Positions 1 through 64,000 of a stretch of 64,000 nucleotides of DNA are shown piece by piece. The translations under genes were made by a program, and so were the position numbers. Source of the stretch: Aromatoleum toluclasticum ATCC 700605. GTDB taxonomy: Bacteria > Pseudomonadota > Gammaproteobacteria > Burkholderiales > Rhodocyclaceae. The first letter of the stretch is position 1; each line of letters opens with the position of its first letter. The notes beneath the pieces are model-generated. The model was not told the origin of the DNA and searched no databases. It saw only the letters and a program-made list of their open reading frames with translations. The stretch lies in the NCBI RefSeq assembly GCF_000378245.1, contig NZ_KB899492.1:372001-436000 (forward strand). Reading direction: 5' to 3'.

Positions 1-772
1 GCGTCCATCCCTCCACCGCCAGTTCCCCGGCCGCCTCGCGCAATGCGCGAACGATGCCGGCCGCCGGCCAATCCACCGTGCCGTCCGGTGCAATGCCGTT
101 GACCACCAGGTCGTGAAACACATCCGACTGGACGAACTCCGCCGCCAGGCGGCGCGCCTGATCCATGTGCTCGGCCCAGCCACGCAGTTGCTCGAAATGC
201 TGGTCGATGCGGGTGTAGGCGGTGGTCAGCGCATCGTGCGCGGCATGGCACCCCTCGATTGTCCAGAGGTCGTGCTGGTCGATGAAGTGGTGTACCAGGG
301 CATTGCGCAGGGACACCAGATCCTTGAGGTCGGCCTGCGTCCTGACGTAATCCTCCGCAGACAGGCTCAGTTGCACCCGCGTGCGAAATGAAATCACGTC
401 GGCGGGCAGGTCCGGGGCATTCTCGCTGACGTCGCCGCCCTCCGTGACGACATACGATCCGAACATTTGGCCCACCAGCGTACCCAGGGTCTTGGTCGCC
501 GTGTCCTCGATGCGCGCCGCACGAACAGCCTCCAGTGAATGCGCGGGCCCCGAAATGTCGTGATGGGCCACGATGGCCTTCATCAGGCGTTCGTATTGCT
601 GAAGGCGCAACAGGCAGCGGCCCAGCAAGCGCTGAACTTCTCGCTGCTGTGCCTGAGGTTCGTCATCGCTCACAGAGTGGTGGAATCCGTGGGGCAGCAA
701 TCCTGAGCCCGGACCATGCGGGTCGGAAGCCATCGAAGGTATTGCTTCAGAGATCAGGTTCACTTGTGCCAT
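1..772 (-). CDS. OST-HTH/LOTUS-type ICE protein, 5' part only
   Basis: The reading frame is open from an ATG at 772 to the window edge (about 257 residues), so the C-terminus and stop lie outside. A second in-frame ATG lies at 733. The protein has a helical region with LGRCLLRLQQYERLMKAI near residue 50 and LVSLRNALVHHFIDQHDL near residue 150. It resembles proteins of Pseudomonas ICEs annotated as OST-HTH/LOTUS domain proteins; the LOTUS domain itself would lie near the unseen C-terminus. The family name rests on my recollection of these ICE proteins. LOTUS domains are associated with RNA or G-quadruplex binding, but a role in the element is not known to me. It is the last visible gene of the minus-strand ICE cluster, about 95 bp after the STY4528-family gene. 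No strong ribosome binding site was found, so the start is uncertain. Confidence 0.6.
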   Translation of the reverse strand, partial: MAQVNLISEAIPSMASDPHGPGSGLLPHGFHHSVSDDEPQAQQREVQRLLGRCLLRLQQYERLMKAIVAHHDISGPAHSLEAVRAARIEDTATKTLGTLVGQMFGSYVVTEGGDVSENAPDLPADVISFRTRVQLSLSAEDYVRTQADLKDLVSLRNALVHHFIDQHDLWTIEGCHAAHDALTTAYTRIDQHFEQLRGWAEHMDQARRLAAEFVQSDVFHDLVVNGIAPDGTVDWPAAGIVRALREAAGELAVEGWT

Positions 773-866
773 CAAGCGGCAGTTTCGCCCATGGGACAAC
801 AGGGAGCAATCAAGAACGGAAGGAAGGCTGTCTGAGCCGGCTATCCCCTGGGGATAGCCCAGTCGA

Positions 867-2057
867 TCAGGGATCGCGCATCATCGACCGCAACTGCGCC
901 AGGTAAGCGCGCGCCATTTCGCGGTCGGGTCCATTGGACGCAGGAGGTGGCGACGGCGCAGGTGCCGCGGCTCGAGGCGGTGGCGGCACTGACCCGCCTT
1001 CGCCAGCCCAGGCCTTGAACTCCCCGCGGATCGCCTTCTGGATGATGCCGAACAGGTAGCCGGCCGGGTTGCGCACCGTGCTGCCGCGGCAGCGCGCCGC
1101 CCACTCGTCGAGCACCGCCTGCCGCTGGGCTTCGTCCACCTGTTGCAAAGCGATCATCGCTCCGGCCTGTTGCTCCTCCTGCAGGCGCAGGAAGCGCTCG
1201 GGCAGGCGCAGGTTCTGCAAGGCCTTCGTGCGCGGTACTGTACGTACTTCATTTATACGATCCTTACGTACGGTACGGTCTTCCTTCGGATTCCGAAGAG
1301 AGCCGTCCGGCGCGGGTTTCGGTCCTGCTTCGGATTCCGAAGACGGGTGTTCGGCATTCCGAAGCAAGCCCTCCCTGCCTCCTTCGGAATCGTGATCGGC
1401 ACCATCCTGTGGATAACTCGCTGGCATCCAGCCGTGGCGGACCATGCGCTGCGCGAGCACCTGCAGGCGTGTCGGCAGCATGCGGCCGCTGAGCAGCGGG
1501 TCTTCGGCGATTTCCTTGAGCGAATGCATGCCGACGATCTGCACCGCCTTGGCGGCATGGGTGAGGGCCTGGCTCACCAGGCCCAGGTAGTCGGGGTCGA
1601 GTTGCATCGCCTCGAAGGGCGTCAGCGGTTCGTCGTGCAGCACATAGAGGTTGCCCAGAATGCGGCCGGTCTTCGGATCACGCCGTCGCCGCACCAGGCT
1701 CAACCAGCGCGTCAGCCGCAGCAGCGTCAGGGCGCGCGCGACAGTCTCGTGGGAGGCCTGTGCCGCGCACGGCATCGACGCCAGGTAGGGCCGAAGCTGG
1801 TCATAGGTCGGGAAAGCCGTCACGCCGTCGTCGTTGAGCTGCAGGCGGAACACCTGCCAGGCGTTGCGCTCCAGCGGTGTCAGGCGCCGATCGAGAAACA
1901 GCGCCCGCGGCACGCTCTCATGGCGATTGCCGCTGTAGAGGAAGCCGTCACTGCCCCGTGCCGCCACTTGGGCCGGCGCCAGCTCTCGCAGCGCATCGTC
2001 GAACAACGCCGACAGCGCCATGGGACCATCGCGCCGTGGCGCGCCGCCCGCGGCCAT
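867..2057 (-). CDS. STY4528-family pathogenicity-island replication protein
   Basis: This 396-residue protein is of the type annotated as STY4528-family pathogenicity island replication protein in ICEs of the SPI-7/PFGI-1/ICEclc group. The N-terminal half has a winged-helix appearance (LTPLERNAWQVFRLQL, then a region around ETVARALTLLRLTRWLSLVRRRR). A low-complexity linker follows, and the C-terminus carries RNPAGYLFGIIQKAIRGEFKAW, a pattern seen in replication-initiator-like proteins. It begins 3 bp after the stop of the DUF2857 gene, so the two are almost certainly cotranscribed. An in-frame ATG at 2021 is an alternative start. The replication role is inferred from the family and was not read from catalytic residues. 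Confidence 0.75.
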   Translation of the reverse strand: MAAGGAPRRDGPMALSALFDDALRELAPAQVAARGSDGFLYSGNRHESVPRALFLDRRLTPLERNAWQVFRLQLNDDGVTAFPTYDQLRPYLASMPCAAQASHETVARALTLLRLTRWLSLVRRRRDPKTGRILGNLYVLHDEPLTPFEAMQLDPDYLGLVSQALTHAAKAVQIVGMHSLKEIAEDPLLSGRMLPTRLQVLAQRMVRHGWMPASYPQDGADHDSEGGREGLLRNAEHPSSESEAGPKPAPDGSLRNPKEDRTVRKDRINEVRTVPRTKALQNLRLPERFLRLQEEQQAGAMIALQQVDEAQRQAVLDEWAARCRGSTVRNPAGYLFGIIQKAIRGEFKAWAGEGGSVPPPPRAAAPAPSPPPASNGPDREMARAYLAQLRSMMRDP

Positions 2058-2060
2058 GGT

Positions 2061-2621
2061 CTACACGACTCCCTGGTCGATCCAGTTCCGTATCGCGGCC
2101 CAGATCACCGACATCGGCAGCGTCAGGGTCTCGGCGAGGTCCATGGTCAGCGCCAGCATCGCCATGTCGTCGTCCAGCGCGATGTCACGCTCGGTGATAC
2201 CGGCCTTCCAGTGCTCCCACAAGGCAGCGTCCTGCGCCTCGTCCAGTACCGGATGCCGCCCCTTGCGCTTGGGCAGCCCGAGGATGTCGCGCCGTAGGGC
2301 GACCTCCTGATGCGTGAGGCCGTAGAAGCGGCTCACCATCTCCGTGCTCGCACCCAGGCGCAGCATGCGATCCACCGTGGCGATTTCCTGCTCCACGTCA
2401 TGCACCTGGCTCAGGAGCCGTTTCAGCACCTCGCGGTTGACCGAGACCGAGCACCACGACACCGTGGCGTTGACCAGCACGCTGACCAGCGCCGGATGCT
2501 TGAGCGCATCCAGTTCCTCGTCGCCAAAGCCCATCGCCTTGCAGCGACGCAGTTGGCCGTTGCGCAGATCATGCAACGCCTGGGCGATGACGGCCTGGTT
2601 GAGCGGATGGGGTGACGACAT
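2061..2621 (-). CDS. bisC: DUF2857 protein, BisC-like activator subunit
   Basis: This 186-residue protein belongs to the DUF2857 family found beside the ParB-family gene in ICEclc-type elements. In ICEclc, BisC (about this size) and BisD form the heteromeric activator BisDC that drives the bistable transfer-competence switch. Size, family and position agree with BisC. Visible features are a helical N-terminus and a putative helix-turn-helix around STEMVSRFYGLTHQEVALRR, similar to the FlhC-like region described for BisC. It sits 15 bp downstream of the ParB-family gene and 3 bp upstream of the STY4528-family gene. The assignment is by synteny and family, not by alignment. Confidence 0.75.
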   Translation of the reverse strand: MSSPHPLNQAVIAQALHDLRNGQLRRCKAMGFGDEELDALKHPALVSVLVNATVSWCSVSVNREVLKRLLSQVHDVEQEIATVDRMLRLGASTEMVSRFYGLTHQEVALRRDILGLPKRKGRHPVLDEAQDAALWEHWKAGITERDIALDDDMAMLALTMDLAETLTLPMSVIWAAIRNWIDQGVV

Positions 2622-2636
2622 GGTGGTCTCCCGCGC

Positions 2637-4331
2637 TCAGGATTCGCGGCCCGGGGCGACGGATGCCACACCGGTCTCCAGGTCCAGCAGGCGACGCGCC
2701 AGGCGCAGCAGCCGGAACAGCTTCACCAGGCCGGCGTCGCTCAGGCGCATGGACGTTCCGCCGCCGCGCAGCAGCGGCGCCAGGTCGTTGGCCAGTCGCT
2801 CACGATCCAGCCCCGGCGCAGGTACCCGCGCCGCGCTCAGCGCATGCAGCAGCGTCAGCACGGCACGCGCGAAGGCCGGAAAGTCCTTTGTCTGGCAAAC
2901 GGCAGTAGCCGCACAGATAAAGCCGATGCCGCTCTCACTGGGCTCGATGTGCTCGGCGACCGCCGCCTCCTCGGCGATCTCGTGAGCGAACTGTGCGATA
3001 TGCACCCGGAGCCGGTCCGGCCCGTCCAGTCCGGGCTCGATGTACCAGACATCTGAAATCGGGTAGAGCCCGCCGACCTGCACGGGAATCGCGCGCAAAG
3101 CATCGGTCTGGAAGTCGGGCAGCTTGTCGCCCATCTGATCCGCCACCAGGCGCTGAATGGATTGCAGGCGTTCAGTGGTCAGCGCCGGAGACACGATGTG
3201 TCCCTGCAGGCGCTCCACATCGCGGTCGGCCGGTACTGGTGCGACGCCTTCTCCCTCACCTTGCTCATTGCCAAGCGCGAGCGCCGTAGCAGTCTGCGTC
3301 GGGGGAAGCTCGGCAACGGGTCCAGCTGGTGCGCCAGCCTGCTGTGCAGGTGTTGCCGCCGGAGGTGACGATGCAGGCCTCGGCGTCGCAGGCACGATGG
3401 GTGCCGCCGGGCTCGCCGGCGCCGGCTCGCGGGTCAACGCCCGCTGCCGGCTTTCGCTGTCGTCGATCTCCAGGCTCAGCGTGTCATAGTCCGCTTTCAG
3501 GAATTCAACCATCTGGCCCACCAGTTCGTCCTGCACTCGCTGGAACGAGAAGTCATCCGGCTGCGTGTCGAACTGCGACAGTACATCCTGAAACAGCGTG
3601 GCGAAGTCCACGGCGAGGTGACGGCCCAGCGCTCTCCGTTCCCAGGTGCGCTCGCACGCCTTGCGCAGCACCGCGAGCCGTTCCACCTGATGCCGGCCCA
3701 GCCCGCCGTACAGCACTGTCGGAATCGCCGGCAGCAGGTAGCGCACCGCATCCTGCATACGGCTGATGTGGGACTGCTGCACCGGGTAGCCATCGGCCGT
3801 CAGGCGTCGTGCCAGCTCGGACTGCGACAGCGCCTGTCCGCCGCTTTCCTGCTCGTAGAGATCGCGAGCCTTCTCGATGCCCAAGGCCCGCTCGATGAAA
3901 GTCAGCCCGCCGCGCAGTTCGTTCTCGGCCAGGTGGCCGGTCAGCGCCACGATCTCACCACGCTGCGGCCAGGGACGGAACAGGCACACGATGCGGAAGA
4001 AGCGTTCCTCCTTGGTCTCGCTCCACAGCTCGCGCAAGATCGCCAGACGCGTGTTGCCGCCGTTGCGGATGATGTAGTGGGCTTCGCCCGGCCGGCGCGT
4101 GATCGCCGGTGGCGCATCCAGCCCGCGCTCGCGGATCGAGGCCTTGATCTCCTCGTAGGACGGGTTGCGCGTCACGCGCGGGTCGTGGTCGTAGGGGCGC
4201 AACTGATCCAGCGTCACCACCGTCGGCGTGTCCGCGATGGGGTCGCTGAGGGTGGCAGCCGTGGGGCCGCTGCGCTCGAAGCCGGACGCCATCAGCTTGG
4301 CGGCCATGTCCTGGGGTGTCAGTTCAGCCAC
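2637..4331 (-). CDS. bisD: ICE ParB-family protein (PFGI-1 class), BisD-like
   Basis: This 564-residue protein has a ParB/Srx-type N-terminal domain: VVTLDQLRPYDHDPR near residue 40, then the GNTRLAIL box near residue 92. A central helix-turn-helix follows (ALSQSELARRLTADGYPVQQSH, about residues 165-185). The C-terminal half begins with a Pro/Ala-rich linker (about 305-350) and ends in a domain typical of ICE ParB proteins of the PFGI-1 class. In ICEclc the protein in this position is BisD, half of the BisDC activator. It overlaps the small upstream gene by 8 bp and precedes the DUF2857 gene. A DNA-binding role in regulation or partition is inferred. Confidence 0.85.
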   Translation of the reverse strand: MAELTPQDMAAKLMASGFERSGPTAATLSDPIADTPTVVTLDQLRPYDHDPRVTRNPSYEEIKASIRERGLDAPPAITRRPGEAHYIIRNGGNTRLAILRELWSETKEERFFRIVCLFRPWPQRGEIVALTGHLAENELRGGLTFIERALGIEKARDLYEQESGGQALSQSELARRLTADGYPVQQSHISRMQDAVRYLLPAIPTVLYGGLGRHQVERLAVLRKACERTWERRALGRHLAVDFATLFQDVLSQFDTQPDDFSFQRVQDELVGQMVEFLKADYDTLSLEIDDSESRQRALTREPAPASPAAPIVPATPRPASSPPAATPAQQAGAPAGPVAELPPTQTATALALGNEQGEGEGVAPVPADRDVERLQGHIVSPALTTERLQSIQRLVADQMGDKLPDFQTDALRAIPVQVGGLYPISDVWYIEPGLDGPDRLRVHIAQFAHEIAEEAAVAEHIEPSESGIGFICAATAVCQTKDFPAFARAVLTLLHALSAARVPAPGLDRERLANDLAPLLRGGGTSMRLSDAGLVKLFRLLRLARRLLDLETGVASVAPGRES

Positions 4332-4593
4332 GGCGGTTCTCCTGCGGCGGTATCCCGCTGAGGGTGGCCTGGGCCTGCCGGTCGGCGCGGCGAAGCTGCG
4401 CGCGGGCGTTGAGGCCGGCGCGGTGGTCGCTTGCCGTCGAACTGGTGTAGATCGACGCGCAACCCGGCTTGGTGAATTTCAGATGACCGCCAGGGGTGCG
4501 CACCACACGCCAGCCTTCACCCAGCGCAAAGTCGATCAGCGCGCGCAGCCGCTTGTGGCCGCGCGCCAGGTCATGCGCGTTTGCCATGGCCAT
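4324..4593 (-). CDS. Small HicA-like protein in the position of ICEclc shi
   Basis: This 89-residue basic protein lies between parA and the ParB-family gene and overlaps both (23 bp with parA, 8 bp with the ParB gene). The core GWRVVRTPGGHLKFTKPG, with a GGH signature, resembles the double-stranded-RNA-binding-like fold of HicA toxins. No antitoxin partner is beside it. In ICEclc a small gene, shi, occupies this position and inhibits growth of transfer-competent cells together with parA. Equivalence with shi is inferred from position and size. ATG codons at 4593 and 4587 are both possible starts. Confidence 0.6.
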   Translation of the reverse strand: MAMANAHDLARGHKRLRALIDFALGEGWRVVRTPGGHLKFTKPGCASIYTSSTASDHRAGLNARAQLRRADRQAQATLSGIPPQENRRG

Positions 4594-5449
4594 CGCTCCC
4601 CACCATGCCTCGCGCGTCGGGGCGGCCGGTCACCTGCGCGAACAGCTCCCGCCACTGCGGAAACAGCCCGCCAGCCAGCGCCCGCATCGTCTCCAGCGCC
4701 GCGGGCGCATTGCGGCCCACCGGCTGCCGGTATTCCACCCGATGCACCGGCAATCCTCGCGTCGCGGCACGTGGATAGGCCTCGATGGCCGGCACGTCCG
4801 TCGCCAGCACCCGCACACCGGTCTGCCCCTGAAACATCTGCCGCAGCGTCTGCTGGATCAGGCGCGCATTCGACGACACCGGATGCACCCGATTGATGAG
4901 CAGATGCAGCGGCGGAGGGTCGATGCCCAGGTGGCGGTACGGCCCGATGTCCTCGAACACCTGCAGAGTGCCGCGCCGCAGTTCTCGTGCCGCCAGGATC
5001 TCCGGCGTCACCGGCGACAGCGCGATACCCGAGGCAAGCACCGCCATTTCCAGCAGCACGCTGCGCGCGCCCTGCGTGTCGATCAGTACCAAGTCATAGA
5101 ACGGCACCAGGGCCGGCAGCAGGTGACGCAGTCGCAGGCGCCCGTCCAGCGCGTGCAGCAGCAGTGTGTTCAGTTCTCCGCGGTCGTCGTTCGACAGCAC
5201 CAGGTCCAACCCAGCGATCGCGGTGCGCGACACCAGTTGCTCGATGCGGCGCTCGTTGAACGCCAGCATCTCGTAGATGCCGGCCGGCGCCCGCGCGGCC
5301 AGCGTGAAGTAGCTCGACAGCGTGGGCTGCACGTCCAGGTCCAGCAGCAGCACACGCAGCCCCGCATCGGCCACGAAGCCGCCCAGGTTGGCCGCCGTCG
5401 TGGTCTTTCCCACGCCGCCCTTGGTCGAAATGATGGACACCACCTGCAT
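4571..5449 (-). CDS. parA: ParA-family partition ATPase of the ICE
   Basis: This 292-residue ParA/MinD-type ATPase starts at the ATG at 5449, preceded by GAGGAG at the right distance. The deviant Walker A motif STKGGVGKTTTAANL lies at about residues 8-22, the DLDVQPTLS motif near residue 40 and the hydrophobic DLVLIDTQG Walker B strand near 122. ParA proteins of ICEs support maintenance or partition of the excised element. In ICEclc parA is cotranscribed with alpA and shi. The gene lies 40 bp downstream of alpA, and its 3' end overlaps the small HicA-like gene. Confidence 0.92.
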   Translation of the reverse strand: MQVVSIISTKGGVGKTTTAANLGGFVADAGLRVLLLDLDVQPTLSSYFTLAARAPAGIYEMLAFNERRIEQLVSRTAIAGLDLVLSNDDRGELNTLLLHALDGRLRLRHLLPALVPFYDLVLIDTQGARSVLLEMAVLASGIALSPVTPEILAARELRRGTLQVFEDIGPYRHLGIDPPPLHLLINRVHPVSSNARLIQQTLRQMFQGQTGVRVLATDVPAIEAYPRAATRGLPVHRVEYRQPVGRNAPAALETMRALAGGLFPQWRELFAQVTGRPDARGMVGSDGHGKRA

Positions 5450-5489
5450 GGGCTTCTCCTCGTCGAATGGCATGAACCTGGAAGAAGCG

Positions 5490-5708
5490 TCAGGCGCGCT
5501 CTTTGAGGCGTTCGGCGATCCACTGTTCGACCTCCACCGAGTCCCAACCCACGGCGCGCACGCCCAGGCGCATGGCCTTGGGGAACTTGCCTTCCTTCAT
5601 CAGGCTGTAGATGTGCGCGCGCTTGAAGCCGGTCTTGGCCTCGACTTCCGCGCGGCGCAGGATGCGATGCTCGGCCGGTGCCGCCAGCATGGTGGTCTGC
5701 AAAGACAT
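5490..5708 (-). CDS. alpA: AlpA-family transcriptional regulator
   Basis: This 72-residue protein has a MerR/AlpA-like helix-turn-helix: ILRRAEVEAKTGFKRAHIY followed by MKEGKFPKAMRLG and the WDSVEVEQWIAER tail, the usual signature of the AlpA phage/ICE regulator family. The ATG at 5708 is chosen because GGAG lies about 9 nt upstream; a longer frame reaches 5762 without a good site. It is the first gene of the alpA-parA-shi-bisD-bisC series. In ICEclc the promoter before alpA is the target of the BisR/BisDC cascade. The 124-bp gap before it (5709-5832) should hold that promoter. Confidence 0.88.
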   Translation of the reverse strand: MSLQTTMLAAPAEHRILRRAEVEAKTGFKRAHIYSLMKEGKFPKAMRLGVRAVGWDSVEVEQWIAERLKERA

Positions 5709-5832
5709 GAGAGGCACTCCTTGACGCTTGTTGGCGTTGTTCGGAAAGAGCCTCGCATTCAATCCATCGCCGCTGCTGAAAGCACTGCAATGGCAGATCG
5801 CGCCACTGCAAATGCAGTGCGCGGCGATGCGG

Positions 5833-6591
5833 TCAGCGCGATGTCTCCAGGTGGCGCCGCGCCTGGGCCAGCTTGGCCCACAGTGTCCGTTCGCTGAGGC
5901 CGGGTCGCCCTTCGTGATGGGCCAGCAGTGCGCTCACCACGGCATCCATGTTACGGAACGACGAGTACGCCGTGCCCGACGGCGACTTGCCCAGCAGCAG
6001 CGAGAGCAACCCACCGATGATATTCAGGTAGGTCGATTCGCTGCGCAGGCCGGGCTCGCGCGCCTGATTGCCCTCGGCCACCCGCTTCGCATGGTCCTTC
6101 ACCAAGACATCGTGTTCCGCGCGTAGCGTGTCGTGCATCTGGGCCAGCTCGGCGAACTGCACCTTGGCGGCTTCCCGTTCGACCAGCAGTACGCTGAGCG
6201 TCTTGAGGTCGACGGCCGGATGCAGGGCGCGTTCGATGTCGTCGAAGAGAAAGGCTGGCTTTTCGCCAGGGTAGTAGCGGGCCACCCACGCCTTCAGGTC
6301 GACGTGCCGTACGGTCAATTCCGGGTCGTCGAGCGATGGGCGCTGCGTCGTGAGCACGATGCCCGCCGTGCCATAGGGAAGCTCCCCATGCATCAGCGCG
6401 TCGAAGATGCGTTCGGCGTACAGGCGCAGCAGCGGCCAGCGGGGAAAGTCCTGCAGTTCGGGCACGGGGCGCTGCCCCAGCGTTTGCTGAATACGCTGCT
6501 CGAAACGGATCAGGCCGCACCAGCGGATCGCGGCCTCGATCGGTCGGTAGTACGTTTTTGCGCCAAAGGCAAAGCAGCTCAATTTCGGCAT
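5833..6591 (-). CDS. bisR: BisR-like ICE regulator (novel regulator family)
   Basis: This 252-residue protein starts MPKLSCFAFGAKTYYRPIEA at the ATG at 6591; a purine-rich stretch AAAGGG lies upstream. The frame remains open to 6927, but the extension looks non-coding. It has no familiar DNA-binding signature. The C-terminus (RTLWAKLAQARRHLETS) could be a small helical domain, and AQMHDTLRAEHDVLVKDHAK looks coiled-coil. In ICEclc the gene just upstream of alpA encodes BisR (about 250 residues), founder of a new regulator family that starts transfer competence. Identity with BisR is inferred from length and place. The gene is on the same strand as alpA, separated by 124 bp. Confidence 0.6.
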   Translation of the reverse strand: MPKLSCFAFGAKTYYRPIEAAIRWCGLIRFEQRIQQTLGQRPVPELQDFPRWPLLRLYAERIFDALMHGELPYGTAGIVLTTQRPSLDDPELTVRHVDLKAWVARYYPGEKPAFLFDDIERALHPAVDLKTLSVLLVEREAAKVQFAELAQMHDTLRAEHDVLVKDHAKRVAEGNQAREPGLRSESTYLNIIGGLLSLLLGKSPSGTAYSSFRNMDAVVSALLAHHEGRPGLSERTLWAKLAQARRHLETSR

Positions 6592-7135
6592 ATCGCGCCC
6601 TTTCCATCGTCCGATCGAACCCGGCGAAACGCCGCCCGCACAGTGGCCGCGAGTGCCCAGAGAATCCGGATGAAGCGCGACGCCGGATGGCATCGCGGGG
6701 GCCGGCCCCGCATCGGCGAAGCCGCCGATGCCGCGGGGAGTGATGGCCGATTGCAACTTGCGATGCCCGATACACATCCACCATAATGCGCGCGCAAAAC
6801 CTTGTACCGGCGCAACGTTTCGATGGCCGCGCACCCGACCGCATAAGACAGGGATGCCGCGCTTTTCCCGAAAACCACGGCACAGTTTTGGCATCGATTC
6901 AGATTGGGTAAAGATCCAATGCGTCACCCGGGTGAGCCGCTTTGCATCCAGCCAGTGCTCATGCGTTCTGCATCACACCACTGACCTCGTCCGCCAATAC
7001 CGCATGCCATGGCTTGGCTGTGCCAATTGCGGCGTATGATTACGCGGCGGCAAATGGTCCTCGCCAACGCGACCGCGATGCAATTCCGGTCCATCGCGAG
7101 ACCGAAAAGGAATCGACCAGGCCGATGGGCGGTCA
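6592..7135. other. 544-bp non-coding stretch of the ICE
   Basis: This gap lies between the BisR-like gene and the 3' end of the first LysR gene. Frames that cross it are short or out of phase with the codon bias seen in real genes. It contains a small palindrome around gtcacccgggtgag (about 6924) and AT-richer patches near 6900 and 7030. It probably holds the promoter of the BisR-like gene at its left side. I see no RNA gene. Confidence 0.4.
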
Positions 7136-8047
7136 TCAAACCGACGGATGGCGATTCGCCTGCAAACGCCCGACGCGCTCGGCACGCTCGATGAATTGCA
7201 TCAACGGTCCGGTGGGTTCCCCCGCGGGCCGCAGCAGGTAAGTGGTCAGCGAAGCGCTCTGGTCGGCCAGCGGGCGGACCACCACCTGCGGTTGCCGGCA
7301 ACTCGCCAAGTGTGCCGTGCTCGAAAAACCCACCCCGTAGCCCGCGGCCACCAGGGCCAGCATCAGGTCATGGGTGGTGACGTACTCCGCCACCGTCGGC
7401 TGGGCAGCAACAGAGCGCAGCAGGCGCTCGCACCGCCGGCTGCTGCCCTCGCAGACCTCCGGATGGCACAGCACCAACGGGTAGCTGACCACTTCCTCCA
7501 GCGGCACCTCCTTGAAGGCCAACAGCGGATGCCGCGCCGGCACGGCCACCACCAAGGGGTCTTGCCACACCGGCGTGGCAACGATCTCTTCGCTCACCTC
7601 GTCGGTCAGCGCCAGCCCCGCATCGAACAGGTCCATGCTCAGGCCGCTCAGCAGTTGGCCCAGCGGCATCTCGAACAGGCGGACGCTCACATTCGGCGCT
7701 TCCTCGCGGCACAGGGCGAGCAGCGCCGACAGGCGCGCAGGCCCGATGCCATCCGACAGCGCAATGCGCAGAGTGCCGTGATACCCCGCCGCCGCGGCAC
7801 GTGCCCTGGCTTGCGCCTGCTCGAACGCGAGCGCGATGCGATGGGCATCCTCCAGGAAGATCCGCCCGGCCGAGGTCAGGCAGGCACCGCGCGGCGTACG
7901 CTTCAGCAGCGTCACGCCCAGGTCCGACTCCAGCTGGCGGATGGTACGCGACAGCGGCGACTGCTCGATGTGCAGGCGCTTCGCTGCCCGGCCGAAGTGC
8001 AATTCCTCGGCCACCGCGATGAAAGCCCGGATATGACGCAGGTTCAT
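7136..8047 (-). CDS. LysR-family regulator, TciR-like candidate
   Basis: This 303-residue LysR-type regulator has its winged helix-turn-helix at residues 3-60 (FIAVAEELHFGRAAKRLHIEQ, SPLSRTIRQLE) and an effector-binding domain of the LysR substrate fold (YHGTLRIALSDGIG near 88, CHPEVCEGSS near 195). In ICEclc a LysR regulator, TciR, activates bisR and lies at the same end of the element. This gene sits 544 bp upstream of the BisR-like gene on the same strand, so it or its sister at 8530 could be the TciR equivalent. That role is inferred. The sister gene is divergent and clearly related. Confidence 0.85.
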   Translation of the reverse strand: MNLRHIRAFIAVAEELHFGRAAKRLHIEQSPLSRTIRQLESDLGVTLLKRTPRGACLTSAGRIFLEDAHRIALAFEQAQARARAAAAGYHGTLRIALSDGIGPARLSALLALCREEAPNVSVRLFEMPLGQLLSGLSMDLFDAGLALTDEVSEEIVATPVWQDPLVVAVPARHPLLAFKEVPLEEVVSYPLVLCHPEVCEGSSRRCERLLRSVAAQPTVAEYVTTHDLMLALVAAGYGVGFSSTAHLASCRQPQVVVRPLADQSASLTTYLLRPAGEPTGPLMQFIERAERVGRLQANRHPSV

Positions 8048-8529
8048 GCCTTTTCCTTTCGATAGAGCGAGCTACGGCTTATGACCCCAAGGCCCAGCAC
8101 AAGTGCATAGCCGTGGAACCGTTCGTCTCATGCCCACTCTGATGACGCAGCGCCCTGTCCGGGGTGCGCTGCCTCGAAGGCCGCCACTGTCCAGGAAAGT
8201 CCGCTTCAATCCATAGACGTTGCGTGATAGTGCATGCTCAAGAACAATTAAGAGTAATTCTCATTTACGATGTGGCCATTTCTTGGCCTTTACGGCTGTG
8301 CGGGCACGTCATCGTGCGGATCCGTCGGTGGAGATCCTCTACTGCGACCACCATGACTGGTTGCAGGGGTGGATACGCCGTCGCCTGGGGAGCGCAGCGG
8401 CGACGGTCGAACCGCTGCGGAGCCGCTTGAGGCCCACGCGTGCGTGATCGAAGGAGGCGCCGCGAGCATGCGGATTAAAGCCAGGGGGTCCGACCGGCCA
8501 AACCAGAAGAACGCAAACAGGAGGTCACC
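8048..8529. other. Divergent promoter region between two LysR genes
   Basis: The 482-bp gap between the two divergently transcribed LysR genes has no convincing coding frame. An AT-rich core at about 8236-8270 would suit promoters and operators, and it contains the Fur-box-like segment listed separately. The right end carries an AGGAGG ribosome binding site at about 8519-8524 for the gene at 8530. LysR regulators usually act on such divergent gaps, so autoregulation is plausible. Confidence 0.45.
8250..8268 (-). promoter_or_regulatory. Fur-box-like sequence
   Basis: Read on the minus strand, GTAAATGAGAATTACTCTT matches 13 of 19 positions of the form GATAATGAGAATCATTATC by eye. It lies in the LysR-LysR gap, in an AT-rich island. 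There is no iron gene next to it, so this may be chance. Confidence 0.25.
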
Positions 8530-9438
8530 ATGGAACTCAGATTGCTGCGCTACTTCCTCGCGGTGGCGGAGGAACTGCACTTGTCGAGGGCGGCCGGGAG
8601 ATTGGGCATCGAGCAATCCCCGGTGTCACGTGCCATGCGTGATCTCGAACGATTGCTGGACGTGCAGTTGTTCGACCGGAGTTCCCGACAGACGAAGCTG
8701 ACCTGGGCCGGTCAGGTACTGCTTGTCGAATGCCGGCGCGTGCTGGCCACGGTGGAGCAGGCGATCAAGGCCACCAAGGCGGCAGCACAGGGCTACCAAG
8801 GGACGCTGCGCATCGCCATCTGCGACAGCCTGGCGCAGCCTTACATCGCCACGCTGCTGGCGCGTAGCCGGGAGGACGAACCTGAACTGGAAATCCGCGT
8901 CTTCGAGCTGCCGTTCTCGCAGCAACTCAAGGGCCTGCACAACGATCTGCTCGACATCGGCTTTGCGCTCTCGGACGCGGTCAACGACGGCCTCATCGCC
9001 GAGGCGGTCTGGACCGATCCGCTGTCGGTGATCGTGCCGGCGCGCCACCCGCTGCTGGCCCACGGCCACGTCAAGCTGGACGATGCGCTGAAGTTCCCGG
9101 TGGTGCTGTGCCACCCGGAGGCGGACTCCGGCTGCCACCACCAGATCCAGGCGGTGCTGGAAGGGGCAGCCGTCTCCCCCAAGGTGGTCGACCACGTAAC
9201 GAGCCTGGGCGTGATGCTGACCTTGGTGGGGGCCGGCTACGGCATCGGCTTCGCGATCGCCTCACAGGTGCAGACCCTGCAGCGCCCCGACATCGCGATC
9301 CGTCCGCTGGCCGGCGTGCCGCCCACGCTATCCACCTACCTGCTGCGTCGACAAGGCGAACCGTCGGGGGCGGTGAAGCGGTTCATGCGAAGGGTGAGGG
9401 ACGAGGCTGCACCGGACGATACGGAAGCCGATGCCTGA
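8530..9438 (+). CDS. LysR-family regulator at the ICE end
   Basis: This 302-residue LysR-type regulator starts at the ATG at 8530 behind AGGAGG with ideal spacing. The N-terminal helix-turn-helix contains YFLAVAEELHLSRAAGRLGI and SPVSRAMRDLE; the effector domain begins with YQGTLRIAICDS near residue 88. The protein is related along its length to the divergent LysR at 7136-8047 (shared FxAVAEELHxxRAA, IEQSPxSR, CHPE and VGAGYGIGF-type motifs), pointing to duplication. It is the last gene before the attachment site, about 220 bp away. The regulated target is unknown. Confidence 0.87.
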   Translation: MELRLLRYFLAVAEELHLSRAAGRLGIEQSPVSRAMRDLERLLDVQLFDRSSRQTKLTWAGQVLLVECRRVLATVEQAIKATKAAAQGYQGTLRIAICDSLAQPYIATLLARSREDEPELEIRVFELPFSQQLKGLHNDLLDIGFALSDAVNDGLIAEAVWTDPLSVIVPARHPLLAHGHVKLDDALKFPVVLCHPEADSGCHHQIQAVLEGAAVSPKVVDHVTSLGVMLTLVGAGYGIGFAIASQVQTLQRPDIAIRPLAGVPPTLSTYLLRRQGEPSGAVKRFMRRVRDEAAPDDTEADA

Positions 9439-9657
9439 TCTACCCGGCGCGACTGTTCGCCCCAAGGGGGACAGCTGGCTACACTCGAATCCAAACCCCA
9501 TCGCACCTGCTCTGGATGGCTCTGCTTGGCCCGCGTTGGATCATCCAGCCCCGGTTGTGTTGACCAACCAGTGGAGTTGCGTCCAAACTTGCGTCCATCT
9601 CGGTTCGCCGAGTGTAGAAAAATCGTTATCAATCAACGAGTCGGGAACGTGATGTGG

Positions 9658-9675
9658 TTCCCATCGCCCGCTCCA
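9658..9675 (+). repeat. ICE attachment site (tRNA-Gly 3' end duplicate)
   Basis: The 18 bp TTCCCATCGCCCGCTCCA equal the T-arm and acceptor end, including CCA, of a bacterial tRNA-Gly. There is no matching tRNA body upstream: the required 5' GCGGGCG is absent about 75 bp before it. ICEclc-type elements integrate into the 3' end of tRNA-Gly through an 18-bp repeat. The site therefore marks one end of the element, with the intact tRNA-Gly and integrase expected at the other end, left of the window. Confidence 0.75.
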
Positions 9676-9683
9676 GGATTCGC

Positions 9684-9713
9684 AAAATGGCCCGGCTGAT
9701 GTCGGGCCATTTT
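9684..9713 (+). terminator. Rho-independent terminator beyond the ICE end
   Basis: An 11-bp perfect stem, AAAATGGCCCG / CGGGCCATTTT, with an 8-nt loop is followed by TCATTTCT. It lies 9 bp after the attachment repeat and is probably the native terminator of the tRNA-Gly gene the element split from its downstream sequence. Confidence 0.75.
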
Positions 9714-9816
9714 CATTTCTGTGCAGGCGCGAATCCATCCTCGCGGGCGTGACGTCCGAGGAAATTCCGGAAGTCCGGCCGCGAGCCTGCGGAAGTCCGA
9801 TTCGGGCCGGGCCGGC

Positions 9817-10173
9817 TTACTTCGTCGCCGGCGCAGCCGCACCGCCCTTCATGTCCATCGCCGCGTCATGCTTCGCGGTGGCCTTCACTTTCATCTTCGT
9901 GTGCTTGGCAGTCGCCTTGGCGCTGTCCGTTGCCTTCATCGTGTCGGCCTTCGCCGGCTCCGCGGGCGTGGCCTTCACGGCGGGAGTGGCTGGCGTCGCG
10001 GGAACGGCGGGCATGGCCTTCTCGCCCCCGACGGAGGGAATGGCCGGCGTGGCAGGCATGGCCGGAGCGGCCTTCACGGCCGGGGTTGCCGGGGTGGCAG
10101 CCGGACCCGACTGGGCGAAGGTAGTAGCCGCAAAACCGGTGGCAATGATGACGGAAATGATCTTCTTGAGCAT
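9817..10173 (-). CDS. Secreted Ala/Pro/Lys-rich low-complexity protein
   Basis: This 118-residue protein starts at the ATG at 10173 behind GAGGAG. It has a clear signal peptide, MLKKIISVIIATGFAATTFA, with likely cleavage after AFAQ-type residues near 21. The mature part is made of imperfect repeats such as PATPAVKAAPAMPATPA and a Lys/Ala-rich tail (KATAKHTKMKVKATAKHDAA). It has no cysteines and no recognisable domain. Such polybasic, proline-alanine secreted proteins are often annotated as hypothetical. It is the first chromosomal gene past the attachment site. The function is unknown. Confidence 0.75.
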   Translation of the reverse strand: MLKKIISVIIATGFAATTFAQSGPAATPATPAVKAAPAMPATPAIPSVGGEKAMPAVPATPATPAVKATPAEPAKADTMKATDSAKATAKHTKMKVKATAKHDAAMDMKGGAAAPATK

Positions 10174-10362
10174 GTCTGATACTCCTCGAATGACGATCGG
10201 TTGATCGTGAGGCGGCGGAAAATCCGGCCCTGTGCGTATAACGCTCACTACCTCCGCAGGGTGTCAGCCGTAGTGTAAGAACATGCTAATTTGTAACAGA
10301 TGCGAGACAAGCCCGGCGCCGCCGCGCCCCGGCCCGACTGCCCGGTACGCGGCGACTTGCCG

Positions 10363-10890
10363 TCACTTCGTGGCGATGACGCCACACGCGACACGCGCGC
10401 CGGAATTGCCGGTCGGCTGGGTCGCGAAATCGTCGGGGGCGGCGTGCACGATGAGGCCGCGACCGACGATGTTTCCATTTCCCTTGCCGCTGATCGTCAG
10501 GCCTTCCAGGACCGTGCCGAGCTTCGCGTTGCCGTTCGCGTCGGCGACCAGCATCGGCATGTCGCCGAGGTGGTGGTCGGCTTTCGCCGGATCGCCGTGC
10601 TGCTTGCCTGTCGGGTTGAAATGGCCGCCGGCGCTGGTGCCGTCGGGTGCGGAACAGTCGCCCTTCTCGTGGATGTGGAAGCCGTGCTTGCCGGGCGCGA
10701 GGCCCGTCACCTGTGCGTCGATGACCACGCCGCCACCGACTTCGGTGAATTTGACGGTTCCGGACGCCGTGTTGCCCTTGGTCGGGGCAAGGGGCGCTTC
10801 CGCTGTGATCGGCCCACCGAGGCCGAGATTGCTGCAGGCGGCGATGAGAAGAGTTGCTGACAGTGTCGGGACGAGGGAGCGAAATTTCAT
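10363..10890 (-). CDS. sodC: Cu,Zn superoxide dismutase, lipoprotein
   Basis: SodC converts superoxide to hydrogen peroxide and oxygen in the envelope. This 175-residue protein has a lipobox (LLIAAC, Cys19), suggesting a membrane-anchored form. The metal-binding motifs are all present: HGFHIHEKGDC (copper histidines and the disulfide cysteine, near 70), GGHFNP (zinc region, near 88), HHLGDMP (near 106) and the C-terminal GARVACGVI with the active-site arginine. The length fits bacterial SodC. It is transcribed alone, 189 bp upstream of the low-complexity protein gene on the same strand. Confidence 0.95.
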   Translation of the reverse strand: MKFRSLVPTLSATLLIAACSNLGLGGPITAEAPLAPTKGNTASGTVKFTEVGGGVVIDAQVTGLAPGKHGFHIHEKGDCSAPDGTSAGGHFNPTGKQHGDPAKADHHLGDMPMLVADANGNAKLGTVLEGLTISGKGNGNIVGRGLIVHAAPDDFATQPTGNSGARVACGVIATK

Positions 10891-11068
10891 GTTCTTCTAT
10901 CCTTTCTCGAATGGAGGATGTCGTGCGGCCGGCATTGCAGCCGACCACAGCCCATCATGGACCATTGATACATCGAAAGGAATAGCTCACACCGCGCACC
11001 GCTGCCTGCGGCGGCTGCGGGAAGAACACGACGTACGCCGTGGCAACCCGCTGGCGCGCACGGCCGCC

Positions 11069-12040
11069 TCAGGCATGTTCGCGCGTGCCGACGAGGTCAC
11101 GCGCCGCGGCGACGATCGCGTCGGCCTGCGGCACGAAGGCCTGTTCGAGCGGCCACGACGACGGTGCGGGCGTGTCCGGGCCGGTGAGGCGACGCACCGG
11201 CCCCCTCAGTGCCTCGAAGGCGTGCTCGGCGACGAAGGCGGCGACTTCGGCGCCGACGCCGCACAGGCGGCTCGCCTCGTGCACGACGACGATGCGGCCG
11301 GTCTTGCGCACCGAGGCGAGGATCGCAGCCTCGTCGAGGGGTTTGAGCGAACGCAGGTCGATGATCTCGGCGGAGATGCCCTGCTCCGCCAGTGTGTCGG
11401 CCGCCGCGACGCAGTGCTGCACGGTCTTCGCGTAGCTCACGAGCGTGACGTCGCTGCCTTCGCGCAGCGTCGCGGCGCAGCCGAGGGGCACGAGGTGCTC
11501 GCTTGCGGGCACCTCGCCGCTCTGGTAGCCGAGCGCGAGGTCCATGAAGAACAGCACCGGGTTGTCGTCGCGGATCGCGGCCTTGAGGAGGCCCTTGAAG
11601 TCGGCCGCCGAGGACGGCATCACGACCTTGAGGCCGGGGCTGTGCACGAACCAAGCTTCAAGATTGTGGTTGTGCTGCGCGCCGACCGCCCAGCCGGCGC
11701 CGCTCTGCACCAGCACGACCAGCGGGAACCTGAACTGGCCGCCTGACAGGTAGCGCAGCTTGCCGGCGCTGTTGACGATCTCGTCCATCGCGTAGCACAG
11801 GAAGGGCGCGAACAGCAGGTCGACGATGGGGCGCAGGCCGCTCGCGGCAGCACCGGCCGCCGTGCCGGCGATGATGCCTTCGGCGAGCGGGGTGTTGCGC
11901 ACGCGCGCGGCGCCGAACTCGGCGACGAGTTCGCCGCGCTTGGTGGCGACGCCTTCGCCGAACATCAGTACGGACGAATCGCGGCGCATTTCCTCGGCGA
12001 TGGCCTGGGCGATCGCTTCATTGACGGTGATCCGGGACAT
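11069..12040 (-). CDS. TPP-dependent 2-oxoacid/acetoin dehydrogenase E1 beta
   Basis: This 323-residue protein is the beta subunit of a thiamine-diphosphate-dependent 2-oxoacid or acetoin dehydrogenase E1. It starts at MSRITVNEAIAQAI (ATG at 12040). The transketolase pyrimidine-binding domain comes first (FGEGVATKRGELVAEFGAAR, TPLAEGIIAGTAAGAA), followed by the transketolase C-terminal domain (VTLVSYAKTV, IDLRSLKPLDEAAI). The E1 alpha gene ends 10 bp upstream, so the two form an operon. No E2 lipoyl acyltransferase or E3 gene follows within the window. The substrate (pyruvate, acetoin or a branched oxoacid) cannot be read from the sequence. Confidence 0.88.
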   Translation of the reverse strand: MSRITVNEAIAQAIAEEMRRDSSVLMFGEGVATKRGELVAEFGAARVRNTPLAEGIIAGTAAGAAASGLRPIVDLLFAPFLCYAMDEIVNSAGKLRYLSGGQFRFPLVVLVQSGAGWAVGAQHNHNLEAWFVHSPGLKVVMPSSAADFKGLLKAAIRDDNPVLFFMDLALGYQSGEVPASEHLVPLGCAATLREGSDVTLVSYAKTVQHCVAAADTLAEQGISAEIIDLRSLKPLDEAAILASVRKTGRIVVVHEASRLCGVGAEVAAFVAEHAFEALRGPVRRLTGPDTPAPSSWPLEQAFVPQADAIVAAARDLVGTREHA

Positions 12041-12050
12041 GGCGGATTCC

Positions 12051-13016
12051 TTACGCGTAAACGTCGGTGAAGAGTTCGGCGGGTTCCGGGTAGGGCGAGG
12101 CGTTCGCAAAGGCGACGGCCTCGTCGATGACGGAGCGCACGTGCGCGCGGATCTGCGCGAGGTGCACGTCGTCGAGGCGGCCGGCGGCGCGCAGGCGGTT
12201 GGCGAGCAGCTCGATCGGGTCGCGCGCCCGCCACGCGGCGAGCTCGGCGGGGTCGACGTAGGACTGGTCGTCCGGCTCGAAGTGGCCGCGCGTGCGGTAG
12301 GTCAGCGTCTCGAGGAAGGCGGGCTCGCCGGTCGCGCGGATGCGGGTGACGAGGCGCGCGGCCGCGGCATGCACGGCCTCGGCGTCGTTGCCGTCGACGC
12401 TCTCGGCGACGAGCCCGTGCGCGGCGGCCCAGTCGCGCACCTGCGCCATCGGCATGGTCTCGCGCCGATGCACGAAGGCCTGCCATTCGTTGTTCTCGCA
12501 CACGTAGAGGATGGGCAGCTTCCACACCACGGCAAGGTTGAGCGATTCGTGGAACACGCCTTCGCAGGCCGCACCGTCGCCGAAGAAGGTCGCGACGATG
12601 CCGTCGTCGCGGGGTGTCATCGTGCGTGCGAGCGCGACGCCCGGTGCGAGCGAGAGTTCGCCGCCGACGATGGTCGAGGTGAGCACGACACCCAGCTCGG
12701 CCGCGGAGATGTGCAGCGAGCCGCTCTTGCCCTTGCAGTAGCCGGTGCGCTTGCCGAGCACCTCGGCGATCATGCGCCCGGGCTCGGCGCCGCGCGCGAG
12801 CAGGTGGCCGGCGCTGCGATGGTTGGTGAGGATGCGATCGCGCGCCGCGAGGGCGTGCACGACGCCCACGGCGGCGGCCTCCTGGCCGACCGAGGTGCAG
12901 GTGCCGGGGGCGTTGCCGCCGGCCGCGATGCCGATGAGGGTTTCCTCGTAGGCCCGGATCAGCATCATCGTCTCCAGCAGCACGAGCGGGGACGGGGCTG
13001 GTTCGCTGTGGTGCAT
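12051..13016 (-). CDS. TPP-dependent 2-oxoacid/acetoin dehydrogenase E1 alpha
   Basis: This 321-residue alpha subunit pairs with the beta gene directly downstream. The thiamine-diphosphate-binding motif begins GDGAACEGVFHESLNLA (about residue 145) and ends with CENN. The region HRSAGHLLARG and GKSGSLHIS is typical of AcoA/PDH E1 alpha. The length matches AcoA-type subunits. The enzyme would decarboxylate a 2-oxoacid or cleave acetoin and hand the acyl group to a lipoyl E2, which must be encoded elsewhere. The start is the ATG at 13016. Confidence 0.88.
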   Translation of the reverse strand: MHHSEPAPSPLVLLETMMLIRAYEETLIGIAAGGNAPGTCTSVGQEAAAVGVVHALAARDRILTNHRSAGHLLARGAEPGRMIAEVLGKRTGYCKGKSGSLHISAAELGVVLTSTIVGGELSLAPGVALARTMTPRDDGIVATFFGDGAACEGVFHESLNLAVVWKLPILYVCENNEWQAFVHRRETMPMAQVRDWAAAHGLVAESVDGNDAEAVHAAAARLVTRIRATGEPAFLETLTYRTRGHFEPDDQSYVDPAELAAWRARDPIELLANRLRAAGRLDDVHLAQIRAHVRSVIDEAVAFANASPYPEPAELFTDVYA

Positions 13017-13347
13017 GTGTCGCCTCCTGATGTCGGGCGACCCGCCCCGGCAGGAGCGGGACCGCGTAAGGACACTCTAGCCGCGGACGGCCTTGTGCGC
13101 TGGGCGCTTGAGAGGCTCTTGGGATTCGCTGAGCGACGATTCAGGAAGAAGCGGGATCAGCGGCACGCGCCGTCGGGACGGGCACCGCCCTGCCCGACCT
13201 CGACGAGGGCGAGCGGGCGCGACGCGGTCAGCAGCAGGCAGTCCGGTGCGATGCGGCAGCCAATGCCGCGCGCCGGCTCATCGAACGGTATAGTTCGGCC
13301 GCCCCCGGGCGCACGCCCGGACGAGGAGTGCGGACGGAGCGGGGACG
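13017..13347. other. 331-bp gap with no clear gene
   Basis: This stretch lies between the E1 alpha start and the 3' end of the flavin reductase gene. It should hold the E1 promoter. A short minus-strand frame (about 13160-13295) reads IPFDEPARGIGCRIAPDCLL and so on in a plausible codon style but has no ATG/GTG start in place, so it could be a remnant. Nothing else was seen. Confidence 0.35.
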
Positions 13348-13848
13348 TCAGCCCGCGGCGAGGCGGCGATAGGCACCGCTATGGTAGATGAGCGGGGCGC
13401 GCTCTTCGCGGTCGAAGCGCACGACTTCGGAGATGAAGACGAGGTGGTCGCCGCCGTCGTGGCGCACGGTGTTGCGGCACTCGAAGCGCGCGCAGCAGTT
13501 CTTCAGCAACGGCACGCCGTACAGGCCGTCGTCGATGTCGAGGCCGGCGAACTTGTCGTCCGAGCGCATCGCGAAGAGCTGCGACAGGTTCTGCTGGTCT
13601 TCCGCGAGCACGTTCACCGCGTAGTATTCGCAGGCTTCGAACACCGTCAGGCTCGCGAGGTGGCGCGACAGGCTCCACACGATGAGCGGCGGATCGAGCG
13701 ACACGGAATTGAAGGAATTGACCGTCAGGCCGATGGCCTCGCCGTTGGGCGCGCGGGTCGTGACGACGGCGATGCCTGTCGCGAACATGCCCAGGGCGTC
13801 ACGGAACGCACGGGTGAAATCCTGATGGGTGACGGGCGGCTGGGACAT
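13348..13848 (-). CDS. Flavin reductase family protein (HpaC-like)
   Basis: This 166-residue protein belongs to the FMN-binding split-barrel flavin reductases, which supply reduced flavin to two-component monooxygenases. It starts MSQPPVTHQDFTRAFRDALG at the ATG at 13848. Family motifs are MFATGIAVVTT, GLTVNSFNSVSLDPPLIVWSL near residue 50 and the C-terminal HSGAYRRL. The partner oxygenase is not adjacent. The gene ends 330 bp before the E1 operon and is divergent from mutY (143 bp apart). Confidence 0.88.
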   Translation of the reverse strand: MSQPPVTHQDFTRAFRDALGMFATGIAVVTTRAPNGEAIGLTVNSFNSVSLDPPLIVWSLSRHLASLTVFEACEYYAVNVLAEDQQNLSQLFAMRSDDKFAGLDIDDGLYGVPLLKNCCARFECRNTVRHDGGDHLVFISEVVRFDREERAPLIYHSGAYRRLAAG

Positions 13849-13991
13849 GGTCGGTTCTTGTGCTCGGCGCAGCCCCTTCTCGGGGCGGGCGCGAAATTGG
13901 ATGGAACCGGCGATTATCGCCGCGCGCACCGCGCAGGGCAACGCGGCGGGGACGGGAACGCAATCGGACAAGGGAAAGGACCGGGGAAGGA

Positions 13992-15071
13992 ATGGGCGGA
14001 ACGACGAGGCGAACGACCACGGACGGCGACTTCGCGACGCGGCTGATCGCGTGGCACCACGGGCACGGGCGGCACGACCTGCCGTGGCAGAACACGCGCG
14101 ACCCGTACCGCATCTGGCTGTCCGAGATCATGCTGCAGCAGACCCAGGTCGACACGGTGATCCCGTACTACGCGCGCTTCCTCGCGCGCTTCCCGGACCT
14201 CGCGAGCCTCGCCGCGGCGCCGGTCGACGACGTGCTGGCACTGTGGAGCGGGCTCGGCTACTACGCGCGGGCACGCAACCTGCACCGGGCCGCGCAGGCG
14301 GTGATGACGCGGCACGGCGGCGAATTCCCGCGCCACGCCGCTACGATCGCCGAGCTGCCCGGCGTAGGCCGCTCGACTGCCGCGGCGATCGCGGCCTTCG
14401 CGTTCGGCGAGCGCGCGGCGATCCTCGACGGCAACGTCAAGCGCGTGCTGTGTCGCGTGTTCGGCATCGCCGGCTTTCCCGGCGAGCGCGCGGTCGAGCA
14501 GCGCCTGTGGGCGCTCGCGGAGGAGCTGCTGCCGCCGACCGGGATCGGCACCTACATCCAGGCGCAGATGGACCTCGGGGCGACGCTGTGCACGCGCGGC
14601 AAACCCGCCTGCGGACGCTGCCCGATGGCGCAGATCTGCGTCGCGCTGCGCGACGACCGCGTTGCCGAACTGCCCGCGGCGCGCCCGAAAAAGGCCGTAC
14701 CGCAGCGCCATGTGCGCGTCGCGGTGATCGTCGCCGACGGCGGCGTGCTGCTCGAACGCCGGCCGCCGAGCGGGATCTGGGGCGGGCTGCTGGCGCTGCC
14801 GGAGATCCCGGACGGCGAGGCGGACGCCGCGCGCTGGGTGGCGACGCGCTACGGCCTCGCGGCGCAGGCGACGCGCCCGCTGCCGCCGCTGAACCACGCC
14901 TTCACGCATTTCCGCCTGGAGATCACGCCGCTGCTGGTCGAAGCGGACGGGCACGGGCACATGGCGGCGGATGCCGACCACCGCTGGCTCGCGCTCGACA
15001 GCCTCGCCGACGCCGGCCTCCCCACCCCCGTCCGCCGCATCCTTGCGGAGCTCGCAGCCGCGCGTCCGTAG
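13992..15071 (+). CDS. mutY: A/G-specific adenine DNA glycosylase
   Basis: MutY removes adenine mispaired with 8-oxoguanine. The 359-residue protein starts at the ATG at 13992 behind GGGGAAGG. It shows the helix-hairpin-helix motif ELPGVGRSTAAAIAAFAFG (about 117-135), the catalytic aspartate in AILDGNVKRVLCR, the LQQTQV motif near residue 46 and the 4Fe-4S cluster pattern C-x6-C-x2-C-x5-C in CTRGKPACGRCPMAQIC. The C-terminal NUDIX-like 8-oxoG recognition domain starts near RHVRVAVIVADGG. The length is normal. Confidence 0.96.
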   Translation: MGGTTRRTTTDGDFATRLIAWHHGHGRHDLPWQNTRDPYRIWLSEIMLQQTQVDTVIPYYARFLARFPDLASLAAAPVDDVLALWSGLGYYARARNLHRAAQAVMTRHGGEFPRHAATIAELPGVGRSTAAAIAAFAFGERAAILDGNVKRVLCRVFGIAGFPGERAVEQRLWALAEELLPPTGIGTYIQAQMDLGATLCTRGKPACGRCPMAQICVALRDDRVAELPAARPKKAVPQRHVRVAVIVADGGVLLERRPPSGIWGGLLALPEIPDGEADAARWVATRYGLAAQATRPLPPLNHAFTHFRLEITPLLVEADGHGHMAADADHRWLALDSLADAGLPTPVRRILAELAAARP

Positions 15072-15084
15072 GGTGGCTTGGGCT

Positions 15085-15732
15085 TCAGCGACCTTTGCCG
15101 GACTTCGCCATGCGCTCTCCCAGCAGCCCGCGCTGGTCGAGGAACTGGCGGATGATCTCGAGGCGGTCGGCGGGATCGTCGAGTTCGAGCAGCGCCTGCT
15201 TGGCCTGCGCGGGGATCGGCAGCACTTCGGCGAAGCGCAGGCCGACCCAGCCGGCGTCGTCGAAGGCATGCGGCGCGGGCAGGCGCGCGTCGCCGGCGTC
15301 TGCGACGATCGCCCGGAGCAGCGCGACGAGCGGCTGACAGTTGTCGGGAATGGCCTGGCGCGGCGCCTCGGCGAGCCAGTCGACTTCGCCGAGCAGCAGG
15401 CCGTTGGCGCCGAGTTCGGTGCGCAGGACGCGGTAGCGGTGCTCGCCGCGGGTGACGATGTCGAGCGTGCCGGGCTTCGCGATGTCGCACCGGACGATGC
15501 GCGCGCTCACCCCGACCTCGCAGGGCCGCGCCGGCGCCCCGACCTCGTGGCCTTCCGCGATCAGGTTCACGCCGAACACCGAACCGTCCTTCAGGCAGCG
15601 CGCCACCAGGTCCATGTAGCGCGCCTCGAACACGTGCAATGGCAGCAGCGCGCCGGGGAAGAGCACCGTCTGCAACGGGAAGAGGGGCAAAAGCGGCGGC
15701 AAAAGCGGAGGCAAGCGCCCGGAGTCATCCAT
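15085..15732 (-). CDS. LON peptidase substrate-binding domain protein
   Basis: This 215-residue protein has only the N-terminal LON substrate-binding domain: PLFPLQTVLFPGALLPLHVFE (about 15-36) followed by RYMDLVARCL. There is no AAA or protease domain, as in the YcaK/LON-like small proteins of betaproteobacteria. The biochemical role is not established. It starts at the ATG at 15732, which shares a base with the UbiX stop, so translation is probably coupled to ubiX. Confidence 0.88.
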   Translation of the reverse strand: MDDSGRLPPLLPPLLPLFPLQTVLFPGALLPLHVFEARYMDLVARCLKDGSVFGVNLIAEGHEVGAPARPCEVGVSARIVRCDIAKPGTLDIVTRGEHRYRVLRTELGANGLLLGEVDWLAEAPRQAIPDNCQPLVALLRAIVADAGDARLPAPHAFDDAGWVGLRFAEVLPIPAQAKQALLELDDPADRLEIIRQFLDQRGLLGERMAKSGKGR

Positions 15733-16364
15733 CAGGCGCTCTCCTCACCCACCTCGCCCCAGCGCTGCATCAGGCGGTGCGGCACGCGGATCTGGTCGAG
15801 CACGCGCGCGACGACGAAATCGACCATCTCGCCGACGGTCTGCGGGTGGTTGTAGAAGCCGGGGCTGGGCGGCAGGATCACGACCCCCAGGCGCGCGAGC
15901 TTGAGCATGTTCTCGAGATGGATCGCCGAGAACGGCGTCTCGCGCGGCACCAGCACGAGCTTGCGCCCTTCCTTGATCGCGACGTCGGCGGCGCGCTCGA
16001 TGAGGTTCTGGCTGAGCCCCGCGGCGATCGCGGCGAGCGTGCCCATCGTGCACGGGCACACCACCATCGCGTCGGCAGGATTGGAGCCGGACGCGAGCGG
16101 CGCGAACCATTCCTCGCGCCCGAACACGCGCAGCTGCCCTGCCGCGGCCTTGAAACGCGCCGAGAGCTGCGCCTCGACCTCGGCCGGGCGCGAGGGCAGC
16201 TCGAGGTTCATCTCCTGGCGCGCGACGATCTGCGCGACCTGCGAGTACAGCAGCCACACCGTGCAGCCGGCCGCGAGCAGGCATTCGACGAGGCGCATCC
16301 CGTAGGGCATGCCCGAGGCGCCGGTGAACGCAACGGCGACGGTCTGCGGAGCGGCGGTGCTCAT
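15732..16364 (-). CDS. ubiX: Flavin prenyltransferase UbiX
   Basis: UbiX makes prenylated FMN, the cofactor of UbiD-type (de)carboxylases used in ubiquinone synthesis and aromatic-acid metabolism. The 209-residue protein has the FMN-binding start VAFTGASGMPYGMRLVE, the NPADAMVVCPCTMGTLAAIA segment, and the RKLVLVPRETPFSAIHLENML and PPSPGFYNHP motifs of the family. The ATG at 16364 is chosen; a GTG at 16394 that overlaps the upstream stop (GTGA) is also possible. It lies between the ABC binding protein gene and the LON-domain gene. Confidence 0.94.
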   Translation of the reverse strand: MSTAAPQTVAVAFTGASGMPYGMRLVECLLAAGCTVWLLYSQVAQIVARQEMNLELPSRPAEVEAQLSARFKAAAGQLRVFGREEWFAPLASGSNPADAMVVCPCTMGTLAAIAAGLSQNLIERAADVAIKEGRKLVLVPRETPFSAIHLENMLKLARLGVVILPPSPGFYNHPQTVGEMVDFVVARVLDQIRVPHRLMQRWGEVGEESA

Positions 16365-16390
16365 CGGGGAGGGGTTCTCACTGCGGGGTC

Positions 16391-17551
16391 TCACTTCAGA
16401 TAGTCGGTCAGGATCACCCAGCGGCCATCCTTGATCTGCGCGATACGGCCGTAACGGTTGCCGAGATGGTCGTCGCGACTGAAACGATACTCCGGGCTGC
16501 CGAAGAAGTCGCGCGGGGTATGCAGCGACTCCAGCGCGGCGGTGAAGCGTTCCACGGTGAGATCACGCCCGGCCTTCTCCGCCGCCTTCACGAACAGGTC
16601 AGCGACGCCGTAGCCCATCACGCTCCACACATTGGGCGCGGCGCCGAAGCGCTCGCGGTAGCGGCGGATCCAGTCGGCGAGCTGGCCATTCGCGCCCGCC
16701 TCGTAGGGATGCGGCAGCACGGTGACGCCGTACAGGCCCTCGACCGCCTTGCCGCCGAGCTCGTGCGTCTGCGCCGAATAGCCCGACGCGGTGACCAGCA
16801 TGTCGACGTTCCAGCCGGTGCGGCGCGCCTCGGCCACGGCCGCGACGGTTTCGCGCACGACCGTCGCGAGCACGACGAAGTCGCAGCCCGCGCCGCGCAG
16901 GCGTGCGATCTGGCTCGAGAAATCGGTGGCACCGCGCTTGTAGCTGGTCTTCTCGGCGAGCGGCTGCTTCAGCTTCGCCAGGCCCGCCTCGACCCCCTTC
17001 ATCACCTCCAGGCCGTAGTCGTCGTCCTGGTACAGCAGGCAGCTCTTGCGGTAGCCATGCGTCTGCACCATGTGGCGCGTCGCCGCGTCCATGTAGTCCT
17101 GGTAGGGCGCGAACATCTGGAACTTCAGCGGGTGACGCGGCGCGTAGGTCGATTCGTGCGGCGAGAAGGGGAAGAGGTGCGGCCGGCCGGCATCGACGAT
17201 CAGCGGCATGGTCGCCATCACGACCGGGGTGCCGAGGTCGGCGAGGAAGGCGAAGACCTTGTCGCGCTGGATCAGCTTCCGCGCCGCGAGCACGCCCTTC
17301 TTCGGGTCGTAGCCGGCGTCCTCGACGACGAGGCGCAGCTTCCTGCCATGCACGCCGCCGGCGGCGTTGGCGTCGTCGAAGCGCATCTGCATGCCGTCGC
17401 GCACCGGCACGCCGAGCAGCGCGATCGGCCCGGACAGGTCCTGGATGCTGCCGACGACGATCTCGCGCTCGCCGACGCCCGGAACCTGGGCGCCTGCAAC
17501 GCCCGCGACGGCCAGGGCCAAGGGCGCAAGGATGCGGCGGATGAGCTTCAT
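16391..17551 (-). CDS. ABC-transporter periplasmic binding protein, LivK-like
   Basis: This 386-residue periplasmic ligand-binding protein (type 1 fold, LivK/amide family) starts at the ATG at 17551 behind GGAGG. The signal peptide is MKLIRRILAPLALAVAGVAG with cleavage near GAQ. The mature protein begins with REIVVGSIQDLSGPIALLG and contains GVHGRKLRLVVEDAGYDPKKG and the ATDFSSQIARLRGAGCDFV segment, all typical of the family. The permease genes livH and livM lie upstream on the same strand, but a GGDEF/EAL gene intervenes and no ATPase genes are present. The ligand is unknown; related proteins bind amino acids, amides or aromatic compounds. Confidence 0.9.
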   Translation of the reverse strand: MKLIRRILAPLALAVAGVAGAQVPGVGEREIVVGSIQDLSGPIALLGVPVRDGMQMRFDDANAAGGVHGRKLRLVVEDAGYDPKKGVLAARKLIQRDKVFAFLADLGTPVVMATMPLIVDAGRPHLFPFSPHESTYAPRHPLKFQMFAPYQDYMDAATRHMVQTHGYRKSCLLYQDDDYGLEVMKGVEAGLAKLKQPLAEKTSYKRGATDFSSQIARLRGAGCDFVVLATVVRETVAAVAEARRTGWNVDMLVTASGYSAQTHELGGKAVEGLYGVTVLPHPYEAGANGQLADWIRRYRERFGAAPNVWSVMGYGVADLFVKAAEKAGRDLTVERFTAALESLHTPRDFFGSPEYRFSRDDHLGNRYGRIAQIKDGRWVILTDYLK

Positions 17552-17592
17552 GGATCCTCCCGGCGCGCCCGGCGGCGCCCAAAAAGGGGCGA

Positions 17593-20500
17593 TTATCCGT
17601 GAAGCACGCCCTCGTCCGCCATGCGCAGGGCGAGCTCCGCCGCCGGCATGGGCCGGCCGATCAGGTAGCCCTGCAGGAAATCGCAACCCAGGCGACGCAG
17701 GAAATCGCGTTGCGCTTCCGACTCGACCCCTTCCGCCGTGACCCTGAGATCCAGGCTGTGCGCCATGTTGATGATCGCCTCGACCAGGCTCGCGTCACTG
17801 CGGTCGTCGGGGCAGTCGCGCACGAAGCTGCGGTCGATCTTCACGACGTCCACGGGGAAACGCTTGAGGTAGGACAGCGACGAGAAGCCGGTGCCGAAGT
17901 CGTCGAGCGAATAGCCGATGCCCTGGCCGTTGATCGCGCGCATGCGCGCCTCGGCCTCATCGCTGCTGTCCATCAGCACCGATTCGGTGATCTCCAGCAT
18001 CAGGTACTTGCGACCGTCCGCCGCGCCCGCCAGCAACGAGTCCACGAGCTCCGGCAGGCCGGGCTCGCGGAATTGCACGCCGGAGACATTGACCGCAATG
18101 CGCAGCGCCGGGTAACCGGCCTCGCGCCACACGCGCGACTGGCGCACCGCCTCGCGCAGCGCCCATTCGCCGATCGGCACGATCAGGCCGCAGTCTTCGG
18201 CCACCTCGATGAAGTCGCCCGGAGACACCAGGCCGCGCCGCGGATGCTGCCAGCGCATCAGCGCCTCGGCGCCGACGATGCGCCCGCTCACCGTATCGAC
18301 GATGGGCTGGTAGTGCAGCACGAACTGCTGCTGCTCGAGTGCGATGCGCAGGTCGTTCTCCAGCTGCACGCGCGCCAGCGCGTCGGCCTGCATGTGGTGC
18401 GCATAGAACTGCGCGCGGTTCTTGCCGGCCTGCTTGGCCTTGTACATCGCAATATCCGCGTTGCGCAGCAAGGTCTGCACGTCCTCGCCGTCGTCCGGAA
18501 AGACCGTGATGCCGATGCTGCCGGAAATGTGGTGGCGCGCATTGCCCAGCAGGAAAGGCTCGCGCAGCACCGCGACGAGCTTCTCGGCGACCACGTGCAG
18601 GTCCTCCATGTTGCGCTGGTCGTGCAGGTCGTTCACGACCACCGTGAATTCGTCCCCGCCCAGACGCGCCACCGTGTCCTGCCCGCGCACGCTGGCCTTG
18701 AGGCGACGTGCGACCTCCACCAGCATCTCGTCGCCGACGTCGTGCCCGAGCGAATCGTTGATCCACTTGAAACCGTCGAGATCGAGGAACATCAGGCCGA
18801 CCTTGCCGCCGTGCCGTCGCGCCTGCGCCAGCGCATGCTCCAGCCGGTCCTGCAGCAGGCTGCGGTTGGCCAGGCCCGTGAGCGGATCGAAATTCGCTTG
18901 GCGCCAGATCGCCTCCTCCTGCTGCTTGCGCTCGGTGATGTCGCTGAACAGCGAGACGTATTCGGCGACCGTGCCGTCGTCGTTGCGCACCGCGGTGATC
19001 GTGAGCCACTGCGGATAGATCTCGCCGCTCTTGCGGCGGTTCCAGATCTCGCCCTCCCAGGCGCCGGCTTCGGCGAGGCGGCGCCACATCGTGCCGAAGA
19101 AGGCCGGGTCGTGGCGCCCAGACTTGAACATCGACGAACGGTGGCCGATGACCTCGTCGACCGCATAGCCGGTGATCGCGCAGAAGGCCGGATTCACCGA
19201 GGTGATCACCCCCTGCGCATCGGTCGTCATGATCGCCTGGCTCGATGCGTTGTACACCACCAGGGCCTCGCGCATGCGCTCCTCGTAGCGACGCCGTTCC
19301 GTGACGTCCTGCACGATCGAATACAACAGGCTGCGCCCGCCGAGCTCGATCGGGCCGCTCGCCACCTCGACATCGCGCACCTCGCCGTTTGCGAGGCGGT
19401 GACGGAACTCGAAGAAGTCCGCCGCGCGCGCCCGCGCACGGGCCATCTCCTGCATCACCTTGTCGCGCGACAGCGCATTGATGTCCCAGATCTTCATGTG
19501 CGTCAGCACGGCATGCTCGTACCCGTAATAGGCACACGCCCTGTCGTTCGCATCGACGATGCTGCCGTCGGCCGGGTCGATCACCAGCATCACCACGCGA
19601 CTGTTGGCGAACAGCGCCCGATAGCGCATCTCGCTCTCGGACAGCGCGCGCTCCATGCGCACCCGCTCGGTGATGTCGCGCGCCAGCGCGATGTAGCCGA
19701 CGGGGCCGCCGGCGGCATCACTCAGGCGGCTGATCGAGGCGCTGAAGTGATGCACGCCATCGGCCAGCTCGAGCGCGTATTCCGTCTGCCGCGGCACCCC
19801 GTCGGCGGTGATTGCGTCGATGGCGGCATCGAACTTCGCCGCAACATCACGCGGCACCGTCTGCGCATAGGGGCGCCCGACCAGCTCGTCGGCCGGAGCG
19901 GCAAGCAGCCGCGGTTCCGGCGCATGGCACTCGACGACCCGCCTGTCCTGGTCAATCACCAGCATCTTGTCGGGCAGCGACGCGATCAGCGCCGTCAGCC
20001 GCGCCTCGCGCGCCGCCACCTCCGCTGTCCGTTCGACGACGAGCCCCTGCAAGGTGCTGCGGTGCTCGCGCAGCTGCATCAGACTCGTCGCCAACCAGCC
20101 CAGCGCGAAGCACAGCACGGCCGCCACCGCGAACTCGAAGGGCAGGCCGGAATCATCGTTCCATCCCGCGACCGGCGCCGCGCCCAGCGTCCACACGCCG
20201 TTGGGAACCTCGATCACGTGTTCGACCGGTTCGACCAGCGGCCGGCCCGAGGACGCAGCGATGACCTGCCTGGCCCCGGTGTCCGGATGGGTGCGCCACA
20301 GCTCGAAATCGAAGCGGTACTTGTCCGCCGAAGGCAGCAGGGCCCTCGTCAGCACATCGGGAAAGCGGATCACGACGGCGACGAAGCCCCAGAACGCCGG
20401 TCGACCGGATTCGTCCGGCAGGTACACCGGCAGGCGCCCCACAGCACCCACGCCGCCCTGCTTCAGCGGGAAAGGGCCGGCCAGCGTCAGCTTGCCGGTG

Positions 20501-20928
20501 TCGCGGGCAAGAAAGGCCTCGCGGTTGCGTGCCGGATCGGCCAGCAGGTCGTGCCCGATCGCGGCGGCGTTCTCCGCCAGCGGCACGATCTGCCGCACCA
20601 CGCCCGCCGGCGCCAGCAACAGCGCCGAGGCGCCCTGATAGAACGGCAGCATCTGCTCGGCGAGCGCCTCGAAGTTCTGGATGCTGCCGTCCCCTTGGCG
20701 CACGAGCGCCGCGAGCGCGTAGGTCACCGCCAGCGCGTGCTCAATGTTGCTGCGCAGATCCTGCGCCTCGTCGAACAGCTCGTCCGCCACCTCCGCGCGC
20801 CGGACCTCGATCCGCTGGCGCTCGAAATCCGAAATCAGCACACCCGAAACGAGCGCCGTGGCAAGGAAGACGACGAGCCCGACCAGCAGCGGCCGCTGCC
20901 CGCGGACGAGCGCCGACAGGCTGGTCAT
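17593..20928 (-). CDS. Membrane CHASE-PAS-GGDEF-EAL c-di-GMP protein
   Basis: This 1111-residue protein starts MTSLSALVRGQRPLLVGL at the ATG at 20928. It has an N-terminal membrane segment (about 12-32), a periplasmic CHASE-like sensor (about 55-265), a second segment (about 275-297), three PAS regions each ending in a DITER-type motif (about 315-445, 445-570 and 570-695), then GGDEF and EAL domains. The active-site GGDEF is intact with an RxxD inhibitory site (RGQD) five residues before it. The EAL domain has EALMRW, DDFGTGFSS, KIDRSF and EGVE, so both synthesis and hydrolysis of c-di-GMP are possible. It lies between livM and the binding-protein gene on the same strand. Confidence 0.93.
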   Translation of the reverse strand: MTSLSALVRGQRPLLVGLVVFLATALVSGVLISDFERQRIEVRRAEVADELFDEAQDLRSNIEHALAVTYALAALVRQGDGSIQNFEALAEQMLPFYQGASALLLAPAGVVRQIVPLAENAAAIGHDLLADPARNREAFLARDTGKLTLAGPFPLKQGGVGAVGRLPVYLPDESGRPAFWGFVAVVIRFPDVLTRALLPSADKYRFDFELWRTHPDTGARQVIAASSGRPLVEPVEHVIEVPNGVWTLGAAPVAGWNDDSGLPFEFAVAAVLCFALGWLATSLMQLREHRSTLQGLVVERTAEVAAREARLTALIASLPDKMLVIDQDRRVVECHAPEPRLLAAPADELVGRPYAQTVPRDVAAKFDAAIDAITADGVPRQTEYALELADGVHHFSASISRLSDAAGGPVGYIALARDITERVRMERALSESEMRYRALFANSRVVMLVIDPADGSIVDANDRACAYYGYEHAVLTHMKIWDINALSRDKVMQEMARARARAADFFEFRHRLANGEVRDVEVASGPIELGGRSLLYSIVQDVTERRRYEERMREALVVYNASSQAIMTTDAQGVITSVNPAFCAITGYAVDEVIGHRSSMFKSGRHDPAFFGTMWRRLAEAGAWEGEIWNRRKSGEIYPQWLTITAVRNDDGTVAEYVSLFSDITERKQQEEAIWRQANFDPLTGLANRSLLQDRLEHALAQARRHGGKVGLMFLDLDGFKWINDSLGHDVGDEMLVEVARRLKASVRGQDTVARLGGDEFTVVVNDLHDQRNMEDLHVVAEKLVAVLREPFLLGNARHHISGSIGITVFPDDGEDVQTLLRNADIAMYKAKQAGKNRAQFYAHHMQADALARVQLENDLRIALEQQQFVLHYQPIVDTVSGRIVGAEALMRWQHPRRGLVSPGDFIEVAEDCGLIVPIGEWALREAVRQSRVWREAGYPALRIAVNVSGVQFREPGLPELVDSLLAGAADGRKYLMLEITESVLMDSSDEAEARMRAINGQGIGYSLDDFGTGFSSLSYLKRFPVDVVKIDRSFVRDCPDDRSDASLVEAIINMAHSLDLRVTAEGVESEAQRDFLRRLGCDFLQGYLIGRPMPAAELALRMADEGVLHG

Positions 20929-21127
20929 CGCAGCCTCGATCCCGCCGCAGTCCGCCCGCAGGCCGACCGCGTCGCCGAGTTTGTGGTCACGGGACGGCGC
21001 GTATCCGATACATCGGTCATGCCTGGAGGCCTCCCGCATCGACAGAACTGTAAGCAAATGCTAACGCCGAGACGCGTCTTCCACAGTGAACGGCAGCACG
21101 CTCGCAGCGCGGGAAGCGCCCTGCTAC

Positions 21128-22096
21128 TCAGCGGGATCCGGCCAGGCCGCCGGGGCGCAGCAACACGATAATGACCAGCACGGCGCCGAACAGCGCGGTC
21201 TCGATGCCCGCGGCCCCCGCCAGCCCCGGCGGCAGACGCTCGACCGCGAGCGACACCCCCTGCGGCAGCGCAACGACCACCAGCGCGCCCCACAGCGCCC
21301 CGGCGAGGTGCTGCGCGCCACCGATGAAGGCCAGCATCAGCAGCTCGAAGGACAACATCAGCCCGAACTGCTCGGGGCTCACGAAGCCGATCCAGTGCGC
21401 GTACAGCGCGCCGGCCAGCCCGGAGAGCCCGCCACCCAGCACGAAGGCGAGCGTCTTTGCGCGCGCGACGTCGATGCCGGCGGCCGCAGCGGCGACCTCG
21501 TCCTCGCGCACCGCCCGCCACGCCCGCCCCAGCCGCGACGCCACCCAGCGCCGGCAGGCCAGCCACGCCAGCGCCAGCGCGACGCCGCCGACCAGCGCCT
21601 GCGCGAGCGACGTGTCGGCCACCCATCCGCCCAGTGCCAGCGGCGGCACCGCGAACCCCGCCGCTCCGTGGGTCACGGACTCCCAGCGCACCAGCGCCTC
21701 CTCGACGATCAGCGCGAACGCCAGCGTGCTCATCGCGAAATACAGCCCGCCCAGCCGCCGCGCCGGCAGGCTCGCCAGCCACCCTCCGGCCGCACCCAGC
21801 GCGACGGCCACCGGCAGCGACAACGGCGCCGGCACCCCGCGCAGGGCAAGCAGCGCCTGCGCGTAGGCCCCCAGTCCGAGCAGGGCACCCTGGCCCAGCG
21901 AAACCTGGCCGCACTGGCCCACCACGACGATCACGCCCAGCCCGGCAATCGCCCACGTCGTCACGAAGGCAGCCTGCGCAAGCGCGTAGTCCGCGCCCAG
22001 TGCCCATACCGCCAGGCAGGCAAGGACCGTGATCGCGACCGCCGCCGCGGGCACGCCCGCTCGCCGGCTGCCGCGCATGCCGCCCGACCCGCTCAC
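21128..22096 (-). CDS. livM: Branched-chain-type ABC permease LivM
   Basis: This roughly 322-residue inner-membrane permease of the LivM family has many hydrophobic segments, the GQVSLGQGALLGLGAYAQALL motif near residue 65, and EDEVAAAAAGIDVARAKTLAFVLGG near 200, where the ATPase coupling loop of this family lies. The GTG at 22096 overlaps the livH stop (GTGA), implying coupling; an ATG at 22078 is the alternative. No livG or livF follows: the next gene is the GGDEF/EAL gene 199 bp away. Confidence 0.88.
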   Translation of the reverse strand: MSGSGGMRGSRRAGVPAAAVAITVLACLAVWALGADYALAQAAFVTTWAIAGLGVIVVVGQCGQVSLGQGALLGLGAYAQALLALRGVPAPLSLPVAVALGAAGGWLASLPARRLGGLYFAMSTLAFALIVEEALVRWESVTHGAAGFAVPPLALGGWVADTSLAQALVGGVALALAWLACRRWVASRLGRAWRAVREDEVAAAAAGIDVARAKTLAFVLGGGLSGLAGALYAHWIGFVSPEQFGLMLSFELLMLAFIGGAQHLAGALWGALVVVALPQGVSLAVERLPPGLAGAAGIETALFGAVLVIIVLLRPGGLAGSR

Positions 22097-22974
22097 GGCC
22101 GCCCCCGCAGGCCCGCCGCGAAGCCGCCCGGAAACAGCAGCAGCACCGCCATCATCAGCACGTAGGGCACGACGTCCTTCACCCCTTCCGGCAACGCCAG
22201 CCCCGCGAGCGCCTCGACCACGCCGAGAAACACCCCGCCTGCGAGCGCCCCCGGCAAGCTCGTCATGCCGCCCAGCACCGCGGCCGGAAAGGCCTTCAGC
22301 GCGACCAGCCCCATGTTCGGATGGACGAAGGTCACCGGCGCCAGCAACACCCCCGCGACCGCGGCGAGCCCGGCGCCGAGCGCCCACGCCAGGGTGTGCA
22401 TGCGCGGGACCGACACACCCATCAGCGCCGCCACCTCCGCGTTCTCCGAACATGCGCGCAAGGCCAGCCCCGCGCGCGTACGGCGGAAGAACAGCGTCAG
22501 CACGGCCGCGAGCGCCGCGGTCGCCACGATCACCGCGAGGTGCTCCGCCGCCAGCACAGCACCGCCCAACTGCACGCTGTCGCCGGCAAAGGGCAGCGGC
22601 AGGCGGTGCATCGCGTGACTGGCCGCCGGCACCGCGCCGACGGCGCCGCGCATCACCATCCCCAGCCCGAAGGTCAGCAGCAAGGCCGTCAGATGCGCCG
22701 GACCGAGCGTACGGCGCAGCAGCGTGCGCTCGAGCAGCGCACCGAAGGCCGCCATCGCGGCGACGCCGAGCACGACCGCAGCGGCGAGCGGCAGGCCGGC
22801 CGCCTCGTGCAGCGCCAGCACCGTGAAGGCCCCGAGCATCAGCAGCTCGCCCTGCATGAAGCTCACCGCCCCGGTCGCCTTGTAGATCAGCACGAAGGAC
22901 AGGGCGACCAGCCCATACACGCAGCCGGTCGCGACGCCGCTCGCGAGCACCTGGATCAAGCTCAGCGCGGACAT
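22093..22974 (-). CDS. livH: Branched-chain-type ABC permease LivH
   Basis: This 293-residue inner-membrane permease of the LivH family starts MSALSLIQVLASGVATGCVYGL (ATG at 22974). It contains KATGAVSFMQGELLMLGAF near residue 35 and the coupling-loop pattern LRACSENAEVAALMGV near 180, both family signatures. It is the first gene of a minus-strand series livH, livM, GGDEF/EAL, binding protein. It is divergent from the TRIC-type gene (152 bp between starts). Confidence 0.9.
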   Translation of the reverse strand: MSALSLIQVLASGVATGCVYGLVALSFVLIYKATGAVSFMQGELLMLGAFTVLALHEAAGLPLAAAVVLGVAAMAAFGALLERTLLRRTLGPAHLTALLLTFGLGMVMRGAVGAVPAASHAMHRLPLPFAGDSVQLGGAVLAAEHLAVIVATAALAAVLTLFFRRTRAGLALRACSENAEVAALMGVSVPRMHTLAWALGAGLAAVAGVLLAPVTFVHPNMGLVALKAFPAAVLGGMTSLPGALAGGVFLGVVEALAGLALPEGVKDVVPYVLMMAVLLLFPGGFAAGLRGRP

Positions 22975-23126
22975 GGATGCGGTGACGAGGCCGTGCCCGG
23001 TCGTGAGGAGGACATGCGTTTTCCGGAAGAAGGGGGCCGCCGCGTCTGCGGACAAAGCGCGATTATGCCAAGCCCGTGCCACGCCCGACGCTGCGGAACG
23101 CCGCGCGGCGATGCTATGCTCGCCCG

Positions 23127-23747
23127 ATGCGTCCGATCGACACCCTCGTTTATGGCATCGGCCTGGCCGGCGTCGCGGCCCAGGCCGCCGCCGGCGTCCT
23201 CGAGGCCGGCAACAAGCGCTTCGACCTCTTCGGCATGGTCGTCGTCGCCCTCGCCGCGGCGCTCGGCGGCGGCTCGCTGCGCGACATGCTGCTCGACCGC
23301 CAGGTCTTCTGGATCGCCGACCAGAGCTACCTCATCGCCGCCCTGCTTGCGGGCCTTGCCGCCTTCGCCCTGGCGCGCGTGACGGTCCTGCCCGCACGCC
23401 TGTTCCTGCTCCCCGACGCGATCGGCCTCGCGCTGTTCACGGTCAGCGGCACCCAGGCCGCGCTCGCCCTCGACGCCCCGTGGCTGGTCGCGAGCCTGAT
23501 GGGCGTCATCACCGGCGCCTTCGGCGGCATCGTGCGCGACGTGCTGTGCAACGAGGTGCCGCTGGTGTTCAGCGGCGAACTCTACGCCACCGCGTCGTGG
23601 GTCGGCGCGCTGCTGCTCGTCGCGCTGTCCGAGTTCGACGTCGCGCACGCCTGGGCGGCCCTGCTCGCCGGCTCCGTCGTGCTCGCGATCCGGCTCTCGG
23701 CGATGCGCTTCGGCTGGCAGCTGCCGGTGTTCCGCGCGCGGATGTAA
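23127..23747 (+). CDS. TRIC cation channel family protein (UPF0126)
   Basis: This 206-residue membrane protein has seven likely transmembrane segments and two internal repeats: GMVVVALAAALGGGSLRDMLL (about 38-58) and GVITGAFGGIVRDVLCNEVPL (about 125-145). The repeated glycine-rich GG-x-x-RD pattern is the signature of the bacterial TRIC/UPF0126 family. Related bacterial proteins form monovalent cation channels; some members are linked to glycine uptake. The start is the ATG at 23127, selected because the family begins close to MRPIDTLVYGIG. Confidence 0.88.
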   Translation: MRPIDTLVYGIGLAGVAAQAAAGVLEAGNKRFDLFGMVVVALAAALGGGSLRDMLLDRQVFWIADQSYLIAALLAGLAAFALARVTVLPARLFLLPDAIGLALFTVSGTQAALALDAPWLVASLMGVITGAFGGIVRDVLCNEVPLVFSGELYATASWVGALLLVALSEFDVAHAWAALLAGSVVLAIRLSAMRFGWQLPVFRARM

Positions 23748-23909
23748 ACCGCCGGACTTGCCCCGCGCATTACGGACGCCTATCCCGGACGGAAAGCGCC
23801 GCCTGCGCGCGATGACGCGCGGAAGGCGCGAAAAATGGCAAACTAGCCGCGTCGGCACGGCCAGCGCGCCGAGCCGTGGCCAATCAACCACCCGGGGAGG
23901 TTATCGAGA

Positions 23910-24338
23910 ATGAGTTTCCTGCGCGAGTTCAAAGAGTTCGCGATGCGCGGCAATGTCGTCGACCTGGCGGTCGGCGTGATCATCGGCGGCGCCTTCGGCA
24001 AGATCGTCGAGTCGCTCGTCAAGGACGTGATCATGCCCATCATCGGCCGCCTGCTGGGCGGTGTCGACTTCAAGCACCTGTACATCAACCTCGGCGACAA
24101 GACCTACGAAACGCTCGACGCGGCCGAGAAGGCCGGCGCGCCGCTGGTGAAATACGGCGTCTTCATCAACACGACGATCGACTTCCTCATCGTCGCGTTC
24201 GCAATCTTCGTCGCGATCAAGGCGATAAACCGCCTCAAGCGCGCCGAACCGCCGGCACCGCCGCCCGCGCCCGCACCCGAGGCGGAAGACGTCAAGCTGC
24301 TGCGCGAGATCCGCGATGCGCTGAAGCAGCGGGGCTAA
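23910..24338 (+). CDS. mscL: Large-conductance mechanosensitive channel MscL
   Basis: MscL opens under membrane tension and releases solutes on osmotic downshock. The 142-residue protein begins [21 protein letters not shown], the conserved N-terminal amphipathic helix and start of TM1, then [18 protein letters not shown]2 is at about 92-112 ([20 protein letters not shown]). The C-terminal helical bundle has a Pro/Ala linker before [17 protein letters not shown]. The length and residues are standard. GGGGAGG lies upstream as the ribosome binding site. Confidence 0.96.
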
Positions 24339-24356
24339 AACCGGCGTCCGCCCCTC

Positions 24357-24396
24357 TGTGGGAGCGGCTATGTGGGAGCGGCTATGTGGGAGCGGC
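24357..24396 (+). repeat. Three tandem copies of tgtgggagcggcta
   Basis: The 14-bp unit tgtgggagcggcta is repeated three times head to tail, the last copy truncated to 12 bp, just after the mscL stop. The unit resembles the head of REP elements common in Pseudomonas and Rhodocyclales. Confidence 0.7.
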
Positions 24397-24408
24397 AGTC
24401 GGCGCCAA

Positions 24409-24428
24409 GGGCGGGTGAAATCCCGCCC
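24409..24428. terminator. Hairpin between mscL and the MBL gene
   Basis: A perfect 7-bp stem, gggcggg / cccgccc, with a 6-nt loop lies between two convergent genes. There is no T tract on either side, so its role as terminator is tentative. It may be part of the adjacent REP-like element. Confidence 0.45.
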
Positions 24429-24450
24429 CTCGCCCCGGTCGTCCAGGCTC

Positions 24451-25092
24451 TTAAGCGTAATCGCCGACGTACGGGTTGTTCCGGCGCTCGTCGCCGAAGG
24501 TCGAAGTCGGGCCGTGGCCCGGCACGAAGGTGATGTCGTCGCCGAGCGGGAACAGCTTCTCGCGGATCGAGTGGATCAGCGTCGCGTGGTCGCCCTTCGG
24601 GAAGTCCGTACGGCCGATCGAGCCCGCGAACAGCACGTCTCCCACGATCGCCAGCCGCGCGTCCGCATGGAAGAACACGACGTGGCCGGGCGTGTGGCCG
24701 GGCGCGTGGATCACGCGGAAACTTTCCTCGCCCACCGTCACGGTATCGCCGTCGTGCAGCCAGCGGTCCGGCTCGAAGGACTCGACGTCGGGAAAGCCGA
24801 ACATCTTGCTCTGCTGTGGCATCCCGGCGATCCAGAAGCGGTCTTCCTCCTGCGGCCCCTCCACCGGCACGCCCAGTTCGCGCGCGAGCTTCGCGGTGCC
24901 GCCGGCGTGATCGATGTGGCCGTGCGTGATCAGCAGCTTCTCGATCTTCACCCCCAGCTTGTCGGCCGCGGCGCGGATGCGATCGAGGTCGCCACCGGGA
25001 TCGACGACCGCCCCCCTCATCGTCTTGTCGCACCACACGATGCTGCAGTTCTGCTCGAAGGGGGTCACCGGGACGATGCGCAGCTGGATCAT
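24451..25092 (-). CDS. MBL-fold hydrolase, GloB/YcbL-like
   Basis: This 213-residue metallo-beta-lactamase-fold protein contains the metal motif THGHIDHAGG (about 56-65), HAPGHTPGHVVFF (about 128-140), GDVLFAGSIGRTDFP (about 151) and PGHGPTSTFGDERRNNPYV at the end. This matches the short glyoxalase-II-like YcbL group. Members hydrolyse thioesters such as S-lactoylglutathione, but physiological substrates differ. The gene is monocistronic and convergent with mscL. Confidence 0.9.
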   Translation of the reverse strand: MIQLRIVPVTPFEQNCSIVWCDKTMRGAVVDPGGDLDRIRAAADKLGVKIEKLLITHGHIDHAGGTAKLARELGVPVEGPQEEDRFWIAGMPQQSKMFGFPDVESFEPDRWLHDGDTVTVGEESFRVIHAPGHTPGHVVFFHADARLAIVGDVLFAGSIGRTDFPKGDHATLIHSIREKLFPLGDDITFVPGHGPTSTFGDERRNNPYVGDYA

Positions 25093-25180
25093 GGCGGAAA
25101 GGAAATCGTGTCAGGAAAGCCCGGAGTGTAGCGCGCATCACCTTTGCACGCAGATTCCGCTCCCGTACCGGACACGCGCC

Positions 25181-25278
25181 CGTAGGGCGGGAGGAGCACA
25201 GCGTATCCCGCCACGGCCTGTCAGTGACGCGCCCCGCTCGGGACTGGCGGGATACGCCTTCGGCTCCTCCCGCCCTAG
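25181..25278. repeat. Dispersed inverted repeat, copy A
   Basis: Arms of about 30 bp (cgtagggcgggaggag...gcgtatcccgcca and tggcgggatacgcc...ctcctcccgccctag) face each other around a roughly 35-bp centre. Near-identical arms occur at 50283-50365 and 51384-51483. This copy lies between the MBL gene start and the modC stop. Confidence 0.8.
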
Positions 25279-25299
25279 GTGGCGCCGGCGCGCCGTACC

Positions 25300-26406
25300 C
25301 TAACGCAGCAGCGCGACGCCCTTCACCTGCGCGAACAGGTCCATGCCGGGCGCGATGCCCATCTGCACCGCGGAGCGCGTCGTGATGCGCGCGAGCAACG
25401 CATGGTCGCCAACGTCGAGACGCACCAGCGTACGTCCGGGACTCGCGTCGTCGAGGGAAACCACGCGCGCCGGCAGCACGTTGAGAATGCTCGATTCGTG
25501 GCGTTCCGCTAGCGCGAGGCTGACATCGCGCGCCAGCACGCGGGCGCGCACCTGCGCCCCGAGCGGCGCGTCGAGGCCGGTGATCCACAGCGGCAGGCCG
25601 CCGAATTCGAGCCGCGTCAACGCGAAACGCTCGTCGCGCCCTGCAACCCGCGCATCGACGACGACGAAGGCCTCCTCGTCATGCGCGAAGGGCAGGTCCA
25701 GGCGCGGCATCACCTCGTCGATCGCCCCCGACGCCAGCACCCGCCCATCGCGCAGCAGCACGACGTGATCGGCCAGCCGCGCGACCTCCTCCGGCGCATG
25801 GCTGACGTACACCACCGGGATTTCCAGCTCGCCGTGCAGGCGCTCCAGGTAGGGCAGGATCTCCGCCTTGCGTTGTGCGTCGAGCGCGGCGAGCGGTTCG
25901 TCCATCAGCAGCAGGCGCGGACTGGTCGCCAGCGCACGTGCGATCGCGACCCGCTGGCGCTCGCCGCCCGACAGCCGCTCCGGCATGCGCCCGAGCAGCG
26001 GCTCGATGCCGAGGAGCGCGATCGCATGGTCGAGCGACACGCGCCGTTCGGCCGCCGCAACCCGCTTCAGGCCGAATTCGAGATTGCGCCGCACCGACAG
26101 GTGCGGAAACAGGCTCGCTTCCTGGAACACGTAGCCGAGCGGGCGGCGGTGCGTCGGCACGAACACGCCGCGCGCATCGTCCTGCCACACCTCGCCGCGC
26201 ACCGCGAGATAGCCGTCCGTCGCCCGCTCCAGGCCGGCGAGGCAGCGCAGCAGCGTCGTCTTGCCCGAACCGGAGTGGCCGAACAGCGCGCTCACGCCTC
26301 GTCCGGGCAGCTGCAACGCCGCTTCCAACGCAAAACCGGGCCACGCCAGGCGGAAGCGCGCCTCGATGCCGGCGCCGGGAAATTGCGCTGCGGCAGCCGG
26401 GCTCAT
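25300..26406 (-). CDS. modC: Molybdate ABC transporter ATP-binding protein
   Basis: ModC is the cytoplasmic ATPase of the molybdate importer. The 368-residue protein has Walker [14 protein letters not shown] (about 43-55), the signature [15 protein letters not shown] (about 143), Walker [13 protein letters not shown] and the H-loop [11 protein letters not shown]. The C-terminal extension contains a Mop/TOBE domain ([16 protein letters not shown] and following) as expected for ModC. Its ATG overlaps the modB stop (ATGA). Confidence 0.95.
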
Positions 26407-27074
26407 CGCACGCCCCCGCGCTTGCGGCTATGCAGCAGGAACAGCACGAGAAAGCTGAACACCACCATGCCGGCGGAGAGCCAGTGCGCCTGCGCGTATT
26501 CGAGCGCCTCGACGTGGTCGTAGATCTGCACCGACACGACGCGCGTCTTCTCCGGGATGTTGCCGCCAATCATCAGCACCACGCCGAATTCGCCGACCGT
26601 GTGGGCGAATCCCAGCACCGCCGCGGTGACGAAGCCCGGCCGCGCGAGCGGCAACACCACGCTGAAGAAGGTGTCCAGCGCGCCGGCGCGCAAGGTCGCG
26701 GCGACCTCCAGCGGGCGCTCGCCGATCGCCTCGAAGGCCTGCTGCAGCGGTTGCACGACGAAGGGCAGGGAATAGAACACCGAGCCGACGACCAGGCCGG
26801 CAAAGCTGAAGGGCAGCAGGCCCAGTCCCAGCGCCTGCGTGAACTGGCCGACCGGTCCGTGCGGCCCCATCAGCAGCAGCAGGTAGAAGCCGATCACGGT
26901 GGGCGGCAGCACCAGCGGCAGCGCGACGACGGCGCCCACCGCGCCCCTGAACGCCGAACGCGTGCGCGCGAGCCACCACGCGACGGGCGTGCCGATCACG
27001 AGCAGGATCGCGGTCGTCACGGCCGCGAGCTCCAGCGTCAGCCGGATCGCCGCAAGATCGGCTGCACTCATCAT
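26403..27074 (-). CDS. modB: Molybdate ABC transporter permease
   Basis: ModB is the membrane subunit of the molybdate importer. The 223-residue protein starts at the ATG pair at 27074/27071. It has about five hydrophobic segments, the [17 protein letters not shown] segment near residue 50 typical of ModB, and the ABC coupling motif in [25 protein letters not shown] near 135. It overlaps modC by 4 bp and follows modA by 13 bp. Confidence 0.95.
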
Positions 27075-27087
27075 CGTCCCGTCCGCC

Positions 27088-28708
<1,621 letters not shown>

Positions 28709-28720
28709 CGTGGCATCTCC

Positions 28721-28748
28721 ATTTATATGTTAATCGCTATATAGCGAA
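28721..28748. promoter_or_regulatory. Candidate ModE operator before modE
   Basis: The AT-rich segment 28721-28748 contains the palindrome tcgctatatagcga next to tatatgtt. CGCTATATA is close to the half-site of published ModE boxes (ATCGnTATATA). It lies 13 bp before the modE ATG, a position fit for repression. Confidence 0.55.
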
Positions 28749-28834
28749 TGCCATGCCAGAGACGCATGGCGTTATGGTTGCGCCTGCATCGTTGGCGAAA
28801 GTACAGTGTTTGCGCCGATGGTCACGCTTGCTGA

Positions 28835-28866
28835 CATCGTTTTATATGTAGCTAATGATACAACGA
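28835..28866. promoter_or_regulatory. Candidate ModE operator before the Mop gene
   Basis: The segment starts atcgttttatatgta and ends gatacaacga, so it has CGTT and AACG ends around TATAT-like cores, an imperfect match to ModE boxes. It lies about 50-80 bp before the di-Mop gene at 28916 and is shared with the divergent modE promoter region. Confidence 0.45.
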
Positions 28867-28915
28867 GTCACAAACCCGACAATCCTTACGAACGAACATG
28901 ACAAGGAATCCCGCC

Positions 28916-29344
28916 ATGAAAGTCAGCGCACGCAATGTTTTTCGCGGCACCGTGAGCGCCCTGCGTCCCGGCAGCGTCAATGCCGAGGTCGAGCTCGCCC
29001 TGGCGGGCGGCGACCGCCTCGTCGCGATCGTCACGATGGAAAGCGTGAGGACGCTCGGCATCGCGGTCGGCAACGAGGTCGTCGCGCTGGTGAAGGCGCC
29101 GTGGGTGATGGTGATGACCGACGCCAGCGGCGTGCGCCTGTCGGCGCGCAACTGCCTCGGCGGCACGGTGAAGTCGGTGGCGCCCGGCGCGGTGAATGCG
29201 GAGGTCGTGATCACGCTCGCGAGCGGGGCGGAAGTGGCCGCGATCGTCACGAAGGAAGCGGTGGGGGAACTGGGCCTGAAACCGGGCGTGGCTGCCACGG
29301 CCGTGATCAAGGCCTCGCACGTCTTCCTCGGCGTGCCGACCTAG
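28916..29344 (+). CDS. Di-Mop molybdenum-pterin/molybdate-binding protein
   Basis: This 142-residue protein consists of two Mop (TOBE) domains and nothing else: VSARNVFRGTVSALRPGSVNAEV at the start and LSARNCLGGTVKSVAPGAVNAEV near residue 72. Such proteins (ModG or molbindin type) store molybdate in the cytoplasm. The ATG at 28916 has AAGGA upstream; an upstream ATG at 28898 lacks one. It is divergent from modE with 207 bp between starts and about 170 bp before the PhnD-type gene on the same strand. Confidence 0.9.
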   Translation: MKVSARNVFRGTVSALRPGSVNAEVELALAGGDRLVAIVTMESVRTLGIAVGNEVVALVKAPWVMVMTDASGVRLSARNCLGGTVKSVAPGAVNAEVVITLASGAEVAAIVTKEAVGELGLKPGVAATAVIKASHVFLGVPT

Positions 29345-29429
29345 AACTTTCGTGCAATACGTCACGCGCATCGGAAGCCTAAGGTCTTGAATTCTGCTGC
29401 CATCCCGTTCATGCTGCCGGCGCATAAGA

Positions 29430-29443
29430 TATATGTAACCAAT
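29430..29443 (+). promoter_or_regulatory. TATATGTA motif shared with the mod promoters
   Basis: TATATGTAACCAAT lies 73 bp before the start of the PhnD-type gene. The Mop gene has TATATGTAGCTAAT at 28843-28856 and modE has TATATGTTAATCG at 28724-28736. These are the only such AT-rich words noticed in this GC-rich area. It could be a common operator or just -10-like sequence. Confidence 0.35.
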
Positions 29444-29515
29444 AAGAACAAGACGAGGCTCACGTGCCCATATTCACGGCGCGGGACTATTTGATCCACA
29501 AGGGAGACGGCTGGT

Positions 29516-30478
29516 ATGACCAGGGGGATTAAGGGCGCGCGGGACGCCAGGCAAACGCTCGCCGATACGCGGGAGCGCAGCAGCGCGGGTACTGCGCTCG
29601 CCGGCCGCCGCCACGTCATGCTCGGACTGCTGGCGACCCTCGGGCTGTCGCTCGCCGAACGCTCGATCCCCGCCGCGCTGGCCTCGAGCGCGGCGCCACT
29701 CGTGATGGGAATCTTCCCGCGGCGCCAGGCGACGCTGACCACGGAACTCTACGCACCGCTCGCCGCCTACCTCGGGCGCGAGCTCGGGCGGGAGGTCCAG
29801 CTCGTCACCGCGAAGGATTTCGACGCATTCTGGGACGGCGTCGAACAGCGGCGTTTCGATATCGTCCATTACAACCAGTTCCACTACGTCCGCTCCGCCG
29901 ACAAGTACCGCGTCATCGCGCACAACGAGGAGTTCGGCACCGGCACGGTCGCCGGTGCGCTCTACGTCAGGAAGGACAGCGGCATCAACGCGATCGCGCA
30001 GCTGCGCGGGCGCAAGATCGTGTTCGGCGGGGGCACGGACGCGATGATGAGCTACATCCTGCCCAGCTACCTGCTGCTCGAGGCGGGGCTGAAGCCGGGC
30101 GACTACGAGACGGTGTTCTCCAAGAATCCGCCCAATTCGCTGATTTCGCTGTACCACGGCCAGGCCGACGCGAGCGGGGCGGGCGACATCCTGATCGACC
30201 TGCCGGTCGTGCGCAACGCGATGGACACCAGCACCGTCACTCACCTCGGCATGACCGAACGCGTGCTGCACCTACCCTGGGCGGTACGCAAGGACATGCC
30301 GCAGGCCCTCGCCGCGCGCATCCAGGCGCTACTGGTCGAACTGCCGGCGCGCGAGGAGGGGCGCGCGATCCTCGCCCGGGCCGAGATGACCGGCTTCGGC
30401 GAGGCGCGCGACGCCGACTACGACCCCCACCGCCGCATCATCCGCAAGGTCATGCCGTCGATCGACCTCCCGCGCTGA
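29516..30478 (+). CDS. PhnD-type oxyanion-binding periplasmic protein
   Basis: This 320-residue periplasmic protein belongs to the PhnD/SsuA/transferrin-like binding fold. It starts at the ATG at 29516 behind GGGAGA. The N-terminus has GRRHVMLGLLATLGLSLAE, a twin-arginine-like export signal. The mature part begins APLVMGIFPRRQATLTTELYAPL and has RFDIVHYNQFHYVRSADKY and GRKIVFGGGTDAMMSYILPSYLL, typical of PhnD relatives that bind phosphite, phosphonate or other oxyanions. There are no ABC permease or ATPase genes nearby; instead a GGDEF/EAL membrane protein starts 15 bp downstream. It may be the ligand sensor for that protein. The ligand is unknown. Confidence 0.85.
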   Translation: MTRGIKGARDARQTLADTRERSSAGTALAGRRHVMLGLLATLGLSLAERSIPAALASSAAPLVMGIFPRRQATLTTELYAPLAAYLGRELGREVQLVTAKDFDAFWDGVEQRRFDIVHYNQFHYVRSADKYRVIAHNEEFGTGTVAGALYVRKDSGINAIAQLRGRKIVFGGGTDAMMSYILPSYLLLEAGLKPGDYETVFSKNPPNSLISLYHGQADASGAGDILIDLPVVRNAMDTSTVTHLGMTERVLHLPWAVRKDMPQALAARIQALLVELPAREEGRAILARAEMTGFGEARDADYDPHRRIIRKVMPSIDLPR

Positions 30479-30493
30479 GCACGGAGAGCGCCC

Positions 30494-32560
30494 TTGCGCC
30501 TCGCGAGCAAGTTCATCCTCACCGTGGCCGGCATCCTGTCGGTCACGCTGGCGCTGAACGCCTGGTTCTTCCTGCGCAGCCAGAACCACCTCCTGGAACA
30601 GCAGCTCAACGAGCGCGGCCGCGTGCTTGGCCACCTGATCGCGCTGATCAGCCCCGAGGCGATTCTCGGCCTCGATTTCCTGACCCTCAACGCTTACGCG
30701 CGCGAGGTCAGCCGGCAGCGTGACGTCGTCTATGGTGTGATCGTCGACAATGACGAGCAGCCGCTGACGTCCTACGTGAACGGCGACGATCCGCACATCC
30801 GCAGCAGCCTCGGCGTCGACGGGCCGACGCCGGATCATCTGCCGCCGCCCCGCCTGCAGACACTGATCCGGGAGCTCGCGGCGCTGCCCGACGTGATCCC
30901 GATCGAGTTTCCGATCGCACACGACGGTCGCCCGCTGGGCCGCCTGCAGGTCGGCATCAGTCGCGCGGAACTCGCCATGCAGGCGCGCGAGCAGCTCCTG
31001 CAGCAGTTCGGCATCTATGCGGCGATCATCCTGTTCCTGAGCGTCGCGATCTACCTCGTGTTCCGCTACAGTGTGATGCGTCCGGTGCAGCGCCTGATCG
31101 AGGTCTCGCGCGACGTCGGGCGCGGCGAATTCACGCTCGTCCCGGTGACCTCGGGCGACGAGCTGGGGCGCCTCGGCGAGACCTTCAACGCGATGACGCT
31201 CGAGATCCAGCGCGAACAGGCCAAGCTGCACCATCAGGCGAACTACGATTCGCTGACGGCCCAGCCGAACCGCATGCTCGCGGTCGAGCGGCTGCAGCAG
31301 GAGATCCGTTCGGCGCATCGCCAGCAGCAACGCTTCGCGCTGATGTTCATCGACCTCGACGACTTCAAGATCGTCAACGACACGATGGGGCACGCCGCGG
31401 GCGACCGCCTGCTCGCGCACGTGAGCGCACACATCCGCGCGCGCCTGCGTGACGAAGACACGCTCGCGCGGCTCGGCGGCGACGAATTCCTGGTGCTGCT
31501 GCCGCGCCTCGGCCAGGCGAACGACGCCCGGGACGTCGCCGACCGGCTGCTCGCTGCGGTGGCCGAGCCGGTGACGCTCGACGGACGCGAGGTGGTCGTG
31601 CATTGCAGCATCGGCATCGCACTGTACCCCGACGACGGTGAAACGGTCGAGGCGCTGATGGCCAACGCCGACAACGCGATGTATCAGGCGAAAAGACCCG
31701 GACGGGCGCCGATCTGCTTCTTCACCGCGGAGATGAACGCCCAGGTGCACGAGCGCCTGCGCCTCGAACAGGATCTCAACAAGGTCATCGCGCGGGGCGA
31801 ACTGCAGCTCGAGTTCCAGCCCATCTTCCGCGCCGCGGACGGCGCCTACGTCGGCGCCGAGGTGCTGCTGCGCTGGTGGCACCCCGAACGCGGCTTCATC
31901 AGCCCGGCGACCTTCATCCCGCTCGCCGAAAGCACCGGCCAGATCGTCGCGATCGGCGAATGGGTGCTGCGCGAGGCAGGGCGGCAGCTGCGCTGCTGGC
32001 TGGACGCGGGACTCGCGCCGGGCTATCTGGCGGTCAACCTTTCGCGCGTGCAGCTGCGCGAGGACCTGGAGCTGCTGATCCGCGAAGTCCTCGACACTAA
32101 CGAATTGCCGCCGCAGGCCCTGGAGCTCGAGATCACCGAGAACATCCTGCTCGACGACCACCAGCAGATCAACGCGGTGCTGGGACGGCTGCACGCGCAG
32201 GGGTTGAGCTTCAGCCTCGACGACTTCGGCACGGGCTACTCCTCGCTCAGCTACCTGCGCCGCTTCTCGTTCGACACGCTGAAGATCGACCGCAGCTTCG
32301 TCGCGCCGCTGTGCGACGACGCCGAGGCCGCCGCGCTGGTGCGCGCGATCGTCGCGATGGCGCACAGCCTCGCGCTGAAAGTGATCGCCGAGGGCGTGGA
32401 GACCCGCGCACAGATGGAATTCCTCCGGGACCTGCACTGCGACTACCTGCAGGGCTACCTGTTGTCGCACCCGCTCGACGCCGAGCACTTCACCACCTTC
32501 CTCACCCGCTGCGCACGCGACTCCCTGCCCAGGGACAGCGTGCCGACGTTTGTCCAATGA
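30494..32560 (+). CDS. Membrane HAMP-GGDEF-EAL c-di-GMP protein
   Basis: This 688-residue protein starts at a TTG at 30494 behind GGAGAG; no ATG is placed as well. It has TM1 at about 7-27, a periplasmic sensor of about 135 residues, TM2 at about 173-192, a HAMP-like linker (RPVQRLIEVSRDVGRGEF), GGDEF (motif at about 328-332, intact, with RxxD I-site RDED at about 319) and EAL. The EAL motif reads EVL (AEVLLRWW, about 455-461), but the catalytic glutamates, DDFGTGYSS, KIDRSF and EGVE are kept. The preceding gene encodes a PhnD-type binding protein, and the next gene overlaps its stop (ATGA). It probably converts binding-protein occupancy into c-di-GMP changes; this is inferred. Confidence 0.9.
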   Translation: MRLASKFILTVAGILSVTLALNAWFFLRSQNHLLEQQLNERGRVLGHLIALISPEAILGLDFLTLNAYAREVSRQRDVVYGVIVDNDEQPLTSYVNGDDPHIRSSLGVDGPTPDHLPPPRLQTLIRELAALPDVIPIEFPIAHDGRPLGRLQVGISRAELAMQAREQLLQQFGIYAAIILFLSVAIYLVFRYSVMRPVQRLIEVSRDVGRGEFTLVPVTSGDELGRLGETFNAMTLEIQREQAKLHHQANYDSLTAQPNRMLAVERLQQEIRSAHRQQQRFALMFIDLDDFKIVNDTMGHAAGDRLLAHVSAHIRARLRDEDTLARLGGDEFLVLLPRLGQANDARDVADRLLAAVAEPVTLDGREVVVHCSIGIALYPDDGETVEALMANADNAMYQAKRPGRAPICFFTAEMNAQVHERLRLEQDLNKVIARGELQLEFQPIFRAADGAYVGAEVLLRWWHPERGFISPATFIPLAESTGQIVAIGEWVLREAGRQLRCWLDAGLAPGYLAVNLSRVQLREDLELLIREVLDTNELPPQALELEITENILLDDHQQINAVLGRLHAQGLSFSLDDFGTGYSSLSYLRRFSFDTLKIDRSFVAPLCDDAEAAALVRAIVAMAHSLALKVIAEGVETRAQMEFLRDLHCDYLQGYLLSHPLDAEHFTTFLTRCARDSLPRDSVPTFVQ

Positions 32561-33138
32561 GCCACAGTCAGCCCGACGCCGCGCTCGCCGCCATGCGCAA
32601 CCGCCAGCGCGCCATACGCCAGGCACGCCTCAAGGTCGTGCTGCGCGGCGCACTGGGCGCCGCCACCGTGGTCGGCTTCGTGCTGTGGGCCCATTTCGCC
32701 TCCGGCCGTCCGATGTTCTCACCGCACGGAACGCCCGAAGCCGGCTGGGAGGCGTTTCGCGACGCCTATGGCGTCAACGCCTTCGGCCGCGACGGCTATT
32801 TCGTGCGCGCGGTCCAGAACGGCTACAACCTCGTGTACCACACGCACAAGTACGCCTGGCGCTTCACGCGCAAGGGTGCCCATGACCATCCGAACGCGTG
32901 CAGCGACTGCCACGGCGCGGAAGCGCTGGCGTACGCCTTCGCGGCCGGCGACCGCTTCGACGCGCGGCTCGGGCGACGGGTGTCCTTCGAGGAGCGCGTG
33001 ATGCGCTGCTATGCGACGCATCTCGACGGCTTCATCCCGACGATCCACGAGCCGGCGGTACGCGACATCCGCATCTTCGCCCGCATGGTCGCCCACCACC
33101 TGCAGCTCGGCGAGGGCGCGCTGGAGGGCGCGCGGTGA
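32557..33138 (+). CDS. Membrane-anchored monohaem cytochrome c
   Basis: This 193-residue protein starts at the ATG at 32557, overlapping the GGDEF/EAL stop. It has one N-terminal membrane anchor at about 27-47 and a single haem c motif CSDCH at 115-119. The segment between (DAYGVNAFGRDGYFVRAVQNGYNLVYHTHKY) does not resemble common cytochrome c families known to me. Histidine-rich ends (HTHKY, HDHPN, VAHHLQL) could give a second axial ligand. It could pass electrons between the following dihaem cytochrome and the membrane chain; this is inferred from the operon. Confidence 0.8.
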   Translation: MSHSQPDAALAAMRNRQRAIRQARLKVVLRGALGAATVVGFVLWAHFASGRPMFSPHGTPEAGWEAFRDAYGVNAFGRDGYFVRAVQNGYNLVYHTHKYAWRFTRKGAHDHPNACSDCHGAEALAYAFAAGDRFDARLGRRVSFEERVMRCYATHLDGFIPTIHEPAVRDIRIFARMVAHHLQLGEGALEGAR

Positions 33139-34232
33139 AGCCGCTCGCGCCGGCCTGGCGGAAAGCAGTGCGACTCGCGCTGCTCGTCGGCGTGCTGCTC
33201 GCACTGTATGCGCTCGCGCTCGCGAAGCACGACGAGCGCGAGCGCATCCGCGAGCAGCCCGTGACGCTGACGCCGGGCTGCTCCGACAAGCTCGCCCGCT
33301 ACGGCCTCGCGGCCGGCGCGACCTACGTCTCGCCCTACGCGCTCGCGCGCACCGGGCAGGCGATCGTGCGCCAGGGGTACAGCGAGGAGGACGTGCGCGC
33401 GATCCAGCGCGGCTGCAACATCATCGACGACCTGCAGGGACAGCTCGCCGCGGACCCCGCGCGCGAGCGCTGGAACGCGACGCGCTTCGTGCGCGGCACC
33501 CACACCAGCTGCGACCACTGCCACCAGGGCATCGGCGACAAGCAGACCGCGGCCGGCGTGCCCCAGACCGGCTCGCTGAGCCTCGCCGGGTCGTGGGTCA
33601 TGGCCGACATGTATGACCAGTTCACCGGCATCCTGCTGCCCTACGAACTGCGCCAGATGCAGTGCTACATCAACTCGTCGAACGGCTTCAAGCCGAACAT
33701 CGCCGACGACCTGATCCGCGACGTCACCGCGTACGGGCGCTTCCTCGCGGCGGCGCTCGACCTGCGCTTCGGCAACCGCTATCCGGAACAGGGCATCGAC
33801 GAAATCACCGCATCGCAGACCGACAAGCGCGGCGACGACTACGTGCGCGGCGGCGCGCTGTTCCGCGAGAAGTGCGCGCGCTGCCACGGCCCGCAGGGCC
33901 TGGGTACGGTCGTCGACGGCAAGGTGCTGTTTCCGGCGGTGGCCGGGCCGAACGCGTTCAACCTGCAGTCGCGCAACAACTTCTCCTTCGTGTCGACGAT
34001 CCTGCCCGGTTTCATCTGCCGCAACATGCCGCTCGGCGAGGAAGGCTCGCTCTCCAACCAGGATTGCCGCGACATCGCCTTCTACGTCAGCAACCTGCCG
34101 CGCCCCGCCGGCGACAAGCAGGGGCCGCTCGCGGCGCTGTGGCAGCAGCTGATGATGCGCGTGATGCCGCCGCTGATCCGTACCATCGAATCCTGGCAGC
34201 GGCCGGGCGAAGCCGTGGGGAACGGGGCATGA
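33135..34232 (+). CDS. TsdA-like dihaem cytochrome c
   Basis: This 365-residue protein starts at a GTG at 33135 overlapping the previous stop (GTGA). It has a membrane segment at about 12-30 and two haem c motifs: CDHCH at 126-130 and CARCH at 247-251. Between them, RQMQCYINSSNG (Cys177, 47 residues after the first haem histidine) resembles the CxxRSMNG region of TsdA thiosulfate dehydrogenase and of SoxA, where a cysteine ligates the haem. The C-terminal half has GGALFREKCARCHGPQGLGT, typical of a class I domain. TsdA joins two thiosulfates to tetrathionate. Activity here is not proven; the substrate could be another sulfur compound. Confidence 0.78.
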   Translation: MKPLAPAWRKAVRLALLVGVLLALYALALAKHDERERIREQPVTLTPGCSDKLARYGLAAGATYVSPYALARTGQAIVRQGYSEEDVRAIQRGCNIIDDLQGQLAADPARERWNATRFVRGTHTSCDHCHQGIGDKQTAAGVPQTGSLSLAGSWVMADMYDQFTGILLPYELRQMQCYINSSNGFKPNIADDLIRDVTAYGRFLAAALDLRFGNRYPEQGIDEITASQTDKRGDDYVRGGALFREKCARCHGPQGLGTVVDGKVLFPAVAGPNAFNLQSRNNFSFVSTILPGFICRNMPLGEEGSLSNQDCRDIAFYVSNLPRPAGDKQGPLAALWQQLMMRVMPPLIRTIESWQRPGEAVGNGA

Positions 34233-35812
34233 ACGTGAAGAGCGGTGTGTTCGAGTGGGCGCTGCCGCGCGTTGGCGCGCTCGGCAACGAGCTGCTGATC
34301 GGGCTGACGCTCGCGATCGTCGTGCTGCCGCAGGCGATCGCGTTCTCGACGACGCTGGCCGGCCTGCCCTCGTATTTCGGCCTCTACAGCGCGATCTGGG
34401 GCGTGCTGTTCACGGCGCTGCTGAACCCCTCGCGGGTGTTCCACGGCGGGCCCAACAGCACGCTGTCGGCGGTCGTCGGCGTCACGCTGCTGCCGGTCGC
34501 GCCGCAATTCGGCCCCGACTACATCGGCTACGCGCTGACGCTGTTCCTGCTCGCCGGGCTGATCCAGCTGGTGATCCTCGCGGTGCGGCCGCTCGGACGG
34601 ATGCTCGACTTCGTCAGCGAACCGGTTGCCAACGGCATGATCTGCGGCATCGGCCTGTACATGATCTTCAAGTCCTTCCCGGCCTTCGCCGGGCTGCCGA
34701 TCAACACCCAGGTCGAATGGCGCCTGTGGATCGCGTGGCAGAGCTTCCTCGCGGTGCTCGAGATCGGCAACCTGCACGCGATCCACATCGGCCTGATCAC
34801 GCTGCTGGTGACCGTCGTCACGCGCCAGTTCGCGGCATTGCGCAACTGGGCGATCCTGCTCGGCATCGTCGCCGGCACGCTGTACTCGGAATACCTGAGC
34901 GCGCGCCTCGGCCTTGGCGAAACGCTGATCGAACAGACGGCCAATGTCTCCACGGGTTTCGTGTACCCGTCGCTGCCGCTGTTTGCCCAGGAGGCGATGC
35001 CCGACATCATCAGCATCATCCCCGGCGCGGTCACGCTCGCGCTGCTGGGCCTGTTCCAGACCGTCGCGGCGATGCGGCGCATGAACCGCCGCAGCGGCCA
35101 GTTCGTCGACGCGCGTCACGGCATCTTCGCCGACGCGCTCTCCAACTGCGTGCTGCCCTTCATCTCGGCGCTGCCGACCTGCGCATCGTTCAACCGCATG
35201 TCGCTGATGCACGCGATGAACACCGGCAGCCGGCTCGCCGCCGTCTCATCGGCGCTGTTCCTGCTCGCGCTGGTGAGCTTCTTCGGCGAGTTCATCGCGA
35301 TCATCCCGGTGCCGGCGATGGCCGCGATCATCATGGTCGTCGGCGCCAACATGATCGACTGGTCGGACATCCGCGCGCACTTCCAGCACCGCCCCGAAGC
35401 GATCGTCTTCAGCGCGTCCTTCCTGTCAGTTCATCTCTTCGGCCTCTTCGGCGCGGTGATCTGCGGCTCGCTGCTCGCCCTCGCCTACGCGAAGTGGGAG
35501 AAGGCGCATCCCAACGTCAGCCTCGAGCACAACGTGCTGCGCATCCGCGGCAACATCTACTACGGCTCACTGCCGGTGATCGAGTCGCTCTACCACCGGG
35601 CCAGCACCGACGCGCGCATCGACGAGCTGGTGGTCGATTTCTCCGCGGTCCACCACATCGACCCGGAGGGCATCCGCTGGCTCGCCGAAGTCGGCAGGAA
35701 CGGGAAGGTGCGCCTCATCGACCGACGCAGCGGGCAGGACCGGCGCGCGGTTTCGGGCGAATCCCCACCCGACCGCAAGCGCCGCGACCGCCGCCGCCGG
35801 CGCACACTGTAG
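34229..35812 (+). CDS. SulP-family anion permease with STAS domain
   Basis: This 527-residue member of the SulP/SLC26 family starts at the ATG at 34229, overlapping the upstream stop (ATGA). It has about eleven to twelve membrane segments with AIVVLPQAIAFSTTLAGLPS YFGLYS near residue 30 and the GGPNSTLSAVVGV segment near 75, the family signature around the substrate site. The C-terminal STAS-like domain is at about 425-500 (LRIRGNIYYGSLPVIESL, VVDFSAVHHIDPEGIRWLAE); it ends in a Arg-rich tail. SulP proteins carry sulfate, molybdate, bicarbonate or other anions. With the TsdA-like cytochrome beside it, a sulfur oxyanion is the first guess. Confidence 0.9.
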   Translation: MNVKSGVFEWALPRVGALGNELLIGLTLAIVVLPQAIAFSTTLAGLPSYFGLYSAIWGVLFTALLNPSRVFHGGPNSTLSAVVGVTLLPVAPQFGPDYIGYALTLFLLAGLIQLVILAVRPLGRMLDFVSEPVANGMICGIGLYMIFKSFPAFAGLPINTQVEWRLWIAWQSFLAVLEIGNLHAIHIGLITLLVTVVTRQFAALRNWAILLGIVAGTLYSEYLSARLGLGETLIEQTANVSTGFVYPSLPLFAQEAMPDIISIIPGAVTLALLGLFQTVAAMRRMNRRSGQFVDARHGIFADALSNCVLPFISALPTCASFNRMSLMHAMNTGSRLAAVSSALFLLALVSFFGEFIAIIPVPAMAAIIMVVGANMIDWSDIRAHFQHRPEAIVFSASFLSVHLFGLFGAVICGSLLALAYAKWEKAHPNVSLEHNVLRIRGNIYYGSLPVIESLYHRASTDARIDELVVDFSAVHHIDPEGIRWLAEVGRNGKVRLIDRRSGQDRRAVSGESPPDRKRRDRRRRRTL

Positions 35813-35872
35813 CGGCCGCCGCCGGCACTCCCGTGCCCCGGCCGGCACGGCGATCGCGCGCGGATCGAAGAC

Positions 35873-36253
35873 TTACTTCTTCGCGATGGTCGCGTCCTCG
35901 ACCAGCAGCGGGTACAGGTAGCCCGACCCGAAGTCGCGGTCGAGCTTGACGTTGCCGGTCACGACGACCTCGTCGCCGACCGCGGCCGTGTCCTTGCTCG
36001 TGACGATGAGGTTGTTGCTGCCCTCCTCGCCCGAACCGTCGCGCACGTGGACGAAGTTGCGTCCCATGATGCCGTTGTTCACCTTGACGACCTTGCCGCT
36101 GACCTGGATCGCCTTGCCCGACAGCCCGGCCTTTTCCTGATACACGGCGGCAACGGTCTTGACGGCGGCATCCGCGGCAAAGGCGGCGGGGGCGACGGAA
36201 CCGATCATTCCGGCGATGAGGATGACGCGGGTGAGGGCGAGAACTTTCTTCAC
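35873..36253 (-). CDS. Small secreted OB-fold-like protein
   Basis: This 126-residue protein starts at a GTG at 36253 behind AGGAG. The signal peptide (KKVLALTRVILIAGMIGSV, cleavage near AFA-ADA) precedes a small beta-rich domain: GKAIQVSGKVVKVNNGIMGRNFVHVRDGS, then GDEVVVTGNVKLDRDFGSGYLYP. This pattern (GKVVKVN, RNFVHVRDG, TGNVKLD) is that of the periplasmic OB-fold proteins. The function is unknown. It converges with the SulP gene, with 60 bp between stops. Confidence 0.78.
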   Translation of the reverse strand: MKKVLALTRVILIAGMIGSVAPAAFAADAAVKTVAAVYQEKAGLSGKAIQVSGKVVKVNNGIMGRNFVHVRDGSGEEGSNNLIVTSKDTAAVGDEVVVTGNVKLDRDFGSGYLYPLLVEDATIAKK

Positions 36254-36374
36254 GAACAGACTCCTGCTGGTGGGTCCGCATACGGACATGAGGGCGATGC
36301 TGCAGCCGGCCATTGTATACCGCGCCGAGATCCGATGAATGGCGTTTGCATTTACTCACCCGCCGGAAAAGACC

Positions 36375-36410
36375 TCCGCCCCCCTGGACGCGGACCGCGG
36401 CGGGGGCGGA
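36375..36410. terminator. Hairpin downstream of the chemoreceptor gene
   Basis: A 9-bp stem, tccgccccc / gggggcgga, with an 18-nt loop rich in G and C lies 39 bp beyond the chemoreceptor stop on its strand. There is no T run, so terminator function is tentative. Confidence 0.35.
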
Positions 36411-36448
36411 AAGTGATCAGGGAGCGGGGAGCGCGTGCCGTACCGACC

Positions 36449-38056
36449 TCAGGCGAGGCGGAAGCGGCCGGCGGTGGTCTGCAGGCGGGCCGCGACGCCT
36501 TCGAGCTGATGCGCAGCGGTCGCGGTTTGCTTCACCGCGGCGCTGTTCTCCTCGCTCATCTGGGCGGTCTGCTCGACGCGCCGGGCGATCTCGTTGCTCG
36601 CGGTCGACTGCTCGTGTAGCGCGCTCGTGATGTCCTCGACGGCCGCGACGACGTGGCGCGCCTGTTCCGTGAGCGCACCGATGGCGTCGCCCGCTTCGCG
36701 CGACAAGGTGTCGACGTCGCCCATGTGGCCCACGACCTTTTCCATGCTGGAGACGGCGTCGCGGGTGACGTTCTGCACCTGCGAGATCATCTCGGTGATC
36801 TCCTGCGTCGATTTGCCCGTGCGCTCGGCGAGCTTGCGCACCTCGTCCGCGACGACTGCGAAGCCGCGGCCCTGCTCGCCCGCACGCGCCGCCTCGATCG
36901 CCGCATTGAGCGCCAGGAGGTTGGTCTGGTCGGCGATGTCGCGGATCACCGCGACGATCGACGAGATCTGGTCGGAAAACCCGCCCAGCATGCGGATCTG
37001 CCCGGCCGTGTGGCTCACTGCGTTGGCCGTGACACGGCCGCTTTCCACCATGCGTGTGACAATCTCGTGCCCTTCGGCGGACCTGCGCCCCGACTCGGTG
37101 GCGGCCGCGCGCACCTCGTTCGCATGATCGGAAACCTGGGCGATGCTGACCGACATCTCCTCGACCGAGGCGGCCATCGAGGACGCAGCCTGCGACTGCT
37201 GCTCGGTCGAACCGGACAGCTGCGTCGTCGTCGCCGCGAGCTCCTCGCTCATCGACGCGAGCCCTTCGGCGTGCTCCTGCATGTTGGCGGCGACCTCGCG
37301 CAGGTTGCCCTGCATCGTGCGACAGGCCGCGAGCACCCTGGCCAGCTCGTCGCGGCCGTCCACTTCGAAGGCATGCGTCAGGTCGCCCTTCGCGATGCGC
37401 TCGGCGGCGTCCTGCACGACCTGCAGCGGCTTGAGGATGGAGCGCAACACGAAACCTGCATAGACCGCCAGCGCGACCGCCGCCACGACGGCGATGATGG
37501 TGATCTCGATCAGCGTCCGGCTGCGCTCTTCGTCAAAGCGGTGGTCGGCGTCGAGCGCCTCTCGCCCCATCGACTCGGCGACCCTGGCCAACTGCTCGCG
37601 GATGCGGCTCACCGTGGCATCCGCCTCGTCGTCGATCGCGTGGATCGCCGGATCGACCTCGTTTCCGGCATTCAGGACGGGCAGCAGGCGCTTTTCGAAC
37701 AGCACGACGATCGCCTCGACGTTCTTGCGTGCGTCGGCCACCGCCGCCTTTTCCTCGGGCGTATCCGCCGCCTCGGCAAGCCGCTGCAGGTCGCTGTTCG
37801 CCTTGACCTGCAGGGCGGCGAAATCCTTCTTCGCCTCGTCGAGGTCGCGGTTGATGATCGTGTCCGCGAAGATCTGGTAGAACTGGGCCCCCAGCCACGA
37901 AGCCTCCGCAGCGCTCGACTGCGTTTGCGTGCGGACAAAACCGTCATCCTGGAAACTGGCGAGATGACTCATGCGGTAGAGCGCGATCCCCATCACCGTG
38001 GCAAGCATGATGAGGGCGATGGCTACCATGACCAGCAGTCGGTGTTTGACACTCAT
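36449..38056 (-). CDS. Methyl-accepting chemotaxis protein
   Basis: This 535-residue chemoreceptor has TM1 at about 8-28, a periplasmic four-helix-bundle sensor (about 30-185), TM2 at about 187-210, a HAMP domain ([23 protein letters not shown]) and a long signalling helix region. The highly conserved tip [21 protein letters not shown] at about 380-400 is complete. The ligand is not readable. The C-terminus ends RFRLA, without a CheR-binding pentapeptide. It is transcribed alone. The 289-bp gap to the next gene contains both promoters. Confidence 0.95.
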
Positions 38057-38345
38057 TATTCGACTCCCCTGACTTCATTGCGATTCGGGGACGGGCGATT
38101 GCCGTCCCGCCTTGAGATCTTAACGTCGTGCCCCCGGCGTTATTGAGCTTATTTTTCTGCAAATTCATGCATTTCGACGACCCAGAATGGGCGTCGAGTC
38201 GTACGCATCCGCTTCCGGCGGTCGTCCGGATGACATCCAACCGGAATATATACGCTATCGTCATTTATCCAACCGCTCCGGCTGAACGGCAATGCAATAA
38301 TTGGCATTCGCCCCTGCTTTCCCCCGATTTCCGGAGACCGCGACG

Positions 38346-40004
38346 ATGGCACGCATCCACCCCGAAGGCTGGCAACGCATCCCCGCAAGCGGGGCGCTGG
38401 CGCGCGAGCTCGAGACGCTCGCGACCCTTGCCGAAGGTTTGCCCGATGACCACGCGGTGTATCACGGCATCCACTGGACGCGGGTGAACCGCGAGCACGC
38501 ACTGTTCGGCGAGATCGATTTCGTCGTCGTCGGCCCCAGCGGGCGCATGCTGCTGATCGAGCAGAAGTCGGGCTACCTCGACGAGACGCAGGACGGGCTG
38601 GTCAAAGCCTACGCGAAGGCGAAGAAGAACGTCGGCGTGCAGATGGCGCGCAGCGCCGGCCAGCTGCGCGAGCGCCTGGGCGCCTTCCTGAAGGGCCACC
38701 AGGCGCGCATCGACGCCCTGCTCTACTGCCCGGACTATGTGGTACGCCAGCCCGGCAGCGCCGGCATCGACCCGGCGCGCATCATCGATGCGAGCCGCCG
38801 CGAGCACCTCGTCGCGATCGTGCAAAGCCTGCTGCGCGACGAGGTGCGCGACCGCGTCGTGCTCGATAACATCCACCGCTTTCTCACCGACGAGCTGGAG
38901 CTGGTGCCGGAGGTGAGCGCGATCGTCGGCCAGGCGGAGGCGCTATACACGCGGCTCGCCGGCGGGCTGGCAGAGTGGGCGCGGCGCATCGAGATGCAGC
39001 CCTTCCGCCTGCGCGTCACCGGCACCGCCGGCAGCGGCAAGACGCAGCTCGCGATGGCGGTGTTCCGCGACGCGCTCGCGGCGGGGCGGCGGCCGCTGTA
39101 CGTGTGCTACAACCGCCCGCTCGCCGACCACATCGCGCTGATCGCGCCGCCCGGCGGCGAGATCGCGACCTACCACCAGCTGTGCGACCGGGTTCTGCGC
39201 GCGCACGGCGAGGTGCCGGATTTCCGCCTGCCCGACGCCTTCGCCCGCATCGAAATGCGCTTCGCGGCGCTCGACCCCGGCGCGGCATGGCGCTTCGACG
39301 AGCTCATCGTCGACGAGGGGCAGGATTTCCGCTCGGAATGGCTGGACGCGCTGCTGCGCCTGTTGCGACCGGACGGACGTGCGTGGTGGCTGGAGGATCC
39401 GCTGCAGAACCTCTACGACCGTCCGCCCGTCGAGCTGCCGGGCTGGGTGCGCATCACCAGCGAACGCAACTACCGCAGCCCGACCGACATCCTCGACGCG
39501 CTCAACCGCCTGCTGCCGCTGCCTCGTCCGCTCGAGGCGGGCAGCCCGCTCACCGGCTCGGACGTCGAGTTCCTGACATGGGCCGACAGCGCCGGGCTCA
39601 TCGATGCGACCAAGCGCGCGATGACGCGCGCCATCGGGCTGGGCTTCCGCCGCGACATGATCGCGACGATCACCTTCCGCGGACGCGAGCATTCGGTGTT
39701 CACGCCCTTCGACCGCCTCGGCGCACACCGCCTCAAGGCCTTCACCGGCAGCTACGACCTGCTCGGCAATCCCGTGTATTCGGATGGCGACTTCCTCATC
39801 GACTCCGTCTACCGCTTCAAGGGGCAGGCCGCGCCCTGCGTGATCTTCACCGAGATCGATTTCGAGGCGCTCGACCCGCTGACGGTGCGCAAGCTCTTCG
39901 TCGGCGCGACGCGCGCGGGCATGAAGCTGATCATGGTGCTGTCGGAGCGCGCGGCCGGCACGCTGATGGCCACGCCTGCCCGCGGGCCGGAGTCGGCGCG
40001 CTGA
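38346..40004 (+). CDS. NERD-nuclease/SF1-helicase fusion protein
   Basis: This 552-residue protein fuses an N-terminal NERD (nuclease-related) domain to a superfamily 1 helicase-like ATPase. The NERD part shows the PD-(D/E)xK core GEIDFVVVGPSGRMLLIEQKSG (Asp near 60, then EQK near 75). The ATPase has Walker A GTAGSGKTQLA (about 225-235), a Walker B-like DELIVDEGQDF (about 317), SERNYRSPTDI and the C-terminal YRFKGQAAPCVIFTEID and VGATRAGMKLIMV motifs of the UvrD/Rep fold. The ATG at 38346 follows GGAGA. It is a lone gene with a large upstream gap. Roles in DNA or RNA processing or defence are possible; none is shown here. Confidence 0.85.
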   Translation: MARIHPEGWQRIPASGALARELETLATLAEGLPDDHAVYHGIHWTRVNREHALFGEIDFVVVGPSGRMLLIEQKSGYLDETQDGLVKAYAKAKKNVGVQMARSAGQLRERLGAFLKGHQARIDALLYCPDYVVRQPGSAGIDPARIIDASRREHLVAIVQSLLRDEVRDRVVLDNIHRFLTDELELVPEVSAIVGQAEALYTRLAGGLAEWARRIEMQPFRLRVTGTAGSGKTQLAMAVFRDALAAGRRPLYVCYNRPLADHIALIAPPGGEIATYHQLCDRVLRAHGEVPDFRLPDAFARIEMRFAALDPGAAWRFDELIVDEGQDFRSEWLDALLRLLRPDGRAWWLEDPLQNLYDRPPVELPGWVRITSERNYRSPTDILDALNRLLPLPRPLEAGSPLTGSDVEFLTWADSAGLIDATKRAMTRAIGLGFRRDMIATITFRGREHSVFTPFDRLGAHRLKAFTGSYDLLGNPVYSDGDFLIDSVYRFKGQAAPCVIFTEIDFEALDPLTVRKLFVGATRAGMKLIMVLSERAAGTLMATPARGPESAR

Positions 40005-40163
40005 GCGGGCAAACCGATGCCGTTCGGGCTGAGCCCGTCGAAGCCCCGGCAGCGCGCGTGGACAAGCTCGGGACGAACGACCGGGCCTGAATGCCACATC
40101 AATTACGGGTGACCATCCCCGCAATTTCTTAAGAAAACTTAATGTCCCGCACGGGCAGATTCC

Positions 40164-40187
40164 GAATACGAATCGTTATCATTCGTG
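40164..40187. promoter_or_regulatory. Fur-box-like operator before the iron locus
   Basis: gaatacgaatcgttatcattcgtg lies 20 bp before the cupredoxin ATG. On the minus strand it contains AATGATAACGATT, close to the AATGATAATCATT core of Fur boxes (11 of 13). The downstream genes include an FTR1-type iron permease, which supports iron control. Confidence 0.6.
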
Positions 40188-40206
40188 AAACCATCCGGAG
40201 CCCGCC

Positions 40207-40530
40207 ATGACGCGCCTGTCCCTCCTTGCCCTGCTGTGTCTGCCGCTCGCCACCTTCGCGGCCGATCCCGCGGAAATTCAACTGGCGATCAAGAACCACC
40301 GTTTCGAGCCGGCGGAGGTCCATGTCCCGGCCGGCCAGAAAGTGAAGCTGATGATCCACAATCAGGACAGCACGCCCGAGGAGTTCGAGAGCCACGAGCT
40401 GAACCGCGAGAAGGTGATCCCGGGCGGCGCGAAAACGGCGGTATTCATCGGGCCGCTGCAAGCCGGCAAGTATCCGTTCTTCGGCGAATTCAACGAGGCA
40501 ACCGCGCGCGGCGTGGTCATCGCGGAGTAG
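40207..40530 (+). CDS. Periplasmic cupredoxin-domain protein (EfeO-type)
   Basis: This 107-residue secreted protein has a signal peptide (MTRLSLLALLCLPLATFAAD) and a single cupredoxin-like domain: IKNHRFEPAEVHVPAGQKVKL, NQDSTPEEFESHELNREK and PGGAKTAVFIGPLQAGKYPFFG. This resembles the cupredoxin part of EfeO, which acts with the FTR1/EfeU permease in ferrous/ferric iron uptake. The C-terminal metal ligands of blue copper proteins (Cys, Met) are missing; the Glu/His-rich loop may bind iron or copper. The EfeU-like gene begins 4 bp downstream. Expression is probably under Fur. Confidence 0.85.
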   Translation: MTRLSLLALLCLPLATFAADPAEIQLAIKNHRFEPAEVHVPAGQKVKLMIHNQDSTPEEFESHELNREKVIPGGAKTAVFIGPLQAGKYPFFGEFNEATARGVVIAE

Positions 40531-40534
40531 GCCC

Positions 40535-41359
40535 ATGTTCGGCGCCGCCATCATCGTCTTCCGCGAATCCCTCGAGGCGGCGCTGCTGATCGGCATCATC
40601 GCCGCTGCCGCACGCACGCTGCCCAATCGCAACCGCTGGCTGTGGAGCGGCGTCGCCGCGGGTATCGCCGGCGCGCTGGTGGTCGCGGCGCTGGCAGGAT
40701 CCATCGCCGAAATGGCCGACGGCATGGGCCAGGAGATGCTCAACGCGAGCATCCTCGGCCTCGCGGTGACGATGCTCGCGTGGCACAACATCTGGATGGC
40801 TCGCCACGCACGCGAGATGGTCGATGGCGCACGTGCGCTGGTGCGCGACGTCGCCGACGGCAGGCGCGAGCTGTCTGCGGTCATGGTGCTGGTGGCGATG
40901 GCGGTGCTGCGCGAAGGCTCGGAGACCGTGCTGTTCCTGTTCAGCCTCGCGTCCGGCGGTGAATCGACCGGCCAGGTGCTGCTCGGCGGGGCACTCGGAC
41001 TGGCCGGGGGCGCCGTCGTCGGCTACGGCATGTTCGCCGGATTGCTGCGCATCCCGGTGCGCTGGTTCTTCAGCGTGACCGCGGCGCTGGTGCTGCTGCT
41101 CGCAGCCGGCATGGCGGGCCAGATGGCGCGTTTCCTGATCCAGGGCGACATCCTGCCGCCGCTCGCCAACCCGCTGTGGGATACCTCGGCGTGGCTGTCG
41201 GCGAGTTCCCCCGCCGGCACGCTGCTGCACGTGCTCGCCGGCTACGACCCGCGCCCGAGCGCAATGCAGGCGCTGTTCTATCTCGGCACCCTGCTCGCGA
41301 TCGCGCTGGGCATGTTCCTCGTGCGCTCGCCGGCCCCCCGCCGCGCCGCGCCGGCCTGA
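40535..41359 (+). CDS. FTR1-family iron permease, EfeU-like
   Basis: This 274-residue inner-membrane protein has about seven transmembrane segments and the two REXXE motifs of FTR1/EfeU iron permeases: RESLE (residues 10-14) and REGSE (about 129-133). The length equals E. coli EfeU. It would import ferric/ferrous iron with the upstream periplasmic cupredoxin. The spacing of 4 bp to that gene indicates one operon. EfeO M75 peptidase and EfeB peroxidase are not seen. Confidence 0.92.
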   Translation: MFGAAIIVFRESLEAALLIGIIAAAARTLPNRNRWLWSGVAAGIAGALVVAALAGSIAEMADGMGQEMLNASILGLAVTMLAWHNIWMARHAREMVDGARALVRDVADGRRELSAVMVLVAMAVLREGSETVLFLFSLASGGESTGQVLLGGALGLAGGAVVGYGMFAGLLRIPVRWFFSVTAALVLLLAAGMAGQMARFLIQGDILPPLANPLWDTSAWLSASSPAGTLLHVLAGYDPRPSAMQALFYLGTLLAIALGMFLVRSPAPRRAAPA

Positions 41360-41458
41360 CACCCGTTTCCCGTCGCGCGAGCCCGGCGCGCAAGGCGCCG
41401 GCCGGGTCCGCGCATGCCTGCAATCACCGTTTTCAACACAAAACACGAAAGGATCACC

Positions 41459-42190
41459 ATGAAGAAGCAGCTCCTCGCCCTCGCGATCGCCGGTTTCGGC
41501 GCGAGCATCGCCCATGCCGGCCCGGCCGCCTACATCTACTCGCCGAACGTCGAGTACGGCGAACACGAGATCGAATTCAAGGCCGGCTCGAGTCGCGATC
41601 ACGGCAAGGAAGACGAGACCGCGATGATCCTCGGCTACGGCGTGGGCGTTACGCCGTGGTGGTTCACCGAAGTCAACGTCGAATACGAGCGCGAGCGCGG
41701 CGAGCGCTTCAAGCACGAGTCCTTCGAGTGGGAAAACGTGTTCCAGCTCACCGAACGGGGCAAGTACGCAATCGACCTCGGCGTGCTGGCCGAGATCGAG
41801 CGTCCGCATGATCACAAGGAAGGCTGGGAACTGAAGCTCGGCCTGCTGACGCAGAAGGACTTCGGAAAGGTGCAGGCGAACTTCAACGTGCTCGCCGAGC
41901 GCCACTTCGACTCGGAAGAGAAGAGCGAGACCGAGCTGGGCTACCAGTGGCAGGTGAAGTACCGCCTGATGCCGACCTTCGAGTACGGCCTGCAGGGCAT
42001 GGGCGAAGTGGGCAAGTGGAACGACTGGGCGAAGTCGGACGAGCAGGAGCACATGGCCGGCCCCGCGATCTTCGGCAAGCTGCCGATGGGCGGTCACCAG
42101 GCGCTCAAGTACGACGTGGGCGTCCTCTTCGGCATGACGAAGGACACCCCGGACACCACCCTGCGCATGAAGCTCGAATACGAGTTCTGA
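41459..42190 (+). CDS. Putative outer-membrane/periplasmic protein, paralogue 1
   Basis: This 243-residue protein has a signal peptide (MKKQLLALAIAGFGASIAHA) and no obvious domain. Amphipathic beta-strand-like stretches (EHEIEFKAGSSRD, WFTEVNVEYERERG, LKYDVGVLFGMTKDT) and the aromatic C-terminal end LRMKLEYEF suggest a small outer-membrane beta-barrel. A second copy, clearly related over its whole length, begins 169 bp downstream. Position behind the iron permease suggests a role in iron or metal passage; this is inferred. The start ATG (41459) follows AAAGGA. Confidence 0.72.
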   Translation: MKKQLLALAIAGFGASIAHAGPAAYIYSPNVEYGEHEIEFKAGSSRDHGKEDETAMILGYGVGVTPWWFTEVNVEYERERGERFKHESFEWENVFQLTERGKYAIDLGVLAEIERPHDHKEGWELKLGLLTQKDFGKVQANFNVLAERHFDSEEKSETELGYQWQVKYRLMPTFEYGLQGMGEVGKWNDWAKSDEQEHMAGPAIFGKLPMGGHQALKYDVGVLFGMTKDTPDTTLRMKLEYEF

Positions 42191-42217
42191 TCGGCAATTC
42201 CGGCTCCCGGCCGCCGC

Positions 42218-42245
42218 AGCCCCGCCCTCGCGCGGGGCTTTTTTT
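42218..42245 (+). terminator. Rho-independent terminator after paralogue 1
   Basis: The hairpin agccccg / cggggct with a short loop is followed by a run of seven T. It lies 28 bp after the stop at 42190 and should end the iron operon. Confidence 0.85.
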
Positions 42246-42358
42246 CGCCTGTCAGGGGCCGCAGCGGCGGCGCCTGCCTTATCCTCCGGAAAACGCGCCC
42301 GGCGGGCACGCTTCATGCGGAAGCACGGGCACGACAAGAGTTCGAGGAGACGACCCCG

Positions 42359-43096
42359 ATGAAACGCGCCCTGGGCGCCGCGCCCCTCACCCTAGCGTGC
42401 GGCCTGGCCTTCGCATCACCGGCCGAAACCGTGATCCTGCCGGATGTCAGCGCGGGGGAGCATGAGATCGAACTGGAACTTGGCACGGAACGTGACAACG
42501 GCCGCCGCAACGCGGACGCCCTGACGCTCAGTTTCGGGACAGGTGTCACCGCATGGTGGGCGACCGAGCTGGGAGTCGAACTCGGCCGCGAACGCGACGG
42601 GCATGTGCGCTACGACGGCATCGAGTGGGAGAACCGCTTCCACCTGCTCGACGAGGAGGACGAGGCGCCGATCGGCCTGAGTCTCCTCGCCAGTGTCGAA
42701 CGCCCACGCGAACGCGAAGAGGGGTGGTCGGCGACCGCGGGCCTGCTGTCGCAGAAGAAGCTCGGCCGTTTCCTGCTCAACGCGAACCTGCTCGTCGAGC
42801 GCACCTGGGCGGCGGAAGCCGGGGAGAACGGAACGCATCTCGGCTACCAGTGGCAGCTCAAGTATCGTCACGCGCCGCGCCTGCACTACGGCCTGCAGGG
42901 CATGGGCGAAGTCGGCAAGTGGAACGAGTGGGACAGGCGCGACGATCAGCAGCACAGGCTCGGACCGGCGATCTTCGGGCGCGTGCCGCTGGACGAGGGG
43001 CAGCGCCTGAAGTACGACGTCGGCCTGTTGTTCGGTCTCACGCAGGCCACCCCCGACCACACGCTGCGCATGAGGCTCGAATACGAGTTCCGGTAA
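42359..43096 (+). CDS. Putative outer-membrane/periplasmic protein, paralogue 2
   Basis: This 245-residue secreted protein (signal peptide near MKRALGAAPLTLACGLAFAS) is a paralogue of the protein at 41459. Shared motifs include AWWATELGVE/PWWFTEVNVE, LGYQWQLKYR, YGLQGMGEVGKWNEW, GPAIFGRVP and the end LRMRLEYEFR. It ends in the aromatic signature of outer-membrane beta-barrels. The ATG at 42359 follows GAGGAG. A terminator separates it from paralogue 1, so it is probably expressed separately. The function is unknown. Confidence 0.72.
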   Translation: MKRALGAAPLTLACGLAFASPAETVILPDVSAGEHEIELELGTERDNGRRNADALTLSFGTGVTAWWATELGVELGRERDGHVRYDGIEWENRFHLLDEEDEAPIGLSLLASVERPREREEGWSATAGLLSQKKLGRFLLNANLLVERTWAAEAGENGTHLGYQWQLKYRHAPRLHYGLQGMGEVGKWNEWDRRDDQQHRLGPAIFGRVPLDEGQRLKYDVGLLFGLTQATPDHTLRMRLEYEFR

Positions 43097-43255
43097 TGGG
43101 CGAGCACCCTGGCGGTCATGCCGGCGGCCCCTTCCCCTGCGGCACCCGGCAGGTGCGCGCCGATGCACATGTACTTGCCGATCGGCCGGTGCCGCGGGCG
43201 CGAACTGATAGAATTCGCGCCGTTCCGACGCCCGCACGCAGCGAAAGAGACCCCC

Positions 43256-45010
43256 ATGTCGAAGAAATCCGAGAAGTTGCTCCAGCAGGCACAGGCCGCC
43301 GCGAACACCGGAAACCGCGCCCAGGCGCAACGCTGCTACGAGAAGATTCTCGAGAAGGAGCCGCAGCACCTCGACGCGCGCTATTTCCTCGGTACGCTGC
43401 TGGCCGAACAGGGGCGCTATCCGCAGGCACGGCAGCATCTCGAGATCGCCGCACGGCTCGCGCCCGACTCGCCCTACATCCTCAACAACCTCGGCAACAT
43501 CCACCTCCTGTGCGGGGAGGACGCGGCCGCGGAACAGGCTTTCCGCAAGGCCCTGCGCGTGGCACCGGAGATGCCGGAGGCGCAGACGAACCTCGGCAAC
43601 CTGCTGGTGCGCAAAGGGGCGCTGGAAGAGGCAATCGGGCTAGCGCAGCAGGTCGTCGCGGCGCGCCCCGAGCAGATCGCGGCGCACGTGATGCTGGCGA
43701 ACGCGTTGAAGGATCAGGGCCGCATCGACGAAGCCATTCCCCATTTCCGCCGCGCCGCCGAGCTGGCGCCGGGCAACGCCGTCGCCCGCTCCAACCTGCT
43801 CATGGCGCTCAATTACTCCGCGGCGCTCTCCCCCGCGGAGATCCACCGGGCACACGAAGAATGGGCCAGCCGCTTCCCGCCGGCTCAGCCGCGCCCGGCC
43901 CGGGCACGCGCGGGACGCCTGCGGGTCGGCTACCTGTCACCGGATCTGGGCCGGCATCCGGTAGGCTACCTGATGGAACCGGTGCTCGCGGCGCACGACC
44001 GCGAGGCGTTCGAGATCTGCGTCTATTCGGACAACCGCAGCCCGGATGACATGACCGCCCGCCTGCGTGCCGGCGTCGACTGCTGGCGCGACGTCGGCGG
44101 TCTGGGCAACGACGATCTCGCGTCGGTCCTCGCGACCGAAGGTCTCGACGTGCTCGTGGAACTGGCGGGCCACGGGGCGGGCAACCGGCTCGCCATGCTC
44201 GGCCGCCGGTTCGCGCCGGTACAGGTGAGTTACCTGGGCTATCCCGCGACGACGGGGCTGAAGAGCATCGACTACGTGATCACGGACCGCGCGCTGGATC
44301 CGTCGGACTCCGACCAGGTTTTCTATGCGGAGAAGCTGTGGTGGCTGCCACGGCCGTGCTTCGCCTTCCGGCCGGACGCGGAATTCCCCGCGGTAGCGCC
44401 CCTTCCCGCAGCCACGGCGGACGCACTGACTTTCGGCTCGTTCAACGCGCTCGCAAAGATCAGCCCGGCGGTGATCGACTTGTGGGCGGCGGTGATGCGC
44501 GCCCTGCCCGATGCACGCCTGCTAATGCAGGCGCGGGCCTTGTCGGATCCCGGCTCACGCCTGCGTCTCGCCGAAGCGTTCCGCGAGCGCGGCGTCGCGC
44601 CCGATCGCATCGAGATGGCGGGCTTCACGTCGCTGCCGCAACATCTGGAACTGTTCAGCCGGACCGACGTCTGCCTCGACACCTTCCCGTGGAACGGCCA
44701 CATGACGACGCTCGACAGCCTGTGGATGGGCGTTCCCGTCCTGACGCTCGCGGGCGACCGGCGCGCTGCGCGGATGGGCGCAGCGATCATGGGCGAACTC
44801 GGCCTGACGGACTTCATCGCCGCCACGCCGGAAGAATTCGTCGCCAGGGCGGTCGCACTCGCCGGCGACCCGATCGTGCTGGGAGACCTGCGCACCTCGC
44901 TGCGCGACCGGCTGGGCCGGTCACGCCTGGCCGACGGCGCCGGACTCGCGCGCGCGCTGGAAGCGGCTTTCGCGGCGATGCATCAGGCCGCGCTGCAGCC
45001 GGCGCCGTAA
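43256..45010 (+). CDS. TPR/GT41 O-GlcNAc-transferase-like protein
   Basis: This 584-residue protein starts MSKKSEKLLQQAQAAAN at the ATG at 43256. It has about five to six TPR repeats in residues 5-205 (RYPQARQHLEIAARLAPD, RIDEAIPHFRRAAELAPGNAVA) and a C-terminal GT41 catalytic domain: RLRVGYLSPDLGRHPVGYL (about 221), VQVSYLGYPATTGL (about 322), FGSFNALAKISPAVIDLWA (about 395) and DTFPWNGHMTTLDSLWMGVPV (about 477). This is the bacterial SPINDLY-like O-linked GlcNAc transferase family. It could glycosylate a protein such as a surface or flagellar component; no target is nearby. Confidence 0.9.
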   Translation: MSKKSEKLLQQAQAAANTGNRAQAQRCYEKILEKEPQHLDARYFLGTLLAEQGRYPQARQHLEIAARLAPDSPYILNNLGNIHLLCGEDAAAEQAFRKALRVAPEMPEAQTNLGNLLVRKGALEEAIGLAQQVVAARPEQIAAHVMLANALKDQGRIDEAIPHFRRAAELAPGNAVARSNLLMALNYSAALSPAEIHRAHEEWASRFPPAQPRPARARAGRLRVGYLSPDLGRHPVGYLMEPVLAAHDREAFEICVYSDNRSPDDMTARLRAGVDCWRDVGGLGNDDLASVLATEGLDVLVELAGHGAGNRLAMLGRRFAPVQVSYLGYPATTGLKSIDYVITDRALDPSDSDQVFYAEKLWWLPRPCFAFRPDAEFPAVAPLPAATADALTFGSFNALAKISPAVIDLWAAVMRALPDARLLMQARALSDPGSRLRLAEAFRERGVAPDRIEMAGFTSLPQHLELFSRTDVCLDTFPWNGHMTTLDSLWMGVPVLTLAGDRRAARMGAAIMGELGLTDFIAATPEEFVARAVALAGDPIVLGDLRTSLRDRLGRSRLADGAGLARALEAAFAAMHQAALQPAP

Positions 45011-45046
45011 GGGCGCGGATCGGGCGGCCCGGAGGCGCCCGGAAGC

Positions 45047-45526
45047 TCAGCGCCGGCCGAACTTGCCCACGAGCTGGGCGAGCTTCTCGGTCTTGCGGCG
45101 CTCGGTTTCTTCGGCGCGCTGGCGCTCGCGTTCGGCGTCGGCGGCAAGCTTCTTGCGCTTGGCGACTTCGGCGAAACGCTCCTTGAGCGTCTGCGCGGCG
45201 TGCTGGCGCTGCTCCTCGGTGACCTCGCCGCTTTCCTTGCCGTCCAGGTCGAAGCGCGCCGTGGCCTTCTCGACGGCCTTGAGGTAGCGCGTCGTCGCGG
45301 TGTGCATCCGCATGGCGGTACGGATGACCTTGCGGTCGAGCTCGGGGAAGCGCTCAGCAATGGCCTTGTCGATGCGCAGCGCGAGGGGCTTCACTTCGCC
45401 GAAGGTGGGAGAGATTTCCTGAAGCTTCTGCAACAGGCCGCGGGCATCGAGGCCGGCGGGCTTGGCTTCGGCGGCCGGCGCCGCGGGCTGTTCGATCAGG
45501 GCTTCGGGAGTCGTTTCGGTATTCAT
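45047..45526 (-). CDS. ProQ/FinO-domain protein
   Basis: This 159-residue protein carries a ProQ/FinO RNA-chaperone domain: ARGLLQKLQEISPTF (about 26), VKPLALRIDKAIAERFPELDRKVIRTAMRMHTATTRYLKAV (about 44-85). The tail is a charged coiled coil (ERERQRAEETERRKTEKLAQL). ProQ-family proteins bind structured RNAs and small RNAs. The ATG at 45526 has no strong ribosome binding site. It lies about 148 bp downstream of fdsA on the same strand, separated by a strong hairpin. Confidence 0.88.
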   Translation of the reverse strand: MNTETTPEALIEQPAAPAAEAKPAGLDARGLLQKLQEISPTFGEVKPLALRIDKAIAERFPELDRKVIRTAMRMHTATTRYLKAVEKATARFDLDGKESGEVTEEQRQHAAQTLKERFAEVAKRKKLAADAERERQRAEETERRKTEKLAQLVGKFGRR

Positions 45527-45615
45527 TGCGGAAAGGTGCAGGGACTGCGGACGAAAAACGGCATGATCGCATGAAAACGGCTTCCAGCGCGCCGCGGTAT
45601 CCGCAACGGCGTCGG

Positions 45616-45672
45616 GCGGGATGGAATCCCGCCGCAACGGCCGACCCGGAGGACGGCCGGATTCCATCCCGC
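45616..45672. terminator. Inverted repeat/terminator after fdsA
   Basis: The arms gcgggatggaatcc (45616-45629) and ggattccatcccgc (45659-45672) are perfect 14-bp complements around a 29-nt loop. The repeat starts directly after the fdsA stop and separates it from the ProQ-like gene. Its ends resemble the dispersed repeat family seen at 25181, 50283 and 51384. Confidence 0.65.
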
Positions 45673-45673
45673 G

Positions 45674-48469
45674 CTACGGGACGCCTGCGATCCGCGCCGC
45701 GCAGTACTTGAACTCCGGAATCTTGCCGAAGGGGTCCAGCGCGGGCTGCGTGAGCAGGTTCGCGGCGGCTTCGACGTAGCAGAAGGGCATGAAGATCGAG
45801 CCCTCCTGCATGCCGCGGTCGGCGCGGGCTTCGAGCCGGATCGCGCCGCGGCGCGTTTCCAGCGCGATCGTATCGCCCGACGACAGGCCCAGCGCGGCGA
45901 GGTCGTCCGGATGCACGGTGCACCACGGCTGAGGTTCGAGCGCGTCGAGGACGTTGGCGCGGCGCGTCATCGAGCCGGTGTGCCAGTGTTCGAGCACGCG
46001 GCCGGTCGTGAGCACGAAGGGGAAGGCCTCGTCGGGCAGTTCCGCGGCGGGCAGCGGCGTGACGGCGACGAAGCGCGCACGGCCGTTCGCGGTGGGGAAA
46101 TCCTGCTCGAACAGCACCGGGTAGGACGGCCCGTCCTCCGTGAACTTCGGTGCAATCACGGCGCCCTGCTCTTCGAGCTGGGACCAGGTGATGCCGGCGT
46201 AGGCGGGCAGCGCCTGGCGCAGTTCGTCGAAGATGTCCGCGGGACCGGCGTAGTTCCATGCGAGGCCGAGGCGCTGCGCGATCTGCTGGATGATCCACCA
46301 GTCGGGCCGCGCGTCGCCGGGCAGCGGCAGCACGGGCTGCGAGAGCTGCACGAGGCGGTCGGTGTTGGTGAAGCTGCCGGCCTTCTCCATCAGGCTGGAG
46401 GCGGGCAGGATCACGTCGGCGAGCATCGCGGTCTCGGTGAGGAAGAGGTCCTGCACGACGAGGTGGTCGAGCCCGCCGAGCGCGGCGCGCGCGTGCGCGA
46501 GGTCGGGGTCGGACATCGCGGGGTTTTCGCCTTCGATGTACATGCCGCGGATCTCGCCCGCGAGCGCGGCGTCCATGATCTCGACGACGGTGAGGCCGGG
46601 TTTGTCCGAGAGCCGCGTCTGCCACAGCGTCTCGAACTTCGCGCGGATCGCGGGATCGGCGACGCGCTGGTAGTCCGGGAACATCATCGGGATGAGGCCG
46701 GCGTCGGAGGCGCCCTGCACGTTGTTCTGGCCCCGCAGCGGATGCAGGCCGGTGCCGCGGCGGCCGATCTGGCCGGTCATCAGTGCGAGCGCGATCAGGC
46801 AGCGCGAGTTGTCGGTGCCGTGGGTGTGTTGCGACACGCCCATGCCCCAGAAGATCATGCTGTTGGGGCCCTTCGCGTACAGGCGGGCGACTTCGCGCGC
46901 AGTGGCCGCGGGAATGCCGGTGACGGATTCGACGCGCTCGGGCGGGAATTGCAGCGCGGCGGTGCGGAAGGCGTCGAAGCCTTCGGTGCGCGCGGCGATG
47001 AAGGCCTCGTCGGTGAGCCCTTCCTCGATGATCACGCACGCGAGCGACAGCAGCAGCGTGACGTCGGCGTCGGGCCGGAACTGCAGGAAGCGGTGGGCGT
47101 GGCGGGCGAGCGGGGTTTCGCGCGGGTCCATCAGCACGAGCTTGGAGCCCCCCTCCACCGCGTTCTTGATGAAGGACGCGGCGACCGGGTGATTCGCGGC
47201 CGGGTTCGCGCCGATCACGACGATCACGTCGGCGAATTCGACGTCGCGCACCGGGTTGGACACCGCGCCCGAGCCGATGCCTTCGAGCAGCGCGGCGACG
47301 GACGACGCGTGGCACAGGCGCGTGCAGTGATCGACGTTGTGCGTGCCGAAGCCCGCGCGCACGAGCTTCTGGAAGAGGTAGGCCTCTTCGTTGCTGCCCT
47401 TCGCGGAGCCGAAACCGGCGAGCGCGTGCGGGCCGTGAGCGGCCTTGATGCGGACGAGGCCGGCGGCGGCGGCGTCCAGCGCCTCCTCCCAGCTCGCCTC
47501 GCGGAAGGCCGCGAGCGGGTTGGACGGGTCGAGGTCGACGGCCTTGGGGATGCCGGGCTTGCGGATCAGCGGCTTTGTGAGGCGCTGCGAATGGCGCGGG
47601 TAGCCGAAGCCGTAGCGGCCCTTCACGCACAGGCGGCCGGCGTTCGCAGGGCCGTCGCGGCCGACGACGTGCACGATCTTCGCGTCGGAGCCTTCGCCCG
47701 CGACGTGGTAGGTGGTCTGGCAGCCGACGCCGCAGTAGGGGCACAGCGAGTCGATGGCTTTCGTCTCGGCGACCGGCGCGGGCGTCCCGATCGGTTCGGC
47801 AAAGGCGCCCAGCACGACGGCAGGCTCGGGCGCGGCCGTCGCGAGCGCCGCGGGCAGCAGCGCGCCGGTCGGGCAGGCCTGCACGCATTCGCCGCAGCCG
47901 ACGCAGCTCGACGTGCCCATCGGATCGCCGAAGTCGAACACGATGGCGGTGTCGGCGCCGCGGCGCGCGAGACCGATGACGTCGTTCACCTGTTCCTCGC
48001 GGCAGGCGCGCAGGCAGCGCGTGCATTGGATGCAGGCGGCGAGGTTCACGGCGATGCCGGGGTGGCTGCGGTCGGCGGCCGGTTGTTCACGCGGTGCGAA
48101 GCGGCTTTCCTTCACGCCGAGCTCGTCGCACCAGTGCGCGAGCTCGGAGTCGGCCTTCTCGACCTCGGCCGGTACGTCGGCGCGCAGGAGTTCCAGCACC
48201 ATGCGCTGCGAGGCGCGTGCGCGCTCGCTCTCGGCCTGCACCTTCATGCCGGGCTTGGGCGCGCGACAGCACGAGGGCGCGAGCACGCGCTCGCCGTCGA
48301 TCTCGACCACACAGGCGCGGCAGTTGCCGTCGGCGCGCAGGCCGTCCGTGTAGCACAGGTGCGGAATCTCCACGCCAGCGCGGCTCGCCGCCTGCAGGAT
48401 GGACTCGCCCGGCGCGGCGTCGATCTCGCGGCCGTCCAGTTCGAAGCGGATCATGTCGGCGGCGTTCAT
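45674..48469 (-). CDS. fdsA: NAD-dependent formate dehydrogenase, alpha subunit
   Basis: This 931-residue molybdopterin enzyme oxidises formate to CO2. Its N-terminus has a 2Fe-2S ferredoxin domain (CYTDGLRADGNCRAC, then SCCRAP), two 4Fe-4S sets (CIQCTRCLRAC and CVGCGECVQACP), and the cluster CPYCGVGCQTTYHV before the Mo domain. The catalytic site contains DHCTRLCHASS. The C-terminal dinucleotide-binding domain starts near SGDTIALETRRG. The length matches FdsA. The ATG overlaps the fdsGB stop (ATGA), so the two are coupled. No fdsC or fdsD accessory gene follows. Confidence 0.95.
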   Translation of the reverse strand: MNAADMIRFELDGREIDAAPGESILQAASRAGVEIPHLCYTDGLRADGNCRACVVEIDGERVLAPSCCRAPKPGMKVQAESERARASQRMVLELLRADVPAEVEKADSELAHWCDELGVKESRFAPREQPAADRSHPGIAVNLAACIQCTRCLRACREEQVNDVIGLARRGADTAIVFDFGDPMGTSSCVGCGECVQACPTGALLPAALATAAPEPAVVLGAFAEPIGTPAPVAETKAIDSLCPYCGVGCQTTYHVAGEGSDAKIVHVVGRDGPANAGRLCVKGRYGFGYPRHSQRLTKPLIRKPGIPKAVDLDPSNPLAAFREASWEEALDAAAAGLVRIKAAHGPHALAGFGSAKGSNEEAYLFQKLVRAGFGTHNVDHCTRLCHASSVAALLEGIGSGAVSNPVRDVEFADVIVVIGANPAANHPVAASFIKNAVEGGSKLVLMDPRETPLARHAHRFLQFRPDADVTLLLSLACVIIEEGLTDEAFIAARTEGFDAFRTAALQFPPERVESVTGIPAATAREVARLYAKGPNSMIFWGMGVSQHTHGTDNSRCLIALALMTGQIGRRGTGLHPLRGQNNVQGASDAGLIPMMFPDYQRVADPAIRAKFETLWQTRLSDKPGLTVVEIMDAALAGEIRGMYIEGENPAMSDPDLAHARAALGGLDHLVVQDLFLTETAMLADVILPASSLMEKAGSFTNTDRLVQLSQPVLPLPGDARPDWWIIQQIAQRLGLAWNYAGPADIFDELRQALPAYAGITWSQLEEQGAVIAPKFTEDGPSYPVLFEQDFPTANGRARFVAVTPLPAAELPDEAFPFVLTTGRVLEHWHTGSMTRRANVLDALEPQPWCTVHPDDLAALGLSSGDTIALETRRGAIRLEARADRGMQEGSIFMPFCYVEAAANLLTQPALDPFGKIPEFKYCAARIAGVP

Positions 48470-50265
48470 GCGGTTTTCTCCTGCTGCTTGGCGGCAACTT
48501 CATGCGGGAAGAAGCGCAGCACCGATTGCATCGGGTTCGGCGCGGCCTGGCCGAGGCCGCAGATCGAGGCGTCCATCATGGTCTTTCCGAGTTCGGTGAG
48601 CAGGCCCGCGTTCCATTCCGGCGCTTTCATCAGCTCGGCCGCCTTCGCGGTGCCGACGCGACAGGGCGTGCATTGGCCGCAGGATTCGTGGGCGAAGAAT
48701 TCCATCGCGTTTTCGGCCAGCACGCGCGCCTGGTCATGCTGCGAGAACACGACGATCGCCGCGGAGCCGATGAAACAGCCGTGGGGCGCGAGCGTATCGA
48801 AGTCGAGCGGCACATCGGCGAGGCTCGCGGGGAGAATGCCGCCCGAGGCGCCGCCGGGGAAATAGCCGTACAGCTCGTGGCCGGGGAGCATGCCGCCGCA
48901 GTGCTCGTCGACGAGCTGGCGCAGCGTGATGCCGGCGTCCGTGACGACGACGCCGGGCTTCGCGACGCGCCCGCTGACCGAGAAGCTGCGCAGGCCCTTG
49001 CGCCCGTTGCGGCCGAAGCTCGCGAACCAGTCCCCGCCCTTCTCGACAATGTCGCGCACCCACCACAGCGTCTCGAGGTTGTGCTCCAGCGTCGGGCGGC
49101 CGAAGAGGCCCACCTCGGCGACGTAGGGCGGGCGCAGCCGCGGCATGCCGCGCTTGCCTTCGATCGACTCGATCATCGCCGATTCCTCGCCGCACACGTA
49201 GGCGCCGGCGCCGCGGCGCAGCTCGATGGGCGGCAGGTCCGGCCATTCGGCGCGCACGCGGTCCAGTTCCTCGGCGAGGAGCCGCCGCAGCGCGGGGTAT
49301 TCGTCGCGGATGTAGATCCAGATGCCGGCGATGCCCACGACGCGCGCAGCGATCAGCATGCCTTCGATGAAGCGGTGCGGGTCGGTCGCGAGGTAGTGGC
49401 GGTCCTTGAAGGTGCCCGGTTCGCCTTCGTCGATGTTGATCGCCATGTTGCGCGGCGCGGGTTGTGCCGCGACCGTGCGCCACTTGCGCGCGGCCGGGAA
49501 GCCTGCGCCGCCCAGGCCGCGCAGGCCCGCGCCGTCGAGCGCCGCGATGATGGATTCGGCATCGCGTTCGCCGCTGCGCAGCGCGTCCCACAGCGCGTAG
49601 CCACCCGCGGCGCGGTAGGCGTCGAAACGGATCGCATCGGGCAGCGCCTCGTCGCGCTCGCCGCTGGCGACGACCGCGACGACCTTGTCCGCATCGGCGT
49701 TCAGCACCGGCTGCTGCCCGACGACCGCGACCGGCGCCGAATCGCAGCGCCCGACACAGGGCACGCGCTGCACGCGCACGTCGGCGCCGAGACGGCTCGC
49801 GAGTGACGCGGCGAGCTCGGCGCCGCCCGCCATCGCACAGCCGAGCGAGTCGCACACGCGCACGGTGAGCGCCGGCGGCGCTTCAGCGCCGGCCGGGACG
49901 AAGTCGAAGTGGTGGTAGAAGGTCGCGACTTCGAACACCTCGGCGCGCGCGAGCTTGAGCGCCTCGGCGAGCGCTGCGAGGTGGTCGGCGTGCAGCGCGC
50001 CATGCGCGTCCTGCAGGCGGTGCAGGTATTCGATCAGGCGGTCGGCGCGGGGCGCGACGCCGGCGTCGAGGTCGGGCGCAAGCGCCGCGGCGGCGGCTGC
50101 GAGCGCGGATTCGGGCAGCGGTTCGCGCTTGCGTCCGCGCTCCCCGCCGCCCTTCCCGGCTTTTTCACCACGACCTCCTCCTGAACCTTTACCGGCGCCC
50201 TCGGGACGCCCGCCCTGCCCTTTCTGATCCATGATGTTTCCCATGCCGCTCGCCGTATCCGCCAT
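48466..50265 (-). CDS. Fused FdsG-FdsB formate dehydrogenase subunit
   Basis: This 599-residue protein joins a NuoE/FdsG-type thioredoxin-like 2Fe-2S domain (residues about 50-200, CDSLGC and CVGRC ligands) to a NuoF/FdsB-type FMN and NADH domain. The NADH part has GLRGLGGAGFPAARKW (about 245-260), NIDEGEPGTFKDR, GAYVCGEESAMIESIEGKRG (about 353) and the 4Fe-4S motif ESCGQCTPCR. The N-terminus has an unusual Gly/Lys-rich low-complexity stretch (KGQGGRPEGAGKGSGGGRGE). It sends electrons from formate to NAD+. ATGs at 50265, 50244 and 50232 are possible starts. Confidence 0.9.
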   Translation of the reverse strand: MADTASGMGNIMDQKGQGGRPEGAGKGSGGGRGEKAGKGGGERGRKREPLPESALAAAAAALAPDLDAGVAPRADRLIEYLHRLQDAHGALHADHLAALAEALKLARAEVFEVATFYHHFDFVPAGAEAPPALTVRVCDSLGCAMAGGAELAASLASRLGADVRVQRVPCVGRCDSAPVAVVGQQPVLNADADKVVAVVASGERDEALPDAIRFDAYRAAGGYALWDALRSGERDAESIIAALDGAGLRGLGGAGFPAARKWRTVAAQPAPRNMAINIDEGEPGTFKDRHYLATDPHRFIEGMLIAARVVGIAGIWIYIRDEYPALRRLLAEELDRVRAEWPDLPPIELRRGAGAYVCGEESAMIESIEGKRGMPRLRPPYVAEVGLFGRPTLEHNLETLWWVRDIVEKGGDWFASFGRNGRKGLRSFSVSGRVAKPGVVVTDAGITLRQLVDEHCGGMLPGHELYGYFPGGASGGILPASLADVPLDFDTLAPHGCFIGSAAIVVFSQHDQARVLAENAMEFFAHESCGQCTPCRVGTAKAAELMKAPEWNAGLLTELGKTMMDASICGLGQAAPNPMQSVLRFFPHEVAAKQQEKTA

Positions 50266-50282
50266 TGCACACCCGCTCGAAA

Positions 50283-50365
50283 CGTAGGGCGGTAGGCGCG
50301 CAGCGCGCGTCCCGCCGTTCAATCGCCGGGTGGCGGGATACGCCTCCGGCTCCTCCCGCCCTACG
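50283..50365. repeat. Dispersed inverted repeat, copy B
   Basis: Arms cgtagggcggtaggcgcgcag... and ...tggcgggatacgcctccggctcctcccgccctacg face each other around a short centre. The right arm is nearly identical to that of copy A. It lies between the LysR gene and fdsGB. Confidence 0.8.
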
Positions 50366-50443
50366 ACGGGGCACCGGCCGCGGCCGGGTCGACGGAACAA
50401 TAGTGCAGCGCTCGGGGCGAGAAAAGCGGAATCTGCCGAAGGC

Positions 50444-51343
50444 CTATTCGCTTTTTCCGAACACTGGAGAGAGCGTGCCCGCTGCAGCAAGCAGCGCGTC
50501 GACGAGCGGGGAGCCCGGTTCCCGCTTCAACGTCACGAGCCCCGTTTCCCATGCGACCGACGGCTTCACGAGCGGCAGCACGCGCAGTTCCTCGGGAGCG
50601 CCGACGAGACCGAGCACGCTGCGCGGCAGGATCGTAGACCAGCGCCCGGTGCGAACGTGCGCGAGCAGGCTCAGGATGGAGTTCGTCTCCAGCCCGACGT
50701 GCGGCGTGCATTCCAGGCTCTCGAAGACGCGGTCTATGGTCTGGCGGTTCTGCATGTCGCGCGACAGCAGGCACAGCGGCTGACGCGCCGCGGCTGTCCA
50801 TTCGAGGCGATCGTCCGCGACCGCGCCGCAAGCGCTCGTCACGAACACCAGCTGCTCGCGCCACAGCGGAAGGTAGTGCAGATCCGCGGCGTCGGCCGAA
50901 TGGGAATAGACGACCCCCGCCTCCAGCTCGAAGTTGCGCAGCTGCGTGAGGATCGCCTGCGTGCTCGCCGAATGCACCTCGATCGCGACCGCCGGATGTG
51001 CGTCGGCGAAGGCGTTGGTCAGCGATGCGACCACCGGCAGCGCCGTCGGGATCACGCCGATGCGCAGCGGCCCGCGCAGCCCGTCGCGCAGCATGCCGAG
51101 CTCGTGGCGCAGGTCGTCGGCACCCGCCGCGACGCGCTTCGCATGCGCGACGACGCACTCCCCTTCGGCCGTGAGCCCCGCGAAGCGCTGCCCGCGCACC
51201 ACCAGCGCGACGCCCAGCTCGCCCTCCAGGTCGCGGATCGCCGCGGACAGCGTAGACGGCGACACGTGACAGCTCTCCGCGGCCCTGCCGAAATGCCGCT
51301 CGCGCGCGAGGGCGAGGAGGTAGAGGTATTTGCGGGCGATCAT
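50444..51343 (-). CDS. LysR-family regulator of the fds operon
   Basis: This 299-residue LysR-type regulator has an N-terminal helix-turn-helix (YLLALARERHFGRAAESCHVSPSTLS AAIRDLE) and the substrate domain beginning LRIGVIPTALPVVASLTNAF. It is upstream of fdsGB/fdsA on the same strand, the position of FdsR in Cupriavidus, a LysR regulator of formate dehydrogenase. FdsR identity is inferred from position. A dispersed repeat lies between it and fdsGB, so it is not certainly in the same transcript. Confidence 0.85.
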   Translation of the reverse strand: MIARKYLYLLALARERHFGRAAESCHVSPSTLSAAIRDLEGELGVALVVRGQRFAGLTAEGECVVAHAKRVAAGADDLRHELGMLRDGLRGPLRIGVIPTALPVVASLTNAFADAHPAVAIEVHSASTQAILTQLRNFELEAGVVYSHSADAADLHYLPLWREQLVFVTSACGAVADDRLEWTAAARQPLCLLSRDMQNRQTIDRVFESLECTPHVGLETNSILSLLAHVRTGRWSTILPRSVLGLVGAPEELRVLPLVKPSVAWETGLVTLKREPGSPLVDALLAAAGTLSPVFGKSE

Positions 51344-51383
51344 GACGGAGAGGATAAGGCCTGCGGCGGCGGCTCGCCAGACA

Positions 51384-51483
51384 CGCAGGGCGGGAGGAGC
51401 CGAAGGCGGATCCCGCCATGCGGCGGTCGGGGCATTGTTTGTCGCCGGAATGGCGGGACGCGCTGCGCTACTCCCGCCCTACG
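51384..51483. repeat. Dispersed inverted repeat, copy C
   Basis: Arms cgcagggcgggaggagccgaaggcggatcccgcca and tggcgggacgcgctgcgctactcccgccctacg enclose a 30-bp centre. The pairing is not perfect but covers most of each arm. It lies between the LysR gene and gpmI, in the divergent gap. Confidence 0.78.
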
Positions 51484-51594
51484 CCCGAACATGACAATCA
51501 CCTACGCCCGATCCGGTAACGTTCTCATGCGGAACAGGGCCCATACCTTCGCTAAAATGCAGGGTTTTCCGCCCCCAACACAGGACTCCCCAGA

Positions 51595-53238
<1,644 letters not shown>

Positions 53239-53586
53239 GCGGCAAGACCGGACCGGCGTAGCCGCCCGCGCTCGAAAGCCGGGCGGCTACGCTTTCTTCC
53301 GCGACATTTGCAGGGCGCGCGAAAGCGGGCCAACACCGCAGTGTGTGCGGGTTGGCCCGGCTGGTTCATCGCACGCCGGTTGGCGCAGCGTCCGGCTGGA
53401 GGCGATTCCGGTGGGAACGCCGGGCCGATGCATCCGGGCGGGGTGGGGCCCGAGGGCCGTCGCTTGTGGCGGCGGTGGATGCGTCGGCAGCGGATGGGTC
53501 CATTAGACGCGAACGCATTCGATCTGGAAAATATCGAATTCCGATCCTGCGATCTGATTTCGCGATACTTCGCTACAATCGGACGC
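53239..53586. other. Intergenic region with terminator and promoter
   Basis: The 348-bp region between gpmI and the LysR gene begins with a strong terminator and ends with an AT-richer segment (about 53515-53580, ggaaaatatcgaattcc) that is a likely promoter area. There is no gene with convincing codon use. Confidence 0.5.
53258..53298 (+). terminator. Rho-independent terminator of gpmI
   Basis: An 11-bp perfect stem, gtagccgcccg / cgggcggctac, with an 11-nt loop is followed by gctttctt. It lies 20 bp after the gpmI stop. Confidence 0.8.
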
Positions 53587-54528
53587 ATGGAACTGCGCCA
53601 GTTGCGTTACGTCATCGCGATCGCCAAGTCGGGCAGCCTGTCGAAGGCGGCCGGGCAGGTGTTCGTTGCGCAGTCGGCCCTGAGCCACCAGCTCGCGCAA
53701 CTCGAGGAGGAGCTGGGGGCGCCCCTGTTCCATCGGTCGCGGCGGGGCGTGGAGCCTACCGAGGCGGGGCGGATCTTTCTCGCCCATGCGACTGCGATCC
53801 TGCGCCAGGTCGAGGATGCGCGCCTGGCGGTGCAGGCGGCACATGGCGAACCGACCGGCAAGGTCGTGTTCGGCATCCCGCACAGCGTGTCGGCCGCACT
53901 GGCCCTGCCGCTGCTGCAGGCGGTGCGGGAACGGCTGCCCAAGGTCGAGCTGGAACTGACCGAGGAGCTAACCGGCAACCTCGTGCCGCAGCTGCGCAGC
54001 GGCCAGCTCCACCTCGCGGTGCTCTTCGACGACGGCCTGATCGGCGAATTCACGCAGCAGCCGCTGCTCGACGAACGCCTGCTGCTGATTTCGCCCGCGC
54101 AGGCGCCCGACCGTCCGCGGCAGCCGGCCATCACGCTGCGCACGGCACTCGCGCTGCCGCTGATCCTGCCCGCAGCGCCGCACGGCGTAAGGCCGATCAT
54201 CGAGCAGGCGGCCCGCGCGCAGGGCCTGCCGCGCCCCAATGTGGTGGCCGACATCAGTTCGATCAGCATCCTGCGCACGAGTCTGCTGGCCGGCCTGGGC
54301 CACACGCTGCTGCCGCCGATGCCGCTGCGCCATGAGCTCGACGCAGGCCTGCTCGCGGGAGTGGAGGTGACGCCCGCGCTCACCCGGCGCGTGGTGTTGT
54401 GCGCGTCGCGTCACCTGCCCCTGTCCGCGGCCGCGGACGCGGTGGCCGCGTTGACGACCCCCCTGTGCCGGGAGCTCGCGCGCACGGGACGCTGGCAGGG
54501 CGCGGCGCCGGTGGCCGCGCCGGACTGA
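53587..54528 (+). CDS. LysR-family regulator, Nac-like
   Basis: This 313-residue LysR-type regulator starts at the ATG at 53587: MELRQLRYVIAIAKSGSLSKAA, QSALSHQLAQLEEELGAPLFHR. The early helix-turn-helix is of the Nac/Cbl-like subgroup (FVAQSALSHQLAQLEEELG). The C-terminal effector domain has GKVVFGIPHSVSAALALPLL near residue 92. No adjacent target gene is evident: a transglutaminase-like gene starts 181 bp downstream on the same strand. Confidence 0.85.
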   Translation: MELRQLRYVIAIAKSGSLSKAAGQVFVAQSALSHQLAQLEEELGAPLFHRSRRGVEPTEAGRIFLAHATAILRQVEDARLAVQAAHGEPTGKVVFGIPHSVSAALALPLLQAVRERLPKVELELTEELTGNLVPQLRSGQLHLAVLFDDGLIGEFTQQPLLDERLLLISPAQAPDRPRQPAITLRTALALPLILPAAPHGVRPIIEQAARAQGLPRPNVVADISSISILRTSLLAGLGHTLLPPMPLRHELDAGLLAGVEVTPALTRRVVLCASRHLPLSAAADAVAALTTPLCRELARTGRWQGAAPVAAPD

Positions 54529-54709
54529 CTGGAACGCCGGTCCGCGAGGGCTGTCGGGCTTCGGCCCGCACCCGCCTGGTGGTGAGCTCGTGAGTCGAGT
54601 CCGGAACGGACAATTGGAAACACTGTCGCAGCACAGCACCCGCTTTCCGTGCCATCATCACAGTGAATGATTGTTTGAGCCCCACTCTTTTGCCTTACGG
54701 GACACCGCG

Positions 54710-55381
54710 ATGACCGATGCCAACCTTTCGCCGACCACCCTGATCGACAGTGACCACCCTGACGTCCTCGCCTTCGCCCAAACGCACTGCCGCGGCAAGG
54801 ACGTGCGCGAGCGCGCGGTGTCGCTGTACTACGCCGTGCGCGACGGCTTCCGCTACGACCCCTATCGCATCGACCTGACCGAAGCCGGGATGAAGGCGAG
54901 CAGCGTCATCGCCGCCGGCGCCGGATGGTGCGTGCCGAAGGCCACGCTGCTGGCCGCCGTGTGCCGCGCAGCGGGCATCCCCGCGCGCCTCGGTTACGCC
55001 GACGTGCGCAACCACCTCAGCACCGAACGCATGCGCCAGACGATCGGCTCGGACCTCTATCGCTGGCACGGCTACACCGAGATCCTCATCGACGGCGACT
55101 GGTACAAGGCCACGCCGGCCTTCAACCTCACGCTGTGCGAGCGCTTCGGCCTGCTGCCGCTCGAATTCGATGGCCGCAGCGACTCGATCTACCACGCCTT
55201 CGACCGCAGCGGCAATCAGCATATGGAGTACGTGCACCAGCGCGGCTATTATTCCGACGTGCCGCTGTCGCAGATCTCCGCCGATTTCCGCACGCACTAT
55301 CCGGTGTGGCTGGAGCAGGCAGAACAGATGAAGACGGCGGATTTCCTCGCGGACGTGGAAAGGGAAAACCAGCCCGCGTAG
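54710..55381 (+). CDS. Transglutaminase-like domain protein
   Basis: This 223-residue protein has the transglutaminase/protease-like catalytic pattern: GAGWCVPKATLLAAVCRAAGIPAR with Cys near residue 76, RWHGYTEILIDGDWYKATPAFN with His and Asp near 120-135. The length and motifs match the bacterial transglutaminase-like family of unknown substrate. It starts at the ATG at 54710. A methyltransferase gene follows 60 bp downstream and a LysR gene is upstream. Confidence 0.85.
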   Translation: MTDANLSPTTLIDSDHPDVLAFAQTHCRGKDVRERAVSLYYAVRDGFRYDPYRIDLTEAGMKASSVIAAGAGWCVPKATLLAAVCRAAGIPARLGYADVRNHLSTERMRQTIGSDLYRWHGYTEILIDGDWYKATPAFNLTLCERFGLLPLEFDGRSDSIYHAFDRSGNQHMEYVHQRGYYSDVPLSQISADFRTHYPVWLEQAEQMKTADFLADVERENQPA

Positions 55382-55441
55382 TTTGGCGTGACCGGCGGCC
55401 GGAAGCTGCGCGTCGCACCCGCAACCCAGGAGACATCAGCA

Positions 55442-56080
55442 ATGGAGCCGGATTTCTGGCATTCGAAGTGGGAACGCAACGAGATCGGCTTCCACGGCAG
55501 TGACGCTCACGTCCTGCTCGTCGAACATTTCGGCGCCCTCGCGCTCGGCCCGGGCAGCCGCGTCTTCCTGCCCCTGTGCGGCAAGACGCTCGACATCCAC
55601 TGGCTGCTCGCGCAAGGGTATCGCGTCGCCGGCGCCGAGCTGAGCCCGCTCGCGATCGGGCAGCTCTTCGCCGAGCTGGGCGTCGAGCCCACGGTCACGC
55701 GCGTGGGCGCGCTCGATCACTATGCAGCCCCGGATATCGACATCTACGTCGGCGATTTCTTCGACCTGAGCCGCGAGACGCTCGGCCCCGTCGATGCCGT
55801 CTACGACCGCGCCGCCCTCGTCGCCCTGCCGAATGCGATGCGCCACCGCTACGCCGCGCATCTGGCGGACATCACGCACAGCGCGCCGCAGCTCCTCATC
55901 TGCTTCGAATACGACCCGCAGCAGCACGAAGGCCCCCCGTTCTCGATCGACGCCGACGAAGTGCGGCTCCATTACGAAGGCCGCTACCACCTGACCCGGC
56001 TCGCGCACATCGACGTGGCGGGCGGCTTGAAAGGCAAGACCCCGGCGAAGGAAAGCGTCTGGCTGATGAAGAAGGCCTGA
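55442..56080 (+). CDS. tpm: Thiopurine S-methyltransferase
   Basis: This 212-residue protein is a thiopurine S-methyltransferase (TPMT) relative. Its motifs are MEPDFWHSKWERNEIGFHG at the start, VFLPLCGKTLDIHWLLAQGYRVAGAELS for S-adenosylmethionine binding (about 42-70), VDAVYDRAALVALPNAMR and ICFEYDPQQHEGPPFS. Bacterial TPMTs methylate thiopurines and are linked to selenium and tellurium methylation, including tellurite resistance in Pseudomonas. The ATG at 55442 follows AGGAGA. The next gene, a lipocalin, starts 11 bp downstream. Confidence 0.94.
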   Translation: MEPDFWHSKWERNEIGFHGSDAHVLLVEHFGALALGPGSRVFLPLCGKTLDIHWLLAQGYRVAGAELSPLAIGQLFAELGVEPTVTRVGALDHYAAPDIDIYVGDFFDLSRETLGPVDAVYDRAALVALPNAMRHRYAAHLADITHSAPQLLICFEYDPQQHEGPPFSIDADEVRLHYEGRYHLTRLAHIDVAGGLKGKTPAKESVWLMKKA

Positions 56081-56091
56081 CGCGCCCGACG

Positions 56092-56655
56092 ATGCCCATA
56101 GCCTCCGCCCTCCCGGCCCTGCTCGCGGCGCTCGTGCTGTGCGCGCACGCGCCGACCGCCGCGGCCGAGGCGCCCCAGCCGGCGCTGACGAGCATCGCGG
56201 CGCTGGACGTGCCGCGCTACATGGGCACGTGGTACGAGATCGCCAGGTACCCGAACCGCTTCCAGAAGCATTGCGCGGGTTTCACGCAGGCCGAGTACCG
56301 GCTGCAGGAAGACGGGCGGGTGCGCGTGGCGAACCGCTGCAGGACGGCCGACGGCCAGCTCGACGAGGCGATCGGGACGGCACGCCAGATCGGCGAGGCG
56401 AATTCGCCGCGGCTGAAGGTGCGCTTCGCGCCGGCGTGGCTGTCCTTCATCCCCGCCGTGTGGGGCGACTACTGGGTGATCGACCTCGACCCGGACTACC
56501 GCCTCGCGGCGGTGAGCGAACCGGGGCGCGAATATCTGTGGATCCTGTCGCGCACGCCGGAGGTCGCGCCGGCAGCCCTGGACGCGCTGCGCACCCGCCT
56601 CGCCGCGCAGGGCTTCGACCTCTCGCGCCTGGAGATGACGCGTCAGACGGACTAA
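56092..56655 (+). CDS. Lipocalin family protein (Blc-like)
   Basis: This 187-residue protein has a signal peptide (MPIASALPALLAALVLCAHA, cleavage near AAA-EAP) and a lipocalin fold: YMGTWYEIARYPNRFQKHCAGFTQAEY (about 43-69), RVRVANRCR, then YWVIDLDPDYRLAAVSEP (about 125), all of the Blc/ApoD type. It lacks a lipobox, so unlike E. coli Blc it is probably soluble. It may bind fatty acids or lysophospholipids. It is adjacent to and possibly cotranscribed with tpm. Confidence 0.92.
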   Translation: MPIASALPALLAALVLCAHAPTAAAEAPQPALTSIAALDVPRYMGTWYEIARYPNRFQKHCAGFTQAEYRLQEDGRVRVANRCRTADGQLDEAIGTARQIGEANSPRLKVRFAPAWLSFIPAVWGDYWVIDLDPDYRLAAVSEPGREYLWILSRTPEVAPAALDALRTRLAAQGFDLSRLEMTRQTD

Positions 56656-56737
56656 GTTCGCATCCCGAGCGGCGTCGCGCGCGACATCCAGGGCCTGCCA
56701 AGCTATGCTCCCAGCGTATTGACCGCCGGAGCTTCGC

Positions 56738-57484
56738 ATGCCGGAGCAAGCCTCCCCTCCCCCGCTGTCGGCCCCTGCGCCGCGCCCCATCTTCGAGGCG
56801 CGCGGCCTCACCAAGGTGTACCAGATGGGCGAGGTGCGCGTGGAGGCTCTGCGCGGGGTCGATCTGGACCTGTACGCGGGCGAACTGGTGGTGCTGCTGG
56901 GGCCGTCGGGAAGCGGCAAATCGACGCTGCTGAACATCCTCGGCGGGTTGGACACGCCCACGAGCGGGACGGTGCGCTATGCGGAGCACGACCTCACCGT
57001 CGATGACGATGCGGCGATGACGCAGTACCGGCGCGAGCATGTCGGCTTCGTGTTCCAGTTCTACAACCTGATCCCCAGCCTCACGGCACGCGAGAACGTC
57101 GCGCTGGTCACCGAGATCTCGCAGAACCCGATGACGCCCGAGGAGGCGCTGGCGCTGGTGGGGCTCGCACCACGCATGGACCACTTCCCCAGCCAGATGT
57201 CGGGCGGGGAGCAGCAGCGCGTGGCGATCGCGCGGGCGGTGGCGAAACGGCCGCAGGTGCTGCTGTGCGACGAGCCGACCGGGGCGCTGGATGCGCAGAC
57301 CGGCGTGATGGTGCTGGAGGTGATCGCGCGCGTGAATCGCGAGCTGGGGACGACGACGGTGGTGATCACGCACAACGCGGTGATCGCGGCGATGGCGGAC
57401 CGGGTCGTGCATTTCGGCGACGGCCAAGTCGTGCGCATCGAACGCAACGCGAGCCGCAAGGCGGCCTCCGAGCTGAGCTGGTAG
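56738..57484 (+). CDS. ABC transporter ATP-binding protein, MacB/LolD-like
   Basis: This 248-residue ATPase has Walker [15 protein letters not shown] (about 51-64), the [22 protein letters not shown]-loop region, signature [15 protein letters not shown] (about 150), Walker [13 protein letters not shown] and the H-loop VVITHN. This is the LolD/MacB-type subfamily. The permease begins 4 bp after its stop, then the adaptor, so the three form a complete tripartite efflux set without its own outer-membrane channel. Confidence 0.92.
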
Positions 57485-57488
57485 CGCC

Positions 57489-59852
57489 ATGCGCGCCATC
57501 GACCGCAAACTGTGGCGCGACCTGTGGCACATGCGCGGGCAGGCGGTGGCGATCGCGCTGGTGGTGATGTGCGGCGTCGGCACCTACGTGATGTTCCTGT
57601 CGACGCTCGGCGCGCTGCGCGCGACGCAGGACGACTACTACCGCGAGTACCGCTTCGCCGAGGTGTTCGCGACGCTAAAGCGCGCGCCGGAGTCGCTGCG
57701 CGCGCGCATCGCCGCGATTCCCGGCATCGAGCGCGTGGAGACGCGCGTCGTCGAACCGGTGCGACTCGACATGCCGGATTTCCCCGAGCCGGTGAGCGCG
57801 CGCATGGTGTCGCTCGCCGACGATGCGCCGCACGGCCTGAACGGCCTGCACCTGCGCGCGGGGCGGCTGCCGCTGCCGGGGCGCGCGGACGAGGTGGTGG
57901 TCAGCACGCCCTTCGCGAAGGCGCACACGCTGCATCCGGGCGACCGCTTCCACGCCATCCTCAACGGCCGGCGCCAGGCGCTGACGGTGGTCGGCACGGC
58001 GCTGTCGCCGGAGTTCGTGCAGCAGCTGCGCCCCGGTTCGGCCTTCCCGGACCCGAAGCGCTACGGCGTGATGTGGATGGGGCGCAAGGCGCTGGGGCAG
58101 GCCTACGACCTCGACGGCGCGTTCAACGACCTCGCGCTGAGCCTGCGTCCGGGCGCCGACGCGCAGGACGTGATCGACCGCGTCGATGCGCTGATCACGC
58201 CCTTCGGCGGGCTCGGCGCGTACGCGCGCAAGGACCAGCTCTCGCACCGCTTCCTCACCCAGGAGCTGGACCAGCTCGGCACCCTGGCGACGCTGTTCCC
58301 GACGATGTTCATGGGCGTGGCGGCCTTCCTGCTCAACGTCGTGATCAGCCGGCTGGTGACGATGCAGCGCGAGCAGGTCGCGACGCTCAAGGCCTTCGGC
58401 TACGGCAACGGCGCGGTGATCGCGCATTACCTGAAGCTCGTCGCGATGATCGCCGGCAGCGGCGTCCTCGGCGGCACCGCGCTGGGGGTGTGGCTGGGGT
58501 ATGCGCTGTCCGGGATCTACATGGAGTTCTACTACTTTCCGTGGCTGCGCTTCAGCCTGCAGACGCAGACCGTCCTCGAGGCCGCGGGCGCGAGCTTCGC
58601 CGCGGCGGGCGCGGGCACCGTCGTCGCGGTGTGGCGCGCGGCGAGCCTGAGTCCGGCGCAGGCGATGCGCCCGGAACCGCCGCCGCGCTACCGCGAGACG
58701 CTGGTGGAGAAGCTGGGCATCAAGCGCTGGCTGTCGCAGCCCACGCGCATGATCCTGCGCCACATCTGGCGCAAGCCGCTGAAGTCGGCGCTGACGGTGC
58801 TGGGCATCGCGCTCGCATGCGGCATCATCCTGACCGGCCTGTTCCAGCGCGACACCGTCGGCTACATGATGAACGTGCACTACGGCATGGCGCAGCGCGA
58901 GGACCTGTCGGTGGCGTTTACGGAACCAACGGCCTACCGCGCGCGCTTCGACCTCGCCGGGCTGCCGGGGATCGAGCATGTGGAAGCGTTCCGCTCCGTG
59001 CCGGTGCGGCTGCGTCACGGGCATCTGGACTACCGCACGACGATCCGCGGGATCGAGCCGCACGGCGACTTGCAGCGTCTGCTCGACACCGAGCTGCGCC
59101 CGGTCGCGATGCCATCGGATGGGATCCTGATGACCGACCATCTCGGCAAGATATTGGACGTTCGCGCGGGCGACCGCATCGTCGTCGAGGTGCTGGAGGG
59201 CAACCGGCCGCTGCGCGAGGCGGTCGTCGCGGGCCTGGTGAAGGAGTACCTGGGCGTCGCGGCCTACATGGATCTCGCGGCGCTCAACCGCTTCATGCAC
59301 GAGGGGCCGACCATCTCGGGCGCGTGGCTCGCCGTCGATCACGCGCAGCTGCAGGGGCTGTACGCCCGCCTGAAGGGCTTGCCGCGCGTCGCGGGCGTGG
59401 CCGAGCGGGTGCAGGAAATCCGAAACTTCAACCGCCTGATGGACGAGACGATGCTGTTCTTCACCTACGTGTCGACAGTGTTCGCGGTGATCATCGCCTT
59501 CGGCGTGATCTACAACAGCGCGCGCATCGCGCTGACCGAGCGCGGGCGGGAGCTCGCGAGCCTGCGCGTGCTGGGATTCACCCGTGGCGAGATCGGCTAC
59601 ATCCTGCTCGGTGAGCTGGGCATCCTGACGCTGGTCGCGATTCCGCTCGGGCTCAAGCTGGGCGAGGCGATGTGCTATTACATCGCGCAAACAATGCAGA
59701 CAGACCTCTTCCGCGTCCCGGTCGTGCTGGTGCCGCAGACCTACGCCTTCGCGGTCGCGGTGGTGCTGATCTCGGCGCTGCTGTCGGGCCTCGCGGTGCG
59801 CCGCCGCCTCGACCGGCTCGATCTCATCGCGGTATTGAAGACTCCGGAGTGA
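57489..59852 (+). CDS. ABC transporter permease with two FtsX domains
   Basis: This 787-residue protein has an N-terminal segment (about 16-40, [21 protein letters not shown]), a large periplasmic region, then two FtsX domains: around 270-390 ([34 protein letters not shown]) and 660-780 ([35 protein letters not shown]). The double-FtsX arrangement is typical of large lipoprotein or peptide efflux permeases. It is between the ATPase (4-bp gap) and the adaptor (4-bp gap). Confidence 0.9.
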
Positions 59853-59856
59853 AGCC

Positions 59857-61053
<1,197 letters not shown>

Positions 61054-61148
61054 AACATCCTCATCGATCCCTGGAGAATCGAGCCCGCCCCCTCTTTCTC
61101 GGGCGCGTGGGGCCTGTGCGCTCGCTTGGGCGGCGGGCCATCTCGGCG

Positions 61149-62534
61149 ATGCGTTCGACGGCATGCGGCGCAATGCCCTTCGGTGATCACGCCCTGCGCC
61201 GCCTGGCGCTGTCCTGGCTGCTGCTGGCCTTGCATGCGGGCGGCGCCGGAGCGGCCGACCTGGCCGGCGGCCCGATGGCCGGGCCGGCGACGGCCACGCG
61301 CGTCGGCGTGTGGCTGATGACCGACGCCCCCGCGCAAGTGCAGCTCGAGTATTGGCCGCAGGGACAGCCCGACACGGTGCGGCGCAGTGCGCCGGTTGCC
61401 GCCGGCCCGGAGCGCGGCCACACCGCGCGCGTCGACCTCGACGGTCTGCAGGCCGCCACCCGCTACGCCTACCGCGTGCTGCTCGATGGGAATCCGGTCG
61501 AGCTCGGCGAGCCGCCCGCCTTCACCACCGCGCCGGCGGATCCTGCCGCGCCTCGCGAGCTGCTCATCGCCACGGGCTCGTGCAACTACGTCCCCGACCC
61601 GCCTTACGTGCTCACGCCGGACTCCTTCGGCGCCGGCTTCGAGATCTTCGATACCGTCGCCGCTCGGCGGCCCGACCTGATGCTGTGGCTGGGCGACAGC
61701 ATCTACTACCGCGACGACGACTTCGCGCCGGCGGACCAGGCCGCCGCGCGGATGGACAGGCGCTGGGTGGCCACGCGTGGCTTCGCGCCGATGCAGCGGC
61801 TGCTGCGCACCGGCCAGCACGTCGCCATCTGGGACGACCACGACTACGGCCCCGACAACTCGAACCGCGACTTCGCACTCAAGGCGACGGCGCTTGCGCT
61901 ATTCCGCGACTATTGGGCGAATCCCGGCTACGGACTGCCCGACGCGCCCGGCATCTTCACCCGGGTGCCGCTCGGCGACGTCGAGCTGTTCCTGCTCGAC
62001 GACCGCTACCACCGCGACGACGATGCCGGGGCCGACCCCGGGCGGACGATGCTCGGCGCGCAGCAGCTGGAGTGGCTCAAGGGCGCACTGCGCGACTCGC
62101 GCGCCACCTTCAAGCTGGTCGCCAACGGCAGCCGCATGCTCAGCGACCGCCCCTCGCCCGACGCGCGCGGAGGCGAAGGCTGGCACAACTTCCCGCGCGA
62201 GCGTCAGGCCTTCCTCGACTGGCTCGCAACCGAGCGCATCGACGGCGTATTCTTCGTCTCCGGCGACATCCACTACACCCACCTGACCGAGCGCGAGCGC
62301 CCCGGAACCTACCCGCTGACCGAGCTGACCTGCTCGCCGCTGACCTCGCGCGTGCATCCCCGCCCGTTCCCGGTGCGCGAGGTGCCCGGGACGCTGGTTA
62401 CGCAGCGCAACTTCTGCACGCTGGAGTTCGCCGGGCCGGCCGGTGCGCGCCTGCTGCGCATCGCCGCGTGGAACGCCGCGGGCACGCGCCTGTGGGAGAA
62501 GGAGATTCCGGCAGCGCGGCTGCGCACGCCGTGA
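61149..62534 (+). CDS. PhoD-type alkaline phosphatase/phosphodiesterase
   Basis: This 461-residue secreted protein belongs to the alkaline phosphatase D family. It has an N-terminal signal (LRRLALSWLLLALHAGG), a PhoD N-terminal beta domain, then metal-site motifs ATGSCNYV, LMLWLGDSIYYRDDD (about 176), HVAIWDDHDYGPDNSNRDF (about 216) and SGDIHYTHLTE (about 372). It probably cleaves phosphodiester or phosphomonoester bonds in the periplasm. Starts at 61149, 61173 or the GTG at 61050 (overlapping the adaptor stop) are all possible. No typical twin-arginine motif was found near the chosen start. Confidence 0.9.
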   Translation: MRSTACGAMPFGDHALRRLALSWLLLALHAGGAGAADLAGGPMAGPATATRVGVWLMTDAPAQVQLEYWPQGQPDTVRRSAPVAAGPERGHTARVDLDGLQAATRYAYRVLLDGNPVELGEPPAFTTAPADPAAPRELLIATGSCNYVPDPPYVLTPDSFGAGFEIFDTVAARRPDLMLWLGDSIYYRDDDFAPADQAAARMDRRWVATRGFAPMQRLLRTGQHVAIWDDHDYGPDNSNRDFALKATALALFRDYWANPGYGLPDAPGIFTRVPLGDVELFLLDDRYHRDDDAGADPGRTMLGAQQLEWLKGALRDSRATFKLVANGSRMLSDRPSPDARGGEGWHNFPRERQAFLDWLATERIDGVFFVSGDIHYTHLTERERPGTYPLTELTCSPLTSRVHPRPFPVREVPGTLVTQRNFCTLEFAGPAGARLLRIAAWNAAGTRLWEKEIPAARLRTP

Positions 62535-62569
62535 GCGCGCCCGGCGGGGGCCGGGTGCCGCGCGCGGCC

Positions 62570-63253
62570 TCAGCCCGGTTGGTGCTGCGGCGCCTCGGCG
62601 TTCTTCGGGATCTTCGCCAGCGCGGTCTTGCCCTTGGCCGTCAGGAAGGGCTCCACGAGCAGCAGCAGGCCTTCCTCGACGTATTCGGCGAGGCTGAAGC
62701 GGTCGTCGAAGGCCCAGTGCTTGAGCGCCCAGGCGTGGGCGAAATTGACGATCTGGTAGCCGAGCAGATATTCGTTCACCGGCCGCATGAAGCCGCCGGT
62801 CGTGCACGCGCGGATCGACTTCTCGATCATGCGGTTGGTGCGCGTCTCGCCGTCCTTGATCAGCACGCGCCGGTCGGCGCGCAGGGATTTGGTCGAGCGG
62901 TAAGCGAGCACCGTCGCCTCGCGCTGGGCGTCGACCACCGCGCAGTAGGCCCATACGGCGCCGCACAAGCGTTCGACGGGGTGCGTCAGGCCTTCGATCT
63001 GGCGCGGGATTTCCTGCTCGTAGGTGTCGAGCACGTTCTTCAGCGTCAGGAACAGGATGTCGTCCTTGTCGCCGAAGTACTGGTAGATCAGGCCGGTGCT
63101 GACCTTGGCCTCGCGGGCGATCTGCAGAATCGTCGTCGTGTAGTAGCCCTGCTCGGAAAAGAGCTTGGTGGCCGCGCTGATGATCTGGTGACGGCGCTCC
63201 TCGACCAGCTTCGGGTCCGTGACCACGCTTTTGACGCTTTCTGCTGAACTCAT
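62570..63253 (-). CDS. TetR-family regulator
   Basis: This 227-residue TetR/AcrR-type repressor starts MSSAESVKSVVTDP at the ATG at 63253 behind GGGAAGGG. The DNA-binding helix-turn-helix is RRHQIISAATKLFSEQGYYTTTILQIAREAKVSTGLIYQYFGDK (about 21-64). The ligand domain is not family-specific to me. It lies 103 bp downstream of the crotonase gene on the same strand and may control fatty or aromatic acyl-CoA degradation genes to the right of the window. Confidence 0.9.
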   Translation of the reverse strand: MSSAESVKSVVTDPKLVEERRHQIISAATKLFSEQGYYTTTILQIAREAKVSTGLIYQYFGDKDDILFLTLKNVLDTYEQEIPRQIEGLTHPVERLCGAVWAYCAVVDAQREATVLAYRSTKSLRADRRVLIKDGETRTNRMIEKSIRACTTGGFMRPVNEYLLGYQIVNFAHAWALKHWAFDDRFSLAEYVEEGLLLLVEPFLTAKGKTALAKIPKNAEAPQHQPG

Positions 63254-63355
63254 GTCCCTTCCCTCGGTGAACCATTGCCGCAAAGCCCGGCGTTGGCCGG
63301 ACGCCGTATTGTGCCACCGGAGCGGCCGGGTTTCCGCGTCGCCGTTCCCCGGACC

Positions 63356-64000
63356 TTACTGACGGTTCAGAAAGGCTCGCACGCGCTGCTGCGTTTCGCC
63401 GTCGGCGAGCAGGGCCGCGCTGCCGGCGAGTTCGACCTCGTAGCCGTCCTCGCGGCCTTCCACCGCGACCGTGATGCAGCGCTTGCACTCGGACAGCGCC
63501 AGCGCGGGCAGTGCGGCGATGCGCGCGACGATTCCGCGGGTGAAGCTCTCCAGTTCGGCCGCCGGGGCGACCCAGTGCGCGCAGCCGAGCGTCACGGCGT
63601 CCGCGCCGCCGAGGACTTCGGCGCCGAGGATCAGGCGTCGCGCGACGGCCTCGCCGCAGATGCGCGTCATGCGCTGCGTGCCGCCCGCGGCCGGGAGCAG
63701 GCCCAGACGCGCTTCGGGCAGGCCGACCTTGGCGCTGTCGGCGACGACGCGCAGGTCGCACGCGAGCGCGAGTTCGAAGCCGCCGCCCATCGCCGCGCCG
63801 CCGATTTCCGCGACCGTGACCTGCGGCAGGCGTTCGAGGCGGGCGTAGAGCTGCTGCATGCGCCGCGTGATGTCTATCATCTGCACGCGCCCGGCCTCGG
63901 TGGCGAACAGCGCGCCGATCACTTCAAGGTCGGCGCCGGCGCAGAACACGCGCTCGGCACTGCGGATCCACAGGACGTTGATGCGCGGCGTGTGTTCGAG
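63356..64000 (-). CDS. Enoyl-CoA hydratase/isomerase, partial
   Basis: The gene runs off the right edge; the visible 214 C-terminal residues have the crotonase fold: RVFCAGADLEVIGA (oxyanion hole), GGAAMGGGFELALACDLRVVAD and LPEARLGLLPAAGGTQRM. The glutamate of the family's acid/base pair is visible in the last motif (PEARLG). It hydrates or isomerises an enoyl-CoA in beta-oxidation or aromatic-acid degradation. The C-terminus at 63356 is complete. A TetR gene follows. Confidence 0.9.
   Translation of the reverse strand, partial: LEHTPRINVLWIRSAERVFCAGADLEVIGALFATEAGRVQMIDITRRMQQLYARLERLPQVTVAEIGGAAMGGGFELALACDLRVVADSAKVGLPEARLGLLPAAGGTQRMTRICGEAVARRLILGAEVLGGADAVTLGCAHWVAPAAELESFTRGIVARIAALPALALSECKRCITVAVEGREDGYEVELAGSAALLADGETQQRVRAFLNRQ

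Follow-up and report, generated by a model that had tools for sequence, protein, structure and literature searches.

Organization of the locus

The window analysed here is a stretch of 64,000 nucleotides from Aromatoleum toluclasticum ATCC 700605. Between positions 29516 and 35812 it holds five co-directional genes, which had been noted in the initial annotation with the coordinates and junctions that we confirm on the sequence. The genes and their principal features are as follows.

29343..35868, no strand assigned: block gained or lost whole (five genes, a 173 bp leader and 56 bp of 3' flank; blastn against the empty locus L140)
29516..30478, + strand: PhnD-type periplasmic binding protein, proposed sensor (320 aa; Pfam PF12974, 1e-48)
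30494..32560, + strand: membrane HAMP-GGDEF-EAL protein (688 aa; Pfam HAMP, GGDEF 2.5e-49, EAL 1.6e-70)
32557..33138, + strand: cyt1, a monohaem cytochrome with predicted TsdA/SoxA fold (193 aa; N-terminal hydrophobic segment)
32899..32913, + strand: cyt1 haem motif C115-x-x-C118-H119 (25/25 sequences)
33007..33009, + strand: cyt1 Cys151, candidate axial haem ligand by analogy with TsdA/SoxA (25/25 sequences)
33135..34232, + strand: cyt2, a TsdA-like dihaem cytochrome c (365 aa; phmmer against TsdA 4wqc, 3.2e-21)
33510..33524, + strand: cyt2 haem 1 motif C126-C129-H130 (25/25 sequences)
33663..33665, + strand: cyt2 Cys177, equivalent of TsdA Cys123, the haem-1 ligand and catalytic Cys (25/25 sequences; TsdA role from an excerpt of PMC4423706)
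33873..33887, + strand: cyt2 haem 2 motif C247-C250-H251 (25/25 sequences)
34026..34028, + strand: cyt2 Met298, equivalent of the haem-2 Met ligand, TsdA Met209 (25/25 sequences; excerpt of PMC5146829)
34229..35812, + strand: SulP-family permease with weak STAS domain (527 aa; PF00916, 2.6e-46)

The GGDEF-EAL gene has a TTG start 15 bp 3' of the binding-protein gene, and start/stop overlaps lead into cyt1 (ATGA), cyt2 (GTGA) and SulP (ATGA). Scanning 29200-36400 for promoter-like sites gave none (0.5 expected) and for terminator-like sites gave one (2.9 expected), and conservation of the leader, aligned across seven loci, is patchy. The family labels given earlier hold for all five proteins (Pfam, TsdA match), with one refinement: cyt1 is no generic monohaem cytochrome but a predicted free-standing TsdA/SoxA-type domain.

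The two cytochromes

Pfam recognizes cytochrome c domains in cyt2, and its TsdA kinship is evident from sequence: the match to TsdA (PDB 4wqc, 3.2e-21) spans residues 121-334 and aligns both haem domains. According to excerpts of the TsdA literature, Cys123 serves as both haem-1 ligand and catalytic Cys (PMC4423706) and the haem-2 Met is strictly conserved (PMC5146829). Compared with the TsdA proteins of A. vinosum and C. jejuni and with Marichromatium TsdBA, cyt2 shares the catalytic Cys, Arg119 (R173, 25/25), Ser127 (S181, 24/25) and the haem-2 Met; an Asn (Asn297 in cyt2) precedes that Met, as it does in C. jejuni TsdA (PMC5146829, in excerpt). The differences are a Phe at the Arg109 position, four further invariant Cys, an N-terminal extension bearing a hydrophobic segment, and constant cyt1 and SulP partners.

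The Phe deserves attention. Position 109 of TsdA is Arg, in some proteins Lys, and contacts thiosulfate (PMC4423706, in excerpt), whereas the cyt2 equivalent, Phe163, is invariant (25/25); the adjoining residue 162 is Arg in 19 sequences and Gln in six. Because of this Phe we file cyt2, on its sequence, as a TsdA relative and not as TsdA, and its substrate may therefore differ. In the same excerpt, A. vinosum TsdA without Arg109 shows a kcat that is little reduced and a Km raised about five-fold at low ferricyanide. Outside the carriers, six genomes of our class sample match cyt2 at E <= 1e-20, with at most 33% identity.

The predicted structure of cyt1 has the fold of the TsdA/SoxA catalytic domain. 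Its score against Pfam SoxA-TsdA_cyt-c (PF21342) is 17 bits, below the gathering cut-off of 27; Foldseek with the model gave no match at E 0.001 or better (TsdA chains head the list at 7e-3); and a PDB profile search with an 11-row cyt1 alignment returned no cytochrome, so that TsdA kinship is visible in the predicted structure only. The Arg119-equivalent position, four residues before the Cys, is not invariant (R 19, S 3, H 2 and K 1 of 25), and the Ser127-equivalent position is variable in the same 25 sequences. From the model we predict that cyt1 is a TsdA/SoxA haem domain standing on its own, and its invariant Cys is a candidate ligand. It differs from SoxA of SoxXA in being a single domain and in lacking a conserved Arg119 equivalent; the second, SoxX-like domain sits in the neighbouring cyt2.

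The permease

The permease passes the Pfam cut-offs for both Sulfate_transp (158.6 bits; cut-off 23.2) and STAS (25.4 bits; cut-off 22.6), and it falls far under the NCBIfam sulP cut-off (135.5 against 380.45). At E <= 1e-60 its relatives are restricted to genomes that also carry the cyt2 subfamily, namely nine of 61 related genomes and four of 369 genomes of the class.

The binding protein and its GGDEF-EAL neighbour

Among solved structures the nearest to the binding protein is PtxB (7.5e-21), with ArrX and AioX also matched. Phosphite (PtxB) and PhnD proteins resemble it more closely in sequence than TtrS does, its homology to TtrS being weak (27.8 bits). The 13 window proteins scanned between 25300 and 40000 include no PhnD/Ptx ABC partners; the only ABC genes among them belong to a divergent set (25300-27843) that has a separate binding protein. 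The earlier description of a binding protein lacking ABC partners is upheld.

Of 14 regions examined for the wider family, 13 have a signalling protein next to the family member, either a histidine kinase or a GGDEF-EAL protein; judged by this context, the binding protein is most likely a sensor. Family members also occur with other sensors in genomes without subfamily cyt1 or cyt2, and those of the clusters studied here form one clade (100/99). The GGDEF-EAL protein keeps its GGDEF, RxxD and EAL-type motifs across loci. Its hydropathy profile has two hydrophobic segments with a presumed periplasmic domain between them; the model of this sensor region is weak (pLDDT 69), and its matches are scattered, including LapD and PAS/CACHE-like sensor domains.

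NspS is a PotD-type polyamine-binding protein. A binding-protein gene adjoining the gene for a HAMP/GGDEF/EAL membrane protein whose catalytic motifs are intact, as found here, is the NspS-MbaA arrangement; the binding protein itself is of the PhnD type (PF12974) rather than the PotD type. Both systems thus combine a periplasmic binding protein with a membrane GGDEF-EAL protein (for Vibrio cholerae, an excerpt of PMC8967002), and ours differs in its predicted anion ligand, in place of a polyamine, and in being encoded alongside redox enzymes.

AioX pairs with the AioS kinase and ArrX with the ArrS kinase. The PhnD-type periplasmic sensor module is common to these systems, to TtrS and ThsS (PMC5408782, in excerpt, for the last two) and to our locus; those modules drive histidine kinases, whereas here the output is a GGDEF-EAL protein. 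That the binding protein reports to its GGDEF/EAL neighbour, as first proposed, gains support from the 13 of 14 regions; four of 24 clusters do without the pair.

A block gained or lost as a whole and probably moved between lineages

A genome of the same genus (L140) has 77 bp in place of window positions 29343-35868, with blastn matches stopping at 29342 and restarting at 35869. Among 61 related genomes, cyt1 is present in nine, and the same nine carry the binding protein (at least 52% identity), cyt2 (at least 67%) and SulP (at least 66%); these four were searched genome-wide, and the GGDEF-EAL protein was scored at the loci. In 369 genomes of the class, subfamily cyt2 and SulP occur in the same four. 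Three of these have a strong cyt1 match, and the contig of the fourth begins inside cyt2. At E 0.001 cyt1 has matches in 17 of the 369; the 14 weak ones (best 9.3e-6) are probably TsdA-type proteins and were left uncounted.

All 24 named loci, which were found via cyt1, have the cyt1-cyt2-SulP triplet, and 20 have all five genes. The count of 20 includes L055, where the contig stops within GGDEF (101 aa), and L058, whose binding protein is split into two frames; the SulP of L065, split in two frames, was scored as present. The sensor pair of binding protein and GGDEF-EAL protein is missing from the remaining four, and the core is therefore the triplet, with the pair a usual but non-obligatory companion and sensing non-essential to the core. 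In L068, one of the loci with only the triplet, a divergent upstream gene encodes a separate, distant PhnD-type protein. Apart from the five, no gene family is found again beside the block at more than a few of the 24 loci. Seven named loci apparently overlap with genomes of the other samples (L048/G015, L050/G013, L051/G004, L056/G041, L068/G161, L069/G061 and L071/G001), and the two sets were therefore not summed.

Synteny of the block is conserved in both beta- and gammaproteobacteria, and carriers include named strains of Aromatoleum and Marinobacterium. The genes come in two orders, corresponding to two subclades in the tree of binding proteins (L058 omitted). The five proteins have correlated pairwise distances, with r 0.87-0.96 (19 rows, shared descent not controlled for; L055 and L058 omitted). 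The Aromatoleum cyt2 groups with gammaproteobacterial copies, and the block has therefore probably moved between lineages; a search of a plasmid collection with cyt1 found no match at 1e-5.

The five genes had been read as a single system. Their homologues do occur together, at the 24 loci and in the 61 relatives, and the block is present or absent whole, as the empty site of L140 illustrates; both results favour that reading. Given the synteny conserved in beta- and gammaproteobacteria, the joint presence and absence, and an empty site whose limits enclose just these five genes, their adjacency is much more than chance. A chance gathering of ordinary genes with no joint function, which would also have to account for the overlapping genes, is scarcely credible.

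A molybdate link was considered and rejected. Next to the block lie a Mop/TOBE gene and, divergently oriented, a set of ABC genes together with one for a TOBE-HTH regulator; from the domains found, we take these to be modC, modB, modA and modE. Strong mod-gene matches lie beside the block at L048, L050, L051 and L071, four loci of Aromatoleum/Azoarcus. At the Marinobacterium, Motiliproteus and other beta MAG loci, the search to about 8 kb from the block gave none, except a 35% modB match in L049. The mod genes remain in L140, where the block is absent. We do not count them as part of the system.

Discussion

We think it somewhat more probable than the alternatives taken together that the block is a transferable unit for periplasmic sulfur-oxyanion redox chemistry, most likely of thiosulfate/tetrathionate, with a dedicated SulP and NspS-MbaA-like reporting through c-di-GMP. 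In such a unit cyt2 would be the TsdA-type enzyme, its putatively Cys-ligated haem 1 doing the chemistry and its putatively Met-ligated haem 2 exchanging electrons. The membrane-anchored TsdA/SoxA-type haem domain, cyt1, would be its constant partner, presumably in a complex, and would more likely serve in electron transfer or substrate handling than form a second complete active site. SulP would take the anion, be it substrate or product, through the inner membrane in a direction that, like the substrate and the direction of the reaction, we can only infer. In most carriers the binding protein may sense the anion and dock on the periplasmic part of the GGDEF-EAL protein, and docking could then shift c-di-GMP synthesis or breakdown, much as NspS acts on MbaA.

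The oxyanion chemistry, itself proposed in the initial annotation, draws strength from the TsdA kinship of cyt2 and is weakened by the replacement of one thiosulfate-contacting residue and by two catalytic side chains that are unconserved in cyt1. These same residues, the Phe in all 25 cyt2 sequences and the Arg119 and Ser127 equivalents of cyt1, suit a functional unit in which a TsdA-type fold has been re-purposed for another anion (phosphite, arsenite, a selenium oxyanion or an organosulfur anion), as do a binding protein nearest to PtxB, then ArrX and AioX, and a SulP so far under the NCBIfam cut-off. Yet cyt2 keeps the Cys, Arg119, Ser127 and Met209 equivalents, and excerpts of PMC4423706 describe R109A in TsdA as only mildly harmful and TsdA/SoxA enzymes as working on thiosulfate and its conjugates. 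SoxY, moreover, is present in nine of nine carriers and 32 of 52 non-carriers among the 61 relatives (uncorrected for descent), a weak pointer to sulfur. We regard a different anion as unlikely, if still a serious contender.

The four loci with the triplet and no sensor pair, together with the family members that serve other sensors in genomes without subfamily cyt1 or cyt2, would also fit two modules sharing one operon: the triplet for sulfur redox chemistry, and a c-di-GMP sensor that works independently on phosphite/phosphate-like anions, is co-transferred and has no substrate in common with the triplet. Such independence sits poorly with the single clade of the cluster binding proteins, with a pair that stays beside the triplet despite a swap of gene order and probable transfer between lineages, and with most loci carrying no other gene along; even the triplet-only L068 has its own distant PhnD-type protein. 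We consider this improbable.

Precedents for parts of the favoured sulfur reading exist, each seen in excerpt. Thiosulfate elicits a response from ThsSR and tetrathionate from TtrSR, both with kinases whose sensor domains are PhnD-like (PMC5408782), tsdBA is under TtrRS control (PMC11293645), and a commentary describes a c-di-GMP receptor that stimulates TsdA in Qipengyuania (PMC10267684). Qipengyuania flava, whose TsdA is under LOV-DGC-mPilZ control (same excerpt), likewise ties c-di-GMP to a TsdA-type enzyme; there the input is light, through a kinase and a response-regulator cyclase, whereas here it would come from a periplasmic binding protein whose gene sits with that of the enzyme. Among the literature matches listed, seen in part and mostly from outside subscription journals, we found no description of the five-gene set; the excerpt of PMC9237845 places SulP and GGDEF proteins of a Halomonas genome elsewhere than with tsdBA. 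The combination of two unusual haem proteins, an anion transporter and a c-di-GMP sensor may be new.

A more specific proposal, on balance doubtful, is that a two-protein, triple-haem TsdA/SoxA-type enzyme with its own SulP is joined, in a horizontally transferred unit, to a PhnD-type binding protein that converts the periplasmic level of a sulfur oxyanion directly into c-di-GMP. This would be a c-di-GMP receptor gated by an anion and encoded alongside the enzyme that produces or uses up that anion. Since a single transferable block unites a candidate periplasmic sensor with a c-di-GMP enzyme and an enzyme of the TsdA type, the link is directly testable. The block also offers a free-standing Cys-haem domain as the constant partner of a TsdA relative, and its SulP subfamily, so far found only alongside cyt1/cyt2, would give a SulP a redox context.

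A conserved five-gene unit

Five genes in Aromatoleum toluclasticum ATCC 700605 form a unit, encoding a probable sensor pair (the first two genes) and a triplet of two cytochromes and a SulP protein.

29516-30478: PhnD-type binding protein
30494-32560: HAMP-GGDEF-EAL membrane protein; 15-bp gap after the binding-protein gene
32557-33138: cyt1, monohaem cytochrome; 4-bp overlap with the GGDEF-EAL gene
33135-34232: cyt2, TsdA-like dihaem cytochrome; 4-bp overlap with cyt1
34229-35812: SulP; 4-bp overlap with cyt2

Coordinates, gap and all three overlaps are as the initial annotation described them. Pfam backs every assignment except that of cyt1, for which it gives nothing beyond a sub-threshold match to SoxA-TsdA_cyt-c; NCBIfam yields no cyt1 match at E 0.01. 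The only NCBIfam models matching cyt2 are those of bc1 and cbb3 cytochromes, both sub-threshold. Besides its haem and catalytic cysteines, cyt2 has four additional invariant ones (49, 94, 295 and 311).

The genes occur together. We searched whole genomes with cyt1, cyt2, SulP and the binding protein, and scored GGDEF-EAL at the loci. Among 61 related genomes cyt1 occurs in nine, and the binding protein (at least 52% identity), cyt2 (at least 67%) and SulP (at least 66%) occur in the identical nine. At 1e-10, cyt2 matches 17 of the 61, the eight outside these carriers reaching at most 32% identity. In a 369-genome class sample (the class as defined there includes betaproteobacteria), the cyt2 and SulP subfamilies occupy the identical four genomes; cyt1 is strong in three, and in the fourth the contig starts within cyt2. 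Six further class genomes match cyt2 at 1e-20, but their identity peaks at 33%, which sets this cyt2 apart as a subfamily of its own. The family of the binding protein is broader (33/369 genomes at 1e-20).

A cyt1 alignment, used to scan GTDB genomes, recovered 24 loci, which, being chosen via cyt1, are informative only where cyt1 is present; the whole-genome searches cover the other side. They come from Aromatoleum/Azoarcus, Marinobacterium, Motiliproteus, Acidiferrobacteraceae, other gammaproteobacteria and betaproteobacterial MAGs, including one record under Bordetella parapertussis that is probably misnamed. The order cyt1-cyt2-SulP is kept in all 24. The complete set is present in 20 (one with GGDEF cut by a contig end, one with a two-frame binding protein), the binding protein leading in nine and GGDEF-EAL in 11, so the joint occurrence expected of a single system was indeed found. 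No further gene family is common to more than a few loci. Two genes lie in two frames, possibly through assembly error or decay: the binding protein at L058:7006-7974 and SulP at L065:9655-11167. In a gammaproteobacterial MAG (L069:7884-8843), cyt1 has 319 residues and a long, repetitive Lys/Arg-rich C-terminal tail.

In the same-genus genome G009, only a short spacer separates the Mop gene from the gene at 35873: blastn matches stop at window position 29342 and restart at 35869, with 77 bp intervening in G009. In three further non-carriers (G002, G016 and G003) modA adjoins the 35873 gene and the block is absent. That gene (35873-36313) encodes a 146-residue protein with, by eye, a signal-peptide-like start; neither Pfam nor NCBIfam matches it at 0.01, and it is present in 11 of 17 same-genus genomes. 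We rejected as members the molybdate-like neighbours, namely a Mop/TOBE-only protein (28898-29344) and a divergent ABC set (25300-28708) that looks like molybdate uptake. Another nearby gene outside the unit (38301-40004) encodes a protein that combines a NERD nuclease-related domain with a UvrD-like helicase domain.

Origin and probable transfer

In the midpoint-rooted cyt2 tree, the Aromatoleum group (including the betaproteobacterial MAG L049) joins gammaproteobacterial Marinobacterium and Motiliproteus (95/92). Ten of the 11 remaining betaproteobacterial or unplaced rows form a separate clade (100/100); the eleventh, L057, falls on the gammaproteobacterial/Aromatoleum side. The binding-protein tree agrees, placing Aromatoleum with Marinobacterium (95/89) and then Motiliproteus (99/93), but unlike the cyt2 tree it puts L057 among the other betaproteobacteria. 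Cluster binding proteins form a single clade (100/99), whose two subclades correspond to the two gene orders. The simplest reading of these trees would be a single origin of the five-gene set, a single gene-order swap and block transfer between lineages. Distance correlations among the five proteins (0.87-0.96) agree with it, though shared descent would produce them too.

A probable modular sensor

The nearest solved relatives of the binding protein are PtxB, then ArrX and AioX. We sampled the neighbourhoods of 14 of its 42 matches outside the window's genome. A signalling gene adjoins the binding-protein gene in 13; in the fourteenth, L111, the contig breaks off roughly 1 kb downstream. Six partners are of histidine-kinase type, some with receiver or Hpt domains, and seven are GGDEF-EAL proteins; HAMP scores above cut-off in ten, at it in one and below it in one, and is absent from one. 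The N-terminal region of the window's GGDEF-EAL protein aligns with that of several partners, kinases included. Since one PhnD-type family is paired with either kind, it would appear to feed interchangeable outputs, as a modular anion-receptor family; a transporter role would hardly explain this. The residues taken to matter in the GGDEF, RxxD and EAL-type motifs are retained throughout the 20 sequences that span these motifs, with conservative changes at some positions.

The sensor is dispensable, because four loci (L065, L066, L068 and L069) carry the triplet alone. Divergently upstream of the triplet in L068 lies a distant PhnD-type binding protein (L068:6299-7210), perhaps a sensor recruited separately.

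Published precedents include kinases with PhnD-like sensing domains responding to thiosulfate (ThsSR) and tetrathionate (TtrSR) (PMC5408782), activation of tsdBA by TtrRS (PMC11293645) and, in NspS-MbaA, a binding protein coupled to a GGDEF-EAL enzyme (PMC8967002).

Proposed function

We propose that cyt2 together with cyt1 would carry out periplasmic redox chemistry of the thiosulfate/tetrathionate type, that SulP would move an anion, and that the sensor pair would report the anion to c-di-GMP. SoxY, found in 9/9 carriers versus 32/52 other related genomes, fits the thiosulfate/tetrathionate reading weakly. Given Phe at position 109 of cyt2 (TsdA numbering) and a binding protein that resembles PtxB, the substrate may yet be another anion.

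One published example in which c-di-GMP acts on a TsdA takes light as its input and involves a PilZ protein as well as a response-regulator cyclase (PMC10267684). Our literature search, in the excerpts it returned, found no described system of this five-gene composition. We rate each part as belonging to a known kind, and the combination as unusual and testable.
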